Positions 1-64,000 of a stretch of DNA of 64,000 nucleotides are shown here, in pieces; the first letter of the stretch is position 1, and each line of letters opens with the position of its first letter. The position numbers and the translations under genes are program-made. The notes beneath the pieces were generated by a model that searched no databases, was not told where the DNA came from, and was given only the letters and a program-made list of their open reading frames with translations. The stretch spans positions 1 through 64,000 of the forward strand of contig JAFUCL010000075.1 in NCBI GenBank assembly GCA_017459725.1, in the 5' to 3' direction. The DNA comes from Solobacterium sp. GTDB taxonomy: Bacteria; Bacillota_I; Bacilli_A; Erysipelotrichales; Erysipelotrichaceae.

Positions 1-138
1 ATTAGTGTTTCCTCCGAAAACATCCGGCTTCCTTCAGATTCCATCTCACGATGGACACCCTTGCCTTCGGCTAACGCTTCCTACTGCCAAGTGCGTAGCG
101 GACTTTCACCGCCAAGCTGTTACCCATGCCAGGTGCAC
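1..138 (-). mobile_element. Group IIC intron, 5' part (domain I), continues past the left edge
   Basis: Read on the minus strand, the segment starts GTGCACCTGGCATGGGT and continues with GGTGAAAGTCC, GCGTTAGCC, GCAAGGGTGTCC, GATGGAATCTGAAGGAAGC and GAGGAAACAC. These blocks match, in order and spacing, the 5' end and domain I of group IIC introns such as the Oceanobacillus iheyensis intron (recalled from memory, not aligned by program). The 5' splice site would be at 138/139. The rest of the ribozyme and any reverse transcriptase gene lie outside the window. The intron sits directly after a rho-independent terminator in the same orientation, which is the known target preference of class IIC introns. 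Confidence 0.9.
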
Positions 139-139
139 C

Positions 140-173
140 ATAAAAACAGACAGCCGCTGTACGCGGCTGCCTG
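140..173 (-). terminator. Terminator of the hsp20 gene; intron insertion target
   Basis: An 11-bp stem (147-157 with 163-173, one G-U pair) with a 5-nt loop is followed on the minus strand by TTTTTATG. It lies 16 bp after the hsp20 stop codon. The group IIC intron begins immediately after the T-run. Confidence 0.85.
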
Positions 174-188
174 CTTTACTGGGGAGTA

Positions 189-623
189 TTACAGAACGTC
201 AATGAATTTCTTCTCTTCTGCTTCCTTCTTCTGCTCGGAAGGAAGTTCGAGGGAAAGAATACCGTCCTGATATGCTGCCTTGATATCGGTATCCTTGATG
301 CCTTCGCCTACATAGAAGCTTCTGCTGCAGGATCCGCTGTAGCGTTCCTGACGCAGAATGCTGCCCTTGGCATCCTTCTCTTCCTGTGACTCGTTGTGGG
401 AAGCACTGACAGTCAGCGTTCCGTTGTAGAGTGATACCTTGATATCTTCTTTCTTGTAGCCCGGCAGATCGATATCCAGGATATAGTTGCCGTCCTTGGA
501 ACGGATATCCGTCTTCATCAGTGTGTTGGCAACCGGGAATCCGAATCCTGTGTCGAACATATTGTCGAACATGTCATCGAACAGACCGCCTCTTCTTGCC
601 GGAGTATATTTATCGTTTCTCAT
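189..623 (-). CDS. Small heat shock protein, Hsp20/alpha-crystallin family
   Basis: A cytoplasmic ATP-independent holdase that binds unfolding proteins. The 144-aa protein has a short Phe/Asp/Met-rich N-terminal arm (residues 12-30), an alpha-crystallin domain at about 38-140 with the LDIDLPGYKKEDIKV strand region, the conserved GILSLELP element, and a C-terminal I-x-V/L tail (IDVL). The length is typical for bacterial Hsp20. The ATG is preceded by AAAGAGGTG. The gene is monocistronic: its own promoter overlaps a CIRCE-like operator (677-718) and its own terminator follows at 140-173, so HrcA control is likely. Confidence 0.95.
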   Translation of the reverse strand: MRNDKYTPARRGGLFDDMFDNMFDTGFGFPVANTLMKTDIRSKDGNYILDIDLPGYKKEDIKVSLYNGTLTVSASHNESQEEKDAKGSILRQERYSGSCSRSFYVGEGIKDTDIKAAYQDGILSLELPSEQKKEAEEKKFIDVL

Positions 624-676
624 ACTTACACCTCTTTCCGGATGTTTCCATCCAACCTTTATCGGTTACACTTATT

Positions 677-704
677 ACTATAGTCATATCTTTAGCACTG
701 TCAA
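677..704 (-). promoter_or_regulatory. SigA-type promoter of hsp20
   Basis: On the minus strand there is TTGACA (699-704), a 16-bp spacer, and TATAGT (677-682), about 55 bp upstream of the hsp20 start. The -35 box lies inside the CIRCE-like inverted repeat. Confidence 0.8.
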
Positions 705-718
705 CACTTAAGTGCTAA
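692..718. promoter_or_regulatory. CIRCE-like operator (HrcA binding site)
   Basis: TTAGCACTG, nine bases, AAGTGCTAA. The CIRCE consensus is TTAGCACTC-N9-GAGTGCTAA, so only the innermost base of each half differs. It covers the -35 box of the hsp20 promoter, a position suited to repression. HrcA itself is not in the window. Confidence 0.85.
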
Positions 719-765
719 TTTCTTTAAAGTTTTTTCTGCGGACACGGTTCTGCGAACTGGTCTAA

Positions 766-797
766 AACGCAAAATAACCGCATGGTTATGCGGTTAT
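766..797 (-). terminator. Terminator of gpsA
   Basis: A perfect 10-bp stem (774-783 with 788-797), GGTT loop on the plus strand, followed on the minus strand by TTTTGCGTTTT. It lies 40 bp downstream of the gpsA stop. The stretch 719-765 between it and the CIRCE site shows nothing else. Confidence 0.8.
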
Positions 798-836
798 CTG
801 TGTATAGCACTTATTGTGTTTGTCTGCCAAATAATT

Positions 837-1826
837 TTATTCAGCTTTCAGTTCCCTGCTCATCAGACTGTGAATGGACTCCGCGGGATCCTTGCCGCAG
901 AAGAACACCTGGTAGATTTCCTCCGTAATCGGCATATCCACACCGAGTCTCTGCGCTTCCTCACGGACGATCTTACATGCCATAATGCCTTCCACGGTTC
1001 TGGTGTTTTCCTTCAGAAACTTTTCCGTTCCGCGCTCCCGGCCTACCTGCAGTCCGGCGGTATAGTTGCGGGAATGCATCGACGTACAGGTGACGATCAG
1101 ATCCCCTACACCATCGAGACCCAGGAACGTTTCCTTCCGGCCGCCGAGAGCCATGCCAAACCTTGTCATCTCCGCCAGTCCTCTTGTCATCAGCGCTGCC
1201 CTGGCATTGTCGCCCTGACCGATACCGGCAGTAATACCGCAGGCAATGGCCATGATGTTCTTGACCGCCACACCGATCTCGGAGCCGATGACATCGGTAT
1301 TCGTATAAACACGGAAGTATCTGTTGGAAAAGAGTCTCTGCACTTCTTTGGCAGCCTCTTCATCCTCGCTGACCGCATTGATGGCCGTAATCAGTCCCTT
1401 GATGACTTCCTCCGCATGGGAAGGACCGATCAGGGATACGATGCCCCTTCTCTTGCCTTCCGGTATGGTCTCGGCCAGAACAACTGACAGACGCTTATGC
1501 CAAACCGGATGGAAACCTTTGGCAACCGTGATAAACAGTGCCGGCTTCTCAATATACGGCATCACCTGCTTCAGCACATCCTCACATGCATGTGAAGGAA
1601 CAGCCACCAGTATGATATCCGCATCCCGGGCATCATCGAGACTGTCGACCGCACGCAGCGTTTCCGGCAGCGGTGTATCAAAGAAAGCAGAATTGCGGTG
1701 ATTGTGATTGATATCATCAATCTGACTGCGGCTGATACCGTACAGTACAGCTTCATGACCGTTGTCGTCCAGCACCTTTGCAAGAGCGGTTCCCCAGCTC
1801 CCGGTGCCCAGAATCAGTACTTTCAT
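837..1826 (-). CDS. gpsA: Glycerol-3-phosphate dehydrogenase [NAD(P)+]
   Basis: Reduces dihydroxyacetone phosphate to sn-glycerol 3-phosphate, the backbone for phospholipid synthesis; cytosolic. The 329-aa product has the N-terminal dinucleotide motif GTGSWGTALA (residues 7-16), the central VAVKNIMAIACG segment holding the catalytic Lys, and the GDNARAAL signature. The start at 1826 was chosen over an upstream ATG because it begins MKVLILGTG and has GGAGAAG 5 nt upstream. A terminator for pfkA (1845-1872) ends only about 18 nt before the start, so expression depends on read-through or on a promoter I cannot see. Confidence 0.95.
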   Translation of the reverse strand: MKVLILGTGSWGTALAKVLDDNGHEAVLYGISRSQIDDINHNHRNSAFFDTPLPETLRAVDSLDDARDADIILVAVPSHACEDVLKQVMPYIEKPALFITVAKGFHPVWHKRLSVVLAETIPEGKRRGIVSLIGPSHAEEVIKGLITAINAVSEDEEAAKEVQRLFSNRYFRVYTNTDVIGSEIGVAVKNIMAIACGITAGIGQGDNARAALMTRGLAEMTRFGMALGGRKETFLGLDGVGDLIVTCTSMHSRNYTAGLQVGRERGTEKFLKENTRTVEGIMACKIVREEAQRLGVDMPITEEIYQVFFCGKDPAESIHSLMSRELKAE

Positions 1827-1844
1827 ATGCACTTCTCCGTTTCT

Positions 1845-1872
1845 CAATAAAAGGGAATCCGCGGATTCCCTT
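1845..1872 (-). terminator. Terminator between pfkA and gpsA
   Basis: A 10-bp perfect stem, AAGGGAATCC/GGATTCCCTT (1851-1860, 1863-1872), followed on the minus strand by TTTTATTG. The loop is only 2 nt, so in RNA the inner pairs probably open. The T-run is followed within about 10 nt by the gpsA Shine-Dalgarno. Confidence 0.75.
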
Positions 1873-1882
1873 CTGCAGTGTC

Positions 1883-2845
1883 TTAAACCAGACGTTCAAA
1901 CAGTCTGTAGAGCTTCTTCCGGCTCTTGCGCGGTCTCTCCAGTGCTTCATCAATCGGCACTGAGGTAATCTCGTTGTCAATGATACCGACACAGTGTCCG
2001 CCGATGCCTTCCATCAGCAGATCCACTGCCTTCTCACCCATACGGCTGGCAAGCATACGGTCGGTCGGTGAAGGACTGCCGCCTCTCTGAATATGGCCCA
2101 GAACGGTTGCTCTGCCGCTGAATCCTGTATTCTGCGATACTTTCTTGGCCAGTGCTTCGACATCGCAGAGCTTTTCGGAAACGATGATAATGGCGTGGTT
2201 CTTGCGCACAACCTCACCGAGGTAATGCAGACGCTCAAGAACTTCGATCTCATCGTAACCGGTCTCAGGTGAAATAACCATTTCGGCACCGCAGTTGATC
2301 GCTGTATACAGCGCCAGATCGCCGCAGTGGTTGCCCATGACTTCCACGATGGAGCAGCGGTGATGGGAGCTCGATGTATCACGCAGTTTATCGACGTTCT
2401 CCACACATGTATTCAGGGCTGTGTCAAAACCGATCGTGAAGTCTGTGCCCGGAATATCATTGTCGATTGTTCCCGGCAGACCGATGCAGTTGATGCCCTT
2501 CTTGGTCAGCGCCTGGGCACCGCGGTAGGAACCGTCGCCGCCGATCACAACAAGCGCTTCAATTTCATTCTGACGAAGGATATTCACGCAGGTATCCTGT
2601 ACATCTTCTTCACGGAATTCAGGCAGACGTGCGGAGCCGAGTGTCGTGCCGCCTCTTGCCAGAATATCCGATACACGCGTTCTGTCCAGAAGTTCCATAT
2701 TACCTTCCAGAAGACCCTTGTAACCATCATGTATACCCATTACTTCAATACCGTTGGACAGCGCAACACGTGTAACAGCGCGGATTGCCGCATTCATACC
2801 GGGTGCGTCACCACCGGAAGTGAGGACTCCAATCTTCTTAACCAT
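1883..2845 (-). CDS. pfkA: ATP-dependent 6-phosphofructokinase
   Basis: Phosphorylates fructose 6-phosphate in glycolysis. The 320-aa length equals the bacterial PfkA norm. Visible motifs are GGDAPGMNA (ATP loop near residue 11), GGDGSYRGA, and GTIDNDIPGTDFTIG, which carries the catalytic Asp (TIDND). The start at 2845 is supported by GGGAGG about 8 nt upstream and by the conserved MVKKIGVLTSGG beginning; an upstream in-frame ATG at 2863 adds six unconserved residues. It follows dnaI by 35 bp with no visible promoter, so it may be co-transcribed with the replication genes. Confidence 0.97.
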   Translation of the reverse strand: MVKKIGVLTSGGDAPGMNAAIRAVTRVALSNGIEVMGIHDGYKGLLEGNMELLDRTRVSDILARGGTTLGSARLPEFREEDVQDTCVNILRQNEIEALVVIGGDGSYRGAQALTKKGINCIGLPGTIDNDIPGTDFTIGFDTALNTCVENVDKLRDTSSSHHRCSIVEVMGNHCGDLALYTAINCGAEMVISPETGYDEIEVLERLHYLGEVVRKNHAIIIVSEKLCDVEALAKKVSQNTGFSGRATVLGHIQRGGSPSPTDRMLASRMGEKAVDLLMEGIGGHCVGIIDNEITSVPIDEALERPRKSRKKLYRLFERLV

Positions 2846-2880
2846 AGCCTTTTCCTCCCGCAATACCTCTCATTTTAACA

Positions 2881-3795
2881 TCAGTCTTCCGTTGAATAAA
2901 GTATACGTCTGTCTTTGCCGATCAGGGAAACCGGTCTTGCCAGTGTTCTGATTCTCTCCAAAATGCGCTTGGCTTCCGTAACATCATCCCCGCGCGAAGT
3001 AGACGTATAGTGCTCCAGCAGCGAGGCATGATCCTCATTGCTTGTAAACCATGTAATACGGTGATTCTGCATCCGCTCATCCAGAATTGAAAGCAGGATC
3101 GAACGGACACGGTCTGTTACATCTTCGGCACCGATATCATCGAAGACCGCCACATCCGCATACCCGAGTCTGCTGATCTCCGTCAGATGCTCATTGGTCT
3201 TGTAGCCGGAGAGAATCCGCTCCACCATCTTCGGACAGTGCACAAAGGCCACGGAGAGTCCCTGCCGGGCAAAGGAATTGGCCGCACAGGCCGCCAGGTA
3301 TGTCTTGCCGGTGCCCATATTGCCGTAGAGATATATACCTTCCCTGCCGTCACATGCACGCATCACTTCCATCAGCGCACTGACATAGCGTCCGTTCTCT
3401 TTGGAAGGATCAATGCCGGCGAACGATACAGTATGCATCTCCGGCGGCAGATCACAGATCAGATACTGACCGAGATGTGCTTCCGCTTTGTTCTTTTTCT
3501 GCAGGTATCCGCAGGCTTCCAGCCCCGTCTGCAGTATCCCGTCAAAATACAGTTCTTCCGCATATCCCTTCTGTCTCTGCGTGCAGGATGTAAGTCCTTT
3601 ACAGCCGAGACACTTTTTCTTTTCCTCCAGCCAGCGGCTGATCCGGAACGGATGCAGTTCAATCTCCTGCAGCGGTATATTTCTTTCCCTGAGCGCCGCT
3701 ATAACAGCTTCATCCTTCTTCAGCTGTTCGGACAGGAGTTTCCTGGCTTCTGCATATGCCGCTTCATTCATTTCCGGTACCTGCAGTTTATCCAT
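2881..3795 (-). CDS. dnaI: Primosomal protein DnaI (helicase loader)
   Basis: AAA+ ATPase that loads the replicative helicase together with DnaB and DnaD in Gram-positive bacteria. The 304-aa product has an N-terminal helicase-binding region with Cys residues 62, 65 and 71 (CLGCKGLTSC) fitting the zinc site of DnaI, Walker A GNMGTGKT at 158-165 and a Walker B-like VAVFDDIGAED. It overlaps the end of dnaB by 8 bp, and its SD GGGAGG is inside dnaB, giving translational coupling in the usual dnaB-dnaI pair. Confidence 0.93.
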   Translation of the reverse strand: MDKLQVPEMNEAAYAEARKLLSEQLKKDEAVIAALRERNIPLQEIELHPFRISRWLEEKKKCLGCKGLTSCTQRQKGYAEELYFDGILQTGLEACGYLQKKNKAEAHLGQYLICDLPPEMHTVSFAGIDPSKENGRYVSALMEVMRACDGREGIYLYGNMGTGKTYLAACAANSFARQGLSVAFVHCPKMVERILSGYKTNEHLTEISRLGYADVAVFDDIGAEDVTDRVRSILLSILDERMQNHRITWFTSNEDHASLLEHYTSTSRGDDVTEAKRILERIRTLARPVSLIGKDRRILYSTED

Positions 3796-4984
3796 TGGAG
3801 CCTCCCATCTTCTTCATCAGATTTCTCAGTTCATTCAGATCCTGTTCACTTGCCGGTGTTTCCGTATCCTCCGGCTGTTCACCATTCATGTATGCAGGAA
3901 CTGCCTTTTCCTTCCGTGCATATGTCTGCGCGGTTGTTTTCTTCTTCGTTGCGGCAATGGCCTGTTCCTTGGTATGCACACCGTCTCTTGCCCATTCCCC
4001 GGCAACCATCTCTACAAATGCGCGCACAAGCCTGTTCTTGCTCTTCTTCAGTATGTATTCGATCATGACATTGATGACTTCCGGCGGGAAGTGCATCTTC
4101 ACCGAAAGATCTTCAAGTATCCTGCGGTCCGTCAGTGATACCGGCGCCCCGTTCTGCTTTGCCTGCAGGAAGGAAACCGGCGGCAGACTGTACGGATCGG
4201 ATGCCTTGGTAATATCCGGGACAGCCTTCTCCGAGAGCAGTTTCAGCCTCTCTCCGTCAAATGTCATATTCTCCATGTTAATGCATTTGCTGACAAGTAT
4301 GCGCATGCGGTCTGCGGACAGTCCGTGCACAGTTGCCAGTTTGCCGATCAGTTTAAGGTTCTCCTGTGTGCGCAGCTCCGCCGGGAATACCAGCGTGCTC
4401 GTGGTCAGGAAGAACTTTTCATAGTCAAAGTTGATGGCTTCATCGTCGTCCTCAAAGCGGTAGCGCGGTGAGACTTTGCTGTAGACAACATCCGTCTCAT
4501 AGTCCCTCTTCTCTGTGCGGCGGGCTATGATCCTCGTCACTTCCTTGTATCCGTGTACACTGAGTTTCTCGCTCTGCACCCTTGCCACGGCAGCCTCGGC
4601 CTGTTTCTGACCGACCGCAGATGCATAGGCATTGCGCAGCTCAGCGGAAGACAGAAAGTTCTCACGGGAGAGCGGTACATGCAGTACATAGATGTAATTC
4701 GTACGGGTTTCCTGTTCCTGGGCATATGTCCTCAGAAGCATATACTCTTCCAGTCTGATGCGTGCCCTTTCAATATCATCGATGGACATCCGCAGCAGTG
4801 CGGAAAGATGACTGTGGTTTTCCTGTGTATGCTGGGTTCTTCCCTCCGCATACAGCGTCATATACAGAGCTGCTGCCGCAGGACCGATGACCGGCTGATA
4901 ATACATATACAGTGAAAAGAGACTCTCCTGACTGATTGAATCCCTGCACTCCACTCTGAATGTATCCTTCGTCTTAAGCTCCAT
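3788..4984 (-). CDS. dnaB: Replication initiation/membrane attachment protein DnaB (Gram-positive type)
   Basis: Helicase co-loader acting at oriC and at restart sites. The 398-aa product lacks a Walker motif, so it is not the replicative helicase. It begins with a winged-helix-like domain (SQESLFSLYMYYQPVIGPAAAALYMTLY), has a second DnaD/DnaB-type helical domain near residues 300-345 (EVINVMIEYILKKSKNRLVRAFVEMVAGEWARDGV), and a charged tail. Start ATG shares one base with the coaE stop (TAATG). The order coaE-dnaB-dnaI is the standard Firmicutes arrangement; nrdR, often between coaE and dnaB, is missing. Confidence 0.92.
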   Translation of the reverse strand: MELKTKDTFRVECRDSISQESLFSLYMYYQPVIGPAAAALYMTLYAEGRTQHTQENHSHLSALLRMSIDDIERARIRLEEYMLLRTYAQEQETRTNYIYVLHVPLSRENFLSSAELRNAYASAVGQKQAEAAVARVQSEKLSVHGYKEVTRIIARRTEKRDYETDVVYSKVSPRYRFEDDDEAINFDYEKFFLTTSTLVFPAELRTQENLKLIGKLATVHGLSADRMRILVSKCINMENMTFDGERLKLLSEKAVPDITKASDPYSLPPVSFLQAKQNGAPVSLTDRRILEDLSVKMHFPPEVINVMIEYILKKSKNRLVRAFVEMVAGEWARDGVHTKEQAIAATKKKTTAQTYARKEKAVPAYMNGEQPEDTETPASEQDLNELRNLMKKMGGSNG

Positions 4985-5571
4985 TACTCTTCCCCGTACT
5001 GTTTAAGCCATGCGGCTGTTTTATTGTCCAGATCACGGAAGTTTCCGTCATTCATGAAGACGGTATCCGCCCGCCTGATCTGCTCCTCCGCATTGATCTG
5101 CGAAGCAATCCTGGCTTCTGCTTCTTCTCTGCTGTATCCGCGGTCTTCCATCATCCGCTGCACGGCTGTCTCATGCCCGCATGTCACCACGATGACATGA
5201 TCAAACATATTCTCCCAGCCTGCCTCAAACAGCAGCGGAACCTCCGCAAACACAAAGTGATCGTCTTCGTGCAGCGCAAAGAATTTCTCCAGACCTTCTT
5301 TGACAAACGGATGCACGATACCGTTCAGTGTCTGTCTCTTTTCCTCATTGCCGAACACTTCAGCAGCCAGTTTCTTTCTGTCGATTTCACCGAAGTCATC
5401 GAGTATGCCTTCACCGAACGCTGCAATGACCTTCTGCGCCGTCGGCTGGTTGGCATTCAGTGCCATTCTTGCATATCCGTCCGAATCAAAAACGGCATAT
5501 CCTCTTCTGCGGAGCAGTATGGACAGTGTAGATTTGCCCGCTCCGATTGTTCCCGTCACTGCAGTTCTCAT
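4984..5571 (-). CDS. coaE: Dephospho-CoA kinase
   Basis: Phosphorylates dephospho-CoA at the ribose 3'-OH, the last step of CoA synthesis. The 195-aa product starts MRTAVTGTIGAGKST, with the P-loop at residues 7-15, and keeps the FDSDGYARM and VFAEVPLLFEAG segments of the family. The start at 5571, with AGAGGTG 3 nt upstream, was preferred over an in-frame start 57 bp upstream that overlaps mutM. It lies 8 bp after mutM in the polA-mutM-coaE-dnaB-dnaI operon. Confidence 0.95.
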   Translation of the reverse strand: MRTAVTGTIGAGKSTLSILLRRRGYAVFDSDGYARMALNANQPTAQKVIAAFGEGILDDFGEIDRKKLAAEVFGNEEKRQTLNGIVHPFVKEGLEKFFALHEDDHFVFAEVPLLFEAGWENMFDHVIVVTCGHETAVQRMMEDRGYSREEAEARIASQINAEEQIRRADTVFMNDGNFRDLDNKTAAWLKQYGEE

Positions 5572-5579
5572 AAGCACCT

Positions 5580-6386
5580 CTATTTCTGACAGACAGGACA
5601 GTAATAACTGCTCCGTCCGCCGATCCATTTAACATTTACGGGACCGCCGCATCTTCCGCATATCTTGCGTGCATGCACACAGCAGTCCAGCTGAAACAGT
5701 CCGGTTACCCCGAGACTGGATGTATAGGAACGGATCGTCGTACCGCCGGCCGCAATCGCAGCCTGCAGAATCCGTCTTGTCTCACGGACGATATTCTCTT
5801 CATCCTTCCGGGTAATCCGTTTGCAGCTTCTGCCAGGTCTTAATCCGCAGGCAGAGAGAATCTCATCCGCATATATATTTCCGATACCGGCCACAAAGGA
5901 CTGGTCCAGCAGCATACTCTTCAGCGGTTCCTTCCGTCCCTGACGCCAGCGGTGCACATACTCTGCATTGTAGGCCTCATCAAACGGCTCCGGTCCCATA
6001 TTCTTGAAGACATGAAAGTCCGCATCCCTGTCATACAGTTTCATACGCCCGAACTTGCGGGTATCGTGATACCGCAGTTCCCTGCCGTCAGCCAGACGGA
6101 ACAGAACATGCATATGCCTGTTCAGGGGATCTTCCGGTTTCTGAATATAGAACTTACCCTCCATGCGCAGATGCACGGTCAGGGTGCAGTCATCCATCCT
6201 GAAAATCAGATACTTGCCGCGTCTTTCAAACTTCCTGAATGACTGGTGCAGCAAAGTCTCTCTGAATACCGCAGGATCATCTTCCACCGTCTTCGGCCAG
6301 CGTATGATCACATCCGTGATTTCGGCATTCATGATCTGCTTTTCCAGCGTACGGACCACCGTTTCAACTTCAGGGAGCTCAGGCAT
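5580..6386 (-). CDS. mutM: Formamidopyrimidine-DNA glycosylase (Fpg)
   Basis: Bifunctional base-excision enzyme removing 8-oxoguanine, with beta/delta-lyase activity. The 268-aa product starts MPELPEVET, where Pro2 is the Schiff-base nucleophile and Glu3 assists. The family RRGKYLIF segment follows at about 55-62, and a C-terminal Cys4 zinc finger is visible (CGRC ... CPVC at the last 25 residues). Its ATG overlaps the polA stop by 1 bp. Length and motifs are those of a functional Fpg. Confidence 0.96.
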   Translation of the reverse strand: MPELPEVETVVRTLEKQIMNAEITDVIIRWPKTVEDDPAVFRETLLHQSFRKFERRGKYLIFRMDDCTLTVHLRMEGKFYIQKPEDPLNRHMHVLFRLADGRELRYHDTRKFGRMKLYDRDADFHVFKNMGPEPFDEAYNAEYVHRWRQGRKEPLKSMLLDQSFVAGIGNIYADEILSACGLRPGRSCKRITRKDEENIVRETRRILQAAIAAGGTTIRSYTSSLGVTGLFQLDCCVHARKICGRCGGPVNVKWIGGRSSYYCPVCQK

Positions 6387-8992
6387 TACTTGGCCTCATA
6401 CCAGTTTGATCCGACTGAACATTCGGCAGTCAGCGGCACCTTCAGTTCCATGGCACCGGTCATGCCCTCATCTATGATCTTCTTCATGATCTCGATCTCA
6501 TCTTCATACACATCAAAGATCAGTTCGTCATGCACCTGCAGGATCATCTCTGACTTAACGCCAGCTTCCTTCATTGCCTTGTCAATGCGGATCATGGCAA
6601 GCTTGATCAGATCGGCTGCCGTTCCCTGAATCGGCGCATTCATGGCTGCCCGTTTGCCGAATTCACGTACCATTCTGTTCTTATCGTGAATCTCCGGAAT
6701 CTCTCTTCTGCGGCCGAGAAGTGTTTCCACATATCCGTTCTTTTCGCAGTCTGCCACAACCGTGTCCATATATGTCCGGATACCCGGATAGGACCGGTAG
6801 TATGAGGCAATGAATTCTGCGGCTTCTTTGCGGGTGATACCGAGCTGTTCCGCCAGACCGAAATCACTGATGCCGTAGACAATACCGAAGTTGACTGTCT
6901 TGGCACGGCGGCGCATCAGCGGTGATACTTCTTCCTCACTGACACCGAAGACATCCATTGCCGTCTTGGTGTGGATATCAATATTGGAGCGGAAGGCATC
7001 GATCAGTCCAGGTTCATCTGCCATATGGGCAAGAATCCGGAGTTCAATCTGGTGATAGTCACTGGAAATCAATACTCTGCCTTCACCCGGCAGGAATGCT
7101 TTCCGTATAATTTTGCCCTCCTCATCGCGGACACTGATATTCTGCAGATTCGGTTCGCTGCTGGAAAGACGTCCGGTCTGGGTTGCACACTGGTTGTACA
7201 GCGTATGGATCCTGCCGTCTTTGAAAATATACTTCTGCAGACCCTCTGCATATGTGCTCCAGATCTTCTGCAGTTTGCGGTAAACAAGCAGATGCTCGAT
7301 TACCGGATGAATACCTGCAAGCTTTTCCAGCACTTCTGCCGATGTGCTGCGCTTCTTGCCGCCCGGCAGCTGCAGTTCATCATACAGAACCTCGCTCAGC
7401 TGTTTCGGGGAATTGATATTGAACTCATGTCCTGTCAGGGTGAAGATTTCCTTCTGTTCCGCATCCAGCTGTGCCTTCATACCGGCTGCTATATCCGCCA
7501 GTACATTCACATCGCAGATCACCCCGGTCTTTTCCATCCGGTACAGGATCTCCGTCAATGGCATTTCCACATCACGGTACAGTGAAACCATGCTGTATTT
7601 TTCCAGATCGGGATAGGAAGCACCGAAAAGCTTCAGGATATTGCGGGCATTTTCACCGCTGAAGCTGGCCTGTTCTTCGGGATCAGGAAGCTTCGGACGG
7701 TTTGTTTTACCGTATACATCTTCATAGGAAAGCGTTGTGCGCAGATCATATGCCGCGAATATCTTTTCCTGTGAGGTCAGTGTGGAATTGGCCAAAGCTG
7801 CGGAAATCATGGCATCATCGCTGAAGCAGATATCAACACCGGTCTGTTCCAGCAGATGCATATTCCTCTTCACGTCAAAACCGATTGTCTGTGCGGAACT
7901 GTCAGCCAGTCTTGCACAAAGCTGCGCATCATTGCGGACATCCTCAACCGTCATATATACGGCTGCATTACTGTTGGCAATGGCAAAACCATGCACTTCT
8001 GCAGTCAGGAAGCTGTCATTGGTGGCATCGAGATACACTGCCAGCGGATTCTTCAGCATTCCCTCCGGACATGTCTTGACGATCTGCACAGGAGCTTCCC
8101 CGCTTGCTTCACGGACGCTTCCGCCGTCACTGAGAAGCTGCTCATACTTTGCGGCAAGGCTGTTCATATCCAGGCTGCGGAAAAAGCGGATCAGGGATTC
8201 GTAATCCGGCGCAAACGCACAGTCATCGGCTGTGAAGTCCAGTTTCACATCCGTACGGATCGTTGCCAGTTTCTTTGACAGCATGGCGGATTCATGTCCT
8301 GCCTGCACCTTCTTCCCGAGGGCACCTTTGATATTCATATCATTGGCCAGCACATTCTCCACGGTTCCGTATTCGTTCAGAAGCTTCAGGGCTGTCTTTT
8401 CACCGATGCCGGGAATACCGGGAATGTTGTCGCTGTGATCACCCATCAGACCCTTCATATCAATGATCTGAAGCGGTTTGATGCCCATCTCACGCACCAT
8501 ATAATCCGGGGTGACTTCATCCATATCCGTCAGTCCCTTTTTCATCAGCAGTACGGTCGTTTCATCATCCACCAGCTGCAGCAGATCATGATCGGAAGTA
8601 AAGATAACAGTATCGTATCCGTCCGAATGCCTTGCCATCGTACCGATGAGATCGTCTGCTTCAATATCCTGCATCTCAACCCAGCGGATATGGTATCCGT
8701 CAAGATAATCCCTTACAAGCGCAAACTGCGGCACCAGATCATCCGGTGCCGGCTTTCTGCCGCCTTTATAATCAGGATACAGATCATGCCTGAACGTATG
8801 CTTGCCTGCATCAAAGGCAACCAATGCCGCATCCGGCTGAATCAGTTCCAGCGCTTTCTGCAGCATCATTGCAAATCCGTATACAGCATTTGTCGGTATC
8901 CCGCTTGCCGAAGACATCGGTCTTCCGTAAGCTGTAGCGTAATATGCTCTGAACAGCATTGAGTTTCCGTCTACGAGCATCAGTTTCTTCAT
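6386..8992 (-). CDS. polA: DNA polymerase I
   Basis: Fills gaps in Okazaki-fragment processing and repair. The 868-aa protein has the 5' nuclease domain (residues 1-290, with DIEADDLIGTMA and GDHSDNIPGIPGIGEKTA), a 3'-5' exonuclease-like domain, and polymerase motifs A (SSDYHQIELRILAHM), B (RRAKTVNFGIVYG) and C (QVHDELIFDV). The exonuclease-fold residues look lost: the DxE motif reads LDATN, the second motif reads VKRNMH instead of LKYDR, and the third YxxxD is not evident, so proofreading is probably absent. Start 8992 has GGAGG 6 nt upstream. Confidence 0.97.
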   Translation of the reverse strand: MKKLMLVDGNSMLFRAYYATAYGRPMSSASGIPTNAVYGFAMMLQKALELIQPDAALVAFDAGKHTFRHDLYPDYKGGRKPAPDDLVPQFALVRDYLDGYHIRWVEMQDIEADDLIGTMARHSDGYDTVIFTSDHDLLQLVDDETTVLLMKKGLTDMDEVTPDYMVREMGIKPLQIIDMKGLMGDHSDNIPGIPGIGEKTALKLLNEYGTVENVLANDMNIKGALGKKVQAGHESAMLSKKLATIRTDVKLDFTADDCAFAPDYESLIRFFRSLDMNSLAAKYEQLLSDGGSVREASGEAPVQIVKTCPEGMLKNPLAVYLDATNDSFLTAEVHGFAIANSNAAVYMTVEDVRNDAQLCARLADSSAQTIGFDVKRNMHLLEQTGVDICFSDDAMISAALANSTLTSQEKIFAAYDLRTTLSYEDVYGKTNRPKLPDPEEQASFSGENARNILKLFGASYPDLEKYSMVSLYRDVEMPLTEILYRMEKTGVICDVNVLADIAAGMKAQLDAEQKEIFTLTGHEFNINSPKQLSEVLYDELQLPGGKKRSTSAEVLEKLAGIHPVIEHLLVYRKLQKIWSTYAEGLQKYIFKDGRIHTLYNQCATQTGRLSSSEPNLQNISVRDEEGKIIRKAFLPGEGRVLISSDYHQIELRILAHMADEPGLIDAFRSNIDIHTKTAMDVFGVSEEEVSPLMRRRAKTVNFGIVYGISDFGLAEQLGITRKEAAEFIASYYRSYPGIRTYMDTVVADCEKNGYVETLLGRRREIPEIHDKNRMVREFGKRAAMNAPIQGTAADLIKLAMIRIDKAMKEAGVKSEMILQVHDELIFDVYEDEIEIMKKIIDEGMTGAMELKVPLTAECSVGSNWYEAK

Positions 8993-9005
8993 AGTCTGCC
9001 TCCGC

Positions 9006-10094
9006 TCAGCCAACATCTGACTGATCTTTCGGTTCTTCCGTATTGTCGTCGGTTTCCGCCGGTTCTGCGTCTTCTGCGCTGTCCTCTGTGGTATTGTCAG
9101 CTGCCGGAACCGTCTCGCGTACTTCCGCCATGGTTTCAAGAACCTGCAGGTTCTCATACATGATGGAAAGATAATCCTTGCCTGCTTCCATATCCTCAGC
9201 GGTCAGGCTGGACAGATTGTTGAGCTCCACTCTGGTCAGCTGCAGTTCTTCCTGCAGATCATGGAACAGCTCCACCATGTCCGGTGTCATATTCGGTTCA
9301 TATACAATGTATTTGACCTGATCTTCCTTGATTCTCTCCTTGATCAGAGCCAGCTGCTCCGCATCCGGCAGTGCGCCGTATTTGGAAAGAACCACCGGAT
9401 ATACTTCAAATCCGTACGTTTTCTGCCAGTTGCCGAAGCTTGCGGTCATGGAGACAAAACGGATACTGCGGTTATTGGTGATATTGGCAGTTGCCAGGGC
9501 CTGATACTGTGCATCAAGGTTGATGAGATCTGTCTCCAGCCTGCTGAAGTTTTCTTCAAACACAGGTCTGTCATCCGGGAAGAATGTGCACATCCAGTCA
9601 CGGATATCCTTGGCCATGGAAAGCATCGCAATCGGGTCTGTCCAGAGATAGAGATCCTTCGGATTGATGTCCAGTGTCTCAAAGGCTTTGCCCTTGTAAT
9701 ACGGACCTTCAATATAGGTCACTTCCCCGTTTGCGGCGACCGGTGTATAGCGCTGGAAATCATATACCGCATTCAGTACGGAGAGATCGCGTGCATCCGT
9801 CGCAGCGGATATCTTCGGCATGTACATTGTGAGATACGGCTCCAGCTGGCCGATGTGGAAGAAGACAGCCGCATCTGCAAGAACATCTTCATAATCACTG
9901 CGTATCTGAGCACGCTGAACAATCCCGTTCTCCTGTATCGACTCATAACTGACCACATCACCGGCCAGACGTTCGATCAGAAAACCGAGCGGGTATACGG
10001 TGTATACGATTTTCGTTCTGACGGAAGCACATCCGCTCAGCGCAATCGACAGCAACATTGATATTACAGTCAGCGTACGCGTAATTCTCTTCAT
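9006..10094 (-). CDS. ZnuA/TroA-like substrate-binding lipoprotein with altered metal ligands
   Basis: A 362-aa predicted lipoprotein: hydrophobic signal at 5-20 and lipobox LSGC (Cys22). The body follows the cluster-A1 metal-binding fold (VYTVYPLGFLIERLAGD, FFHIGQLEPYL, SMTASFGNWQKTYGFEVYPVV, YIVYEPNMTPDMV). Positions that are usually metal-binding His look replaced: DPHxW is DLYLW and the FxxHDAFGY-type segment is SMTASFGNW. An acidic Glu/Asp/Thr tail (about 325-362) follows the domain. No permease or ATPase is nearby. It lies 13 bp upstream of polA and behind its own promoter next to radC. The ligand is therefore uncertain. Confidence 0.75.
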   Translation of the reverse strand: MKRITRTLTVISMLLSIALSGCASVRTKIVYTVYPLGFLIERLAGDVVSYESIQENGIVQRAQIRSDYEDVLADAAVFFHIGQLEPYLTMYMPKISAATDARDLSVLNAVYDFQRYTPVAANGEVTYIEGPYYKGKAFETLDINPKDLYLWTDPIAMLSMAKDIRDWMCTFFPDDRPVFEENFSRLETDLINLDAQYQALATANITNNRSIRFVSMTASFGNWQKTYGFEVYPVVLSKYGALPDAEQLALIKERIKEDQVKYIVYEPNMTPDMVELFHDLQEELQLTRVELNNLSSLTAEDMEAGKDYLSIMYENLQVLETMAEVRETVPAADNTTEDSAEDAEPAETDDNTEEPKDQSDVG

Positions 10095-10180
10095 CTGCAT
10101 CATTCCCCTAATCATCCGCAAAGGACTTCCCTGCACTGGTTATGCCGGACGCATAACAAAAGTGCAAAGGTGTGATTTTG

Positions 10181-10196
10181 CTAATTAATTGTAGCA
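10181..10196 (-). promoter_or_regulatory. Extended -10 promoter with TAATTAGC discriminator
   Basis: On the minus strand TGC-TACAAT (10188-10196) is followed by TAATTAGC. The same arrangement precedes rpsB and the CW_7 gene. It starts 4 bp after the radC stop and would drive the lipoprotein gene and possibly polA onward. A downstream TTTTGTTATGC block (about 10150-10160) is also shared with the rpsB leader. Confidence 0.6.
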
Positions 10197-10199
10197 TTC

Positions 10200-10901
10200 T
10201 CACCGCCCTTTCGTCATACTTTCTTGGAGAATCCCTTCCCTCAGAAAACTGAAATATCCTGACGATGAAACAATCAGGTGATCAATCACCGGTATTCCCA
10301 TCAGCGCACCTGCTTCACAGACCCTTTCCGTCAGTCTGATATCGGCTTCACTCGGTGTCAGATTGCCGGAAGGATGGTTATGCACCAGCATGATGCAGGT
10401 CCCGGAAAGACGCAGTGCTTCCCGGAAGATTTCACGCGGAGATACCGGACACATGTCCGCAGTCCCGCTGAACAGCGTTACGGCTTTGAGAACATGTTTT
10501 GCATGATCCATGTAGATGACCATGAACTTCTCCTGTGCTTCCTGTCCCAGGCTCATCCGCAGCCAGCTGATCACAGCTTCCGGACTGCTCACCACATCGC
10601 TTTCCCGCACCTCTTCATACAGCATGCGTCTTGAAAGCTCAAGACATGCCTTGATCTCCAGCGCCTTGATCCGGGACATGCCTCTTACCGATGCAATCTC
10701 ACTGTCGCTCATACCGGCAATCCCTGCCACGCTTCCCGCTTTCTGCAGCAGCACATCGGCTGTATCCAGGGCAGACTGTCCGTTGGTTCCGCAGCGGATC
10801 AGAACGGCCAGCAGTTCACGGTTGCTCAGGGCACCTGCCCCAAGCCGGAATCCCTTCTCACGCGGTCTTTCGCCTTCCGGAAGATCCTTCACTTTTCTCA
10901 T
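10200..10901 (-). CDS. radC: RadC family JAB-domain protein (UPF0758)
   Basis: A widespread JAB/MPN+ protein; despite its name, a direct DNA repair role is not established. The 233-aa protein has an N-terminal helix-hairpin-helix-like part (residues 20-95, GMSDSEIASVRGMSRIKA) and a C-terminal JAMM metal site (HNHPSGNLTPSEAD). Start 10901 was chosen for the dense SD GGGAGGAGGTGGG and because the preceding in-frame codons are not conserved. It is divergent from the GIY-YIG-like gene, whose promoter overlaps its leader. Confidence 0.92.
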   Translation of the reverse strand: MRKVKDLPEGERPREKGFRLGAGALSNRELLAVLIRCGTNGQSALDTADVLLQKAGSVAGIAGMSDSEIASVRGMSRIKALEIKACLELSRRMLYEEVRESDVVSSPEAVISWLRMSLGQEAQEKFMVIYMDHAKHVLKAVTLFSGTADMCPVSPREIFREALRLSGTCIMLVHNHPSGNLTPSEADIRLTERVCEAGALMGIPVIDHLIVSSSGYFSFLREGILQESMTKGR

Positions 10902-10942
10902 ATTCCCACCTCCTCCCCTATATACCGGCAGGCCAATCCATA

Positions 10943-10971
10943 TCCACACCGCAGAGGAAAGATGATATGAT
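10943..10971 (+). promoter_or_regulatory. Candidate leaderless promoter for the GIY-YIG-like gene
   Basis: TCCACA (10943-10948), 17-bp spacer, TATGAT (10966-10971), then 6 nt and the ATG at 10978. A start at the usual distance would place +1 at or next to the initiating A. An AGAGGAAAG tract exists upstream but overlaps the spacer and would not be transcribed from this promoter. Confidence 0.5.
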
Positions 10972-10977
10972 GTTCAT

Positions 10978-11592
10978 ATGAAAAATCTGACAAATCCTGT
11001 ATTTATTGCCAGTGCAGTACTGGCCGCAGCAGCTCTTGTTCTGTATGTCACCAAAACCGGTTACCATAAGACAAGCATCATTGCCGGTGTGACAGCTTAC
11101 CTGATCGGCTGTGTGATCGTATCACTCTTATTCCCTGTTCCCGGTCTGATCCTGACCATTGTTTCCATGATTGGCTACTTCATCTACTTCCGCAGACTGA
11201 CTGCCGGCATGAAGGCAGATGAAGGTGAATGGATCTATTACGAAGACTTCGAAGCAGACTATGCCGCACATCCCGAGGATTTCAGCGGATGTTACGTCAT
11301 CCTGACCTTCCCCGAGAAAAAGAACGACAGCCGTTACGACAACTATGAAACCGCATATGTCGGCAGCTCCTCATCCCTCCGCAAGGAAGTGCACGGAGTC
11401 CTGACCAACAAGACCCTGAGCCGTGTCTATGATGATATCCAGAACGGCAAACACCCCTACATCAAACTGGTGCAGGCCGATGCGGAACATATCAACTCCA
11501 TTCAGGAAAAGCTCATTACCATGTACAATGGTGTTCCCTACCTCCTCTCCTTCAAGGAAGTACGGGAAAAGCGCAAAAACGCCCAGCTCTAG
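10978..11592 (+). CDS. Membrane-anchored GIY-YIG-like domain protein
   Basis: A 204-aa protein with three hydrophobic segments (about 8-24, 33-52, 54-71) and a soluble C-terminal part. That part shows the layout of a GIY-YIG nuclease fold: GCYVILTF (104-111) for GIY, AYVGSSSSLRKEV (126-138) for YIG with the Arg that normally follows it, and a helix with Glu (INSIQEKLITMY). Coupling of this fold to a membrane anchor is unusual, and nuclease activity is inferred only. It could instead be a degenerate, non-catalytic version. It is a single-gene unit between divergent radC and its own terminator. Confidence 0.6.
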   Translation: MKNLTNPVFIASAVLAAAALVLYVTKTGYHKTSIIAGVTAYLIGCVIVSLLFPVPGLILTIVSMIGYFIYFRRLTAGMKADEGEWIYYEDFEADYAAHPEDFSGCYVILTFPEKKNDSRYDNYETAYVGSSSSLRKEVHGVLTNKTLSRVYDDIQNGKHPYIKLVQADAEHINSIQEKLITMYNGVPYLLSFKEVREKRKNAQL

Positions 11593-11617
11593 AGGAACCA
11601 TACAGGTTCCTCTTTTT
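11591..11617 (+). terminator. Terminator of the GIY-YIG-like gene
   Basis: A 9-bp stem, AGAGGAACC/GGTTCCTCT (11591-11599, 11605-11613), followed by TTTT. The stem starts at the stop codon. Confidence 0.85.
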
Positions 11618-11630
11618 CATGTCCGGGCAT

Positions 11631-11657
11631 TAAAAAAAGCCCTGCATTTACAGGACT
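11631..11657 (-). terminator. Terminator of the uppS-to-EIIA operon
   Basis: On the minus strand a 7-bp stem (11638-11644 with 11651-11657) ends in seven consecutive T. It is 10 bp after the EIIA-like stop and faces the plus-strand terminator of the convergent gene. Confidence 0.85.
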
Positions 11658-11667
11658 TTTACTGTGT

Positions 11668-12117
11668 TCAGTCGATTTCTTCCGGTACGTAAGGCGGTGC
11701 TTCGTTGGTATCCGCACTGCTCGCCCACATCACCTGTGCTTTGCCGGTTTCAACGGCAAGTGAAGCAAGCGTATTCAGATCACGCATGAACCCGCGCGCC
11801 ATATTTGCTTCCACCAGCATACCGAGATTGGTTCCGGAAATGATCTCAATCCGGTACTCACCCGTATACTTCTCCGCCAGCTGCCGGCATACTCTGCACG
11901 GCACTTTGTCCACTACATCTGTGAACATCAGGATGCCTTCCTCACATCCCTTCAGTTCCTTCAGCGCTTCCTTCAGTTTGTATTCCAGATCATCCGCGGA
12001 ATCCTCCTGCAGATAATCCACCGCAATATACTTCTCCGGCATACCTGCAATCAGACGCACTGCCTGGGTAAGCCCGCTTGCGAATGTACCGTGTCCGCAG
12101 ACAATAATTCCAATCAT
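11668..12117 (-). CDS. PTS EIIA component, mannose/fructose (EIIA-Man) family, orphan
   Basis: A 149-aa cytosolic domain. EIIA-Man proteins carry phosphate from HPr to EIIB on a His in the sequence GHG near residue 9, present here as IIVCGHGTFASGL. The GILMFTDVVDKVPCRV and EIISGTNLGMLVEA segments also fit the family. No EIIB, EIIC or EIID gene is nearby, so this is either a shared phosphocarrier or a regulatory protein. SD is AGGAGGAAC. It follows galE by 19 bp and ends the operon. Confidence 0.85.
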   Translation of the reverse strand: MIGIIVCGHGTFASGLTQAVRLIAGMPEKYIAVDYLQEDSADDLEYKLKEALKELKGCEEGILMFTDVVDKVPCRVCRQLAEKYTGEYRIEIISGTNLGMLVEANMARGFMRDLNTLASLAVETGKAQVMWASSADTNEAPPYVPEEID

Positions 12118-12136
12118 GACAGTTCCTCCTATTGCC

Positions 12137-13150
12137 TTATTCGATTCCGTTCGGATTCTTCAGGGTGAAGTTCCAGGAATCACGGCACATCTCATCAATG
12201 CCGTACTGTGCCTTCCAGCCGAGCAGTTTCTCTGCCTTTGCCGTATCCGCATAGCAGGAAGCGATGTCACCCGGACGTCTTTCCATGATCTTGTACGGCA
12301 GTTCCTTTCCGCAGGCCTTCTCGTATGCATGCAGAACCTGGAGCACGCTGTAGCCGTTGCCGGTGCCGAGATTGATCTTTTCAACCCCGTTGTGTTCCAG
12401 CGCATACGCAACTGCGGAAATATGTCCCTTCGCAAGATCGACCACATGGATGTAGTCACGCACACCGGTGCCGTCCACGGTCGGATAGTCATTGCCCCAT
12501 ACACGCAGATATTCAAGCTGACCGCTGGCAACTCTGGCAATATACGGCACCAGATTGTTCGGCACACCGTTGGGCACTTCACCCAGCAGTCCGGAAGGAT
12601 GCGCACCGATCGGATTGAAGTATCTCAGCAAGAGCACGCTCCACTCAGGATCCGCAGCCGCAATATCACTCAGGATCATTTCGTTCATCAGTTTGGTGGT
12701 TCCGTACGGATTTGTTGTATGCACATCAAAGTCCTCGCTGATCGGAACACGCACCGGATCACCGTATACGGTAGCACTGGATGAGAAGACGATTCTCTTT
12801 ACGCCTGCTTCCTTCATGGCAGCATACAGATTGATGGAGCCCTTGATATTGTTCTCATAGTACAGCAGCGGCTTGGCAACGGATTCGCCCACTGCCTTGT
12901 ATCCGGCAAAGTGAATCACCGCATCAATGCTGTTCTCGGCGAAGATCTTCTTCAGACCTTCCTCATCCAGAAGATCGGTCTTATAGAACTTGGGTCTAAT
13001 GCCGGTGATCTGTTCGATCCGGCCAAGGGATGCTTCGGTTGAGTTGTACAGATTGTCCATGACAATGACATCGTAGCCTGATTCGATCAGTTCCACGCAT
13101 GCATGTGACCCGATGTACCCGGTTCCTCCGGTAACAAGAATCGTACTCAT
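12137..13150 (-). CDS. galE: UDP-glucose 4-epimerase
   Basis: Interconverts UDP-glucose and UDP-galactose for galactose use and for glycan precursors. The 337-aa SDR protein has the NAD motif GGTGYIGSH (residues 7-15), SSSATVYGDP, and the catalytic pair in NPYGTTKLMNE (Tyr-x3-Lys). Length is typical. SD is AAAGGAGAC. It is 18 bp downstream of rseP, an uncommon neighbour, and so shares the envelope-precursor operon led by uppS. Confidence 0.96.
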   Translation of the reverse strand: MSTILVTGGTGYIGSHACVELIESGYDVIVMDNLYNSTEASLGRIEQITGIRPKFYKTDLLDEEGLKKIFAENSIDAVIHFAGYKAVGESVAKPLLYYENNIKGSINLYAAMKEAGVKRIVFSSSATVYGDPVRVPISEDFDVHTTNPYGTTKLMNEMILSDIAAADPEWSVLLLRYFNPIGAHPSGLLGEVPNGVPNNLVPYIARVASGQLEYLRVWGNDYPTVDGTGVRDYIHVVDLAKGHISAVAYALEHNGVEKINLGTGNGYSVLQVLHAYEKACGKELPYKIMERRPGDIASCYADTAKAEKLLGWKAQYGIDEMCRDSWNFTLKNPNGIE

Positions 13151-13168
13151 AATTTTGTCTCCTTTTTA

Positions 13169-14233
13169 TTATCCGAACACGAGCCTGGAAATATCATTCC
13201 AGGTAACAAACACCATCAGTGCCAGAAGAATAACCCAGCAGCCGATCATCAGTGCATATCTGACTTTCTCATTCAGCGGTTTGCCGGCTATCCATTCTCC
13301 AATAGTCAGAATGACCTGTCCGCCATCCAGTACAGGCAGAGGCAGCAGATTGAAGATACCGACGTTCAGCGACAACTCAGCCATCAGCAGAATATAGTAA
13401 CTGAAACCGAGTGATACATACTGCTCCGTTACATTGTAGATACCGACCGGTCCGCTCAGCTGATCCAGCCCGCGTCCGGTAAACAGCCGTTTGATCGTCG
13501 TCAGCATCATCCCGGCTATACTGCGCATTTCCACCGCACCGTACTTCCAGCAGTTCAGGGCATTGACCTGAATGACTTCGGGGCTGCTGCCGACAATACC
13601 GATCAGATACCTGTCTGATTCTGCATCATACGCAGCCGCGATCTCAAAGCTCAGCTCTTCACCGTTTCTGCTGATTCTGTACCGGGCCGGCTGATCCGCC
13701 GCATCCGCCAGGAATACCTGCATATCAAAGTAGGTTTCCGGTTTCACCGAACTGCCGTCTTCACGCGTGATCTGCAGCACTTTGTCTCCCGGTAATAAAC
13801 CTGCCTGTTCGGCCGGACTGCCCGCAACCACTTCCGCAATCACGGCCTTGGGTGAAACGGCATACTGTCCCTGGGAAAGAATCGTCAGGGAGAACAATAC
13901 CCATGCCAGCAGGAAGTTCATCGTCACCCCGGCCAGCAGGATAATAATACGCTTCCACGGTTTCTGATCCGTCAGGCGCCGTCCTTCCGGAACATGGACA
14001 TCAGGATATGTTTCATCACCGTCCTTTTCACCGGCCAGCGACACAAATCCGCCGATCGGCACAGCCCTTAAACTGTAGATGGTTTCACCGAAGCGTTTCT
14101 GCACCAGTGCAGGTCCCATGCCGAAGGAATATTCATAACAGTAAACACCGAAAATCTTAGCGGCAATCAGATGCCCGAATTCATGTATGCATACGATCAC
14201 CGTCAGAAGCAGAAGAAAATATATGATTGTCAT
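13169..14233 (-). CDS. rseP: Site-2 intramembrane zinc protease RseP/RasP
   Basis: Membrane metalloprotease that cleaves anti-sigma factors and signal-peptide remnants within the bilayer. The 354-aa protein has the HEFGH zinc motif at residues 17-21 in the first membrane helix, a central PDZ domain (about 115-190, PAEQAGLLPGDKVLQI), and the second metal motif LLPLPVLDGGQ near the C-terminus, with hydrophobic segments around both. Its ATG overlaps the dxr stop by 4 bp. The place after uppS-cdsA-dxr is the canonical one. Confidence 0.95.
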   Translation of the reverse strand: MTIIYFLLLLTVIVCIHEFGHLIAAKIFGVYCYEYSFGMGPALVQKRFGETIYSLRAVPIGGFVSLAGEKDGDETYPDVHVPEGRRLTDQKPWKRIIILLAGVTMNFLLAWVLFSLTILSQGQYAVSPKAVIAEVVAGSPAEQAGLLPGDKVLQITREDGSSVKPETYFDMQVFLADAADQPARYRISRNGEELSFEIAAAYDAESDRYLIGIVGSSPEVIQVNALNCWKYGAVEMRSIAGMMLTTIKRLFTGRGLDQLSGPVGIYNVTEQYVSLGFSYYILLMAELSLNVGIFNLLPLPVLDGGQVILTIGEWIAGKPLNEKVRYALMIGCWVILLALMVFVTWNDISRLVFG

Positions 14234-15393
14234 TCCGCACTCTCCCTGCTCTCGATATACTTACGTGCATACTCCCTGCCGAGATGATCCGCCTCACGCA
14301 GATCCTCCAGTGTCTCAGCCGGTTTCTGTTCGGTCAGATATACAGCGTTGATGACAATGTCCTCAATCTCGGTAAAGCCGATCTTATGATTACGGAAGGC
14401 AAGATTCGCTTCCTCGTTGGCTGCGTTCATCACCGCCGGCAGAATGCCTCCCCTGCGTCCGGTCTCATAGGCCAGCGCAAGCAGCGGATAGCGTTCCGTA
14501 TCCGGAGCGTGGAAATGCAGCGTACCGATCTTCGCCAGATCCAGACGTTCCGCCTCATCAAGCGGCAGTCTTGCCGGCTGACTCAGCGCATACTGAATCG
14601 GAATACGCATATCGGGTACACCGAGCTGGGCAATGACCGCATGATCCGTAAACTCAACCATGGAGTGGATCACACTCTCATCATGCATCAGCACATCAAT
14701 CTTTTCATACGGCATATCAAACAGCCAGTGCGCTTCGATGACTTCAAAGCCCTTGTTCATCATCGTCGCACTGTCAATCGTAATCTTGGCACCCATGGAC
14801 CAGTTCGGATGTGCAAGAGCTTCCTCAACCGTCACATCCTTCAGCTCTTCCCTGGTGCGGTTACGGAACGAACCGCCGGAAGCCGTAATGATCAGTCTGG
14901 ATACCTCCGCATGCGAACCGCAGCGCAGGCACTGATCGATGGCGGAATGCTCACTGTCAATCGGATAGATCCGTACACCCTTTTCCTTCTTCAGCTTATC
15001 AATCAGCTCACCGCCGACCACAAGTGTTTCCTTATTGGCAAGCGCCACATCATGCCCGCTCTCCATGGCCGCAACCGTAGGCGCAAGTCCTGCAAAGCCG
15101 ACCAGCGCATTGACAAGCACATCATACCCGTCACAGGAAGCCAGCACCTTCAGACCTTCATCTCCCGAACAAACCGTAATCCCGGGATAGGCAGCGCGGA
15201 TCTCAGCCGCATCTTCTTCCCTGCCCACACAGACCAGGTCCAGTGTGAATTCCTGCAGGATTTCCCGCAGTGCCGCAATATTCCTGCCCACTGAAACAGC
15301 CCGCAGGCAATAATCCTGCGGATGTGCACGGACAACATCAATTGTCTGTTTTCCGATGGAGCCGCTCGCTCCGAGAAGAACCAAACGTTTCAT
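14230..15393 (-). CDS. dxr: 1-deoxy-D-xylulose 5-phosphate reductoisomerase
   Basis: Second step of the MEP isoprenoid pathway, making 2-C-methyl-D-erythritol 4-phosphate with NADPH. The 387-aa protein has the N-terminal nucleotide motif LGASGSIGKQTI (residues 6-17), the metal and substrate segments DSEHSAIDQCL and ITASGGSFRN, and the HPNWSMGAKITIDSATMMNKG block. It starts 3 bp after the cdsA stop and feeds the undecaprenyl synthesis step encoded by uppS in the same operon. Confidence 0.97.
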   Translation of the reverse strand: MKRLVLLGASGSIGKQTIDVVRAHPQDYCLRAVSVGRNIAALREILQEFTLDLVCVGREEDAAEIRAAYPGITVCSGDEGLKVLASCDGYDVLVNALVGFAGLAPTVAAMESGHDVALANKETLVVGGELIDKLKKEKGVRIYPIDSEHSAIDQCLRCGSHAEVSRLIITASGGSFRNRTREELKDVTVEEALAHPNWSMGAKITIDSATMMNKGFEVIEAHWLFDMPYEKIDVLMHDESVIHSMVEFTDHAVIAQLGVPDMRIPIQYALSQPARLPLDEAERLDLAKIGTLHFHAPDTERYPLLALAYETGRRGGILPAVMNAANEEANLAFRNHKIGFTEIEDIVINAVYLTEQKPAETLEDLREADHLGREYARKYIESRESAE

Positions 15394-15396
15394 ATA

Positions 15397-16182
15397 TCAG
15401 ATACCCCAGCAAATCAACAGACCGTTAAAGAACATCAGACAGAACAGCAGTGAATCCAGTCTGTCAAGCGCACCGCCGTGTCCCGGCAGAAAAGAACCGA
15501 AATCCTTGATTCCGAAATGTCTCTTAACGGATGAAAAAGCAAGATCGCCGATCTCCGCAACCGCCGGCAGCGTACATGCGGCAACGATCAGAAATGACAG
15601 CGGATACTGCTTCATGGCAAAGATGCCGAACAGCAGCGAAACAATTACACCTGCCGCATAACCGCCGATTGCCCCTTCCCAGGTCTTGTTTGGGGAAATG
15701 CGCGGAATCATCTTGTGCTTTCCGAGATATACACCGAAGAAATACGCACCCGTATCGCATACATAGCAGGCAAGCGCAATGAACATCATCGGAAAGAAAG
15801 CATTCGCGCCGCCGTACAGACGGAAGATGCAGCGGCTGGCCATCAGTGTGATGGAGCCGATCACGTATGTATACACTGCTCTTTCCGTGGTAAACGATTC
15901 ATTCAGGTATGATGCCGTAAACAGCAGCACCAGCGCACCTGCCGCAGCAGCAGGCAGATATGAAGCAGGCACATAGTCACAGCCAAATACAAACGCACTC
16001 ATGATAATCGTCTGTACCCAGTCAGGCTTTCCTTCCGGAAGTGCTGACACCTCATAGGAAGTCATCAGAATGCAGGCCAGCACAAGCGCCTTCATCAGAT
16101 ACCCGCCGAAAATAAACGGCGGCAGCACCACAGCTATGATAATCAATGCGGTCAGGATCCTTGTCAGCATACTTTTCTTCAT
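15397..16182 (-). CDS. cdsA: Phosphatidate cytidylyltransferase
   Basis: Integral membrane enzyme making CDP-diacylglycerol from phosphatidic acid and CTP. The 261-aa protein has about seven hydrophobic segments and the complete C-terminal signature SSVKRHFGIKDFGSFLPGHG followed by GALDRLDS, preceded by ISPNKTWEGAIGG. Start overlaps the uppS stop by 4 bp (ATGA). Confidence 0.97.
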   Translation of the reverse strand: MKKSMLTRILTALIIIAVVLPPFIFGGYLMKALVLACILMTSYEVSALPEGKPDWVQTIIMSAFVFGCDYVPASYLPAAAAGALVLLFTASYLNESFTTERAVYTYVIGSITLMASRCIFRLYGGANAFFPMMFIALACYVCDTGAYFFGVYLGKHKMIPRISPNKTWEGAIGGYAAGVIVSLLFGIFAMKQYPLSFLIVAACTLPAVAEIGDLAFSSVKRHFGIKDFGSFLPGHGGALDRLDSLLFCLMFFNGLLICWGI

Positions 16183-16880
16183 TGTTTGACTCCCCCGAAA
16201 CGGCGGTCTCTTGTCATGTATTCATCCAGACAGCGCTTGAGAACTTCCGGTGTGAATTCAGGCCAGCTTTCCGGCACGAATTCCAGTTCCGCATAGGCAA
16301 TCTGCCACAGAAGATAATTGGAGATTCTCTCCTCCCCGCTGGTGCGTATCAGAAGATCAACCGGCGGGAAATCCTTCGTCATCAGATATTTCTCAAACCC
16401 TGCTTCATCAATGCCAAGCTCTGCTTTTCCTTCCAGTACATCCTTGGCATAGGCATTGGCAGCCAGCACAAGCTCCCGGTGCGAGCCGTAATTCATCGCT
16501 ATGTTCAGACTGAGTCCGGAGTTCTTCTTTGACTCTTCCTCTGCTTCCCGCAGCACCTTTGCCGTAGCTGCCGGCAGATCATCCAGCTCACCGATCATTC
16601 TGATCCGGAAGCCGCGGTCCAGGAACTCCTTCATATACTTCCTGAAAAAGAAAGACGGCAGATTCATCAGGTACCCGACTTCCTCCTTTGATCGCTTCCA
16701 GTTTTCAGTGGAAAAAGCATACAGAGTCAGGTATTTCACACCCAGCGCATCCGCCGCAATAGCTATCGTTCTGACATTGTCTGATCCGGCCATATGTCCG
16801 GCCGTACGCGGAAGACCCTGAGCAGTCGCCCAGCGTCCGTTTCCGTCCATGATAATCGCAACATGTTCACAGTTTTTCAT
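16179..16880 (-). CDS. uppS: Undecaprenyl diphosphate synthase (UPP synthase)
   Basis: Cis-prenyltransferase making the C55 carrier lipid for peptidoglycan and other wall polymers. The 233-aa protein has HVAIIMDGNGRWA (catalytic Asp in MDGN), YLTLYAFSTENWKR, and DLLIRTSGEERISNY. The ATG at 16880 begins the conserved part and has no SD; TATAAT lies 7 nt before it. An in-frame ATG at 16922 has a distant GGAG and would add 14 unconserved residues (MKNANALQYGIICC). I prefer the leaderless start. It opens the uppS-cdsA-dxr-rseP-galE-EIIA operon. Confidence 0.93.
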   Translation of the reverse strand: MKNCEHVAIIMDGNGRWATAQGLPRTAGHMAGSDNVRTIAIAADALGVKYLTLYAFSTENWKRSKEEVGYLMNLPSFFFRKYMKEFLDRGFRIRMIGELDDLPAATAKVLREAEEESKKNSGLSLNIAMNYGSHRELVLAANAYAKDVLEGKAELGIDEAGFEKYLMTKDFPPVDLLIRTSGEERISNYLLWQIAYAELEFVPESWPEFTPEVLKRCLDEYMTRDRRFGGVKQ

Positions 16881-16887
16881 ACAGCAA

Positions 16888-16896
16888 ATTATACCA
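16888..16896 (-). promoter_or_regulatory. Extended -10 promoter of uppS, leaderless geometry
   Basis: On the minus strand TGG-TATAAT (16888-16896), then TTGCTGT and ATG. The same pattern TATAAT-TTTCTGT-ATG precedes lepB. Confidence 0.6.
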
Positions 16897-17083
16897 TACT
16901 GCAGAGCATTCGCGTTCTTCATTCGAATAACCGCTCCATACATTCTGCTTGTATGCCCTGCGCACCGGAATAATGTATGCAGTGCAGGCTTCAGCAATAT
17001 TCCGTTTGCGCTTTAGTTTGATGCAATAAATATCTATATAGAATATTATTTATGTATAAACTGCTGAAAGTGAGGAAACAAGC
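16897..17083. other. Intergenic region between divergent uppS and the glycan cassette
   Basis: No gene seen. An inverted repeat CGGAATA/TATTCCG lies at about 16969-17005. The AT-rich stretch 17018-17062 probably carries the plus-strand cassette promoter (TTGATG at 17018-17023 with a poorly resolved -10), and GTGAGGAAAC provides the SD for the first gene. No riboswitch or attenuator is evident. Confidence 0.5.
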
Positions 17084-18622
17084 ATGGAGTATATCGTTGT
17101 ACAGGCCGGAGGCAGAGGATCACGCCTCGGCAGACTGACAGCCAACAAACCAAAAGCTCTGGTCCCTGTTGAAAACCTTCCGATGCTGTTTCATCTCTTC
17201 CGTAAGTATCCCGATAAACGCTTCATTATAATTGCCGACTATAAAAAAGAAGTGCTGCGCTCCTATCTGGCAGCTTTTGCGGATGTGGCATACCTGGTGG
17301 CCGATGCCGAAGGAAAAGGAACCTGTGCCGGCATCAGAAAAGCCCTGTCCATGATACCGGAACATACCGGGATCATGCTTATATGGTCGGATCTGATCCT
17401 GCCGGATTCCTTTACGCTGCCTGCGGGATACGGAGACAGCGAAATACCTTCGGATCAGTATATCGGAATCTCCGGTACTTTCCCGTGCCGGTGGTCTTAC
17501 AGCAATAATCAGTTTGCCGAGGAGAGATCCTTTGAGCATGGTGTGGCCGGCTGTTTCTGGTTCACTGACAAAGCGGTTCTGCAGGACGTTCCGGCTGAAG
17601 GAGAATTTGTCCGCTGGCTCAGTACGCAGGATATTCACTTCCGTACGCACAGCCTTGCAGGCTCACGGGAATTCGGTCTTGAAGAAGACATCCGCGCCTT
17701 GCCAAGACCCATCTGCCGTCCCTTCAACCGTCTGCGCATCGAAGAAGACAGGCTGATCAAGGAGCCTGTTGATGCACAGGGAAGAAAACTGGCAGAAAAA
17801 GAAACCGCCTGGTACACACAGGTTGCCGGAACGGAAGGAATCCCCCTGCCACGCATTTATGACATGCATCCGCTGACCATGGAACTGATCAAGGGCAAAC
17901 CCGTACATGCATGCCGTCTGAACAGACAGGAGAAAACTGCCCTGCTGCAGCAGATCGTGGACGGACTCAAGAGAATACACTCTGCCGGGTCAATTCCCGC
18001 GGATGCCTTCAGCATGAAGGAAGCCTACTTCCGCAAGACCGTTTCCCGTCTGGCCGGAATACGCGGTCTTATTCCCTTTGCGGATTCCCGGTATATTACC
18101 GTCAACGGAAAGAAATGCCGGAATGTATGGTTCTGCATGAATGAACTGGAAGCGAAACTGGACGCTCTGCAGTGCAGCCGGTTTGTTCTGATACACGGCG
18201 ACTGTACATTTTCAAATATTCTGCGCAGGGATACCGGTGAGCCTGTGTTCATCGACCCCCGCGGTTACTTCGGTTTCACGGATCTGTACGGAGACGAACG
18301 GTATGACTGGGCAAAACTCTATTATTCCATTGCCGGCAATTACGATCTGTTCAATCTCGGACAGTTTGAACTGGAAACCGGCGGTATCAACGGCACAGCG
18401 GGAACGGAACTGAAAGAAAATGAAGTGCGGGTCTCCATTGCCTCTGAAGGCTGGGAAGACATGCAGGATGCTTTCTTTGCAATGACCGGCTGTGACCCCG
18501 ATGAGATACGTCTTCTGCATGCCGTGATCTGGCTGTCCTTAACAACCTACGCCTGGCAGGATTACGATTCTGTGTGCGGTGCTTTCTATACAGGACTGTA
18601 TTATCTGGAGGATGTTTTATGA
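17084..18622 (+). CDS. Fused sugar/alcohol nucleotidyltransferase and APH-type kinase
   Basis: A 512-aa bifunctional protein. Residues 1-210 are a nucleotidyltransferase (VVQAGGRGSRLGRLTANKPKAL; an Asp in MLIWSDLILPD). Residues about 235-512 are an aminoglycoside/choline-kinase-like fold with the Brenner motif LIHGDCTFSN (HGD near 370) and the metal motif VFIDPRGYFG. Such pairings make NDP-activated small molecules or sugars for surface glycans, as LicC plus LicA do for phosphocholine. The substrate cannot be read from the sequence. It is the first gene of the seven-gene plus-strand cassette and overlaps the next gene by 4 bp. Confidence 0.8.
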   Translation: MEYIVVQAGGRGSRLGRLTANKPKALVPVENLPMLFHLFRKYPDKRFIIIADYKKEVLRSYLAAFADVAYLVADAEGKGTCAGIRKALSMIPEHTGIMLIWSDLILPDSFTLPAGYGDSEIPSDQYIGISGTFPCRWSYSNNQFAEERSFEHGVAGCFWFTDKAVLQDVPAEGEFVRWLSTQDIHFRTHSLAGSREFGLEEDIRALPRPICRPFNRLRIEEDRLIKEPVDAQGRKLAEKETAWYTQVAGTEGIPLPRIYDMHPLTMELIKGKPVHACRLNRQEKTALLQQIVDGLKRIHSAGSIPADAFSMKEAYFRKTVSRLAGIRGLIPFADSRYITVNGKKCRNVWFCMNELEAKLDALQCSRFVLIHGDCTFSNILRRDTGEPVFIDPRGYFGFTDLYGDERYDWAKLYYSIAGNYDLFNLGQFELETGGINGTAGTELKENEVRVSIASEGWEDMQDAFFAMTGCDPDEIRLLHAVIWLSLTTYAWQDYDSVCGAFYTGLYYLEDVL

Positions 18623-19224
18623 CGGAGTATTTCAACGAACAGCTGCAGGTTTTTCAGCAATCCCTTGCATCCATGGACAACGAATTGTTTGAGCACATGG
18701 TCCGGGACGCCTCCGCTGCCCTGCAGAACAACTGCTGTATAGTTGCGACGGGTCTTGGAAAAAACGTGCCCATCTGTGAGAAATTTGTCGGTACGATGGT
18801 TTCCCTCGGTCTGCGCACGCTGTTCATGAATACAAACAGCGCTGTTCACGGCGACCTCGGCTGCCTGCATGACGGCGATATGCTGATCGTGCTTTCCAAA
18901 AGCGGCGAAACCGAAGAATCCCTGCGTCTTGTCAGAGAAATCAGGAAACAGGAAAGAAAAATCACCATCTGGCTGATTACATATACCCGCGGCAGTTCAC
19001 TGGAAGCCCTGTGCGACCATTCCCTTGTGATGAATCTTGCACATGAAGGAGATGCCTGGAATATTGTTCCCACGAATTCCTCAACAATCAACCTGATTGT
19101 TCTGCAGGGACTTGCCGTACTGACTGCACAGCGTATGGGTATTACGCTGGAAGACTTCGCCAAGAACCACCCCGGCGGCGCAATCGGTGATGCCCTGCAG
19201 AAAAGGAGCTCCGGCAATGTCTGA
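18619..19224 (+). CDS. SIS-domain sugar-phosphate isomerase, KpsF/GutQ-like without CBS domains
   Basis: A 201-aa cytosolic protein. Its SIS fold is seen in IVATGLGKNVPICEKFVGTM, GDLGCLHDGDMLIVLSKSGETEE and the C-terminal HPGGAIG typical of arabinose-5-phosphate isomerases. The tandem CBS domains of KpsF/KdsD are missing, so it is the short form found in glycan clusters. A ketose/aldose phosphate isomerase role is inferred. Start 18619 has GGAGG upstream and couples to the preceding gene (ATGA). Confidence 0.82.
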   Translation: MTEYFNEQLQVFQQSLASMDNELFEHMVRDASAALQNNCCIVATGLGKNVPICEKFVGTMVSLGLRTLFMNTNSAVHGDLGCLHDGDMLIVLSKSGETEESLRLVREIRKQERKITIWLITYTRGSSLEALCDHSLVMNLAHEGDAWNIVPTNSSTINLIVLQGLAVLTAQRMGITLEDFAKNHPGGAIGDALQKRSSGNV

Positions 19225-19591
19225 AACACTTGTCTTATCAGCCCTGCCCAAGACCTGGATACTGGATCTCGACGGCACGGTTCTGGTTCATAACGGATAC
19301 CTGACAGAGGCAGGAGACTGCCTGCTTCCCGGTGTGAAAGATTTCTTTGATGCTCTGCCGGCTGAAGACATGGTGATCTTCATCACCTCCCGCAGTGTAA
19401 AGTACAAAGCCGCAACCGAAGCATTTCTGCAGAACAGCGGCATCCGCTTTCATACCGTTATCTACGACGCTCCGTACGGCGAGCGCATCCTGATCAATGA
19501 CCGCAAACCGTCAGGTCTCAGAACTGCCTATGCCCTGAATCCCGAGCGTGATACTTTTTCCATCAGCACCGTAACCGATCCCGCGCTATAG
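19217..19591 (+). CDS. HAD-superfamily phosphatase, small, capsule-cluster type
   Basis: A 124-aa protein with the HAD motif I WILDLDGTVLV (nucleophile Asp about residue 16), motif II in VIFITSR, and motif III/IV as ERILINDRKPSG. There is no room for a cap domain, so it probably acts on a sugar phosphate or a protein-bound phosphate. Start 19217 with AAAAGGAGC was chosen; it overlaps the SIS gene by 8 bp. SIS plus HAD plus nucleotidyltransferase resembles heptose- or Kdo-type precursor pathways, which is inference. Confidence 0.8.
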   Translation: MSETLVLSALPKTWILDLDGTVLVHNGYLTEAGDCLLPGVKDFFDALPAEDMVIFITSRSVKYKAATEAFLQNSGIRFHTVIYDAPYGERILINDRKPSGLRTAYALNPERDTFSISTVTDPAL

Positions 19592-19602
19592 AAAGACTCA
19601 GT

Positions 19603-21345
19603 ATGACATTGCTTGAAGAAGATACCGCATTCACACAGGCCGAAAGAGGCAGAGAACTTGCCGTGCAGCTGCGTAATACATACGCCGCGGACGAGAGAAC
19701 CTGCTGGATCATTCTTCCGGATGATGATGAGGAATTATGGGAAGCTGCCGCAGAGAATCTGCCCTCCTACATGGAGAGCAAATGTTTTTCGCATGCCCTG
19801 ATACTCGGCTGCCGCAGCTGTTTTACGGAACTGTACTTTGAACGTGGAACAATACACTATATTGCATGCACGCAGGATGATCTGGATGCCATCCTTGCAT
19901 ATTACCGTCTGGTCCCCTTTGCGGAAACCGTTGTTGTGTCCCTGAAGGAACCGTATGCCCTTCCCGGCTGGATCGGTCATTTCGGCATCACCGTCAGGGA
20001 TTATGTCAGGGATGCGCTGTTCTTCGGCAAACCGGTCAGCTGGATGACCTGGAAAACCGACAGAGCCGGTATCCTGCAGGATCTGCAGAAACAGATGGAT
20101 AAACTGACCGGCAGAAATATCTATATCTACGGATGGACAAACTATGCCGTAAAAATAGCGGAAGGTCTGCAGAAATGCGGTCTGAAGCCTGCCGGTATGG
20201 TTGATTCCGATCCTGACAAGGAAGGATGGAACAGCGCGCTTTCAATTCCCTGCCGGACACCCGAACATGCCCTGCTGCCCTATGACAGTAATGCCGCCGT
20301 TATTATCGTTTCCAAATACGGCAGAGAGATGCGCCGAAAGCTGCTGTCGCTCGGCTATCCGGAAGCACAGACCGTAACGGTATCCGTTCAGAAAGATACC
20401 TCATCCCTTATGGACATGGACAAAGAGACGCTTCTGCATGAATACGGCATTGCCCGCACTGGACTTGATTTACGGAACAGTATATCCGCACAGTTTATCG
20501 TACCGTGCATCGGCGGAACCGGTGATGTTTACTGGCTCTGCGCACTGCTGAAAAGCTACCTGGAAGAAAACAACATACATGACTATGCCCTTATCCTCGA
20601 TGAAAAAAGAATACGGGCAGCCTCTGCCGTTGCCGCACTGTTCGGCATTGAGAGAATCATCACCCTTACGGTGGAACAGCTCAGCTCCCTGTATAAAGCA
20701 TGGGAATTCTACGGCAGTGAACAGATGCACATGAAGCCTGATCTGCACATCGGCAGCCGTCTTGCCCGGAATATCAATCCTCCCAAAGAGAACGGCCATT
20801 ACCCGCTCTGGCGCAATCATCTCAACAGCATGCGCTGCCAGTATTTCCATGACCGCACGATAAAGACTCTGTACGAACCCGTACAAAGAGATCCCGGTGC
20901 CGGGGTTTATGAAGCTTACGGAATCCGGAAAGGACGCACGGTGATTCTCTCCCCGTACGCTGCCGCCGTCCAGTCAACCCTTGCCAATACGGATTTCTGG
21001 ACGAGACTCGCTGCTGCCCTGCAGGAAAGAGGTCTTACCGTATTCACCAACTGTGCAGGCAATGAACAGCCAATTGAAGGCACACGGGCTGTCTGTCCCG
21101 CATACAGTGAACTGATTCCCTTCCTGAATCATGCCGGCTGTCTGATTGCCGTACGCAGCGGGTTATGTGATATAGCCGCTACTGCCAGGCGGTGCAGAAT
21201 CCTGCTGATTTACGAGAAAGGAAACGGTGTAATACCCGATACATTCAGTCTGAAGCGGATGGGGATTCATCCGGATTCGGAAGACTTCCTCTACAGCGGC
21301 AATACCGACACTCTGCTCAGCCAAATACTCAGCCACATTTCGTAA
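19603..21345 (+). CDS. Two-part protein: PglD-like Rossmann segment and GT9-like glycosyltransferase
   Basis: A 580-aa protein. Residues 1-165 are unrecognised. A nucleotide-binding-like module starts at 171 (NIYIYGWTNYAVKIAEGLQ ... MVDSDPDKEG), like the N-terminal domain of PglD/NeuD proteins. From about 290 the sequence resembles the heptosyltransferase fold (FIVPCIGGTGDVYWLCALLK; then VILSPYAAAVQS, and LIAVRSGLCDIAATARRCRI near 530). It likely transfers or senses a sugar in the glycan pathway; donor and acceptor are unknown. It lies 11 bp downstream of the HAD gene. Confidence 0.6.
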   Translation: MTLLEEDTAFTQAERGRELAVQLRNTYAADERTCWIILPDDDEELWEAAAENLPSYMESKCFSHALILGCRSCFTELYFERGTIHYIACTQDDLDAILAYYRLVPFAETVVVSLKEPYALPGWIGHFGITVRDYVRDALFFGKPVSWMTWKTDRAGILQDLQKQMDKLTGRNIYIYGWTNYAVKIAEGLQKCGLKPAGMVDSDPDKEGWNSALSIPCRTPEHALLPYDSNAAVIIVSKYGREMRRKLLSLGYPEAQTVTVSVQKDTSSLMDMDKETLLHEYGIARTGLDLRNSISAQFIVPCIGGTGDVYWLCALLKSYLEENNIHDYALILDEKRIRAASAVAALFGIERIITLTVEQLSSLYKAWEFYGSEQMHMKPDLHIGSRLARNINPPKENGHYPLWRNHLNSMRCQYFHDRTIKTLYEPVQRDPGAGVYEAYGIRKGRTVILSPYAAAVQSTLANTDFWTRLAAALQERGLTVFTNCAGNEQPIEGTRAVCPAYSELIPFLNHAGCLIAVRSGLCDIAATARRCRILLIYEKGNGVIPDTFSLKRMGIHPDSEDFLYSGNTDTLLSQILSHIS

Positions 21346-21390
21346 GTATACTTGCACAGCAGCTTTTCTGCTTTTTCATGGAGGTCATCA

Positions 21391-23025
21391 ATGCTTCAGT
21401 TCATCAAAATTCCCAAAGCTTCAGTAACAGAACGTCCGGTCTATATCTGGGATATCGGCACACTTGCAATGTGGGTGCTGCTGCCGCTGATCAACAGAGG
21501 TGTCCGCATCTCCGGATTCGTAACAAATTACAGCGAATACTGCGGAGAAACGATTCTGAATCTGCCCGTCATCTCTCCGGAAGAATTCGCTGAGACAAAC
21601 GGTGTGATTATTGCTAACGATGAGATCAGCGACGGTACATTCGCACTGGTGCAGAGCTTTGGGGAAGCATACAGGATGAAAGACATCATGGTGCTGAATC
21701 CCCTGCTCTCTCAAAGTTCTCTGTATGTATACGGAACAGGAAACCGCATCTGGAGATTCCTTAAGGAAGCCGGAGAAAAACATATCGAAATCAAAGGCAT
21801 TCTTTCGGAAACAGGTCCGGAAGAGATTCTCTCCGTGCCCGTAACCAGTCCCAAGGAGACTGTATTTACACCGAACGACTGTATCGTAGTCTGCAATGAC
21901 ATCCACAGCAAAGATGCTGTGACTGTCATGTCACTGCGCAAAGACGGCTTTGCCGGAACCCTGTTTATTCCGGAACTGACACCTCTGGCAACACTGTGGT
22001 CAACCGATACCGTCACCGTGCTCGACACTGCGATGAAGGAAGACAAACGCATTATCCTCGTCAGTGCGGATGATGACGGCAAGGAAATCGTGCGCAGATT
22101 CATCTCCATGTACGGAATACCCGTTGCCCGTGAGCTGATTCTCGGCGGTGCAGATGACATCTGGTCGCTTGCGGATGAAGATCCGGCTGACAGCGTGATC
22201 CTGATCCAGGCCATGGACCTGCATCAGCGGTGTGACATTGTGGATGCGGTCAATGATCTCGGATACTCACTCGGACAGCATAATTATGTTTCCGTACAGC
22301 AGGCCTGCTATAACCGTCTGCGCACTTCCGAGACACTGGCATATGAGCATGATTTCAAGATCGGCAGCAGTATTGATTACAGCGGCATCGGCGGTCTTCC
22401 CGGATGGAGAATATACGGCGAAGAACCGGCGGACTGCAGAATCATGGTGCTGGGCGGAAGCACATCATCAGAAGTCTATTATCCGGAGAACTGGGTCAGC
22501 AAACTCTTCCGTAAAATCAGCAGTGAAGGAAAACACGTTCGCATATACAACGGCGCCGTTGAAGGAAATGCCGTATACCATGAATTCAACAGACTGATCC
22601 GTGATATCCATGCGCTCAAACCGGATATTGTCATCAGTATGAGCGGATACAATGACATGAGGACAGACACCGATAAGTTTGAAAACTGGCGCGGTGAGGC
22701 ACGTTTTCCGTATTGGCGGAGAATGCAGTCATACATGAAGCTGATTGCCGAAAGTGAAGGAGCATCCTATTACGCCTTCCTGCAGCCGGTCAACCGTGAT
22801 CCGGAACATTTATCTCTTCATGAAGTTATGCGTTACCTCGGACAGGTTCACCGCCGCGGCAAGCTTTTTACCGACGGACAGCGTGATGATGATTTTTATA
22901 TCAACCTATACAGTGCATTCGTACACAGGGATGAATGCTATATTGATCTGTCCCATTATTCCGAAGAAGGCACAAGCAGACTTGCGGAGCTTGTCTATGA
23001 TGCAATCAAGGAGGAACTTAAATGA
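21391..23025 (+). CDS. SGNH-hydrolase-like protein with tandem Rossmann-like modules
   Basis: A 544-aa cytosolic-looking protein without a signal peptide. The N-terminal half repeats short Rossmann-like units (VYIWDIGTLAMWVLLPLI; LYVYGTGNRIWRFLK; IILVSADDDGKEIVRRF). The C-terminal part from about 345 has SGNH blocks: MVLGGSTSSE (Ser), SMSGYNDMR (Asn) and DLSHYSEEG (Asp/His). O-acetyl esterase or transferase activity on a glycan is possible. Start 21391 has GGAGGTC 5 nt upstream. It overlaps the carbamoyltransferase by 4 bp. Confidence 0.7.
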   Translation: MLQFIKIPKASVTERPVYIWDIGTLAMWVLLPLINRGVRISGFVTNYSEYCGETILNLPVISPEEFAETNGVIIANDEISDGTFALVQSFGEAYRMKDIMVLNPLLSQSSLYVYGTGNRIWRFLKEAGEKHIEIKGILSETGPEEILSVPVTSPKETVFTPNDCIVVCNDIHSKDAVTVMSLRKDGFAGTLFIPELTPLATLWSTDTVTVLDTAMKEDKRIILVSADDDGKEIVRRFISMYGIPVARELILGGADDIWSLADEDPADSVILIQAMDLHQRCDIVDAVNDLGYSLGQHNYVSVQQACYNRLRTSETLAYEHDFKIGSSIDYSGIGGLPGWRIYGEEPADCRIMVLGGSTSSEVYYPENWVSKLFRKISSEGKHVRIYNGAVEGNAVYHEFNRLIRDIHALKPDIVISMSGYNDMRTDTDKFENWRGEARFPYWRRMQSYMKLIAESEGASYYAFLQPVNRDPEHLSLHEVMRYLGQVHRRGKLFTDGQRDDDFYINLYSAFVHRDECYIDLSHYSEEGTSRLAELVYDAIKEELK

Positions 23026-24845
23026 TTGTTCTCGGTATCTCAGCCTATTATCATGATTCAGCCGCCGCCCTGATCTGCGACGGTGAGATCATAGCCGCCG
23101 TTCAGGAGGAACGCTTCACCCGCATCAAACAGGACCGTTCCCTCCCCGTGCATGCAATCCGCTACTGTCTGGAAGCAGGCGGACACCTGAAAGGAAGCGA
23201 CCTGGATGCTGTGGTCTATTACGATGATCCCGTGCTGACATTGGAACGATATCTGTACAATGTCAAAGCAGTACAGGATGACAGCGATGACCTGGTGCAG
23301 CTGAGCGGACCTTCCCTGTTCGGGCAGAAGCTGTGGATTGAAAAACTGCTCAGAGATGAGCTCGGTATGCTGGGCAGACAGGACCGTCTTTATATATCGA
23401 GGCATCACTGCTCCCATGCCGCATCAGCTTTTTACCCTTCACCGTTTGCTTCGGCAGCCATCCTGACCGTAGACGGTGTCGGGGAATGGAATACCACAAC
23501 CATCTCACACGGACACGGTAAAAAGATCGATATTCTGAAAACCATCAACTACCCGCATTCCCTTGGTCTGCTGTACAGTGCATTCACCTATTTCTGCGGA
23601 TTCAAGGTCAATTCCGGTGATTATAAACTGATGGGACTGGCTCCCTACGGAAAACCGGTGTATAAACAGCTGATCTATGACCATCTCATCGATGTCAAGG
23701 CAGACGGATCATTCAGGATGAACCCGGAATACTTTGATTACCAGCACGGACGGGCTATGACAAATGCAAAGTTTGCAGAACTGTTCGGCGGCAGAGAACG
23801 CAGACCGGAAGAAACGATCACCCTCAGGGAGATGAATATTGCGGCTTCTGCCCAGGCTGTGACCGAAGAAATCCTGGTGCGCCTTGCCCGCACCGCTGCC
23901 AGGCTTACGAAGGAAAAGAACCTGGTCATGGCCGGCGGTGTAGCCCTGAACTGCACAGCCAACGGTCTTCTGGTCAGGGAAAAGATCTTTGATCATATCT
24001 GGATTCAGCCTGCAGCAGGAGATGCGGGTGGCGCCCTCGGTGCTGCCCTTGCCTGGTACTATGCACAGAATGAGACTGTACGTCACACAGAGACCCCGGA
24101 CAGCCAGAAAGGAAGCTTCCTCGGTCCGTCATATACCAACGAACAGATTGCCGCGTGGATGGCTGAAAAACACATTCCTGCCCATTACCTGGAAGATGAC
24201 GCATTGTTTGATACAATTGCAGAACTGCTGGATCAGCAGAAGGTCATCGGCCTGCTCAACGGCAGAATGGAATACGGACCGCGTGCTCTCGGTCACCGCA
24301 GCATCATCGGTGATCCCCGCTCGGATGAAATGCAGTCGCGTATGAACCTGCGCATCAAATACAGAGAATCATTCCGCCCCTTTGCCCCTTCCGTTCTCAG
24401 AGAAAGAACCGCTGATTATTTTGATCCGGAACTCGATTCACCGTACATGCTGTTCTGCTGCGGTGTCAGAAACGCCGAGGATCCTGCCAACCTGCATGAG
24501 GAACTGCAGAAAGATCCCGATCTGATCCGCATCATCAACCGCCACCGTTCCCCCGTACCGGCCATAACGCACGTAGACAACAGTGCCAGGATCCAGACCG
24601 TGGACGCACAGACAAATCCGTTTTTCCACCGCCTGATCAAAGCCTTTGAGAAACGCACGGGATGCGGAACAGTCATCAACACTTCATTCAACGTACGCGG
24701 TGAACCGATCGTCTGTACGCCGGAAGATGCATACAACTGCTTCATGAACACTGAAATGGATGTTCTGGTTATGGAAAACCATATTCTGTACAAAGAAGAA
24801 CAGCCAAAAGAGAAACTGAGGAATGATACATATGAACCGGATTGA
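23022..24845 (+). CDS. Carbamoyltransferase, NodU/CmcH/TobZ family
   Basis: Transfers a carbamoyl group from carbamoyl phosphate to a hydroxyl, via a carbamoyl-adenylate. The 607-aa length is that of the family. The N-terminal Kae1-like half has VLGISAYYHDSAAAL, HHCSHAASAFYPSPF and TVDGVGEWNT; the C-terminal half has GPRALGHRSIIGDPR and NTSFNVRGEPIV. In the cassette it probably carbamoylates the sugar or alcohol made by the upstream enzymes. Neighbours overlap on both sides (4 and 14 bp), so translation is coupled. Confidence 0.92.
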   Translation: MIVLGISAYYHDSAAALICDGEIIAAVQEERFTRIKQDRSLPVHAIRYCLEAGGHLKGSDLDAVVYYDDPVLTLERYLYNVKAVQDDSDDLVQLSGPSLFGQKLWIEKLLRDELGMLGRQDRLYISRHHCSHAASAFYPSPFASAAILTVDGVGEWNTTTISHGHGKKIDILKTINYPHSLGLLYSAFTYFCGFKVNSGDYKLMGLAPYGKPVYKQLIYDHLIDVKADGSFRMNPEYFDYQHGRAMTNAKFAELFGGRERRPEETITLREMNIAASAQAVTEEILVRLARTAARLTKEKNLVMAGGVALNCTANGLLVREKIFDHIWIQPAAGDAGGALGAALAWYYAQNETVRHTETPDSQKGSFLGPSYTNEQIAAWMAEKHIPAHYLEDDALFDTIAELLDQQKVIGLLNGRMEYGPRALGHRSIIGDPRSDEMQSRMNLRIKYRESFRPFAPSVLRERTADYFDPELDSPYMLFCCGVRNAEDPANLHEELQKDPDLIRIINRHRSPVPAITHVDNSARIQTVDAQTNPFFHRLIKAFEKRTGCGTVINTSFNVRGEPIVCTPEDAYNCFMNTEMDVLVMENHILYKEEQPKEKLRNDTYEPD

Positions 24846-25101
24846 TGATTACACTTTCCCTGTTATTGACAGGATGGCAGACAGTTATTTCGAAGAGCAG
24901 AAGGAAGAAGAGATGCTGACGGTATATCACTTCAGCACCCTTCCGGAACTGCGGCATATGCTGCAGGAAAGACTCGGCGGAAGCATCAGCGAACAGGAAA
25001 TCCTTGAAGTCTGCCGTAATGTTTTCCGCAGTAAACCTTCTGCTGTACAGGAAGCGGAAGATATACGCCGCGAAGTTGTCGATTTCATATACGAACTGTG
25101 A
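24832..25101 (+). CDS. Small protein of unknown function, last gene of the glycan cassette
   Basis: Not recognised. The 89-aa, acidic, predicted all-helical protein has no signal or membrane segment (FEEQKEEEMLTVYHFSTLPE; ISEQEILEVCRNVFRSKPSA). Start 24832 was chosen because GAGGA lies about 9 nt upstream; an in-frame ATG at 24823 abuts that SD. It overlaps the carbamoyltransferase by 14 bp, which supports co-translation and a role tied to the cassette. It could be an acceptor or adaptor protein, but no motif shows it. Confidence 0.65.
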   Translation: MNRIDDYTFPVIDRMADSYFEEQKEEEMLTVYHFSTLPELRHMLQERLGGSISEQEILEVCRNVFRSKPSAVQEAEDIRREVVDFIYEL

Positions 25102-25123
25102 CAATCAATCAAAGAACTGCTGA

Positions 25124-25149
25124 AAAGGACACGCATGCGCGTGTCCTTT
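25124..25149. terminator. Bidirectional terminator between glycan cassette and frr
   Basis: An 11-bp perfect stem AAAGGACACGC/GCGTGTCCTTT (25124-25134, 25139-25149), with A/T flanks on both sides, between convergent transcription units. Confidence 0.8.
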
Positions 25150-25179
25150 GATTATCGGGGTATGAATGTTCCTGAATGA

Positions 25180-25728
25180 TCAGACCTTCATGACTTCGTC
25201 GCTCTTGCGGGCGGCAATCTCGTCGATCTTCTTGATGTAACTGTCGGTCAGCTTCTGGATCTCGTTCTGCGCATCCTTCTGCACATCCTCATCCATCGTC
25301 TTATCGTTCTTGACAGCTGTATTGGCGTCACGGCGGATATTACGGATCTGAACCTTGCATTCCTCCGCAATCTTGGAAACTTTCTTGGTCATTTCCTTAC
25401 GTGTTTCTCCGGTCAGCTGCGGAACGGTCAGACGGATTACAGTACCGTCATTGCTCGGTGTGATGCCGAGATCTGCCGCATAGCATGCTTTCTCGATATC
25501 CTTCAGGCTGGACGGGTCATACGGCTTGATGACCAGAATACGGCCTTCCTGCACTGAAATACCGGCAATCTGATTCAGCGGTGTCGGTGAACCGTAGTAG
25601 TTTACGGATACACGGTCAAGCATTGTCGGATTTGCACTGCCCGTACGTACGGTCGCAAGTTCTTCACCCAGATGTGCGATTACTTTTTCCATTTTTTCTT
25701 TGCTGGTGTCTACAATCTGATACGTCAT
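25180..25728 (-). CDS. frr: Ribosome recycling factor
   Basis: Splits post-termination ribosomes together with EF-G. The 182-aa protein shows VRTGSANPTMLDRVSVNYYG, QEGRILVIKPYD, GITPSNDGTVIRLTVPQLT and the helical C-terminal VRNIRRDAN-type segment (VQIRNIRRDANTAVK). SD is AGGAGAGG. It is 20 bp downstream of pyrH in the usual pyrH-frr order. Confidence 0.97.
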   Translation of the reverse strand: MTYQIVDTSKEKMEKVIAHLGEELATVRTGSANPTMLDRVSVNYYGSPTPLNQIAGISVQEGRILVIKPYDPSSLKDIEKACYAADLGITPSNDGTVIRLTVPQLTGETRKEMTKKVSKIAEECKVQIRNIRRDANTAVKNDKTMDEDVQKDAQNEIQKLTDSYIKKIDEIAARKSDEVMKV

Positions 25729-25748
25729 GATTTCCTCTCCTGTCAGTG

Positions 25749-26450
25749 TTATTCAATTACGGTGCCGATTTCAGCTCCGCTTACGGCTTTTACGATGTTT
25801 CCGCGCTCATTCATATTGAATACGATTAGCTTCATGCGGTTGTCCATGCACATGCTTGCGGCAGTGGAGTCCATAACCTGCAGACCTCTGTTGATCATAT
25901 CCAGATAGGTCAGACGGTCAATCTTTTCAGCAGTGGGATCCTTGCGCGGATCAGCTGAATATACGCCGTCCACACCGTTTTTTGCCATCAGGATCACTTC
26001 TGCCTTGATTTCCGAAGCTCTCAGTGCAGCTGTTGTATCTGTAGAGAAATACGGGCTTCCGGTACCGCCGCCGAAGATAACAACGCGTCCCTTTTCAAGA
26101 TGTCTTACAGCCCTTCTCTGTATATACGGTTCTGCTACTTTGGTCATTTCAATGGATGTCTGTACTCTTGTATCAATGCCGACTGCCTCAAGGGAAGCCT
26201 GGATGGCAAGAGCGTTGATGACGGTTGCCAGCATTCCCATGCTGTCACCCTGAAGCCGGTCAATACCGATCTCCTCAAGCTGTTTGCCGCGGATGAAGTT
26301 GCCTCCGCCCACAACAATTGCGATTTCTACACCGAGCTCATGTACTTCCTTGATTTCCTCTGCCAGACTCTTGAGGACTTTGGGATCAAAGTTCTTTTCT
26401 CCGCCCGAAAGCGCCTCACCGCTCAGTTTCAGCAAAACTCGTTTATACAT
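25749..26450 (-). CDS. pyrH: Uridylate kinase
   Basis: Phosphorylates UMP to UDP; allosteric enzyme of pyrimidine synthesis. The 233-aa amino-acid-kinase fold protein begins [15 protein letters not shown] and has [26 protein letters not shown] and [22 protein letters not shown]. Start 26450 with GGAGGAATATC upstream was preferred over an upstream in-frame start at 26504. It has its own extended -10 promoter and is divergent from the Ppx-like gene. In many Firmicutes it follows tsf directly; here three genes intervene. Confidence 0.97.
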
Positions 26451-26477
26451 GATATTCCTCCGATTTTCTCTTTTATC

Positions 26478-26486
26478 ATTATACCA
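26478..26486 (-). promoter_or_regulatory. Extended -10 promoter of pyrH
   Basis: TGG-TATAAT on the minus strand, giving a leader of about 20 nt that contains GGAGGAA. The -35 region is weak, as expected for an extended -10 promoter. Confidence 0.6.
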
Positions 26487-26572
26487 TTCTGTCCATAGAT
26501 TCACAGTTTTTTCATTCCGGTATATGAATTTAAAGCTGTTTGTTGTAAATTATTCAAAGTGGAGGTAGCACT

Positions 26573-27448
26573 ATGCGATATGGCATCCTGGATATCGGAT
26601 CAAATACCGTTGTTCTGCTCATATATGAGCTGTGTGACGGTAAACCCGCTGTGCTCTATAACTATTCGGAGGCAGTGCATCTTGTCCGCTATCACAAAGA
26701 CGGAATGATCACACAGGAAGGAATCGACAAAACCTGTGCTGTTTTGCATACATACCAAGAACTGCTTGCCGGGCATGGTGTGGATTCCTGTTATGCCTTC
26801 ATAACAGAACCGATCAGACGCATCAGCAACGCCAAGGACGTACTGGCCGCATTTGACTCAGAGGGCTTCAATGTAGCTCCCCTGACCGGCAAAGAGGAAG
26901 CGGAATATGACTTCTACGGAAGCCGGCTGGACTGCGGTGATGTCATGGACGGCAATGCCTTTGACATCGGCGGCGGCAGCACTGAGTTTGTCACTTTCAA
27001 AGACGGACAGATCGTGGAAGCACTGAGCATACCGGTCGGCTGTGTAAGACTCTCAACCCTGCCGGCAGAACCGGAAGTCAGTGACAAATATGTACAGGAA
27101 GCTTTGGCATCGCATCCGCTTCTCACGAGTGTTCCCGATCATACTATCATCGGCATCGGCGGAACCGTGCGGGCAGCCGGACTCATGGCAGCGCAGCTGT
27201 ACGGAACAGACCATATTGTTCCTGTTGAATATCTGCAGACAATCTATGATGCTCTGAAAAAAGAAGATCCGGATATGATTGCGGTGCGCAGACAGGTGCT
27301 GACACCGGGACGGCAGAATGTATTCCTGCCGGGACTGAATATGCTGCTGAGCATCATGCGCGGCTATCATGCCGATACCCTGCGCATATCCGATTCCTGT
27401 GTCCGTGAAGGATACCTCATGGACCGCATCGGACTGCTGAACAAGTAA
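26573..27448 (+). CDS. Ppx/GppA family phosphatase (exopolyphosphatase-like)
   Basis: Members hydrolyse polyphosphate or pppGpp. The 291-aa protein is the short, two-domain ASKHA form without the C-terminal HD-like domain. Motifs: MRYGILDIGSNTVVLLIY (residues 1-18), GKEEAEYDF with the catalytic Glu region, GNAFDIGGGSTEFV, and IIGIGGTVRAAG. SD is GGAGGTAGC. Single gene on the plus strand with a bidirectional terminator. Substrate (polyP or pppGpp) is undecided. Confidence 0.88.
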   Translation: MRYGILDIGSNTVVLLIYELCDGKPAVLYNYSEAVHLVRYHKDGMITQEGIDKTCAVLHTYQELLAGHGVDSCYAFITEPIRRISNAKDVLAAFDSEGFNVAPLTGKEEAEYDFYGSRLDCGDVMDGNAFDIGGGSTEFVTFKDGQIVEALSIPVGCVRLSTLPAEPEVSDKYVQEALASHPLLTSVPDHTIIGIGGTVRAAGLMAAQLYGTDHIVPVEYLQTIYDALKKEDPDMIAVRRQVLTPGRQNVFLPGLNMLLSIMRGYHADTLRISDSCVREGYLMDRIGLLNK

Positions 27449-27458
27449 ACCCTTAAGA

Positions 27459-27482
27459 AAAGGAGAGCCAGTGCTCTCCTTT
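27459..27482. terminator. Bidirectional terminator between the Ppx-like and DUF3237 genes
   Basis: A 10-bp stem AAAGGAGAGC/GCTCTCCTTT (27459-27468, 27473-27482) with CAGT loop and T-rich flank on the plus strand (TTTCTT) and, less strongly, on the minus strand. Confidence 0.8.
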
Positions 27483-27490
27483 CTTCATGC

Positions 27491-27952
27491 TTAATCAACA
27501 ATGTAATACTGCAGAATAACGGAATCGGGATTCCTGATGGCCTTGCAAAAGAAGACATGCTTCTCCAGCCAGATCAGACTGTCATCATACACTTCAAACG
27601 ACGGTACAGTCGCAAAGTAATACAGTGACGGATCGACGATTCTGCCGGCCAGGACTTCCGGCGCATACTCTGCCGGAACCGTACGCAGACCGTTGTTCTC
27701 AATATAGAATGATCTGCCGTCATCCAGCTTAACTGCATACCTTGCCGAAAGCTCACAGGTTCCATCAGGTCTGATCACCTGGGAATCAATACCGCCCGGC
27801 AGAACGGTTCCTTTCAGGGCATTCCCTTCCATATCCGTACCGGTCATTTCCCCGGACAGGATCGGAATCAGCTGTCTGCGGCCGTTGCGCGCATTCTGTC
27901 CGACCAGTACAGGCTTATCCACCATTACGGCAATATCAAACAGTTTTCTCAT
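27491..27952 (-). CDS. DUF3237 family protein
   Basis: A 153-aa soluble protein; the family has no firmly assigned activity. The recognisable elements are VLVGQNARNGRRQLIPILSG near residues 15-34, TVLPGGIDSQVIRPDG and the tail PDSVILQYYIVD. It is 10 bp downstream of an Old-Yellow-Enzyme/FAD oxidoreductase, so it may work on or protect a small aromatic or enone substrate of that enzyme, which is inference. Confidence 0.75.
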   Translation of the reverse strand: MRKLFDIAVMVDKPVLVGQNARNGRRQLIPILSGEMTGTDMEGNALKGTVLPGGIDSQVIRPDGTCELSARYAVKLDDGRSFYIENNGLRTVPAEYAPEVLAGRIVDPSLYYFATVPSFEVYDDSLIWLEKHVFFCKAIRNPDSVILQYYIVD

Positions 27953-27962
27953 CCGGGACTCC

Positions 27963-29954
27963 TCAGATCGCGTTGGCTACTTCGTAAGCATCCCAGACTG
28001 CATACATGATGTTGGAAACGTTCCTTGCATCACCGAGCAGATACAGCTCATTCACATCAAACTTCACTGCTTCATACAGACTGTTTTCACTGCGGTAACC
28101 GACACAGAGGACAACACTGTCAGCCGGGAAGCTCTTCTCTTCACCGCCGATGACAGCCTTCAGGCAGCCCTCACGGTACTCCGTAACCTTTGCGCCGCAT
28201 TCGATCTTCACACCGCTGTACGGCAGCAGCTCCTTCAGCATCTCCCGGTTGGCACTGCAGATCGGTCCGTTGACTGCCATAACACTGTCCAATGCCTCAA
28301 GCAGTGTAACATCCTTGCCCTTCTGCGCAAGATCCAGGGCCAGCTCACAGCCGACAAGACCCGCACCGACAACCGCCACACGGCTGCCCGGATCTTTCAC
28401 ACCGGTCAGCACATCTTCAGCCGCATATACCTTTGCATCATCACCGAGGCTGAACATCTTCGGTCTTGAACCCGTCGCAATCAGTACGGCATCATATGCA
28501 GGATCTTTGACCATTGCTTCATCGGCTTTGGTATTCAGACGCACATCCACACCGAGCCTGTCCAGTTCATCGCGGTACCACTGGGCCAGTGCGAGATCAT
28601 CTTCCTTGAAGGAAGGCGCACCGCCCGGAATCAGATTGCCGCCGAGCTGTCCGGAAGCTTCCACAAGAACGGGTTCATGACCGCGTTCCGCAAGCACTCT
28701 CGCTGCTTCACAGCCAGCAACACCGCCGCCGACCACGAGCACTTTCTTTTTGCGCACGACCGGAGCCAGCGCTGCACTGCGTTCCTTGCCTGTCTGCGGA
28801 TTCACTGCACAGTTGATCAGGGAATACTCCTGTATACGGCCCATGCAGCCTTCCTGACAGCTGATGCAGGGACGGATCTCCTTCAGGCGTTCCGTACGGA
28901 TCTTGTTGACGATATCCGGATCTGCCAGGGTCGGACGGCCAAGGCTGATGACATCACAGATACCCTCTTCAAGGCATTCCAGGGCAGTATCAGGGTTATC
29001 CACTCTGCCTGCCATAATCACCGGCACAGATACGTTTTCCTTCACAATGCGTGCGAAATCCTTGTACAGTGCCTTCTCCATATACATCGGAGGATGATTC
29101 CACCACCATGCATCATAGGTGCCGGCATCCACATCCAGCGCATCATAGCCGTACTTCTCCAGAAGTTTCGCAGCTTCAATGCCCTCTTCAATGTCTCTGC
29201 CCTTTTCTTCAAACTCTTCACCGGGCAGTGCACCGACACGGAAATCCTTGATCATGCTCTTGAGGCTGTAACGCATGGCCACCGGGAAATCCCATCCGCA
29301 TGTACGGGCGATCTCTTCTCTGATTTCCTTTGCGAAACGAAGCCTGTTCTCGAGGCTTCCGCCGTATTCATCATCACGGTGGTTAAAGAATGAGATGGCA
29401 AACTGATCGAGCAGATAGCCTTCATGGACGGCATGGATCTCCACACCGTCAAAGCCTGCCCGCTTGGCATTGTATGCGCCTTTGCCGAAGCTCTCCACAA
29501 TACCGTGAATCTCTTCCACGGTCAGCGGACGGCACATCTTGTCAAGCCAGCGGTGCGGTACGGCAGATGCCGAAACCGGCGGGAACTCGCCCAGATTGGT
29601 CGGAATCGTCACGCGGCCAAAGCCTGCACTCATCTGCAGGAAGATCTTCGCACCGTAGGCATGCACACGTTCCGTCATCTCACGGCTTGTACGCACAAAC
29701 TGCACAGGATTATACGTGCTGTTCGGCGTATTCGGGAATGAGGGTTTTTCGACGACTGTATCACTGAACGTAACACCGGTAATGATCAGGCCGATGCCGC
29801 CCTGTGCTCTGCGGGTGTAGTAATCCACACCGCGTCCGTTCCAGCCGCCTTCCGAGTCACCGAGACCCAGAGGACCCATTGGGGCCATCGCATAGCGGTT
29901 CTTCATCTCCACTTTGCCGATGGACACCGGAGTAAATAACTTCTGATACTTCAT
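27963..29954 (-). CDS. NADH-dependent flavin oxidoreductase (OYE/2,4-dienoyl-CoA reductase/BaiH-like, FMN + 4Fe-4S + FAD)
   Basis: A 663-aa multidomain enzyme reducing activated C=C bonds. It has an FMN TIM barrel (1-360; active-site segment GVEIHAVHEGYLLDQF at 170-185), an iron-sulfur site with Cys363, 366, 370 and 382 (CISCQEGC...C), an FAD-binding motif VLVVGGGVAGCEAA near 404, and an NADH motif VAVVGAGLVGCELA. Relatives include BaiCD/BaiH of bile-acid metabolism and FadH; the substrate cannot be decided here. SD is GAGGAGG. The tsf terminator ends about 29 nt before its start. Confidence 0.9.
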   Translation of the reverse strand: MKYQKLFTPVSIGKVEMKNRYAMAPMGPLGLGDSEGGWNGRGVDYYTRRAQGGIGLIITGVTFSDTVVEKPSFPNTPNSTYNPVQFVRTSREMTERVHAYGAKIFLQMSAGFGRVTIPTNLGEFPPVSASAVPHRWLDKMCRPLTVEEIHGIVESFGKGAYNAKRAGFDGVEIHAVHEGYLLDQFAISFFNHRDDEYGGSLENRLRFAKEIREEIARTCGWDFPVAMRYSLKSMIKDFRVGALPGEEFEEKGRDIEEGIEAAKLLEKYGYDALDVDAGTYDAWWWNHPPMYMEKALYKDFARIVKENVSVPVIMAGRVDNPDTALECLEEGICDVISLGRPTLADPDIVNKIRTERLKEIRPCISCQEGCMGRIQEYSLINCAVNPQTGKERSAALAPVVRKKKVLVVGGGVAGCEAARVLAERGHEPVLVEASGQLGGNLIPGGAPSFKEDDLALAQWYRDELDRLGVDVRLNTKADEAMVKDPAYDAVLIATGSRPKMFSLGDDAKVYAAEDVLTGVKDPGSRVAVVGAGLVGCELALDLAQKGKDVTLLEALDSVMAVNGPICSANREMLKELLPYSGVKIECGAKVTEYREGCLKAVIGGEEKSFPADSVVLCVGYRSENSLYEAVKFDVNELYLLGDARNVSNIMYAVWDAYEVANAI

Positions 29955-29983
29955 ATTTTCTCCTCCTCATAATGAAGTATGAA

Positions 29984-30030
29984 AAAGCAGAAGGCATACG
30001 GTCAGTATCTGACCTTTTGTCTTCTGCTTT
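29984..30030 (-). terminator. Terminator of the rpsB-tsf operon
   Basis: An outer 10-bp stem AAAGCAGAAG/CTTCTGCTTT (29984-29993, 30021-30030) with an inner GGTCAG/CTGACC stem, followed on the minus strand by a T-run (TTTTTCATAC). Confidence 0.8.
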
Positions 30031-30074
30031 AAAACCCAAACAAGCTGAATTCCGGTCAGTTAAACCTGATCGAA

Positions 30075-30965
30075 TTAACCTCTTGCCATTGCCGCAACTT
30101 CAGCAGCGAAGTCGTCAGCCTTCTTTTCGATGCCTTCGCCAACCTTGTAACGGGCAAATCTGATAACTTCAGCACCGTTTTCCTTCAGATACTGGCCAAC
30201 CTTGATATCCTGATCAAGGAAGAAGATCTGATCAACAAGGCACATTTCCTGCAGGGACTTGGAGAGTCTTCCCTCGACGATGCCTGCCTTGACCTTGTCC
30301 GGCTTGTTAGCCAGGGAAGCGTCGTTGGCAACAAGGCTTTCCTGAATCTCACGCTCATGAGCGATGACATCAGCCGGCATATCATTGCGGGATACATAGG
30401 TCGGTGTCATGGAAGCGACCTGCATAGCTATGTTCTTAGCGAGCTGCGGATCGTTGTTACCCTTAACAACCGCAACAGCGGAGATGGTGCCGCCCATATG
30501 CATATAGCTGCCGAATGTCTCGTCATCGTTCTTCTTGATGAGTTCGAAACGGCGGAGCTTCATGTTCTCACCGATAATTGCGATTACACCGACGATTGCA
30601 TCGTTCAGTGTTCCGCCGTCAACCGGAAGAGCAAGTGCTGCTTCAACATCAGCCGGTTCATTGGCAAGAATTGTCTTTGCACAGAGATCAAGCAGAGCCT
30701 GGAACTTTTCGTTCTTGGCAACGAAGTCGGTTTCACTGTTGACTTCAACGATGACAGCCTTGTTGCCGTCGATCAGTACACGGGTGAGACCTTCAGCCGC
30801 TGTACGGCCTTCCTTCTTCTCTGCCTTTGCAACACCCTTCTTACGAAGCCAGTCAATGGACTTTTCGATATCGCCTTCGCATTCAACGAGAGCCTTCTTG
30901 CAGTCCATCATACCTGCGCCTGTCATTTCACGCAGTTCTTTAACCTGAGCAGCTGTAATTGCCAT
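30075..30965 (-). CDS. tsf: Translation elongation factor Ts
   Basis: Guanine-nucleotide exchange factor for EF-Tu. The 296-aa protein begins with a UBA-like domain (VKELREMTGAGMMDCKKAL), followed by the EF-Ts signature EVNSETDFVAKNEKF and GGTISAVAVVKGN. The SD GGAGGAAGC is in the last codons of rpsB, 1 bp upstream, so the two are coupled. Confidence 0.98.
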   Translation of the reverse strand: MAITAAQVKELREMTGAGMMDCKKALVECEGDIEKSIDWLRKKGVAKAEKKEGRTAAEGLTRVLIDGNKAVIVEVNSETDFVAKNEKFQALLDLCAKTILANEPADVEAALALPVDGGTLNDAIVGVIAIIGENMKLRRFELIKKNDDETFGSYMHMGGTISAVAVVKGNNDPQLAKNIAMQVASMTPTYVSRNDMPADVIAHEREIQESLVANDASLANKPDKVKAGIVEGRLSKSLQEMCLVDQIFFLDQDIKVGQYLKENGAEVIRFARYKVGEGIEKKADDFAAEVAAMARG

Positions 30966-30966
30966 A

Positions 30967-31926
30967 TTAAGCTTCCTCCTTCGCTGCCGGTGCAGCTTCA
31001 GCCGGTTTTACTTCAGCAGCCGGTGCAGCCTCTGCAGGCTTCGCAGCTGTGTTCTTGTTGTCCTTGCGGAAGACACGGCGTTCACCGTTGTAGGAACGAC
31101 GGTCTCTCTGCTGCTGACGGCGCTCTTCATACTTCTGACGGCGTCTTCTCTCATATTCAGCAGCCTGCTGTTCAACGTTGATCATAACATCCTTCATGGT
31201 GATGTCTTCAGCAGTCTGATCTTCCTGGTAAGCTGTCTCAAGCAGACCGCCCTTTGCTTCAACAATAGCGTCTGCGATTACGCTGACCATCAGCTTGATG
31301 GAACGTACTGCATCATCATTTGCAGGAATCGGGTAATCCACTGTTCCCGGATCAGCATTTGTGTCGATCAGTGCGAATACAGGGATGTTCAGTTTGCGTG
31401 CTTCCGCTACTGCATTGTGTTCCTCAATCGGGTCTACAACAAATACAGCATCCGGAATCTTCTTCATTTCCTTGATACCGCCGAGGAAGTTGTCCAGACG
31501 TTCCTTCTTCTTCAGGAGTACGGACTGTTCCTTCTTTGTATAAACATTGATTGTTCCGCTGGATTCCATCTCTTCGATCTCAATCAGTCTCTTGATGGAC
31601 TTCTGGATCGTACGGAAGTTTGTAAGTGTGCCGCCGAGCCAACGCTGGTTGACATAGAAGCTTCCGGAACGGATTGCTTCTTCCAGGATTGTCGCCTGAG
31701 CCTGCTTCTTGGTTCCTACGAAGAGAACCTTGCCGCCCTTTTCGGTGATTTCCTTGAGAGCAAAGTAAGCTTCATCCAGCTTTTCCTGTGTCTTTGCCAG
31801 GTCGATGATGTAAACACCGTTCTTGGCTGTGTAGATGTACGGACGGTACTTAGGATTCCACTTACGTGTCTGATGACCGAAGTGTACTCCGTTCTCGAGC
31901 ATTTTCCTCATTGAAACAACAGTCAT
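30967..31926 (-). CDS. rpsB: 30S ribosomal protein S2 with long C-terminal tail
   Basis: Ribosomal protein of the small-subunit back. The start [18 protein letters not shown] aligns with other S2 N-termini, hence 31926 rather than an upstream in-frame start at 31998. The core ends near residue 245; another 70 or so residues follow: an Arg/Gln-rich stretch ([16 protein letters not shown]) and an Ala/Pro/Glu/Lys tail with the repeat KPAEAAPAA. Bacillus S2 is about 246 residues, so the tail is an addition. The SD is weak (GAGG 14 nt away). Confidence 0.96.
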
Positions 31927-32072
31927 AATTCTTATTAACCTCGCTTTCCGTTGTTTTCCGCCACAGTTTCGAACACTGCCAACAGTCACAGACTGCACGG
32001 GACAGCGAATTCACTGTGTGAGAAGTACACCGCTTTTGCATAACAAAAGAGATGCCGCTAATTAATATAGCA
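31927..32072 (-). promoter_or_regulatory. rpsB promoter and ~130-nt leader
   Basis: On the minus strand an extended -10, TGC-TATATT (32064-32072), is followed by TAATTAGC, as at two other promoters in the window. GAGATGC/GCATCTC flanks the promoter and, with TTTTGTT after it, could be the xerC terminator with the promoter in its loop. The leader contains short hairpins (CAGTC-tgt-GACTG, CAGT...ACTG) before the start. An S2 autoregulatory structure is possible but not demonstrated. Confidence 0.5.
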
Positions 32073-32096
32073 TGAAAGCGCATCTCCTGAGAAGTG

Positions 32097-33020
32097 TTAT
32101 TTTGCTTTTTTTGCGTGCGGATGAGCGGTATCCACGACTCTGCGCAGACGGTCCGCGGTCACATGTGTATAGATCTGTGTTGTGGAGAGATTCTCATGTC
32201 CCAGCAGCTCCTGTACAACGCGCAGATCAGCACCGTTGTCGAGCAGATGTGTCGCAAAGGAATGGCGGATCATATGCGGATGGATATGCATGGCAAGACC
32301 TGCCTGCTCCCCTGCTTTCTCGCAGATATTCTGAATGCTGCGCGAGGTGATCGGTCTGCCGTTCCGGTTCACAAACAGAATGCCGTGTTCTTCCTTACCT
32401 TCCATAAACACCGGTCTGCTCTGCTGCATATACAGCGCAAGCAGCTGTGCACAGCGCGGATAAAACGGCACCATTCTCTCCTTGCTTTCCTTACCAAGCA
32501 CGGTCAGATACTGATCCCGGAGACTGATGCGGGAGACTTCCAGCCCTGCACACTCGGATACACGCAGTCCGCAGGCATAGATTGTCTCAATGATGCAGCG
32601 GTCACGGATACCGGCCGGATCGGAGAGATCGAAACTGTTCAGCATCGTCTCCATCTGATCAAAGGTAAGAAACTCAGGCAGACGTCTGCGTTCGGCGGAT
32701 CCTTTGAACTGCCGGACGGGATTGTTCTCAATGCCTTCATACCGGTTCAGGTATCTGTAGAAAGATCGCAGTGAAGAAAGATTACGGGCATAGCTGGAAT
32801 TGGACAGCGGTGTGCCGCCGATATCACCGCTTCGCAGCTTTGTCACATAATCACTGATATCCGCCTTGGTGACATGTTCGAAGGAGTCAATTCCCTGCTC
32901 TTCCAGATAATTCAGGAAACGGCTGAGATCCCTGCGGTAGGCATCATCGGTGTCATCGGAACCGGTGCGGGCTGTGCGCAGATGCGCCAGAAACGCATTC
33001 AGACTTTCCTCAGAGAACAT
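32097..33020 (-). CDS. xerC: Tyrosine recombinase XerC
   Basis: Resolves chromosome dimers at dif with XerD. The 307-aa protein has the SAM-like N-terminal domain (to about 110) and catalytic residues in [13 protein letters not shown] (Arg), VLGKESKER (Lys), [14 protein letters not shown] (His-x2-Arg) and [16 protein letters not shown] (His, nucleophile Tyr). ATG 33020 was chosen; a TTG at 33029 is also in frame but would abut the SD-like GGGATGG. It overlaps trmFO by 11 bp. The trmFO-xerC neighbourhood argues for XerC over XerD. Confidence 0.9.
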
Positions 33021-34308
33021 GGTTTTCAACCATCCCGCGGATCAGCGGCAGCGACTGCTTTGCATATGCTTCTTTGCGTTCCTTCTTTTTAACAGGAGTA
33101 CTCAAGTGCATAATGCCGAAGTTTGCATTCATCGGCTGGAAATGGTCGGGATCGGCATGGGTAATATAATGCGACATGGCACCGATCATCGTTTCGGGAC
33201 CGGGAACAGCCAGTTCCTCCCCCTTCAGCAGATGCGCCATATTGATGCCGGCAAGCATACCGCTGGCTGCACTTTCGATGTAGCCTTCCACACCGGTCAT
33301 CTGTCCGGCAAAGAACAGATCATCACGCAGCCTGCACTGATAGGTCTCACGCAGACAGTGCGGTGAATTGATATATGTATTGCGGTGCATGACACCGTAG
33401 CGTACGATCTCCGCATGTTCAAGACCCGGAATCATATGAATGATCTCACGCTGGGCTGGCCAGGTCAGATGGGTCTGGAAGCCGACGATATTGTACAGGG
33501 ATGCCTCCGCATTGTCCTGGCGCAGCTGCACGACTGCATACGGACGTTCTGTTTCCGTTGCCAGGCCGACCGGTTTCATCGGACCAAACAGCAGCGTATT
33601 TCTTCCGCGCTTGGCCATGACTTCAAAAGGCATGCACCCTTCAAAATACACTTCCTGCTCAAAAGCACGGATGCCGACGGTCTCTGCGGTGATCAAAGCT
33701 CTGTAGAATGCCTCGAACTCCTCTTCATTCATCGGACAGTTGATGTAATCGGCTGTCCCTTTGTCATATCTTGATTTCCTGTATGCTCTGCTGAAATCAA
33801 TGGATTCCGCAGTGATGATCGGCGCAGCCGCATCATAGAAGTAACAGTATTCATCCTTAAGCAGCTCACGGATGGGCTTCATCAGATTCTCGGATGTCAG
33901 CGGACCTGTCGCAATGATGCACGGTCCTTCCGGAATAACATCAGCTTCGCCTGCAACCACCTCAATGTTCGGATCATTCACGATGGCCTCATGCACGGCA
34001 CTGGAAAACTTTACCCGGTCCACCGCCAGAGCACTGCCGGCCGGCACCCGGTTGGCATCCGCCTTGGCCATAATCAAAGAACCGATTGTCCGCATCTCCT
34101 CTTTCAGCAGACCGACCGCATTTGTCAGCGCATCGGAACGCAGGGAGTTGGAACAGACAAGCTCGGCAAATGTATCCGCATGATGGGCAGGTGATTTCTT
34201 TTCCGGCTTCATCTCCACCAGACGCACCGGCACACCGCGCACGGAAAGCTGATACGCAGCCTCGCAGCCGGCAAGCCCGGCACCGATCACGGTTACACGT
34301 TCACTCAT
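33010..34308 (-). CDS. trmFO: Methylenetetrahydrofolate--tRNA-(uracil-5)-methyltransferase TrmFO
   Basis: Folate/FAD-dependent enzyme making m5U54 in tRNA, used by Firmicutes in place of TrmA. The 432-aa protein has an FAD motif [17 protein letters not shown] (residues 4-20), [30 protein letters not shown] (a TrmFO hallmark), and [20 protein letters not shown]. It overlaps the topA end by 4 bp. The dprA-topA-trmFO-xerC order is conserved. Confidence 0.97.
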
Positions 34309-36470
34309 TCGGCATCCTTCTTTGTGCTGCGCTTGGCAGCTGTTTTCTTTGTGGTTGTCTTCTTTGCGGCTGTCTTCTTCGCTGTTGTTTTCTTGGCTGC
34401 GGTTTTCTTCGCAGTTGTTTTCTTAGCCGTAGTCTTCTTGGCTGTGGAAGCGGAAGCTGTACGGCGTGTGCTCCTCTTTGCCTCAATCTTTTCGCCTTCG
34501 AGGGTTTCCATATGACGGCATTCGGGGAAGTTGGAGCAGCCGAGGAAGTATGTTCCGTAACGGCTCTTTCTCTTCAGCAGTTCGCCGCCGCACTCCGGAC
34601 ACATCTTGCCGGTCGGTTCGGGTTTTTCCTTTTCCTTCGTGACCAGCTGTCTGGTATAACGGCATTTCGGGAAGTTGCCGCAGGAAATGAAGCGGCCGTA
34701 TCTGCCGTTACGGTATACAAGCTCCCCGCCGCACTCCGGACAGACCTCGCCCACCTTTTCAGGCTGGATCTTCTCCATCTTTTCATAAGCGGTATCCAGC
34801 AGCGGTGTGAACTTATCCCAGAAGGAACGCAGCACGGCAAGCTCATCCGCATTGCCTTCCGCGATCTCATCCAGTTCCGTTTCCATCTGGGCGGTATATT
34901 TAACGTTGATGATACCCGAGAAGAATTCATCGAGCTTATCGACAGTCAGCTTGCCCTGTTCGGTCGGGAAGAAGACTTTGGTCTTGCTGGTGGCTGTGGA
35001 CTTTTCAAGCGTGACATAACCGCGTGCCTGGATCGTATCGATGATCATAGCGTATGTGGACGGACGGCCGATGCCCTCCTCTTCCATTTCCTTGATCAGA
35101 CGTGCTTCGGTATATCTTGCCGGCGGTTCCGTAAAGTGCTGGTTGGCCTTGAGTTCTTCGGCAGGAAGACGGTCGTTCTCCTGCAGTTCCGGCAGAATAA
35201 CATCCTTGCTGGAATCATATGCACCATAGACTTTCAGCCATCCGTCAAATACCAGCCTGCTTCCGCTTGCCGTGAAGTCATAGATTCCCTGGCTCAGCGT
35301 AACACCCTGGCTGCTGTATTTGGCCGGTGCCATCAGCGAAGCAAGCGCTCTGGCATAGATCAGCTTATACAGACGGTACTGTTCACTGGTCAGATACGGC
35401 TTGATTGTTTCCGGATCATTGGCCAGATTGGTGGGACGGATTGCTTCATGTGCATCCTGGGCATTGCTGTCATTGGATACACGGTAATAGCCTGCGTATT
35501 CCTTGCCGTATTCGGTGCGGATCTTGTTCTGGGCAGCCTGCACGTAGACATTGGAAAGACGTGTGCTGTCGGTACGCATATATGTGATCAGACCTTCTGC
35601 GCCGCTGCCGATATCAATGCCTTCGTAAAGGCGCTGGGCAATGGCCATGGTCCGCTTGGCGGAGAAACCGAGTTTGGTGGATGCTTCCTGCTGCAGTGTG
35701 GACGTTATGAAAGGACGGAATGCCCCTCTGCTGCGGCTTGTTTCCTTGATCTCCGAAACAGTGAATTCACCCTGGCAGGCATTGTATACCTGCATGGCTT
35801 CCTCTTCGTTGTGCAGCTCTGCCTTCTCACCGTTGATTCTGGCAAGGGCAGCCGAAAACTTCTTGCCATCCTTATTGAATACGGCATCGATTGTCCAGTA
35901 TTCAACCGGTACGAAAGCTTCGATTTCCTTTTCACGCTCAACGATCAGTTTGAGGGCAACAGACTGTACGCGTCCTGCCGACTTGGATTTGATCTTGTTG
36001 TGCAGCAGCTTGGAAAGCTTGAAGCCGATGATTCTGTCCAGAATACGGCGGGTTTCCTGCGAGTGCACCAGATCCATATCAATCGCCCGGGGATTGCGGA
36101 ACGCTTCCGTTACCGCATCATGGGTGATTTCATGGAATGTCACACGGTCCGAGGAATCCTCCGGCAGTCCGAGTTCGTCCGCCAGATGCCAGGATATGGC
36201 TTCTCCTTCACGGTCCGGGTCGGTTGCCAGATAAACATGGTCTGCCTTGGCAGCCTGCTTCTGAAGGTCTTTCACGATATCCGTTTTATCTTTGGATACT
36301 ACGTATGTGGGTCTGAAGTTGTCTTCAATATCAACACCGAGTCCGTCTTTTCCCTTAATGGCAAGATCACGGATATGACCTTTGCTCGATACTACCGTAT
36401 AGTCTTTGCCGAGATATTTCTGAATCGTTTTGGACTTAGATGGCGATTCTACTATTACCAGGTTTTTCAT
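34305..36470 (-). CDS. topA: DNA topoisomerase I, type IA
   Basis: Relaxes negative supercoils. The 721-aa enzyme has the N-terminal TOPRIM domain ([27 protein letters not shown]), the catalytic Tyr in [13 protein letters not shown], and two C-terminal Cys4 zinc ribbons ([10 protein letters not shown]...CGNFPKC and [10 protein letters not shown]...CSNFPEC). The last 55 or so residues are an [10 protein letters not shown] repeat rich in Lys, Ala and Thr, a DNA-binding tail. Start 36470 with GAGGT 6 nt upstream; a GTG at 36473 is also in frame. Confidence 0.97.
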
Positions 36471-36513
36471 CACTGCACCTCCCAGTATTTCGTCAAACTT
36501 TACATAGGATATC

Positions 36514-37284
36514 CTACAACTTAGTTTTTTGGCAAGTCCCCGCGCATAAATCCTGCAGCTGTTCGGTTTTGTACAGGATCATTGCCCCCTGTGCAATCAG
36601 ATGGTTGCACCCCTCGCCGAACGGATTTCCCAGCGGATACGGAATACAGTAGATATCCCTGTTCAGGGTCAGGGCTTCATTGACTGTCAGCATCGTCCCG
36701 CTGCGTCTGGCCGCCTGGATGACAAACACATGCCTGCCCAGTGCCGCAATAATACGGTTGCGCCAGGGAAAGTGCTCTTTGCGCACACCGACATCATGGG
36801 GATACTCCGTAATGATGAGGTTCTCTTTGCCGATGTCCCTGTACAGAGAGATGTTCTCACGCGGATAGGAAGTGCCAAGACCGCTTCCGATCACACCGAT
36901 GGTTCTGCCGCCAAGACGCAGGGCCGTACGGTGCGCAGCCGCATCGATTCCCCTGGCCAGCCCCGATACCACCGTATATCTGTCGCAGAGATTCTCAACG
37001 ACCCATTCCGCTGCCAGCCTGCCGTAGTCGATTGCCTCCCGCGAGCCCACCACCGCAACTGCCGGCGCCTGCAGAAGCGAGATGTCTCCCTTATAGAACA
37101 ATACCCATGGCGGGAAACGGAGTTCGCGCAATGAAGCCGGATACATATCATCATATATTGTTATATATGCATCACGTATTACTGATCTGTCCGGTGTTTC
37201 CTTCCTGCGCAGACTATCCGCAATGGCCGACCAGTTTCCGCCGTGCATGACAGACAGAAGTGCCAGCTTCTCCCGCTTGTCCAT
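36514..37284 (-). CDS. dprA: DNA-processing protein DprA/Smf
   Basis: Binds incoming single-stranded DNA and loads RecA in transformation. The 256-aa protein is a short form: a brief N-terminal part, then the Rossmann-like core with VVGSREAIDYGR, VVSGLARGIDAAAH, GVIGSGLGTSYP, and EHFPWRNRIIAALG. No C-terminal winged helix is evident. Start 37284 has GGAGGT 6 nt upstream. A strong terminator ends 28 nt upstream of it, so dprA-topA-trmFO may have a promoter within TTTTATATACG. Confidence 0.92.
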   Translation of the reverse strand: MDKREKLALLSVMHGGNWSAIADSLRRKETPDRSVIRDAYITIYDDMYPASLRELRFPPWVLFYKGDISLLQAPAVAVVGSREAIDYGRLAAEWVVENLCDRYTVVSGLARGIDAAAHRTALRLGGRTIGVIGSGLGTSYPRENISLYRDIGKENLIITEYPHDVGVRKEHFPWRNRIIAALGRHVFVIQAARRSGTMLTVNEALTLNRDIYCIPYPLGNPFGEGCNHLIAQGAMILYKTEQLQDLCAGTCQKTKL

Positions 37285-37312
37285 CCCATCACCTCCGTAC
37301 TGTCTGTTCGTA

Positions 37313-37343
37313 TATAAAAAAGGAATCCCCCGCCGGGGATTCC
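37313..37343 (-). terminator. Terminator between the PK-C protein gene and dprA
   Basis: A 9-bp stem GGAATCCCC/GGGGATTCC (37322-37330, 37335-37343), followed on the minus strand by TTTTTTTATATA. One of the strongest hairpins in the window. Confidence 0.9.
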
Positions 37344-37349
37344 AGGTGA

Positions 37350-37910
37350 TCATTCATAGAGTCCGGGTTTTACCAGAACCTCGTTGATCTTTGTTTCGAA
37401 CATTGCTGCAGAGGGAGCCGGTGACACAATGCATACCGTATCTGCGCCCCTGCCCGTGCCGCCGATGCATACTGCCGGCACACCCGGTTTAACGGCACCG
37501 TTGTCCGCAGCCATCATCGCGCATTCAACACAGACCTTGACGCCCGGACCGAACATACGCAGGGTCTGGGCTACGATTTCCAGCGGATACATTCCTTTAT
37601 ATACGGAACTGATCCCGCGCTCTCCGCCGGACAATGCATGAGCAGCCGTCACGATCCGGTATACTTTCTTCTCCAGCTCACTGCGCACTTCCGCAGGCAT
37701 GGGGTTTTCACCGCCGATGCGGTAAGCATGCGAAACAAGAACAATGTGTCCCTGATAGCCGAGTTCTTCCGCAATCTCACTCAGTTTGATTCCCGTGGCA
37801 CCGCCGGTCGTTGCCGCAATGATATCCAATCCCCGCTCCTTCGCCGTCTCAACGGCCGCACGTAATGCGATATCGGAGTTCTCCGGGGCATTCTTTGTCA
37901 GTACTTTCAT
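37350..37910 (-). CDS. Stand-alone pyruvate-kinase C-terminal-like (PK_C) protein
   Basis: A 185-aa protein resembling the alpha/beta C-terminal domain of pyruvate kinase, without the catalytic barrel. Key segments are LRAAVETAKERGLDIIAATTGGATGIKLSEIA (quoted here in part as AATTGGATGIKLSEIAEEL), HIVLVSHAYRIGGENPMP and AVCIGGTGRGADTVCIVSPA. Function unknown; nucleotide or phosphosugar binding is inferred. Start 37910 has AAAGGAGAAC upstream. The terminator of the preceding CW_7 gene ends directly before this SD. Confidence 0.8.
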   Translation of the reverse strand: MKVLTKNAPENSDIALRAAVETAKERGLDIIAATTGGATGIKLSEIAEELGYQGHIVLVSHAYRIGGENPMPAEVRSELEKKVYRIVTAAHALSGGERGISSVYKGMYPLEIVAQTLRMFGPGVKVCVECAMMAADNGAVKPGVPAVCIGGTGRGADTVCIVSPAPSAAMFETKINEVLVKPGLYE

Positions 37911-37922
37911 GGTGTTCTCCTT

Positions 37923-37946
37923 TAAAAAGGAGCCCTTCCGGGCTCC
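37923..37946 (-). terminator. Terminator of the CW_7 repeat gene, abutting the next SD
   Basis: A 7-bp stem GGAGCCC/GGGCTCC (37929-37935, 37940-37946) followed on the minus strand by TTTTTAAAGGAG, so the T-run runs into the SD of the PK-C gene. TATAAT at about 37955 on the minus strand could start a transcript just before the hairpin. Confidence 0.8.
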
Positions 37947-37962
37947 CTGGTACAATTATAAA

Positions 37963-38529
37963 TTATTTAAGAAGCTCGTTGACCTTTGCCTGTACGGTTG
38001 CGTAATCATAGCCAGCTGCCGCAAGCTTAGCCTTGCGTTCTTCACCGTTGCCCCAGTTGCCGCGGATAACTTCCTTAGCAATTTCTTCAATGGACTTTCC
38101 GCCCGCAGGAGCTGCCGGTGCACCGGTCATAATTTCATTGACCTTGGCCTGTACGGTTGCGTAATCATAGCCGGCTTCTGTCAGTTTTGTCTTGCGCTCT
38201 TCACCATTGCCCCAGTCACCGCGGATAACTTCCTTGGCGAGTTCTTCCACGGACTTCTTGGGTTCCGCTGCAGGTGCAGGTGCCGGTGCGGGTGCCGGTG
38301 CAGGAGCAGGTTTCGGCTCAGCTTTCTTGAAAGCAGATCCGGGCTTTGCGCCAGTTTCCAGAGGTTTGCCTGTTGTTGTGGGTTCAGCTTTCTTGAAAGC
38401 AGATCCGGGCTTAGCGCCAGTTTCCAGCGGCTTGCCGGTTGTATTGGAAGCAGTTGTGGTCGTTGTCTCCTTCTTTTCCGGTTCCTTCTTCTTGAAAGCG
38501 TCAGTGAAAATATTCTTGAATGATGGCAT
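37963..38529 (-). CDS. Two CW_7 (Cpl-7) cell-wall-binding repeats without signal peptide
   Basis: A 188-aa protein. Residues 29-50 and 51-72 are near-identical 22-aa repeats ending PGSAFKKAEP; 73-90 is an Ala-Pro linker; 93-134 and 145-188 are two copies of the CW_7 motif (EEIAKEVIRGNWGNGEERK ... AGYDYATVQAKVNELL) known from Cpl-7 lysozyme, where it binds muropeptide. No signal peptide, membrane segment or catalytic domain is visible: the N-terminus is MPSFKNIFTDAFKKKEPEKK. Export or an intracellular role is open. SD is AAGGAGGA. Confidence 0.85.
   Translation of the reverse strand: MPSFKNIFTDAFKKKEPEKKETTTTTASNTTGKPLETGAKPGSAFKKAEPTTTGKPLETGAKPGSAFKKAEPKPAPAPAPAPAPAPAAEPKKSVEELAKEVIRGDWGNGEERKTKLTEAGYDYATVQAKVNEIMTGAPAAPAGGKSIEEIAKEVIRGNWGNGEERKAKLAAAGYDYATVQAKVNELLK
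38314..38445 (-). repeat. Tandem 66-bp coding repeat in the CW_7 gene
   Basis: Two consecutive in-frame 66-bp units (38380-38445 and 38314-38379) encode almost the same 22 residues, starting NTTGKPLETG and TTTGKPLETG. A likely site of copy-number change. Confidence 0.85.
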
Positions 38530-38546
38530 TATCTTAAATCCTCCTT

Positions 38547-38584
38547 GCTAATTAAAATGTAACACATTTTCAGTAGGTTGTCTC
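38547..38584 (-). promoter_or_regulatory. Promoter of the CW_7 gene with TAATTAGC motif
   Basis: On the minus strand GAGACA (38579-38584), 17-bp spacer, extended -10 TGT-TACATT (38556-38561 plus 38562-38564), then TTAATTAGC and the SD AAGGAGG. Matches the discriminator seen at 10181-10196 and upstream of rpsB. Confidence 0.65.
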
Positions 38585-38603
38585 GCAATTACATAAGAAT
38601 GCA

Positions 38604-39407
38604 TCATTCCAGAACGATGGTTTCCAGATCATCCGGCACATACAGCCTGCCGCTGAAAACAGTCCTGCCTTCCGCCGTATATGCCTGCTTTCTGCCGGGC
38701 AGATCACTGTCCTCCGTATGATACAGAATCAGATTGTGCACACCGAGTTCCTCGGCAGCCGCACAGGCATCCGCCACCGTTGAGTGATACTTCTCCTTCG
38801 GATCAAAGCGTATATTCCCGGTTGAAAGACAGAACGCCTCATGCATCAGCCATTCCGCATCCAGCACATACTTCTCACAGCAGTCGTGATATGCCTCATC
38901 CCCCAGACACGTCAGCCATCTCTCATCATCCAGCATGATCCGGAAGCCAAACTGCTTGGCCTTGTTTGACTGGATATCAAAGAATGTCACTTTATGTCCG
39001 ATGATCTCAAACGATTCCCCGTCATGCACTTCGATCAGTTTCACGCGCTCTTTAAACACATCGTATTCCTGTTCCGTAAAGAAGTATGAGGCCATACGGT
39101 CGGCAATGTGCATCACTTCATCATGTCCGTAGACCCGCAGTTCCCCTTCCAGTCTGCCGCTGCGGAAACCGGCAAGAAACGAACGCAGAATCCACACAAA
39201 CCCGGTCATATGATCCACATGTCTGTGCGTAATAAAAAGGTCACGTATATCCGTTACGGGAATGCCGGCTCTTTTCAGCTGCCGCAGAATACCGTTTCCG
39301 CCGCCGCAGTCAATCAGAAAATACTTCCCCTCATCCTGCAGAGCAAAACAGGTATTATAGCATTCCGTAACCATTGCGTGACCTGTACCCAGCATCGTCA
39401 GTTTCAT
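38604..39407 (-). CDS. Metallo-beta-lactamase-fold hydrolase
   Basis: A 267-aa MBL-fold protein with TMLGTGHAMVTECYN at the N-terminus and the zinc motif THRHVDHMTGF (HxHxDH), then LTCLGDEAYHD and a late HTED. The architecture recalls RNase Z/phosphodiesterase-like MBL proteins, but no RNase Z exosite is evident, so the substrate is unknown. Start 39407 with GAAAGGAC was chosen. It is 11 bp downstream of rnhB in the rbgA-rnhB operon. Confidence 0.82.
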   Translation of the reverse strand: MKLTMLGTGHAMVTECYNTCFALQDEGKYFLIDCGGGNGILRQLKRAGIPVTDIRDLFITHRHVDHMTGFVWILRSFLAGFRSGRLEGELRVYGHDEVMHIADRMASYFFTEQEYDVFKERVKLIEVHDGESFEIIGHKVTFFDIQSNKAKQFGFRIMLDDERWLTCLGDEAYHDCCEKYVLDAEWLMHEAFCLSTGNIRFDPKEKYHSTVADACAAAEELGVHNLILYHTEDSDLPGRKQAYTAEGRTVFSGRLYVPDDLETIVLE

Positions 39408-39418
39408 GGTATGTCCTT

Positions 39419-40039
39419 TCATAGATCCAGACTCATCTGCTTTCCGGCCACCGGACCGAAGCTGAGTCTGTGAATCGGGGTAATGCCGTACTGATCCAGC
39501 GCTGATAGATGCTCACGGGTCGGATAGCCTTTGTGTTTCGCAAATCCGTATCCGGGATAGATACGGTCATAGTATTCCATGATGCGGTCCCTGGTGACTT
39601 TGGCAAGGATCGATCCGGCCGCAATGGATATGCTCTTCTGATCGCCTTTGATCAAAGGAATACATGTCTGGCCGGTCTGCAGCGGCATGGCATCGCTCAG
39701 CACAACGGATGTGCCGAGATGCACCGCTATATCACCCATAGCCACCTGATCCGCACGGTAGATATTCAGCCGGTCGATATCCTTCTCAGAGACGATCAGT
39801 ATCTCAAACCGCAGCGCATCACGCCGGATGACATCATACAGCTCATTCCGTTTCTTTTCGGAAATTGCTTTGGAGTCATAGATATCCGGATTCTCATATC
39901 CCACAGGAAAAACCACACCTGCAGTTACCAGCGGACCTGCCAGCGGTCCCCTGCCGGCTTCATCAATGCCGCATACAAGTGTGTTCTCTTTCCAGTACTT
40001 CAGTTCGTATTCATTGCTGCAGATCTTCTGCTTCTTCAT
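39419..40039 (-). CDS. rnhB: Ribonuclease HII
   Basis: Removes ribonucleotides from DNA and RNA-DNA junctions. The 206-aa protein has the GIDEAGRGPLAGPLV active-site motif, IYDSKAISEKKR, and SIAAGSILAKVTRDRIM. The start MKKQKICSN at 40039 lies within the 3' end of rbgA (29-bp overlap) with GGAGAGATGTG upstream. Pairing with rbgA is the conserved Firmicutes arrangement. Confidence 0.95.
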   Translation of the reverse strand: MKKQKICSNEYELKYWKENTLVCGIDEAGRGPLAGPLVTAGVVFPVGYENPDIYDSKAISEKKRNELYDVIRRDALRFEILIVSEKDIDRLNIYRADQVAMGDIAVHLGTSVVLSDAMPLQTGQTCIPLIKGDQKSISIAAGSILAKVTRDRIMEYYDRIYPGYGFAKHKGYPTREHLSALDQYGITPIHRLSFGPVAGKQMSLDL

Positions 40040-40883
40040 CACATCTCTCCAGGGTGATTCTGCCGAGGGCACCGCGCCGCAGCTCATGCAGGAAAACAAC
40101 AGCCGCCCGCTCTTCATCGGGAATTCCGTTTTCCTTCAGCAGCCTGCGCTTCTGGGCAATCATCTCCAGATACTTCTCGGAAGGTGTATCCTCTTCAATA
40201 CCGTATTCATCCTTAAGGGTCTGCGGATAGTGACTGCGCACCGTATCCGCCGCAAAGACTGCGATCTCCTTCAGATTCAGAATATCTTCGTTTATAGCAC
40301 CGGTCACAGCCAGATACTGTCCGGTCTTCTGATCATCAAACTTAGGCCAGAGAACACCCGGTGTATCCAGAAGATCCAGGGTCTTGTCCGCATGGATCCA
40401 TGTCAGACTGCGGGTCACACCCGGTTTGTCTGCTGTCTTAGCGGTGTTCTTTCCGGCAATGCGGTTGATCAGCGTGCTCTTGCCTGAATTCGGTATGCCA
40501 CAGGCCATTGCGCGCATGGCACGGGGACGGATTCCCCTTGCAATCATACGGTTCCTTCTCGCTTCCGTGAGCTTTCCTGCCGCATCAATCACTTGTTTGC
40601 GTGCTGATTTATCATGCTGCATATCCAGTGCAAGCACCATGGCATTGTCGCCGCTCAGTCTCTTGATCCATTTCTCTGTTTCATCCGGGTCGGCAAGGTC
40701 CGCTTTGCTCAGCACAATGAGACGCGGCTTGTCCTTTGCCATCTGATCCAGCATGGGATTGGCACTGGCCAGCGGAATGCGGGCATCCCTGACTTCGATG
40801 ATCATATCGACAGCCTTGAGGGAATCCTGCATGTCACGGCGGGCTTTCTCCATGTGCCCGGGATACCACTGGATATTTACCAT
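40011..40883 (-). CDS. rbgA: Ribosome biogenesis GTPase RbgA (YlqF)
   Basis: Circularly permuted GTPase needed for late 50S assembly (L16 incorporation). The 290-aa protein shows the permuted order: G4 LSKADLAD comes first (about residue 58), then G1 GIPNSGKSTLINRIAGK, then G3 LDTPGVLWPK. N-terminal IQWYPGHMEKARRDM is the family signature. Start overlaps lepB by 7 bp. Confidence 0.97.
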   Translation of the reverse strand: MVNIQWYPGHMEKARRDMQDSLKAVDMIIEVRDARIPLASANPMLDQMAKDKPRLIVLSKADLADPDETEKWIKRLSGDNAMVLALDMQHDKSARKQVIDAAGKLTEARRNRMIARGIRPRAMRAMACGIPNSGKSTLINRIAGKNTAKTADKPGVTRSLTWIHADKTLDLLDTPGVLWPKFDDQKTGQYLAVTGAINEDILNLKEIAVFAADTVRSHYPQTLKDEYGIEEDTPSEKYLEMIAQKRRLLKENGIPDEERAAVVFLHELRRGALGRITLERCDEEAEDLQQ

Positions 40884-41524
40884 GATTTCACTCCGAACTG
40901 CTGCAGAGGCAGCACCACAAAGACACCCTTGCTGGACATCTGTGACTTGGTGAACGGACCGTAGTAACGCGAATCACGGCTGTACGGTCTGTTATCACCC
41001 ATACAGAAGTATTCATCCGGTCCCAGTGTCACTTCCTCGAAGTCTTCCGTAAAGACATCAAAACCGGAGGTATAGGAAGTCTCAAGGAAAGGCTCTTCCA
41101 TCACTTCTCCGTTGATATACAGACTGCCGTCCTTATAAGAAACGGTTTCACCGGGCATACCGATGACACGCTTTACAAGATACTTGTTGCCGCCGTCCAG
41201 ATAGATGATTGAAATGTCAAAACGGTCCAGTCCGCCGAGCTTGTAGCCGAGCACATTGGAGAAACCGATTGACCCGTCCTGCAGTGAAGGATACATGGAG
41301 TTGCCTTCCACCTGCACCGGTTTGACGATGTATGTCCAGAGAATAAAGACAATTCCGAAACTGATCAGCAGTGTCTTGACAAAATCCAGTATGGCCAGCA
41401 CGAAGTTTCCCTTCGGCTCAGGCTTCTTTATACCGGGAACCGGCGCATGCAGATCAGGCTCAGGCAGAGCCCTTGTTTCATACTTCATATCTTCCTGTCC
41501 GGTCCTGTTATCATTCATTTCCAT
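40877..41524 (-). CDS. lepB: Signal peptidase I
   Basis: Membrane serine protease that removes signal peptides. The 215-aa protein has a charged cytosolic N-terminus, one membrane helix (about 45-66, LDFVKTLLISFGIVFILWTYI), the catalytic Ser in GNSMYPS and Lys in YLVKRVIGMPGE, and GDNRPYSRDSRYYGP. There is no SD at ATG 41524; TATAAT lies 7 nt upstream and an internal ATG (41518) is the alternative. The rplS-lepB-rbgA-rnhB order is common in Firmicutes. Confidence 0.95.
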   Translation of the reverse strand: MEMNDNRTGQEDMKYETRALPEPDLHAPVPGIKKPEPKGNFVLAILDFVKTLLISFGIVFILWTYIVKPVQVEGNSMYPSLQDGSIGFSNVLGYKLGGLDRFDISIIYLDGGNKYLVKRVIGMPGETVSYKDGSLYINGEVMEEPFLETSYTSGFDVFTEDFEEVTLGPDEYFCMGDNRPYSRDSRYYGPFTKSQMSSKGVFVVLPLQQFGVKSW

Positions 41525-41531
41525 ACAGAAA

Positions 41532-41537
41532 ATTATA
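41532..41537 (-). promoter_or_regulatory. Leaderless promoter of lepB
   Basis: TATAAT on the minus strand, then TTTCTGT and ATG. The rplS terminator T-run ends 7 nt before the box, leaving no space for a 5' UTR with an SD. Confidence 0.6.
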
Positions 41538-41543
41538 CACGAT

Positions 41544-41578
41544 TGAAAAAAAAGAGAAAGCAGACGTGCTTTCTCTTT
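41544..41578 (-). terminator. Terminator of rplS
   Basis: A 12-bp stem AAAGAGAAAGCA/TGCTTTCTCTTT (41551-41562, 41567-41578), GACG loop, followed on the minus strand by a run of T, then the lepB promoter. Confidence 0.9.
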
Positions 41579-41591
41579 CGGGACAAATCGC

Positions 41592-41939
41592 TCAGCGGTC
41601 TTCCTTGATACGTGCGTTCTTAGCGGACAGACCTCTCAGATATGTCAGCTTCGCTCTGCGGACTTTACCGCGGCGTGCTACCTCAACACGGTCCAGAACC
41701 GGTGAGTTCTTCGGGAATGTTCTTTCAACGCCGATACCGTTGGAAATCTTACGGACAGTGAATGTCTCACCGATGCCGCCGTTGTTCATTGCGACGACAA
41801 CACCTTCGTACATCTGTACACGGGACTTGCTGCCTTCGTGAATACGTACATAAACCTTTACGGTGTCACCCGGCTTGAAATCCGGAATGTCTGTACGGAT
41901 CTGCTGTTTCGTGATCTTGTCTACCAAATCGAGTCTCAT
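41592..41939 (-). CDS. rplS: 50S ribosomal protein L19
   Basis: Ribosomal protein at the subunit interface. The 115-aa protein has [53 protein letters not shown] and [16 protein letters not shown], all standard. Start 41939 with AGAAGGAGATATGA upstream. It has its own promoter and leader, so it is uncoupled from trmD, from which it is separated by six accessory genes. Confidence 0.98.
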
Positions 41940-42053
41940 TTCATATCTCCTTCTAACGATTGATCTACTGCTCATGACCGCGTATATGTCAGCGGAACAG
42001 CGATGCGCATAACACGCGTTAATAATACTAACACAGCAGTTATTATTCCGCAA
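41940..42053 (-). promoter_or_regulatory. rplS promoter and candidate L19 leader
   Basis: On the minus strand TTGCGG (42048-42053), 17-bp spacer, TAGTAT (42025-42030). The leader of about 75 nt includes CCGC...GCGGTCATG, which fits the paired element of the Firmicutes L19 leader, though I compared it only from memory. It also shares GTTATGC with the rpsB leader. Confidence 0.5.
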
Positions 42054-42776
42054 TCATAAATCTTCTTTACAGCGCAGGATTACCTCCCGCACTGCTTCAG
42101 CTCTTGCCAGCATGTATTCCCTGCTGTCCCGCAGTGTGCCGTCCGGATTGAACACAAACGCACTGTGCGCAACTCCATCAGCTGCCGACAGCAGCATCGT
42201 ATCCGCAAAATCATCCAGTGAAGCACGCAGTTCGGGATAGTTCCGGCGGAAACGGTCAATAACACGCATCACATTCTCTTCCGAAATCGTCAGACGGTCT
42301 CTTGATGTTTCACCGGCCGGGGCAAAATGAAACGCCAGGAAGAGATCGTGCGCAAGGATCCGGATGCGTATCTTCCGGATATCCTCATCATCATACCCGA
42401 GTCTTGCAAGTATACGGCAGGCAGATGTATCGGAATACTCCGCATGTCCGTGAAAGGATCTCAGTACAGTACCGTATGCGGTTGTTTTTTCCTGTACGGA
42501 AGCCGGTTTGCCGATATCGTGCAGGAATGCAGCGATGCGCAGGATCCTGAACGCATCCCCTTCCAGTCTGCTCTTATCCAGTCCGGCAGCGGTATGCAGT
42601 GTATGCATCAGCAGATCATAGCAGTGATACGGATGTTTCTGGTCATATCCCTTCATGGCCGCTATATCCGGGTCCAGTCCGGCAAGAAAAGACCAGGTCT
42701 CTCCTTCCGCCAGCCCGGGTATTTCATCTGCAGAAGCACACAGCAGTGCCTCAAACCGTTCTTTGTCTGTATTCAT
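42054..42776 (-). CDS. HD-domain protein (tRNA nucleotidyltransferase-type HD)
   Basis: A 240-aa predicted metal-dependent phosphohydrolase. The HD site is HTLHTAAGL ... IAAFLHDIGKPASV ... SFHGHAEYS, the same layout as the HD domain of bacterial CCA-adding enzymes, but no nucleotidyltransferase head is present. A nucleotide or RNA 2',3'-phosphate substrate is possible. Start 42776 with GGAGGATTGAG. It begins 1 bp after the HAD stop (TGAGATG). Confidence 0.82.
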   Translation of the reverse strand: MNTDKERFEALLCASADEIPGLAEGETWSFLAGLDPDIAAMKGYDQKHPYHCYDLLMHTLHTAAGLDKSRLEGDAFRILRIAAFLHDIGKPASVQEKTTAYGTVLRSFHGHAEYSDTSACRILARLGYDDEDIRKIRIRILAHDLFLAFHFAPAGETSRDRLTISEENVMRVIDRFRRNYPELRASLDDFADTMLLSAADGVAHSAFVFNPDGTLRDSREYMLARAEAVREVILRCKEDL

Positions 42777-42777
42777 C

Positions 42778-43554
42778 TCAATCCTCCGGAATCCACTCAT
42801 AATACTGACAGGCTTTCCGTATACCGTCTTCCCACGAGGCAGCTGTCACATAATCCGCCCTCATCTTCAGCTCTTCACAGCTGTTTCCCATTGCGATGGA
42901 TGTCCATACCGGATCAAACATCACAAGATCATTCATATCATCACCGAAGACGACCACATCCTCCGCTCTGCCGCCGATTCTCTGCAGCATACGCATGATG
43001 CCGTCCTTCTTCGCATCATACTGGCACACAATGTATTCCGGCGCAAGACGCAGATGTCCGAGCATGGACAGCCACGGCACCTTTTCTCCCGCATGCACAT
43101 GCATATAGATCTTGCAGATCTTATCCAGCTTACGGTAATCCAGGGAAGGTTCGTATAAATATGTAGTCGGCTCTTTACGCAGTCCTGCCTGTTCCAGGAA
43201 TGCATAATCCTTCATCCACACGCAGTCACTGTCATCCAGCATCAGGAGCCACCCTCTGCCTTCCTTCTCTGCTTCATCCAGGAATGCTTTTGCCTGATCC
43301 AGCGGCAGCGGTATATTCTCAACCAGCTCGCCATCCACAACCAGACCGCCTCCGCCGGCACAGACCATGTTCGTGATCCCTGCCCCGTCCGCAAATGCCT
43401 TTGCTTTATAGTGCGCACGTCCGGTCGCCGCTGCCACAAAGTGTCCGGCTTCCTGCAGCTGCTGCAGTGTCTTTGCCGCACTCGGCACAATCCTCCCCGT
43501 AGCAGGATCCGTCAGAGTACCGTCTATATCAAAGAAGAAATACCTGCGTCTCAT
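42778..43554 (-). CDS. Cof-type HAD-IIB hydrolase
   Basis: A 258-aa cytosolic sugar-phosphate or flavin phosphatase. It has motif I YFFFDIDGTLTDP (Asp nucleophile), motif II FVAAATGRA, and the C-terminal metal motif VVFGDDMNDLVMF, with a C2B cap between. Substrate not predictable. It overlaps the ComB-like gene by 4 bp and is followed directly by the HD gene, forming a three-gene unit. Confidence 0.9.
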   Translation of the reverse strand: MRRRYFFFDIDGTLTDPATGRIVPSAAKTLQQLQEAGHFVAAATGRAHYKAKAFADGAGITNMVCAGGGGLVVDGELVENIPLPLDQAKAFLDEAEKEGRGWLLMLDDSDCVWMKDYAFLEQAGLRKEPTTYLYEPSLDYRKLDKICKIYMHVHAGEKVPWLSMLGHLRLAPEYIVCQYDAKKDGIMRMLQRIGGRAEDVVVFGDDMNDLVMFDPVWTSIAMGNSCEELKMRADYVTAASWEDGIRKACQYYEWIPED

Positions 43555-44255
43555 TCCGGCATACCCGTGTATACTGCTTCAGACTTATAGAGACCGTTCT
43601 GCTGTGTGATTCTCACGGCAAAAGGAAAGACGTCATGCTGAACGGAAATATGGAAATCAGCTTCCGGGAATACTGCCTGCTGGGCCGGATCAAAGAACTT
43701 CCTTCCCTCCGTATACCGGAGGGCCTGTGCTTTCTCCTCTATGTCTGACATCGGTTTCCCAATGAGAAGACTGCGGATATATTCGGCACACAGCGTATCT
43801 TCTTCTGTTGGACGGACACCTTCCCATCCCATGCAGACAAGCGATACGATATCGGGATTTCTTGTTTTGATATATGCCGCAGTTGACGCCGCTGTCAGTA
43901 AAGATCCGCCTAAGAGTTCCTGTGCATGAACTGCTGCACGGATGCCCTGGGTACCGGCACTGGTTGTATGCACGGCTCTTCTTCCGCTGAAATCAATGCC
44001 CTGTACGGAAGACGGTGAATTGCCGTAGTCAAAACCGGGAAGAATCGCTCCTTTGCGCTCTCCGGCAAGAATATAGTCCGGATGCTCCTTTTTCAGTGCA
44101 TATGCCGTTTCAAGATCAGCGACCGGATAGATACATTCCATTCCCTGTGCCAGCATGCATGCTTCAAGGGAAAAGGCTCTGAACACATCTATAATAACGG
44201 TCAGCCCTTCTGCCCGGGCGGCACCTTCCTTCAGCTGCAGTATCCTGATTTCCAT
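43551..44255 (-). CDS. ComB-like 2-phosphosulfolactate phosphatase family protein
   Basis: The 234-aa protein shows the ComB fold: VIIDVFRAFSLEACML, DYGNSPSSV, and HTTSAGTQGIRAA. Founding members dephosphorylate 2-phosphosulfolactate in coenzyme M synthesis, but bacterial homologues without that pathway are common, and no other CoM or sulfolactate gene is here, so the substrate is uncertain. Start 44255 (MEIRILQL) has GGAGG 8 nt upstream. A TATAAT box at 44278-44283 gives it a short leader. Confidence 0.85.
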   Translation of the reverse strand: MEIRILQLKEGAARAEGLTVIIDVFRAFSLEACMLAQGMECIYPVADLETAYALKKEHPDYILAGERKGAILPGFDYGNSPSSVQGIDFSGRRAVHTTSAGTQGIRAAVHAQELLGGSLLTAASTAAYIKTRNPDIVSLVCMGWEGVRPTEEDTLCAEYIRSLLIGKPMSDIEEKAQALRYTEGRKFFDPAQQAVFPEADFHISVQHDVFPFAVRITQQNGLYKSEAVYTGMPE

Positions 44256-44290
44256 ATGCATTTCCTCCCGCCATCCAATTATACTATCAG

Positions 44291-44322
44291 GCAAAAGAAA
44301 ACATGAATCATGTGATTCATGT
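44291..44322 (-). terminator. Terminator of the small HTH-like gene
   Basis: A 10-bp stem ACATGAATCA/TGATTCATGT (44301-44310, 44313-44322), TG loop, followed on the minus strand by TTTCTTTTG and then a TATAAT promoter for the ComB-like gene. Confidence 0.8.
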
Positions 44323-44333
44323 CTCGGAAACGT

Positions 44334-44558
44334 TTATACTCTGTCCATGCCCAGTATCTTTGACAGCTGATGATAACACAGCAGTGCATCACTGTCGCTG
44401 ATACCGGTGCGGTCCGCACACTGGTATGCGGTTTTGCCGTCAAGGAACTGTCTCAGCACAAGGATTGTCTCCTCCACCGACAAGCGGTAGATCCCGCTGC
44501 TGAAACTGTTCTGGGCCTGGTACAGGTTTTCCGGATAGATCTTTTCAAGCGTTGTCAT
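44334..44558 (-). CDS. Small protein, possible helix-turn-helix
   Basis: Not recognised. The 74-aa protein is soluble, and residues 28-70 (EETILVLRQFLDGKTAYQCA, then DRTGISDSDALLCYHQLSKI) have the pattern of a helix-turn-helix pair, as in small sigma-70 region 4-like or antitoxin-type regulators. Start 44558 with AGGAGGCGGAG was chosen. It lies between two terminators, so it may be mono-cistronic or read through from the GNAT gene. Confidence 0.6.
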   Translation of the reverse strand: MTTLEKIYPENLYQAQNSFSSGIYRLSVEETILVLRQFLDGKTAYQCADRTGISDSDALLCYHQLSKILGMDRV

Positions 44559-44594
44559 ATTTTTCTCCGCCTCCTGACCATATCCTACTGCCGG

Positions 44595-44630
44595 CATAAA
44601 AATACGATGTACAGAATACTGTACACCGTA
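44595..44630 (-). terminator. Terminator of the GNAT gene
   Basis: A 12-bp stem TACGATGTACAG/CTGTACACCGTA (44603-44614, 44619-44630; one mismatch-type G-U) with AATA loop, followed on the minus strand by TTTTTATGC. Confidence 0.85.
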
Positions 44631-44633
44631 TGA

Positions 44634-45146
44634 TCATTTCAGTTTTTTGCTGTAATGATACAGTTTGCTTTCCGGAAGGAATCCGTCCAGGGTGAAGCCG
44701 CTCTTTTCAAGCACATGCCGGCTGACTGTATTATCACGGTGGCATTCTGCTTCCGCTGAAGCAATTCCGGCATCCGCAAAGAACTGCAGCATCACCGGTA
44801 TAATCTCCGACATATAGCCGTTGTTCCAGAATTTTGAACCCAGGCAGAAACCGACATTGACGGAATTGGTCCGGTGTCTGTAGGCAGCGTTGAATTCACC
44901 TATAGGCTGCTTTGTATCCTCCTGCACAATGACCCAGTCAAAGAAATACGGAATCCCGTAATACGGTATGCGGGCACGGCAGTAACGGTATGAATCCTCC
45001 AGGTCCCTGCACGAGGACTGTTCCAGATACCGGAATGTCTCGGGATCGGACTGCCAGTTCGAATAGATCTGCTTATAATCATCCTGTTCAAATGCGCGCA
45101 GGAGCAGTCTTCCTGTACGTACCTGCTGTGACTTGGGTTCGTTCAT
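44634..45146 (-). CDS. GNAT acetyltransferase, RimJ/RimL type
   Basis: A 170-aa N-acetyltransferase: TGRLLLRAFEQDDYKQIY at the N-terminus, SVNVGFCLGSKFWNNGYMSE for the acetyl-CoA loop (the usual Q/RxxGxG/A is relaxed here), and NTVSRHVLEKSGFTLDG at the C-terminus. Ribosomal protein, small-molecule or drug substrates are all possible. It overlaps the upstream gene by 4 bp. Confidence 0.88.
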   Translation of the reverse strand: MNEPKSQQVRTGRLLLRAFEQDDYKQIYSNWQSDPETFRYLEQSSCRDLEDSYRYCRARIPYYGIPYFFDWVIVQEDTKQPIGEFNAAYRHRTNSVNVGFCLGSKFWNNGYMSEIIPVMLQFFADAGIASAEAECHRDNTVSRHVLEKSGFTLDGFLPESKLYHYSKKLK

Positions 45147-46039
45147 AACAATCCTCCTTCGCTCAGATGGTACAGATCTTCCTCACTGAGAGCTTCCAGG
45201 CGGAAGTCAGACGCGTCATAGTACGATGTATTCAGGCCTTCCAGACGGCTCAGAAACAGATTGTACGGGATCATACCGACAGCCCGGCCTTCCGCCGAAC
45301 TGTAGAGACGGGCATACCAGCGGTTTACCTGTATCTCGGCTGTCCCATTGTTCAGATCATAGTAAGGCAGCGGCACTTCCGGCTGCAGCGGCAATACCAC
45401 CGGTACATTGGAAGGAACCGTCAGCACACCTGTATGTGCATCATCATCCGCAAACAGTTCTGCTTCCGCAATGAAGCAGACCTGCGACTGCAGAGCATGC
45501 ATCCAGTCACGGAATGCATTCGGTGTCGTGCCTGACCAGAAGGATTCCGCTTCTTTCTTACCGCAGCTGATACGGTGCATTGCACATGAAAAGGAAAGAA
45601 CCTGATCTTCAGCTGTCAGCATCGGCAGCATCATCTCATGCAGAATGCGCAGATTCAGAATCTGCACATCTTCCTCCATATCGATGATTCTGTGTGTGGT
45701 GACAGGATCTCCGTTCAGAAACAGACTGCATGTCCAGTGTCTTGCCGTACGCAGCACCATGCCCAGGAAAGCCGCAATCTCCTCATCAGATGTCGGCAGC
45801 GGCAGCGTAATGGTAACTTCCTTTTCCTCACCGTCCTGCCAGCGTACACGGATACCTCTTCCGATTGCCTGCGGAAGAAAGGCCGTGAATCCGTACTTAT
45901 TGGTTTTGCCGGGCGTCAGATGCATGCCTTCATAACAGCCGTACTGCAGGTCTTCACCCAGCAGCACCGACAATGGGAGCGGACGCGGAAAAACAGATTT
46001 CTGGACAATATGTATTTCCATGACCCGCAAAGCAGACAT
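45143..46039 (-). CDS. DUF4299-like protein of unknown function
   Basis: A 298-aa soluble protein. The GRGIRVRWQDGEEKEVTITLPLP and TSDEEIAAFLGMVL segments remind me of DUF4299, but I could not confirm this. No catalytic motif is visible. ATG 46039 (AGAAGG 4 nt upstream) was chosen; an internal ATG at 46021 begins at MEIHIVQK. It overlaps the GNAT gene, suggesting the two act together. Confidence 0.65.
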   Translation of the reverse strand: MSALRVMEIHIVQKSVFPRPLPLSVLLGEDLQYGCYEGMHLTPGKTNKYGFTAFLPQAIGRGIRVRWQDGEEKEVTITLPLPTSDEEIAAFLGMVLRTARHWTCSLFLNGDPVTTHRIIDMEEDVQILNLRILHEMMLPMLTAEDQVLSFSCAMHRISCGKKEAESFWSGTTPNAFRDWMHALQSQVCFIAEAELFADDDAHTGVLTVPSNVPVVLPLQPEVPLPYYDLNNGTAEIQVNRWYARLYSSAEGRAVGMIPYNLFLSRLEGLNTSYYDASDFRLEALSEEDLYHLSEGGLL

Positions 46040-46117
46040 ACAGACCTTCTTTCCCTACCGGACACCTGCCGTTTTTGTCATCATATCACGGTTCACGCAG
46101 ACGCGGACGGATTCTTA

Positions 46118-46144
46118 AGAAAAAAACACAGGTTATTCCTGTGT
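46118..46144 (-). terminator. Terminator of the rpsP-trmD operon
   Basis: A 7-bp stem ACACAGG/CCTGTGT (46126-46132, 46138-46144), followed on the minus strand by TTTTTT. The trmD stop codon (46133-46135) lies in the loop. Confidence 0.85.
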
Positions 46145-46855
46145 CTTATCGTATTCTTCCAGAAGTTTCTTCTCTTCTTTGCTAAGCTCATGCGCCGCAA
46201 AGAGATCCGGCCGCAGCTCTCTTGTTTTCAGCAGTGACTGCAGAAGACGCCACTTTCTGATATTTTCATGATGCCCGGAAAGCATAATATCAGGGACTTT
46301 GTCGCCGTTGTAATCAGCGGGCTGGGTATACTGCGGATACTCCAGCAGACCGTTCTCGTATGATTCATCATCCGCCGAATCACGCCGGATTGCCCCATCC
46401 AGCAGCCGTACAACCGCATCCGAAATGACCATGGAGGCCAGTTCCCCGCCGGTCAGCACATAATCCCCGATGGACACACATTCATCCACATGCTTCTCGA
46501 TCCGTGCATCCAGGCCTTCGTAATGACCGCACAGAATGACCAGATGCTCATATGACGCAAACTCATGCGCACACTGCTGATCAAACTTCCTGCCGCCGGC
46601 TGCCATGAGGATAACATGACTGTCCGGTGTACGCACCGAATCCAGGGCATCCAGCACCGGCTGACACTTCATCACCATACCGGCACCGCCGCCGAACGGT
46701 GTATCATCCACATGTCTGTATTTGTCATGCGCAAAATCCCGGATCTGCACACAGTCCATGGCCACTATGCCTTTTTCCCTGGCCCGTCCCACTATGGATG
46801 TATGCATGAAGTTCTCATACATTTCCGGAAACAGCGTCAGATATGTGATTCTCAC
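46133..46855 (-). CDS. trmD: tRNA (guanine-N1)-methyltransferase
   Basis: SPOUT-fold enzyme making m1G37, which prevents +1 frameshifting. The 240-aa protein has YLTLFPEMYENFMHTSIVGRA, DDTPFGGGAGMVMKCQPV, ILCGHYEGLDARIEKHVDE and IGDYVLTGGELASMV, which is the trefoil-knot SAM site. It overlaps rimM by 4 bp. In this genome the operon ends here; rplS has been moved to its own unit. Confidence 0.98.
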   Translation of the reverse strand: MRITYLTLFPEMYENFMHTSIVGRAREKGIVAMDCVQIRDFAHDKYRHVDDTPFGGGAGMVMKCQPVLDALDSVRTPDSHVILMAAGGRKFDQQCAHEFASYEHLVILCGHYEGLDARIEKHVDECVSIGDYVLTGGELASMVISDAVVRLLDGAIRRDSADDESYENGLLEYPQYTQPADYNGDKVPDIMLSGHHENIRKWRLLQSLLKTRELRPDLFAAHELSKEEKKLLEEYDKTQE

Positions 46856-47361
46856 AGCAGTCCCTCAATTACATGCACGGTGATGCGGTTGGCATCCTCA
46901 TCGATTTTCTTCACAAAGAACGGCACATTCGGAATCAGAACATCACTCTGACCTTCCCGTTCCACCCGCAGATTGTTCTGCGCTCCGTTTGTCTCTTCCA
47001 CGTCAATGACGGTGCCGATGAGATAACCTTCCTCATCTTCAACTTCCATCCCAATCAGCTCATCAAAGTAGTACTCGCCTTCCGGCAGTTCATGACGGTC
47101 TGAATCGAGAATATAGACATCACAGTTCTTCAGCGGTTCAATCTCATTGATGGTCGGATACTCTTCAAAAGCAACCAGCGGATATCCCTTATGCACGCGG
47201 AATGAACGCACCGTTGCCGGCACCAGCTCATCATTCACCAGAATAAGAACCGTATTGCCCTTCGCATAGCGGATCTCATCAAAGTCGGAGTAGCTCTCGA
47301 TTTTCGCTTCTCCCTTAAGACCATGCGTATTGATAATCGTACCGATTCTGATATAACCCAT
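46852..47361 (-). CDS. rimM: 16S rRNA processing protein RimM
   Basis: Assists assembly of the 30S head. The 169-aa protein has the N-terminal barrel (IRIGTIINTHGLKGEAKIE) and the PRC-barrel C-terminal half (ELPEGEYYFDELIGMEV; GAQNNLRVEREGQ; LIPNVPFFVKKID). SD GGAGG is 4 nt upstream and follows directly on the T-run of a hairpin (47370-47398). Confidence 0.96.
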   Translation of the reverse strand: MGYIRIGTIINTHGLKGEAKIESYSDFDEIRYAKGNTVLILVNDELVPATVRSFRVHKGYPLVAFEEYPTINEIEPLKNCDVYILDSDRHELPEGEYYFDELIGMEVEDEEGYLIGTVIDVEETNGAQNNLRVEREGQSDVLIPNVPFFVKKIDEDANRITVHVIEGLL

Positions 47362-47369
47362 ACTACCTC

Positions 47370-47398
47370 CAAAAAGAAAGGATGCCGTAAAGCATCCT
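47370..47398 (-). terminator. Terminator-like hairpin between khpA and rimM
   Basis: A 7-bp stem AGGATGC/GCATCCT (47379-47385, 47392-47398), loop of 6, then on the minus strand TTCTTTTT and immediately GGAGG of rimM. It is inside a normally co-transcribed operon, so it is probably leaky. Confidence 0.7.
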
Positions 47399-47646
47399 CA
47401 GATCTGTTCAAACGTAATGGAAACGCGCTTGTTCTCTGTATGGGAAGCGACAGCCATAACCTGCCTGAGAGCAGAAGCCATCATGCCTTTTCTCCCGATC
47501 AGACGCGCAATGTCCTCGTCCTTCGCTCTGACACGAAGCAGAACTTCACGGTCATTGTCGCCGGGCATCTCGGTAACTTCCAGATGCTCGCGATCTTCAA
47601 CCATCGGTTCGACCAGATTCAGCAAAACCTTATCGAGTTCTGCCAT
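47398..47646 (-). CDS. khpA: KH-domain RNA-binding protein KhpA
   Basis: Small RNA chaperone partnering with KhpB (not in the window). The 82-aa protein is a single KH domain with the GxxG loop in ARLIGRKGMMASALRQV. The rpsP-khpA-rimM-trmD order is conserved. It starts 6 bp after the rpsP stop. Confidence 0.95.
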   Translation of the reverse strand: MAELDKVLLNLVEPMVEDREHLEVTEMPGDNDREVLLRVRAKDEDIARLIGRKGMMASALRQVMAVASHTENKRVSITFEQI

Positions 47647-47652
47647 GATCCC

Positions 47653-47940
47653 TTACTTCTTCGCTTTCTTTGCAGCTTCCTTTTCTTCATGGAACTGCTT
47701 CATGATACCCTGTCCGGACAGAATGTTGCGGACTGTATCGGAAGGCTGTGCACCTTTTCTCAGCCAGTCAAGCGCCTTCTCCGCATCAACGGAAACAGTA
47801 GCCGGATCGGTTGTCGGGTTGATATAACCCAGTGTGTCGATTGCACGGCCGTCTCTGCGTGTACGTGCATCCATTGCAACGATACGATATCTCGGAGCTT
47901 TCTTTGCGCCCATTCTTGTCAGTCTCAGTTTTACTGCCAT
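47653..47940 (-). CDS. rpsP: 30S ribosomal protein S16
   Basis: Assembly protein of the 30S body. The 95-aa protein starts [21 protein letters not shown] and ends in a Lys/Ala-rich tail ([11 protein letters not shown]). Start 47940 with GAAGGAGGAAATG was chosen over upstream in-frame codons, which lie within the promoter. ffh, usually upstream, is not present. Confidence 0.98.
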
Positions 47941-47968
47941 AATACATTTCCTCCTTCGCGCAATGTCT

Positions 47969-47996
47969 ATTATACATAGACGAATAAAGGTGTCAA
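47969..47996 (-). promoter_or_regulatory. Promoter of rpsP
   Basis: TTGACA (47991-47996), 16-bp spacer, TATAAT (47969-47974), both perfect consensus hexamers, on the minus strand. The -35 box lies inside the downstream arm of the CapA-gene hairpin. Confidence 0.9.
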
Positions 47997-48014
47997 GCAA
48001 TTTTACTTGACACC
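47980..48014 (-). terminator. Terminator of the CapA-like gene
   Basis: A 9-bp perfect stem GGTGTCAAG/CTTGACACC (47989-47997, 48006-48014), followed on the minus strand by TTTATT. It shares sequence with the rpsP -35 region. Confidence 0.7.
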
Positions 48015-48021
48015 TGTGTTT

Positions 48022-49185
48022 TTATACACCGCCTACCGCAATGGAAGGATCCAGTTCTGTTATAACAGCTTTGTACTCCTCGTAGATCTGTTCATGATTC
48101 GGCAGATGCGCATCATCCAGCTGATCAAACGGTATGACTTTAAAGGAATGATACCCCGGTGCGTAATACGTATACACAAGATCTGCTTTCACATCGGAGA
48201 TTTCAATCGTTGTCTCACCCTTGTCCACGGTCTTGGTAATTGTCAGACCGCCGATCATACCAATCAGACGCTCCAGACCATCCTGGGCACTCAGCAGATT
48301 GCCCATTGCATAGAAGCACACGGAATCACCGATTCTCTCTGCCGGTTCAATGACATGGGGATGATTGCCGATGATAATGTCTGCACCTGCTTCCGCAAGC
48401 TGTCTTGCCAGGGCTGCCTGTTCATCACTGACACCCATATAGTATTCAATGCCCCAGTGCATTGCCGCAATCACGACATCAGCCTTTTCCTTTGCCCTGC
48501 GCACCTGATCCAGCAGTGCTTCCTCATTGCCCGTAAACACATTGACCAGGTATTCCTTGCCTTCCGGCGGCACCAGACCGTTGGTTCCGTACGTCCATGA
48601 TACAAATGCATAGGTAATGCCGTTGATCTCATGCACGGGAATCTCCGCCTGCTCTTCCGCTGAAATATACGTACCGGCTTCCACAACACCGGTCTTAGAT
48701 TTCCAGTATTCGTGTGAGCGCAGGATACCTTCTTCGCCGACGTCCAGGGAATGGTTGGTTGCCGTGGATACCAGGTTGAAGCCGATATCTGTCATATTGT
48801 CCCCGAATTCCTGCGGACTGTTGAACATCGGATATGTGGACAGTCCGAGTTCCGTACCGCCCAGCATCGTCTCCTGATTGTAGTAAGCAAGATCATACTT
48901 GGATACGATCGGCTCCAGCAGTTCAATCATGGAACTGAAGTCGTAGGAACCATCCGGCTGCATTGCATCATAGTACACAGCCCCGTGCAGCAGACCATCC
49001 CCTGCAAAAAACAGGGTAGCCTGATACACTTCCGGTTCCGGCTCAGGTGTCGGTGTGGGAGCGGCTGCAGGTTCCACGGTTGCGGCCGGTTTGCTCTCCG
49101 GCACTCCGGCTGCCCTTGCGGCAATGCCGATCACCAGTGCCGCACACAGAACCGCCAGCAGTCCGCCCATTGCTTTTCTGTTCAT
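48022..49185 (-). CDS. CapA family protein (PGA_cap, metallophosphatase-like), membrane anchored
   Basis: The 387-aa protein has a membrane anchor or signal at 7-27, a Pro/Thr/Glu linker (28-52), and the calcineurin-like CapA domain: LFFAGDGLLHG, YNQETMLGG, STATNHSLDVG, AAMHWGIEYYMG, IIIGNHPHVIEPAE. CapA proteins are linked to poly-gamma-glutamate capsules, yet no capB/capC is present, so the substrate is uncertain. Start 49185 with GGAGGGG 3 nt upstream. The potD terminator T-run touches that SD. Confidence 0.88.
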   Translation of the reverse strand: MNRKAMGGLLAVLCAALVIGIAARAAGVPESKPAATVEPAAAPTPTPEPEPEVYQATLFFAGDGLLHGAVYYDAMQPDGSYDFSSMIELLEPIVSKYDLAYYNQETMLGGTELGLSTYPMFNSPQEFGDNMTDIGFNLVSTATNHSLDVGEEGILRSHEYWKSKTGVVEAGTYISAEEQAEIPVHEINGITYAFVSWTYGTNGLVPPEGKEYLVNVFTGNEEALLDQVRRAKEKADVVIAAMHWGIEYYMGVSDEQAALARQLAEAGADIIIGNHPHVIEPAERIGDSVCFYAMGNLLSAQDGLERLIGMIGGLTITKTVDKGETTIEISDVKADLVYTYYAPGYHSFKVIPFDQLDDAHLPNHEQIYEEYKAVITELDPSIAVGGV

Positions 49186-49194
49186 AATCCCCTC

Positions 49195-49220
49195 CAAAAA
49201 ATGCTCTTCCGAAGAAGAGC
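49195..49220 (-). terminator. Terminator of the pot operon, abutting the CapA-gene SD
   Basis: A 7-bp stem GCTCTTC/GAAGAGC (49203-49209, 49214-49220) with a stable TTCG tetraloop on the minus strand, then ATTTTTTGGAGG. Confidence 0.85.
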
Positions 49221-49230
49221 GTTTGTTTTA

Positions 49231-50343
49231 TCAGTTGCTGCCGATCTTGACTTTATTCCAGCGGTCGGAGAGTTCCTGACGGAGTGTTTCATTGAAGTGG
49301 AACACTTCATCCTTGTCATAACCGCTGCGCGGAATGTAAGCAGAGATACCGCCGTATGTGCCGTCATCTGCAGAGAGTTCTTCAAAGACCTTGCGGTTGA
49401 CAGCTGTATAGCCGATTTCATCGGAGTTCTGATAGGAAGCATCATAGTCAGTGATGTAATCGATGAAGGCATGGGCAAGACCCGGGCATCCCGCATTTGC
49501 AGGAATGACCATTGCATCAACCCAGATATTGGTTCCCTGATCCGGCTCGATGAATTCCATATCCTCATTTTCGGAGAGGACATATGCAGCATCACCGGAA
49601 TACATCAGAGCGATATCCTTCTCACCGTTCATCATTGCATCGATGACTTCATCGGTAACATATGCCGGTTCAACTGCCTTGTCCATGTTGACGAGCCAGT
49701 CAAAGGCAGCATCGATCTGAGCAGGATCATCGGTGTTCATGGAGTAACCGAGTGCCTTGAAAGCCACCATGAAGGCATCACGCTGGGAGTCATACATGAA
49801 TACTTTTCCCTTGTATGTCTCATCCTGCAGGATATCCCAGCCCTTTTCCTTGATCACAGCCGGATCAACGTTGTTCTTGTTGTAGACAAGACCGACAGAT
49901 CCCCAGAAATACGGAACGGCATATTCAAGGTTCGGATCAAATACTTTCTGCATTTCTCTGACTGCCGGATCCAGTTGGTCCAGATTCTCCAGAGCATTGA
50001 GATCAAGCTTCTGCAGCATGTTCTCGCTGATCAGACGTTCAATGCTGTAATCGGACGGAACCAGAACATCATAGGCACTGCCGCCCAGCAGCTTTGTATA
50101 CATGGATTCATTGGAATCAAATGTCTCATACTTGACGGTAGCGTTATATGCCTTCTCAAAATCGCCGAGTACATTTTCCCCGATATACTCACCGGCATTG
50201 TATACATTGATAACGCTGCAGCCATACAGCTCCTTGGCATCCTTGGTTTCCGTTGCTGCAGCCGAACCGGATCCTGAGGATCCGCCGCATCCGGCAAGCA
50301 GCACCAGGGAACTAGCCAAGAGGATTTTCGAAATCTTTTTCAT
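49231..50343 (-). CDS. potD: Spermidine/putrescine-binding lipoprotein PotD
   Basis: Extracellular substrate receptor of the polyamine ABC importer. The 370-aa protein has a signal with lipobox LAGC (Cys19), a Gly/Ser-rich linker, and the PotD fold: VINVYNAGEYIGENVLGDFEK, YDVLVPSDYSIERLI, VPYFWGSVGLVYNK, LMYSGDAAYVL, GTNIWVDAMVIPANA. Its start is 32 bp inside potC, with GAAAGGAAAAG as SD. Confidence 0.96.
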   Translation of the reverse strand: MKKISKILLASSLVLLAGCGGSSGSGSAAATETKDAKELYGCSVINVYNAGEYIGENVLGDFEKAYNATVKYETFDSNESMYTKLLGGSAYDVLVPSDYSIERLISENMLQKLDLNALENLDQLDPAVREMQKVFDPNLEYAVPYFWGSVGLVYNKNNVDPAVIKEKGWDILQDETYKGKVFMYDSQRDAFMVAFKALGYSMNTDDPAQIDAAFDWLVNMDKAVEPAYVTDEVIDAMMNGEKDIALMYSGDAAYVLSENEDMEFIEPDQGTNIWVDAMVIPANAGCPGLAHAFIDYITDYDASYQNSDEIGYTAVNRKVFEELSADDGTYGGISAYIPRSGYDKDEVFHFNETLRQELSDRWNKVKIGSN

Positions 50344-51130
50344 TTTTCTTTTCCTTTCTTTCCCGAATCATCGGAACTACATTTATTACGATCAGAACAA
50401 TCGTAATGACATATACAATAATCGCCGAGAGTGCATTGATCGTCGGATTGACGCGTTTGACTGCACCGTATACATAAATGGAGATGTTGGAAACACCCGG
50501 ACCGGTAGTAAACAGCGAGATGACGAAGTCATCAAACGACATTGTGAAGGCAACGAGAGCTCCCGAAACAATGCCTCCCCTGATCTGCGGGATAATGACT
50601 TTCCAGAGGGCCTGCAGCGGTGTGCAGCCGAGATCCAGCGCCGCCTCTGCAATATTGGGATCCAGTGTGCGCAGCTTCGGCATAACCGAGAGAATCACGT
50701 ACGGTATGCAGAATGCGATATGAGCAAGCACCATTGTGAGGAAACCTGTCTGGATACGCAGTGAAGTGAAGAACAGCATGAAGCCGATGGCAGTTACGAT
50801 ATCCGGATTCAGCATCGGCAGGTTGTTGATCTGGTTGATCGATTCCCGCAGAAACCGGCTGCTCTTGGAAAGACCGATTGCCGTAATCGTACCGACAACT
50901 GTTGATACGATTGTCGCAATCACCGCACACAGCACCGTATAGCCGATGGCTTCCATGATCATGCGGTCCGCAAACATACGGCGGTACCACTGCATCGAGA
51001 AGCCTGTGAACTTTGTCAGAGATTTGGATTCATTGAAGCTGAAGAGCACAACATAGAGGATCGGCAGATAGAAGTATGCCATGATGACCGCTACAAAGAT
51101 GCGCTCACGAAGGGTTGTCTTATGTTCCAT
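50312..51130 (-). CDS. potC: Spermidine/putrescine ABC transporter permease PotC
   Basis: Inner membrane permease subunit with about six hydrophobic segments and the ABC contact loop EAALDLGCTPLQALWKVIIPQI (EAA motif; AALDLGCTPLQALWKVIIP). The 272-aa length is typical. It overlaps potB by 1 bp (TGATG) and potD by 32 bp. Confidence 0.96.
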   Translation of the reverse strand: MEHKTTLRERIFVAVIMAYFYLPILYVVLFSFNESKSLTKFTGFSMQWYRRMFADRMIMEAIGYTVLCAVIATIVSTVVGTITAIGLSKSSRFLRESINQINNLPMLNPDIVTAIGFMLFFTSLRIQTGFLTMVLAHIAFCIPYVILSVMPKLRTLDPNIAEAALDLGCTPLQALWKVIIPQIRGGIVSGALVAFTMSFDDFVISLFTTGPGVSNISIYVYGAVKRVNPTINALSAIIVYVITIVLIVINVVPMIRERKEKKNEKDFENPLG

Positions 51131-51915
51131 CAGTCAGCAGCCTCCTTGTTCTCATGATCCAGCTTGCGCATTACAAACATGGACAGCAGAATAATCAGCG
51201 CCATGATCAGACTGATTGCCGAACCGAAGTTCCAGTCACCTGAAGTAATGAAGTAGTCCTCAATCAGGTTACCGATCAGTACGTACTGGCCGCCGCCGAG
51301 GAATTTCGGGATAAAGAAGCTCGATACCGCCGGCAGGAAGACCAGCGTGATTCCGCTGACGACACCCGGCAGCGAAAGCGGCAGGATGACTCTGCGGAAG
51401 GTTTCCATATCATTGGCACCAAGGTCGTGCGAAGCAACGATCAGGTTCGGATCGATCTTGGAAAGCGATGTATAGATTTCCAGGATCATGAACGGCAGGA
51501 AGTTGTAGATCATACCGACATACACACGCAGTTCATTGCCGAAATTCACATAACCGAGAAGACCGCGCCATGCATATGTGCGCACAAGCACGTTGATCCA
51601 CATCGGCAGTGTTACCAGCAGGATCATGACAGCCTGGTTGCCCGGCTTCATCTTGGCAAAGATATATGCCGTGGGATAACCGATCAGAATGCAGAGACCT
51701 GTTGTAACAAAGGCCATTTTCAGACTCCGCCAGAGAACACTCGGGAAAATGGAATCCCTGAAGAATCTTGCGAAGTTGTCGAGTGTGAACTGGAATGTCA
51801 GCACTGAGTTTCCCTTAACGGAGAATGCATACAGGACGATCATCAGCATCGGTGCGACGATCATGATCAGTGCCCAGATCACATAGGGATATGACATTTT
51901 GCTGAAACCTTTCAT
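51130..51915 (-). CDS. potB: Spermidine/putrescine ABC transporter permease PotB
   Basis: Partner permease of PotC. The 261-aa protein has six hydrophobic segments, the EAA-type loop ASHDLGANDMETFRRVILPLSLPG, and NVLVRTYAWRGLLG before it. Start 51915 lies 6 bp downstream of the potA stop. The ATG of potC overlaps its stop. Confidence 0.95.
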   Translation of the reverse strand: MKGFSKMSYPYVIWALIMIVAPMLMIVLYAFSVKGNSVLTFQFTLDNFARFFRDSIFPSVLWRSLKMAFVTTGLCILIGYPTAYIFAKMKPGNQAVMILLVTLPMWINVLVRTYAWRGLLGYVNFGNELRVYVGMIYNFLPFMILEIYTSLSKIDPNLIVASHDLGANDMETFRRVILPLSLPGVVSGITLVFLPAVSSFFIPKFLGGGQYVLIGNLIEDYFITSGDWNFGSAISLIMALIILLSMFVMRKLDHENKEAAD

Positions 51916-51921
51916 GTCCGC

Positions 51922-53490
51922 TTACCCCATCTTTCTCATGACGTGAATATCCTCAGGCTTCCAGCTGAGACCGATGCGCTCACCCTCTTCAATGCGGTCG
52001 GTTGTTTCAATCTTGAATTCACGTCCGCGTGTTGAGAAGGTAACCGGATAATCGCCTTCGGTGATCGTTTCATCGTCAAAGTCGTATTTCACATCCCAGA
52101 TTTCAACCCGGGATCCGTCCTCGATATTCCATGCATAGGCATCTGCCCACAGCACCAGATCCGTATCCAGCGCCAGAGACTCATGAATTTCATCAACAGT
52201 CTTATAGAAATCGAATGCCTGGATACCCTCTTCCCTGTGCAGGTCCTGGTTGGCAACCGGCTTCACGACGTTGATCTTGACCGTAATCTCGGTCCCCTTC
52301 TCCGTCGCAAAGGTGCAGTCATATACGCCTTCCTGCTCGCTGACATTGTACTGAATGCGGGAGATGGAAATATCCTCTTCATCAGCTGCTGTCCAGGCAT
52401 GCGCATTGGCACGGGTCAGCACTTCACCGTCCGTCAGGTTCGGAACATCTTCCGGATCCATGTAGAAGCTGGATGCGGAGATCATTTCCCCGGCTGCTTC
52501 ATTGAGCACGTCACGGTTCTTGGTCACATGCATCGTAACGGTCTTGGATGTACCGGTGCTTGTTTCCACAACCACTGCATAGTGCACACCCTTGAAGAGC
52601 ACGGACTTGACTTCACCGTTCATAAGACCGGTATTGCGCGGAACAATGTCGATGTCCTCCGGACGGATCACGATATCAACCGGTTCATCGGGTTTGAATC
52701 CCTTGTCCACGCATTCATAATCGTTGTCATCGAAGCTGACACAGTAGTCTTTCTTCATGACGCCGTCCATGATGTTGGAGTCGCCGATAAACCTTGCACA
52801 GTATTCATTGGCCGGTTCATTGTAGACTTCCGTCGGTGTGCCGATCTGTTCGATCTCGCCGTCCTTCATGATGACGATCTTGTCGGACATGGTCAGCGCT
52901 TCTTCCTGATCGTGGGTGACGAAGATGAAGGTAATGCCGACTTCCTGCTGGATCTGCTTCAGTTCCAGCTGCATCTCCTTACGCAGGTTCTTGTCCAGCG
53001 CACTGAGTGATTCATCGAGCAGAAGCACTTTCGGTTCATTGACCAGCGCACGTGCAATTGCCACACGCTGCTGCTGACCGCCGGAGAGCCTTGTTACATC
53101 ACGCTTCTCAAAGCCTTCAAGACCGACCAGGGAAATCATACGGCGCACTTTCTGGTCGATGATGTCCTTCGGCTGTTTCTTGATCTTCAGACCGAACGCA
53201 ATATTCTCATATACATTGAGATGCGGGAACAGTGCATAGTGCTGGAACACCGTGTTGACATCTCTCTTGTATGCAGGAATCGTCGCAATATCCTCACCGT
53301 CCATGATGACATGGCCTTCGGTCGGATCAAGGAATCCCGCAATAATACGCAGCAGTGTTGTCTTTCCGCAGCCGGACGGGCCGAGCAGTGTCACAAACTC
53401 ATTCTCGTAAATATCGAGTGAGATCCCCTTGAGAACAACCTGCTTGTCAAATGTCTTGACTACGTTCTGTACCTGAATCAGTTTCTTCAT
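51922..53490 (-). CDS. potA: Polyamine ABC transporter ATPase PotA with split TOBE region
   Basis: ATPase driving PotBC. The 522-aa protein has Walker A GPSGCGKTT (37-45), Q-loop VFQHYALFPH, signature LSGGQQQRVAIARAL (135-149), Walker B VLLLDESLSALD and the switch His in FVTHDQEEAL. It is about 140-170 residues longer than usual PotA. Residues near 312-498 interrupt the TOBE region with two diverged repeats (361-409 and 449-498, each AxAxAW ... GxYxxTF); the normal PotA end GLSWKPEDIHVM returns at 508-518. Start 53490 has GGGGGATGGAAG upstream. Confidence 0.95.
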   Translation of the reverse strand: MKKLIQVQNVVKTFDKQVVLKGISLDIYENEFVTLLGPSGCGKTTLLRIIAGFLDPTEGHVIMDGEDIATIPAYKRDVNTVFQHYALFPHLNVYENIAFGLKIKKQPKDIIDQKVRRMISLVGLEGFEKRDVTRLSGGQQQRVAIARALVNEPKVLLLDESLSALDKNLRKEMQLELKQIQQEVGITFIFVTHDQEEALTMSDKIVIMKDGEIEQIGTPTEVYNEPANEYCARFIGDSNIMDGVMKKDYCVSFDDNDYECVDKGFKPDEPVDIVIRPEDIDIVPRNTGLMNGEVKSVLFKGVHYAVVVETSTGTSKTVTMHVTKNRDVLNEAAGEMISASSFYMDPEDVPNLTDGEVLTRANAHAWTAADEEDISISRIQYNVSEQEGVYDCTFATEKGTEITVKINVVKPVANQDLHREEGIQAFDFYKTVDEIHESLALDTDLVLWADAYAWNIEDGSRVEIWDVKYDFDDETITEGDYPVTFSTRGREFKIETTDRIEEGERIGLSWKPEDIHVMRKMG

Positions 53491-53507
53491 TCTTCCATCC
53501 CCCGTTT

Positions 53508-54047
53508 TCAGAATACCGGTGGTGTACTGATCCACAGTACAGCTGCCGGTTTGTCACTTCTGTTTTCAAGATAATGCGAGCGGTCTGCCGTCAGGTAGAA
53601 TGTATCTCCCTTTCTGACCGGCTTGCCCTTCAGATCACCGTCCACGCACAGATACAGCCTGCCGGACAGAACATAGCCGAATTCCTCACCTTCATGCGGA
53701 ACGATTGTCTTGGAACTGGCCTTGGGCTGCAGCTCGAGAATAATCGGTTCCATTGCATTCTTCTGCGCATTCGGCACAATCCAGTGAATCGTCTGTGTCT
53801 CCTGCTTATCTGTGAAAAAGTCCTTGCCTGTAAATACGATCTGTTCGTTTGCTTCCTCTGCGAAAAACTTGGCGAGTGTGGTGCCCAGCGCCTCCGCGAT
53901 ATCCTCCAGTGTCTGGATGGACGGAGATGCCAGATTGCGTTCCAGCTGCGAAAGGAAACCTTTGGTCAGTTCCGTCCGCGAGGCAAGTTCCTCCAGGGTG
54001 AGTCCGTTCTGCACACGCAGCTGTCTGATTCTTCTGCCGATGTCCAT
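53508..54047 (-). CDS. XRE-family regulator with C-terminal cupin (PuuR-like)
   Basis: A 179-aa regulator: helix-turn-helix at 4-60 (IRQLRVQNGLTLEELASRTELTKGFLSQLE) quoted in part as LTLEELASRTELTKGFLSQL, and a cupin at about 105-178 (PHEGEEFGYVLSGRLYLCVDG). Members such as PuuR sense polyamines. It is the first gene of the operon before potABCD (17-bp gap), so autoregulated, polyamine-responsive control of uptake is likely. Start 54047 with AAAGGAGCGG. Confidence 0.92.
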   Translation of the reverse strand: MDIGRRIRQLRVQNGLTLEELASRTELTKGFLSQLERNLASPSIQTLEDIAEALGTTLAKFFAEEANEQIVFTGKDFFTDKQETQTIHWIVPNAQKNAMEPIILELQPKASSKTIVPHEGEEFGYVLSGRLYLCVDGDLKGKPVRKGDTFYLTADRSHYLENRSDKPAAVLWISTPPVF

Positions 54048-54061
54048 AAACCGCTCCTTTC

Positions 54062-54078
54062 GTTTAGTATCAGTAAAC
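54062..54078. promoter_or_regulatory. Candidate operator 1 of the XRE-cupin regulator
   Basis: An inverted repeat GTTTA-GTATCAG-TAAAC, between the -10 box and the start codon of the regulator gene. The half-site GTTTA recurs in the upstream palindrome at 54146-54158. Confidence 0.5.
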
Positions 54079-54108
54079 TTTTTGATTTCTGATAACAAAC
54101 ACAAGAGT

Positions 54109-54136
54109 ATTATACAGAAAGCGGTCAGGAATGCAA
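54109..54136 (-). promoter_or_regulatory. Promoter of the XRE-potABCD operon
   Basis: TTGCAT (54131-54136), 16-bp spacer, TATAAT (54109-54114) on the minus strand, flanked by two palindromes. Confidence 0.75.
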
Positions 54137-54145
54137 TATAATTTC

Positions 54146-54158
54146 AAACAATTTGTTT
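54146..54158. promoter_or_regulatory. Candidate operator 2 of the XRE-cupin regulator
   Basis: A perfect odd-centred palindrome AAACAATTTGTTT just upstream of the -35 box, with a further TAAAC at 54167. Together with operator 1 it brackets the promoter. Confidence 0.5.
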
Positions 54159-54193
54159 AATAATTCTAAACTTTTTTGCCCGGAAGAAAACCG

Positions 54194-54233
54194 CATCATA
54201 AAACGGAGCCGGGTGATCCCTCACCTGACTCCG
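54194..54233 (-). terminator. Terminator of the acidic lipoprotein gene
   Basis: A 13-bp imperfect stem (54204-54216, 54221-54233) with a 4-nt loop, followed on the minus strand by TTTTATG. It lies about 60 bp after the lipoprotein stop. The rest of 54159-54295 holds no gene. Confidence 0.75.
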
Positions 54234-54295
54234 CTGTGATTGTTTTCCTGTCTTCCGAGCAGCCCTTAAAAACCTGTATCTGAACTGAAAAACCA

Positions 54296-55222
54296 TTAAT
54301 AGTAATAGATATCGACCCAGAAGTCTCCGTATTCTTCAATCAGTTTACTAACCTGTTCCTTGTTGAGTTTGACTTCAGCTTTTTCCTCCGGTTTCCATTC
54401 TTCGAAATGTGTCTCATCGCCTAATTCCGTCACCTGAGACATACCGTCTTTTTCGATTACAAATGCCGGGTATAAATCAATATCCTTGAATGTATAAGGT
54501 GTCATGTTCGTAACAATCAGAACTTCCTCGCCGTTGTCTTTCGTCAGGTATTCCCAGTCTGCGAGCATATCGTAGAAATCCGATTCTCCGTACTGTGCAG
54601 TATACCGGGAATTCATAATCTTGTTCAGCTTCGGCATATGCTTCTCATCGATCGCAAGACCGTAGTTTTCAGACAGATATGCGATTACTTCGCCTCTTGC
54701 CGTATCAGCGGCAAAGAAACGTGTTATGAATTCATCCGTATTCTCAAAATATATATCCAGAGCCTCATTCTGCGTATTCAGCAGATCCAGGTATGCATTG
54801 GCATATTCAGCCAGTTTGCTGTCCTTGAATTTTCTGTCCCTGTATACGGAAAGAAGATCTGTCTCTGCCTTGATCACGTCTTTGTTAAAGCTGACATACT
54901 CCTTGTCTGCCTGTTCGACCTCGGCTTCTGAAACTTCCTGATTGGGGTCTGCGCTCTCCTCTCCGACTTCTCCGGCGGCCATACGGGCATCCTCAGCTTC
55001 CCAGCGCCCCTGTATGGAAGCGGCAAAATCCTTCAGAAAATCCTCGCCATAGAATTCTTTTTCCGGTTCAGCTTCAGTTGTCGGTGCAGCTGCCGGTTCA
55101 CTTGCCGCGGCCGGTGCAGATGCCGGTGTCTCTGTGTCTGCGGTTTCGGATTTGCTGCCGCAGGCTGTACTGAATACCAGCACCATGCTTAACAGGAACT
55201 TCACTCTTCTGTTTGCAGTCAT
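54296..55222 (-). CDS. Acidic lipoprotein of unknown function
   Basis: Not recognised. The 308-aa protein has a signal with lipobox STAC (Cys21), an Ala/Pro/Glu/Thr linker (22-60) and an acidic mainly helical domain with a DUF-like end (TKDNGEEVLIVTNMTPYTF; EKAEVKLNKEQVSKLIEEYG). Surface-exposed on the membrane. It is single, with an AAGGGG SD 10 nt upstream, TACAAT about 20 nt before that, and its own terminator. The C-terminal beta-rich part could be an Ig-like or DUF4352-type fold, but this is a guess. Confidence 0.75.
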   Translation of the reverse strand: MTANRRVKFLLSMVLVFSTACGSKSETADTETPASAPAAASEPAAAPTTEAEPEKEFYGEDFLKDFAASIQGRWEAEDARMAAGEVGEESADPNQEVSEAEVEQADKEYVSFNKDVIKAETDLLSVYRDRKFKDSKLAEYANAYLDLLNTQNEALDIYFENTDEFITRFFAADTARGEVIAYLSENYGLAIDEKHMPKLNKIMNSRYTAQYGESDFYDMLADWEYLTKDNGEEVLIVTNMTPYTFKDIDLYPAFVIEKDGMSQVTELGDETHFEEWKPEEKAEVKLNKEQVSKLIEEYGDFWVDIYYY

Positions 55223-55335
55223 CTCATTTGCCCCTTGCAGATATTGTAAATCAGATCAGTACTCTTCATACAGTGCAATTGCCCGCATATTTTTTACATA
55301 TGCCGATGATCTCAACCAATGCACTCTCCGAGACT

Positions 55336-55364
55336 TATGAAAAGCAGACCCTGCGGTCTGCCAA
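55336..55364 (-). terminator. Terminator of the dat-to-trxA operon
   Basis: A 7-bp stem GCAGACC/GGTCTGC (55344-55350, 55355-55361) followed on the minus strand by TTTTCAT. Confidence 0.85.
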
Positions 55365-55372
55365 AAGATGCT

Positions 55373-55684
55373 TTACTTCGCTGCGTCGACGAGCTTCTGA
55401 ATTTCAGGTTCAGGTCTGAAGCCGACGATTGTTCCGGCAGCCTCTCCGTGCTTGAACGCCATCAGCGTCGGGATTGACATAATGCCGTACTGAGCCGCAA
55501 TATCCGGTGTCTCATCTACGTCAACTTTTACAAACACAACGTCCGTGTTCACGGCGGCCAGCTTCTCTACGATCGGTGAAACCATCTTGCACGGTCCGCA
55601 CCATGTAGCGAAAAAGTCCACAAATACAGCGCTGTTGTTCTTCAGCAGTGCGTCATACTCATCTTTTGATTTAATAATGTCCAT
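55373..55684 (-). CDS. trxA: Thioredoxin
   Basis: Cytosolic disulfide reductase. The 103-aa protein has the active site WCGPC in FVDFFATWCGPCKMV, the cis-Pro in MSIPTLMAF, and standard length. Start 55684 with GGAGGCTGATACT was chosen. It is the last gene after nagB (20-bp gap), an unusual position that ties it to the amino-sugar operon transcript. Confidence 0.95.
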   Translation of the reverse strand: MDIIKSKDEYDALLKNNSAVFVDFFATWCGPCKMVSPIVEKLAAVNTDVVFVKVDVDETPDIAAQYGIMSIPTLMAFKHGEAAGTIVGFRPEPEIQKLVDAAK

Positions 55685-55704
55685 AGTATCAGCCTCCTTT
55701 ATGA

Positions 55705-56430
55705 TCACAGCCGCGATGCAGCTGCATGATCCAGTACAACGGTCACATCCGCATGTTCCTGCAGAATGCTTGCCGGGCAGCCGGTATTCTTTTCACCTTT
55801 GATCATACCGTATACCGCGTCCGCTTTGTTCTCCCCGGTCGCAATCAGCACAATCTTTGAAGCCCGCATGATTGTCGCAAGGCCCATTGTGATTGCCTTT
55901 GACGGCACCAGGTCCATATTGTCATCGAAGAAACGGGCATTGTCGCGTCTGGTCTGCTCTTCAAGCTCAGCCACATGCGTCACACTGTCAAACGGTGTTC
56001 CCGGTTCATTGAAACCGATATGTCCGTCGGCACCGATGCCGAGAATCTGCAGATCAATGACAACATCCCTGAGGGATTCCTCGTATTTGCGGCATTCCTC
56101 TTCCGCATCCTCGCCTTCACCGCACGGAACATGAATGTTCTCTTCAGCAATGTCGATGTGGTCAAACAGGTTTTCATGCATGAACGTCCAGTAGCTCTGT
56201 TCATGGGTGCGCGGAATACCGATATATTCATCAAGATTCCAGGAACGTACATTCCTGTATGAAGTTCCCTCCGAATTATGATCGGCGATCATTTTCTTGT
56301 ACAGTCCGATCGGACTGGATCCTGTCGCAAGTCCAAGCACCGGCGCTTCCTTCTTCAGCGTTTCCTTCATGATCCGGAACGCTTCGCGCGATACTTCGTC
56401 ATAATTCTGACAAATAATAATATTGAACAT
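55705..56430 (-). CDS. nagB: Glucosamine-6-phosphate deaminase
   Basis: Converts glucosamine 6-phosphate to fructose 6-phosphate and ammonia. The 241-aa protein has VLGLATGSSPIGLYKKM, WNLDEYIGIPRTHEQSY, GIGADGHIGFNEPGTPF (catalytic Asp/His) and LIATGENKADAV. It is of the short Firmicutes form. SD is GGGAGGC. nagA is not here, so amino sugars must be deacetylated by another locus or arrive unacetylated. Confidence 0.96.
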   Translation of the reverse strand: MFNIIICQNYDEVSREAFRIMKETLKKEAPVLGLATGSSPIGLYKKMIADHNSEGTSYRNVRSWNLDEYIGIPRTHEQSYWTFMHENLFDHIDIAEENIHVPCGEGEDAEEECRKYEESLRDVVIDLQILGIGADGHIGFNEPGTPFDSVTHVAELEEQTRRDNARFFDDNMDLVPSKAITMGLATIMRASKIVLIATGENKADAVYGMIKGEKNTGCPASILQEHADVTVVLDHAAASRL

Positions 56431-56486
56431 GTTGCCTCCCGTTGATTCCTGCAGAAATCATATCACAAATAACGAAACGGTAATAA

Positions 56487-57299
56487 TCAGAAGATCGTGA
56501 TCGTATATGACTTGTGCCAGGTATCACCTGCCGGAAGCAGGATTGCTCCCTCACGTTCGGCATAATCGCATTCAACCGGTTCAAAATCCGTATGTGACAT
56601 CCACGGTTCAATGCATACAAACGGCGCATTCTTCGCACTCCAGAAAGCCAGCCAGTCATAGCCGTGCGCTTCCACTTCCACACCATGCGTGCCATCCGTA
56701 AGTCTGGTCACGGTGGTCTTCGGATGATCGATGATGATCGTGCGTTCCAGCTTCTCACGGTCAAGTTCGATCCGGCTGCTCATTACACCTTCCACAAGAT
56801 CTGTCTCATTGAGTTCAAGACAGTAAGCCGACTGCGGTTTTGTATCCTCCAGCGGACAATTGAAAGCGGGATGCAGACCGAAATGGAACGGCATGGTCTC
56901 CGTACCGGTATTCTCCAGCGTATAGTCAACACAGAGTGTTCTGTCCTTCAGTGTGTAGCGGATCGTCATGCAGAAATGGAACGGATACTGCGCCAGGGTT
57001 TCCTCGGAGTCACGCAGCTGGTTGACAATCGTATCTTCGGTATGCGCAATGCATGTGAACATGCTGTGTCTGGTGAAGCCGTGATTGCCCATTTCATATA
57101 CTTTGCCGTTGATGCGGATCTTTTTGTCGTAGGTGCTGCCTACCATCGGGAACAGCGTCGGATTGCGGCCGCTCCAGAAAGCAGGATCACCCTGCCACAT
57201 GTATTCAATACCGGTTGCTTCATCACGGAAGCTTGTAATCTCGGATGCCTTTTCACTGACGCGGACAGATACACCGCTGTTTCTGATTTCAAATTCCAT
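56487..57299 (-). CDS. Aldose 1-epimerase family protein (galactose mutarotase-like)
   Basis: A 270-aa beta-sandwich protein: WQGDPAFWSGRNPTLFPMVG, HGFTRHSMF, and HFGLHPAFNCPL with the catalytic His and Glu region. It belongs to the YeaD/hexose-6-phosphate mutarotase-like or general mutarotase group; sugar not known. Eleven bp downstream of iadA and 56 bp upstream of nagB, with no terminator seen between. Confidence 0.88.
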   Translation of the reverse strand: MEFEIRNSGVSVRVSEKASEITSFRDEATGIEYMWQGDPAFWSGRNPTLFPMVGSTYDKKIRINGKVYEMGNHGFTRHSMFTCIAHTEDTIVNQLRDSEETLAQYPFHFCMTIRYTLKDRTLCVDYTLENTGTETMPFHFGLHPAFNCPLEDTKPQSAYCLELNETDLVEGVMSSRIELDREKLERTIIIDHPKTTVTRLTDGTHGVEVEAHGYDWLAFWSAKNAPFVCIEPWMSHTDFEPVECDYAEREGAILLPAGDTWHKSYTITIF

Positions 57300-57310
57300 A
57301 GCTGGTCTCC

Positions 57311-58462
57311 TTACCTGATATCATCGTAGTAATTCTTCGCACATACTTCACCGCTGCGCATCATGAAGGCACCGCGTGCCATCACATCCGTTACATTCAG
57401 ATCCTGATCGAGCATGACAAGATCCGCATCACTGCCTTTTCTGACAGCTCCCTTGCGCGGATAGAGACCGAGACCCTCCGCTACATTCGAAGTGATCAGG
57501 GACAGCGCATCGCTCATGTTTACATCCAGGGATGCATCTTTGATCAGATGCCGGATGGTGGCGTACAGGGTTTCCGTACGGCCGATTCCCATGCCGATGA
57601 TCTTCTTGTCTTCGGACCATTTCGGGAAGGAACCGTTGGAATCGGAAGAGAGCGTCACCTGCTTAACAGGCACTTCATGCAGGGCTTTGCTGAGAACAGC
57701 CGCATTCTGTGCTGTTTCAGGTCCTGAGGTGAAGTCGATATAGCCGCCCATATGTGCGAACTTCACGGCATCCTCATACTGATTGCCGCAGTGGGTCGGC
57801 CGGAACTGGGAAACCGGAATATCCGTCTCCTCAACGATGCGGATGACATCGCTGAGACCTTTCTTACCCCTTCCGGTATGCATATGCAAAATACCCGGTT
57901 TGCCGGCCAGCAGTCCTGCCGTTCTTGCCTGTGTAGCAAGATAGGCAAGCTCATCAGCCGATATATTGGAAGAGCGGTGATCGCTGATCGCAATCTTTAC
58001 GCCCAGCACTTCATCGATAAAAGCAATATCACCTGCCACGGAACCTGTGACCGTAACCGGCGGATAGGCATAGGAACCGGTCAGGCAGTATGCACTTATG
58101 CCCTGCTCCTTCAGCGCCTTAGTCTTCGCTACCAAAGCTCTTACAGACTTCGCAGTGCCGTCCGTACCGAGCAGACCGACAACCGTTGTAACACCATAGC
58201 GCACGCAGTCCGTCATCTGCAGCTCGGGAATCAATGACGCAAACCCGTCTTCACCGCCGCCGCCGATAATATGCACATGCTGGTCTATAAAACCCGGTAC
58301 CAGATACTTTTCAGCCGCATTGATCTCTTCTGTTTCCGCAGGATCCCAGGCAAAGTCAATATGGTCCTCTACGGCTATGATGCGGTCATTGCAGATGAGC
58401 AGATCTTTCTGACCGAGATCTTCCGGTGCAAATACATGCGCGTTTCTGATCAGTGTGAACAT
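57311..58462 (-). CDS. iadA: Isoaspartyl dipeptidase (beta-aspartyl peptidase)
   Basis: Zinc amidohydrolase releasing beta-linked aspartate from damaged proteins or wall peptides. The 383-aa protein has the family opening PGFIDQHVHIIGGGGEDGF (His metal ligands), SDHRSSNISADELAYL, GKPGILHMHTGRG and LSSDSNGSFPKW. It starts at 58462, where ATG overlaps the dat stop (TGATG). Coupling with an aminotransferase and a glucosamine deaminase suggests recycling of wall-derived peptides and sugars. Confidence 0.92.
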   Translation of the reverse strand: MFTLIRNAHVFAPEDLGQKDLLICNDRIIAVEDHIDFAWDPAETEEINAAEKYLVPGFIDQHVHIIGGGGEDGFASLIPELQMTDCVRYGVTTVVGLLGTDGTAKSVRALVAKTKALKEQGISAYCLTGSYAYPPVTVTGSVAGDIAFIDEVLGVKIAISDHRSSNISADELAYLATQARTAGLLAGKPGILHMHTGRGKKGLSDVIRIVEETDIPVSQFRPTHCGNQYEDAVKFAHMGGYIDFTSGPETAQNAAVLSKALHEVPVKQVTLSSDSNGSFPKWSEDKKIIGMGIGRTETLYATIRHLIKDASLDVNMSDALSLITSNVAEGLGLYPRKGAVRKGSDADLVMLDQDLNVTDVMARGAFMMRSGEVCAKNYYDDIR

Positions 58463-59319
58463 CAGCCCATCACCCATCCTGTCTCTTTGTATACACGGTC
58501 AAAGTATGCCTTCTGCAGTCTGCCGAAGGTTTCCGGATCCTTCATACCGACTGCCTTGCCGTCGATCTGATCTGCCTGTATGCAGAGCTTGGTCGTACTG
58601 CATACGATGACTTCATCCGCATTGAATACTTCATCCATCTTCACATCACGTGCTTCTGAAGGAATGCCGCATTCAGCCGCCAGTTCAAACAGATGCTTGC
58701 GGGAAACACTTGGCAGCACCAGTTCATTCAGCACCGGTGCAATCAGCACACCGTCCTTGATGATCAGCAGACTGCTGTGCGCGCATTCGGTCAGCTGAGC
58801 TCCTCTGTGCAGAACAGCCTCGCCGCATCCTGCTTCCGCTGCCCGCTGTGATGCAATGACATTGGGAATCAGGTTCAGTGTCTTGATATTGCAGTGAAAG
58901 AAACGTGTATCCTCTACCGTGATCAGATGCAGAGGTTTGCTGAAATCCTGCGGCTTCATCTCCGTTACGGTGATCAGCAGCGTCGGTTTTTCTTCCTTGG
59001 GCGGGAAGACGTGATTGCGTCTGCAGTTGCCGCGGGATGACTGCCAGTAGATACTGAGTCCGCCTCTGCTTTCCGATGCCTCGATGCACCGGCGGAATTC
59101 CGCGGTCAGCTCTTCCCTGCTGAGCGGGAAATCAATCTCCAGAAGCCTGCATGAGTTATAGAATCTGTCGAGATGGTCATCCAGCGCAAAGATATTGCCG
59201 TCATACGCAAAAGCAAAATCATATACGCCGTCTCCGAAGAACAGAGCTCTGTCCTGCATCGGAATGCGCATCTCATTCAGTTCACCGATTACTCCATTGT
59301 AATATCCGATCTGTTTCAT
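58462..59319 (-). CDS. dat: Aminotransferase class IV, D-amino acid transaminase-like
   Basis: PLP enzyme of fold type IV. The 285-aa protein has YYNGVIGELNEMRIPMQDRALFFGDGVYD (quoted in part as MQDRALFFGDGVYDFAF), the PLP Lys in NIKTLNLIPNVIA, GCGEAVLHRG and LTECAHSSLLII. D-alanine/D-glutamate transamination is most likely; a branched-chain or aminodeoxychorismate activity cannot be excluded. Start 59319 with GGCGGTGC upstream. A TACAAT box at 59342-59347 drives the five-gene operon. Confidence 0.86.
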   Translation of the reverse strand: MKQIGYYNGVIGELNEMRIPMQDRALFFGDGVYDFAFAYDGNIFALDDHLDRFYNSCRLLEIDFPLSREELTAEFRRCIEASESRGGLSIYWQSSRGNCRRNHVFPPKEEKPTLLITVTEMKPQDFSKPLHLITVEDTRFFHCNIKTLNLIPNVIASQRAAEAGCGEAVLHRGAQLTECAHSSLLIIKDGVLIAPVLNELVLPSVSRKHLFELAAECGIPSEARDVKMDEVFNADEVIVCSTTKLCIQADQIDGKAVGMKDPETFGRLQKAYFDRVYKETGWVMG

Positions 59320-59400
59320 ATTCAGCACCGCCTTTTTATGTATTGTAATACGAAAAACAAAGCATTGTTACTACGGTTATTCAGCGGCATTATATTCTGT

Positions 59401-59406
59401 TATAAT
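59401..59406 (+). promoter_or_regulatory. Extended -10 promoter directly before the NAGPA-like gene
   Basis: TGT-TATAAT with ATG 4 nt after the box. No SD is found before this or the next in-frame ATG at 59450. The 59320-59400 stretch holds only the divergent promoters. Confidence 0.5.
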
Positions 59407-59410
59407 ATCT

Positions 59411-60466
59411 ATGCGCATTTACGCATTATTTTTTCGTGCTTATTCTTATATGTCAGATACCGTTTCCAAAAAAAGATACCGGCTGAAACCGGAGATCCGC
59501 AGGACCTTCCGCCAGCTCGTTGTGATTATACTGACCATAGGCATCGCAGCCGGACTTTTTCTGTGCGGTGCCCTTTATATCGTTCTCAAAGGGCCTTCAC
59601 CCACTTTCTCCAATCTCGTTATTTCAACCATGATGGAGACAAGACGCGGCAAAGCCATCGTACACTGGTTCTTCACGGATGAGGAAATCGAAGCAAAGCT
59701 TTCCAAGAATGCGGTTGCCTACACCAATGAAGTCACCTACAACAACGAAGAGGACTTCTACATTCCCGCCTCCGAAAAGGATTCGATTGAAATACACGAT
59801 GTCAGCGGTGCAACCTTCAACGGCAAGATGATGATCGTACGTGATCCTTCAAGAATGCATCTAGGTGTCAATACACTGATGGACAGTGAAAGTGCAAGCG
59901 GTTTTCTGGTGCAGGACTATGTGGCGGCAGAAGGCGCTGTAGCCGGTATCAATGCCGGCGGTTTTGACGACCCCAACGGCAACGGTGACGGTTCCATCCC
60001 CTACGGAGTTGTCATCAAGGACGGTGAACTCGTAGCCGGCACGCTGGATGACTGGGTTTCGGTGATCGGCTTCAACAGCCATGACCATCTCATCGTCGGC
60101 AATATGACGGCACAGGAAGCCCTGGACTGGGGTATCCGTGATGCCTGCACATTCGGTCCCGTATTTATCGTGGACGGCTCTGCCGTGGCGGTAACCGGCA
60201 CCGGCGGCGGTCTTAACCCCCGCACCGTTATCGGACAGCGTGCAGACGGAGCAGTGCTTCTTCTTGTCATCAACGGAAGACAGACAACAAGTCTCGGTGC
60301 TTCCTATGAAGACTGCATCAGAATCATGCTTGAATACGGCGCAGTCAACGCAGCAAATCTCGACGGCGGAAGCAGTTCCGTCATGGTATACAACGGTGAA
60401 ATCATCAACAATGTAGTATCTCTGCAGGGAGACAGGACGGTGCCCACAGCATGGATTGTAAAGTAG
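59411..60466 (+). CDS. Membrane-anchored phosphodiester glycosidase (NAGPA domain)
   Basis: A 351-aa protein with one membrane segment (about 37-58, VVIILTIGIAAGLFLCGALY) and an extracytoplasmic NAGPA domain: GATFNGKMMIVRDPSR, GINAGGFDDPNGNG, GRTTSLGASYEDC-type segment (INGRQTTSLGASYEDCI), and NLDGGSSSVMVYNG. Relatives uncover phosphodiester-linked sugars, so the substrate may be a wall or capsule glycan. The start is uncertain: 59411 has no SD, 59450 is an alternative. It overlaps the next gene by 16 bp. Confidence 0.85.
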   Translation: MRIYALFFRAYSYMSDTVSKKRYRLKPEIRRTFRQLVVIILTIGIAAGLFLCGALYIVLKGPSPTFSNLVISTMMETRRGKAIVHWFFTDEEIEAKLSKNAVAYTNEVTYNNEEDFYIPASEKDSIEIHDVSGATFNGKMMIVRDPSRMHLGVNTLMDSESASGFLVQDYVAAEGAVAGINAGGFDDPNGNGDGSIPYGVVIKDGELVAGTLDDWVSVIGFNSHDHLIVGNMTAQEALDWGIRDACTFGPVFIVDGSAVAVTGTGGGLNPRTVIGQRADGAVLLLVINGRQTTSLGASYEDCIRIMLEYGAVNAANLDGGSSSVMVYNGEIINNVVSLQGDRTVPTAWIVK

Positions 60467-61560
60467 AAGCTCCGCGTAAAACCTATCAGGAACGTCTGCG
60501 TTTCGGCGGACGCTTTTATAAACGGCTGCTGATCCTGATTGCTGCATGCCTTTTGATCTGTGCCGGCGGCCTCGGGTATCTCTGGTACTGGCTTGAGCGG
60601 TATGAAACAAAAAGTGTCAACGGTGCCATGACCCGCTATATGGAAAAGGTCGGCAACCACGAGTGGCATGAGATCTACCTCGAGAACACCGAGAACTTCC
60701 TCGAGCTCAATGATGAAGCCACCTATACAACCTATCTGGTATGGCTGTACGGCGACCGCAATGTCGGCGGCATGACCTTCGCCTACAGCGGCGGTGATGA
60801 CTACTCCACCTACTACGATGTCTATTACCAGCAGGAAAAACTCTGTGCCCTGGAAGTGCGCAAACCGGAAGGCTCCGCAACATGGAAAGTGCGTACGGTA
60901 TCACAGGATCATGAATATACCTTTGATGTCATCGACGGAGCATCCTTCTCCATCAACGGGCATCAGATCGATGACGGCTACTCCCATGAAGATAACATCC
61001 TCCCCTACGGTTTCCGGGATACGGAATATCCGGACTGGCTGCCGAAAGTAAAACGGTATAAGATCGGAAGCTTCATCGCCGCCCCCGGCATTGACCCCGA
61101 CCGCAGCAGCGACATAGTAGTGCGTGATTCCACCGATGCACATTTCTACATCGGTCCCGCCCCTGCGGCAGAGCAGAAGGAAATCTTCACGAAGGAAGTT
61201 CAGGATACAACGATTGCCTACTGTGAATACATTACCCAGGACGGTACGTTCTATGCGCTGAACCAGCATCTGTTCCCGAACACGGATTTCTATTATGCAA
61301 TCACCGGTTTTGACACCAGGTGGTTCAGTGAACATGATTCCATTGAATTTGCGAATATGGAGGTATTCGATCTGATCCCGGTCGGTGACCGCGCCTTTAT
61401 CGGATCGGTATCCTTTGACTATATCGTCACAGCAGGAGAACTCCGCAAGACCTACTCCAGCACCTATCAGCTGTTCTTCATGCAGGACGACTACGGTAAC
61501 TGGCTGCTCACCAAGCTTTCCATCATCAGCGACACCGGTGAACATTCCCTGGAGAACTGA
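60451..61560 (+). CDS. Membrane protein of unknown function, coupled to the NAGPA gene
   Basis: Not recognised. The 369-aa protein has an N-terminal cytosolic stretch, one membrane helix (about 25-47, LLILIAACLLICAGGLGYLWYWL quoted here only in part), and a large extracytoplasmic part rich in Tyr/Asp with NTF2-like-looking halves. Overlap with the NAGPA gene (16 bp) indicates shared expression and perhaps a shared complex. Confidence 0.7.
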   Translation: MDCKVEAPRKTYQERLRFGGRFYKRLLILIAACLLICAGGLGYLWYWLERYETKSVNGAMTRYMEKVGNHEWHEIYLENTENFLELNDEATYTTYLVWLYGDRNVGGMTFAYSGGDDYSTYYDVYYQQEKLCALEVRKPEGSATWKVRTVSQDHEYTFDVIDGASFSINGHQIDDGYSHEDNILPYGFRDTEYPDWLPKVKRYKIGSFIAAPGIDPDRSSDIVVRDSTDAHFYIGPAPAAEQKEIFTKEVQDTTIAYCEYITQDGTFYALNQHLFPNTDFYYAITGFDTRWFSEHDSIEFANMEVFDLIPVGDRAFIGSVSFDYIVTAGELRKTYSSTYQLFFMQDDYGNWLLTKLSIISDTGEHSLEN

Positions 61561-61592
61561 TCACAGCATACATAATACATAAAGGAGATCTT

Positions 61593-62096
61593 ATGGATAT
61601 CTCAGAGATCATGATGAAAATGATCACAATGACCGGCAGCGAACGCCGGTCTGTTTCTCATTTCATGAAAGTGCATTCCTTTGCCCGCACCATCGGCCTG
61701 TGCGAACACCTGGATCCGGAAACCCAGTACATTCTGGAAGCCGCTGCCGTGATACACGATATCGCCTGCCCCGTATGCCGTGCCAAATACGGCTCAGCAC
61801 CGGGACACCTGCAGGAAGCCGAAAGCAGCCCTCTGGTGCGCGAATTCTTCAAAGACAGCAATCTTACCGATGCACAGAAAGAACGCATCGAATGGCTGGT
61901 ATGTCATCACCATACGTATGATCCGGTCTGCGGCATAGACCACCGTATCCTGCTGGAAGCGGATTATCTGGTCAATGCGGATGAAGGAAAACATACGCCG
62001 GAGAAGATCGCCGCCATGAAGGAATCCGTCTTCCGCACTGCAACCGGAACAGCACTCTTGGAATCATTATTCCGGAAAGGACAGTCTTATGAATGA
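61593..62096 (+). CDS. HD-domain phosphohydrolase
   Basis: A 167-aa predicted metal-dependent phosphohydrolase: FMKVHSFARTIG (first His), AAAVIHDIACP (HD), HLQEAESSPLVREF and LVCHHHTYDPV. Small HD proteins of this type act on nucleotides or sugar phosphates. SD AAAGGAGATCTT. It overlaps the GH3 gene by 8 bp. Confidence 0.82.
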   Translation: MDISEIMMKMITMTGSERRSVSHFMKVHSFARTIGLCEHLDPETQYILEAAAVIHDIACPVCRAKYGSAPGHLQEAESSPLVREFFKDSNLTDAQKERIEWLVCHHHTYDPVCGIDHRILLEADYLVNADEGKHTPEKIAAMKESVFRTATGTALLESLFRKGQSYE

Positions 62097-64000
62097 TCAG
62101 GAAATCAGAGATATCATTGCCCGCATGACCCTTGAGGAAAAGACACAGCTTCTCACCGGCAGAAACAGCTGGCGGACAACCGCGTATCCGCAGTACGGGA
62201 TCCCTTCCCTTTTGATGAGCGACGGCACCAACGGCATACGCTACCAGATCGGATCAGGCGATGCGGAACCGGACACATTCGGGGAAACCCGTCCCGGAGG
62301 ATTTGATACGGCTGATGCGCTGGCCAGAACCCAGGCCGCTGTCTGCTATCCTTCAGGTTCGGCCATGGCTTCCACATGGAACCGTGATCTGCTGCACAGC
62401 TGCGGCGAAGCCCTCGCCAAGGAATGCCGGTCGCTGGGTATAGGGATGCTGCTGGGACCGGGTATGAATATCCGCCGCCATCCTCTGACCGCAAGAAACT
62501 TTGAGTACTATTCCGAAGATCCCGTGCTGAGCGGTGAAATGGCTGCTGCTGTCGTGAGCGGACTGCAGGAAAACGGGGTTGCTTCTTCCATCAAGCATTT
62601 TGTCTGCCACAACTCCGATGACCGCCGCACCAGAGTCAATGTAACGGTATCCGAACGCGCTTTCCATGAAATCTATCTGGCCGGCTTTGAACGGGCTGTG
62701 CGCAAAGGACATCCTGCCACCATCATGACCTGCTACAACAGCGTCAATGACACCGAGATCAACGAGAACAAACATCTCCTGACAGATATTGTCAGAGGTG
62801 AATGGGGCTTTGAGGGTGCCTTTATTACAGACTGGGGTGCCGTCAAGAACATCACAGCCGCCGTGCAGGCCGGTGTTGATCTGCAGATGCCGCACAGTGA
62901 AACAAGCCGTCGGGAGCTTCTGCAGGCTGTCAAAGACGGAAGAATCAGTGAAGACCTCTTCGATGAACATGTATTCCGTGTCATCCGTCTTGCCGATACA
63001 TATCACTGCCGCCAACAGATTCCCTGTGCATACGAACCGCTTCATGAAATCGCGACCGAAGCAGAACGCCAGGCCATCGTCATGCTGCGGAATGAAAACA
63101 GAACCCTGCCCGTTTCAGAGGATGTCAAACGTATTGCCGTCATCGGTTCACTGGCGGAGAAACCGCAGATTGTGGGCAGCGGATGTGCTGTGGTCAAAGC
63201 CATACGCACCGATAATCCCCTGGCCTGCCTGCGCAGATACTGCGAAGAACGCGGGATTGAACTGACATATTGTGAAGGCTACGATGAACATGATCTGCAT
63301 CCGGATGAAGCGAAGAAAGCCGAAGCTCTGGCAGCGGCGGAAGCTGCCGATCTGGTGCTCTTCTTTGCGGGCACATATCCTGCCGAAGAAGGCGATACCT
63401 TCAACCACCGCGATATGTCCCTTCCCGAGACGCAGAATCAGCTGATCCATGACATCTGTGCCTGTGCTCCAAGAACTGCCGTAATTGTCTCGGCCGGTGA
63501 AATCACCCTGCTTCCCTGGGCAGAGGAAACCGGCGCAATCCTGGAAACATGGTACGGCGGCGAAGGTGTCGGCACGGCTCTGGCAGATATCATCTTCGGT
63601 GTCTGCAGTCCTTCCGGTCATCTCAGCGTCACTATTCCAAGACGTGAAGAAGACCATCCTGCCTATCTGAACTTCACCTCAGACCCGTACAGAATCTTTT
63701 ACGGTGAAGACATATACGTCGGTTACCGGTACTATGACAGAAAAAAGACCGAGCCCCTGTATCCCTTCGGCCACGGTCTGACCTATACAACCTTTGCCTA
63801 CAGCAATCCCCGCATCCTGCATGCCGGTTCCGCATCCGTAACGATCGCTGCCGATATCACCAATACCGGTGATTATGATGCCTATGAAACGGTGCAGATC
63901 TATGCCGAACCCCTCTCATCTGAATTTGACCGTCCCGTCAGGGAACTGAAGGATTTCGGACATTACATGATACACCGCGGTGAAACAGTCACTGCCGAAT
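62089..64000 (+). CDS. Glycoside hydrolase family 3 beta-glucosidase-like, 3' end cut by the window
   Basis: At least 637 residues are encoded. The N-terminal catalytic barrel has IPSLLMSDGTNGIRYQ, LGPGMNIRRHPLTARNFEYYSEDP, SSIKHFVCHNSDDRR and the nucleophile Asp in AFITDWGAV (about 247). The second domain (from about 390) has VLFFAGTYPAEEGD and PLYPFGHGLTYTTF, then a fibronectin-III-like start. No signal peptide, so intracellular hydrolysis of imported glycosides is likely. SD GGAAAGGAC. Confidence 0.93.
   Translation, partial: MNDQEIRDIIARMTLEEKTQLLTGRNSWRTTAYPQYGIPSLLMSDGTNGIRYQIGSGDAEPDTFGETRPGGFDTADALARTQAAVCYPSGSAMASTWNRDLLHSCGEALAKECRSLGIGMLLGPGMNIRRHPLTARNFEYYSEDPVLSGEMAAAVVSGLQENGVASSIKHFVCHNSDDRRTRVNVTVSERAFHEIYLAGFERAVRKGHPATIMTCYNSVNDTEINENKHLLTDIVRGEWGFEGAFITDWGAVKNITAAVQAGVDLQMPHSETSRRELLQAVKDGRISEDLFDEHVFRVIRLADTYHCRQQIPCAYEPLHEIATEAERQAIVMLRNENRTLPVSEDVKRIAVIGSLAEKPQIVGSGCAVVKAIRTDNPLACLRRYCEERGIELTYCEGYDEHDLHPDEAKKAEALAAAEAADLVLFFAGTYPAEEGDTFNHRDMSLPETQNQLIHDICACAPRTAVIVSAGEITLLPWAEETGAILETWYGGEGVGTALADIIFGVCSPSGHLSVTIPRREEDHPAYLNFTSDPYRIFYGEDIYVGYRYYDRKKTEPLYPFGHGLTYTTFAYSNPRILHAGSASVTIAADITNTGDYDAYETVQIYAEPLSSEFDRPVRELKDFGHYMIHRGETVTAE

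What the first reader, a model, noticed from the sequence alone, without database searches (positions are those of the whole stretch)
17084..25101. Seven-gene glycan cassette inserted in the conserved frr-uppS junction
frr-uppS is adjacent in most Firmicutes; here a divergent, tightly overlapping set encodes a nucleotidyltransferase-kinase, SIS isomerase, HAD phosphatase, GT9-like protein, SGNH protein, carbamoyltransferase and an unknown small protein. Together they look able to make an NDP-activated, carbamoylated sugar or polyol and attach it. No flippase, polymerase or known cps regulator is present, so this would be a modification cassette. It lies next to the gene for its likely lipid carrier.
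Basis: partly seen in the sequence, partly recalled or inferred. Interest (0 to 1): 0.75.

Follow-up and report, generated by a model that had tools for sequence, protein, structure and literature searches.

The report
Laterally acquired sugar-activation gene cassette
Seven tightly packed genes between frr and uppS look like an imported operon whose first three genes form a recurring enzyme set, probably making an activated form of the rare sugar D-arabinose; the remaining genes, found together only here, would attach and decorate it.

Summary
Seven overlapping + strand genes (17084-25101) separate frr from uppS, with their own terminator-like hairpin before frr. The site is variable within the genus: often empty, sometimes holding other genes. 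The cassette's first gene was found in none of 145 other genomes of its family, and its tree places it inside a Lachnospiraceae/Clostridia clade, so it was probably acquired laterally. The position next to uppS is therefore weak evidence about lipid carriers.

The first three genes are a recurring module: nucleotidyltransferase-APH kinase fusion (A), KpsF/KdsD-type isomerase (B), small HAD phosphatase (C). B adjoins A in 33 of 41 relatives. C lies within 10 kb in 25, and 11 of 13 further A genomes have C elsewhere, against 0 of 20 controls. A-B and B-C fusions occur. Elusimicrobiota loci lack B, but those genomes have KdsD, once inside the locus. I infer ribulose-5-P to arabinose-5-P to arabinose-1-P to NDP-D-arabinose. 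Enzyme classes and linkage are shown; substrates are inferred.

D (probable GT-B transferase) recurs loosely. E (SGNH), F (carbamoyltransferase) and G were not found with A-C elsewhere, so decoration is inferred from operon structure. No published bacterial route of this kind was found in the papers searched.

The parts
17084..18622 (+). Gene A: nucleotidyltransferase (res. 1-~210) fused to APH-type kinase (res. ~211-512)
   Evidence: Pfam NTP_transf_3 and APH above cutoff; AF2 pLDDT 90.7; N-domain folds like GMPP/LicC/MurU/HddC, C-domain like APH, maltokinase, MTR kinase, LicA; catalytic residues invariant in 42 homologues
18619..19224 (+). Gene B: short SIS sugar-phosphate isomerase of KpsF/GutQ/KdsD type, no CBS domains
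   Evidence: TIGR00393 E 1.5e-29; PDB 5uqi 4.5e-22 and 2xhz (arabinose 5-phosphate isomerase) 1.3e-13; K63, E158, H199 invariant in 35 (numbered on the 216-aa ORF); SD GGAGG
19217..19591 (+). Gene C: small HAD phosphatase
   Evidence: HAD motifs DxD, T/S, K, D invariant or nearly so in 26 homologues; 45-60% identical relatives near A or elsewhere in A genomes
19603..21345 (+). Gene D: ~150-aa domain of unknown function, small Rossmann domain, probable GT-B glycosyltransferase (GT9-like)
   Evidence: 22 of 41 relatives of A have a D-like protein within 10 kb; Rossmann part matches 3nkl (1.5e-6); GT9 only weakly in 1 of 12 relatives
21352..23025 (+). Gene E: N-terminal small Rossmann-like domains (read from sequence) plus C-terminal SGNH hydrolase/acyltransferase domain
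   Evidence: Lipase_GDSL_2 1.9e-4, below cutoff; GGSTS 368, SGYND 431, DLSH 532 motifs
23022..24845 (+). Gene F: O-carbamoyltransferase of NodU/TobZ/NovN family
   Evidence: Carbam_trans_N 3.7e-86, Carbam_trans_C 4.3e-71; PDB NovN, GdmN, TobZ; 53-56% identical to carbamoyltransferases on Planctomycetota and rhizobial plasmids
24823..25101 (+). Gene G: hydrophilic 92-aa protein of unknown function
   Evidence: no family above cutoff; SD-preceded, overlaps F by 23 bp; not found in 299 Lachnospiraceae genomes
25124..25149 (.). Palindrome, probable bidirectional terminator between the cassette and frr
   Evidence: perfect 26-nt palindrome; fold z -3.3
16179..16997 (-). uppS, left border
   Evidence: Pfam Prenyltransf 8.8e-78
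25180..25728 (-). frr, right border
   Evidence: 67-83% identical frr beside uppS in most sister genomes

Best explanation
The cassette is a laterally acquired operon built on a three-gene sugar-activation module. B isomerises D-ribulose-5-phosphate to D-arabinose-5-phosphate. C removes the 5-phosphate, before or after the anomeric kinase half of A phosphorylates C1. The nucleotidyltransferase half of A converts D-arabinose-1-phosphate to NDP-D-arabinose. D, a probable cytoplasmic GT-B glycosyltransferase, transfers the sugar to a glycan acceptor; F carbamoylates a hydroxyl of the donor or product, and E adds or trims an acyl ester. The decorated unit would join a surface glycan whose assembly genes lie elsewhere. 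Shown: gene structure, enzyme classes, catalytic residues, A-B-C linkage, placement of A within a Lachnospiraceae/Clostridia clade. Inferred: substrates, order of steps, identity of the nucleotide, roles of D-G.
For: B belongs with KpsF/GutQ/KdsD isomerases with active-site residues kept. Elusimicrobiota loci have A-C but no B; all four genomes encode a KdsD-like protein, in G640 a 322-aa one three genes after A. A-B-C linkage: B adjoins in 33 of 41, C within 10 kb in 25 of 41; in 13 A genomes without nearby C, 11 have C elsewhere versus 0 of 20 controls (Fisher 4e-7). Fusions A-B (L107, 699 aa) and B-C (L041, 387 aa). The logic phosphatase - anomeric kinase - nucleotidyltransferase is that of MupP-AmgK-MurU (PMC5371407); a fused kinase-pyrophosphorylase making GDP-D-Ara exists in Leishmania (PMC11301363). 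A groups within Lachnospiraceae/Clostridia (97/98 and 100/99 support).
Against: No substrate was tested. Elusimicrobiota are expected to need KdsD for KDO, so its presence in those genomes is expected anyway. The kinase fold is tied with choline kinase LicA and aminoglycoside kinases. G378 has A and C but no B-like gene beyond a weak SIS hit in a 656-aa frame. Two A genomes lack C. E, F and G are not part of the recurring module. The window branch in the A tree is long (0.87). Control genomes are not phylogenetically independent.
Confidence: 0.55

Rival explanations
1. A-B-C make another NDP-sugar, such as an NDP-heptose or a hexose derivative, with B acting on a different phosphosugar.
For: Same enzyme-class logic (SIS, kinase, HAD, nucleotidyltransferase) as GmhA-HddA-GmhB-HddC; the N-domain of A is tied with HddC in fold; GT9-like proteins are heptosyltransferase-like.
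Against: B is KpsF/KdsD type, not GmhA type; A's kinase is APH, not GHMP; L036 carries GmhA- and GmhB-like genes (read from sequence) in addition to A-B-C, so the module does not replace them.
Confidence: 0.2
2. A is a LicA-LicC-like enzyme that activates choline or another small alcohol for decoration of a glycan, and B and C serve a separate step.
For: LicC and LicA are among the tied fold matches of the two domains.
Against: Does not explain the constant presence of B and C or the A-B fusion; no Choline_kinase Pfam match in 14 kinase domains, which match APH and fructosamine kinase; no LicD-like gene in the cassette.
Confidence: 0.1
3. B and C belong to a KDO-like route, with arabinose-5-P going to an eight-carbon acid.
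For: KdsD and KdsC are SIS and HAD enzymes; L040 has NeuB-like and CMP-sugar-synthase-like genes after A-B (read from sequence).
Against: No KdsA-like aldolase or KdsB-type nucleotidyltransferase in the cassette; A's kinase is unexplained; L040 is one locus.
Confidence: 0.07
4. The seven genes are a chance run of unrelated insertions with no common pathway.
For: The frr-uppS site accepts different genes in sister species; E, F and G do not recur with A-C.
Against: Overlapping co-directional genes, one terminator, and strong recurrence of A-B-C and D.
Confidence: 0.05

Closest known systems
MupP-AmgK-MurU peptidoglycan recycling (PMC5371407)
   Same: HAD sugar-phosphate phosphatase, anomeric kinase (APH family, from own knowledge) and RmlA-like nucleotidyltransferase acting in series
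   Different: there separate genes acting on MurNAc; here kinase and nucleotidyltransferase are fused and a KdsD-type isomerase feeds the route
Leishmania arabino/fuco-kinase-pyrophosphorylase (PMC11301363)
   Same: one polypeptide with kinase and pyrophosphorylase making GDP-D-Ara through D-Ara-1-P
   Different: known here from the paper only; homology not tested; the bacterial kinase is APH type
GDP-D-glycero-manno-heptose pathway (GmhA, HddA, GmhB, HddC)
   Same: isomerase, kinase, HAD phosphatase, nucleotidyltransferase
   Different: different isomerase and kinase families; fused A
Short arabinose-5-phosphate isomerases (PDB 5uqi, 3etn; C. tetani isomerase cited in PMC11301363)
   Same: CBS-less SIS protein with the KdsD active-site residues
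   Different: genomic setting: nearly always beside the A fusion
NodU/TobZ/NovN O-carbamoyltransferases; plasmid carbamoyltransferase-SxtJ-DUF5989 clusters
   Same: full-length F, 53-56% identity
   Different: no SxtJ or DUF5989 neighbour here; G instead
DPPR/DprE and three-component pentofuranose systems (PMC11127046)
   Same: introduce D-pentofuranoses into glycans
   Different: use PRPP and a lipid-linked sugar, not a nucleotide sugar

Membership tests
KpsF/GutQ/KdsD arabinose-5-P isomerase | SIS domain with catalytic Lys, Glu, Glu, His (residue list from own knowledge of E. coli KdsD) | tested here: met
   K63, E158, H199 invariant in 35 homologues, E112 in 29; PDB matches
KpsF/GutQ/KdsD arabinose-5-P isomerase | full length with CBS pair, curated score of TIGR00393 | tested here: not met
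   103.5 bits against cutoff 203.7; aligns to profile 3-154 of 268 only; it is of the short type
KpsF/GutQ/KdsD arabinose-5-P isomerase | Ru5P-Ara5P isomerase activity | not testable with these tools
   needs enzyme assay
Sugar-1-P nucleotidyltransferase (RmlA/MurU-like) | GGxGxRL loop, conserved Lys and metal Asp, RmlA-like fold | tested here: met
   R14, K24, D103 invariant in 42; Z 19-20 to MurU, LicC, GMPP, HddC
APH-type small-molecule kinase | HGDxxxxN and second metal Asp motif, APH fold | tested here: met
   D373, N378, D391 invariant; Z 15-17; Pfam APH in 13 of 14
Anomeric sugar kinase (AmgK, MTR kinase, maltokinase type) | phosphorylates C1 of a sugar | tested here: inconclusive
   fold tied with other APH kinases including LicA
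LicA/LicC choline activation | Choline_kinase-type kinase | tested here: inconclusive
   no Pfam Choline_kinase match, but LicA is among tied folds
GT9 glycosyltransferase (D) | Pfam Glyco_transf_9 above cutoff | tested here: not met
   no hit in D; one of 12 relatives at E 0.0036
O-carbamoyltransferase (F) | Carbam_trans_N and Carbam_trans_C over full length | tested here: met
   PDB matches
SGNH hydrolase/acyltransferase (E) | S, G, N, H blocks in order | tested here: met
   GGSTS, GNAVY, SGYND, DLSH in order; Pfam score below cutoff
GDP-heptose pathway | GmhA-type isomerase and GHMP kinase | tested here: not met
   B is KpsF type, kinase APH type

The most novel reading that the evidence does not exclude
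A dedicated bacterial route from ribulose-5-phosphate to NDP-D-arabinose, using a fused nucleotidyltransferase-APH kinase, spread laterally among gut Firmicutes and Elusimicrobiota, and here combined with a carbamoyltransferase and an SGNH enzyme to make a carbamoylated D-arabinose decoration.
Probability: 0.45. Interest if true: 0.7.

Novelty: new variant of a known kind. Interest (0 to 1): 0.55.

Why it matters
The bacterial D-arabinose donor described in the papers read is lipid-linked. A soluble nucleotide donor made from a pentose-phosphate intermediate would be a new entry point for D-arabinose into bacterial surface glycans, and would explain why arabinose-5-phosphate isomerases occur in bacteria without KDO. 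Three enzymes can be tested in one pot.

Tried and rejected
E in viral contigs: none; E in 10 genomes carrying A and 295 phylum genomes: none, and without a positive control outside the window this is weak. G in 299 Lachnospiraceae: none. F at E<=1e-80 in 382 phylum genomes: none. Kinase profile against PDB: only a weak ribulosamine kinase hit. D profile against PDB: only its Rossmann domain. Direct repeats or mobile-element ends at the borders: none found. Composition gave no sign of foreign DNA. Paper searches for bacterial NDP-D-arabinose routes gave nothing relevant, within an open-access library. The C. tetani arabinose-5-phosphate isomerase paper is not held. Considered and set aside: a polyol product (no reductase in the cassette).

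Full report
What is there. The window holds pyrH, frr, the seven-gene cassette, then uppS, cdsA and dxr. The cassette is transcribed divergently from uppS and convergently with frr. Genes overlap or nearly touch, B, C, F and G have strong ribosome-binding sites, and a 26-nt palindrome at 25124-25149 separates G from frr. None of the products has a likely membrane segment (Kyte-Doolittle scan), so the enzymes are predicted cytoplasmic.

The site. In sister genomes of the same genus pyrH-frr-uppS-cdsA is usually kept. Several have only a short gap between frr and uppS, four of the seven read in full carry an ABC ATPase gene there, one carries an ATPase, a membrane protein and a small protein (L079), and in one frr was not seen near uppS at all (L078). 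The junction is thus a variable site. A was found in no other of 145 family genomes beyond generic nucleotidyltransferase hits and E in none of 272.

Origin. A has relatives at 45-62% identity, nearly all full length, in 26 loci, mostly Lachnospiraceae, in 14 of 250 sampled genomes of one Lachnospiraceae family and 4 of 248 in the phylum of an Elusimicrobiota genome, and one on a Planktothrix plasmid (39%). In a maximum-likelihood tree the window A lies inside the Lachnospiraceae/Clostridia clade. Lateral transfer into this lineage is the simplest reading; the window branch is long.

The module. In 41 relatives B-type SIS genes adjoin A in 33, C lies within 10 kb in 25 and a D-like protein in 22; E and G in none, F-like only in Planktothrix. 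In 13 genomes with A but no nearby C, 11 have C elsewhere; 20 Lachnospiraceae genomes without A have none (Fisher 4e-7). A-B fusion (L107), B-C fusion (L041) and an ABC-ATPase-A fusion (L108) exist. In G543 B lies about 8 kb away at the end of the same glycan locus. Many loci contain other glycan genes: glycosyltransferases, epimerases, a polysaccharide-type ABC transporter (read from sequence), so the product probably feeds surface glycans.

The sugar. B is of the KpsF/GutQ/KdsD kind with conserved active-site residues. Four Elusimicrobiota loci lack B, and each genome has a KdsD-like gene; in G640 it sits three genes downstream of A. Because KdsD is expected for KDO, only the G640 placement is more than consistent. 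Phosphatase, anomeric kinase and nucleotidyltransferase in series are known for MurNAc (PMC5371407), and a fused kinase-pyrophosphorylase makes GDP-D-Ara in Leishmania (PMC11301363). Hence NDP-D-arabinose is the leading product. Structure prediction of A gave two confident domains; the first is tied among sugar-1-phosphate and phosphocholine nucleotidyltransferases, the second among APH kinases including maltokinase, methylthioribose kinase and LicA. Fold therefore does not settle the substrate.

The other genes. D carries a ~150-aa N-terminal domain that is a separate gene in some relatives, a small Rossmann domain and a GT-B-like part; Pfam does not confirm GT9. F is a solid O-carbamoyltransferase whose nearest plasmid relatives sit with SxtJ, DUF5989 and sugar acetyltransferase genes, near exosortase-related genes in Planctomycetota. 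E has intact SGNH motifs. G is unknown. That E, F and G act on the product of A-D rests on operon structure only.

Verdict. Observation confirmed; interpretation partly supported. The useful result is the recurring A-B-C module and the specific, testable proposal of an NDP-D-arabinose route.

Noticed in passing
L128 (Planktothrix agardhii NIES-204 plasmid AP017992.1), 14986-16877: A and C homologues adjoin in a specialised-metabolite-like cluster with amidinotransferase, sulfotransferase, glycosyltransferase and carbamoyltransferase genes, suggesting the module also serves small-molecule glycosylation.
   Followed up: partly
L108, 5981-8365: A fused to a polysaccharide-export-type ABC ATPase (794 aa).
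   Followed up: no
L021, L022, L031, L033, L036, L044: A ~150-aa conserved protein or domain of unknown function, like the N-terminus of D, repeatedly lies beside A-B; no Pfam match in D.
   Followed up: partly
frr-uppS gap in L080-L083: A 330-350 aa ABC transporter ATPase gene occupies the frr-uppS junction in several sister species.
   Followed up: no
Sporofaciens musculi, L032, L033, L042: Three separate copies of the A-B pair in one genome.
   Followed up: no
window 27491-27952: DUF3237 protein beside an Old-Yellow-Enzyme-like gene at 27963-29954 (read from sequence); not examined further.
   Followed up: no
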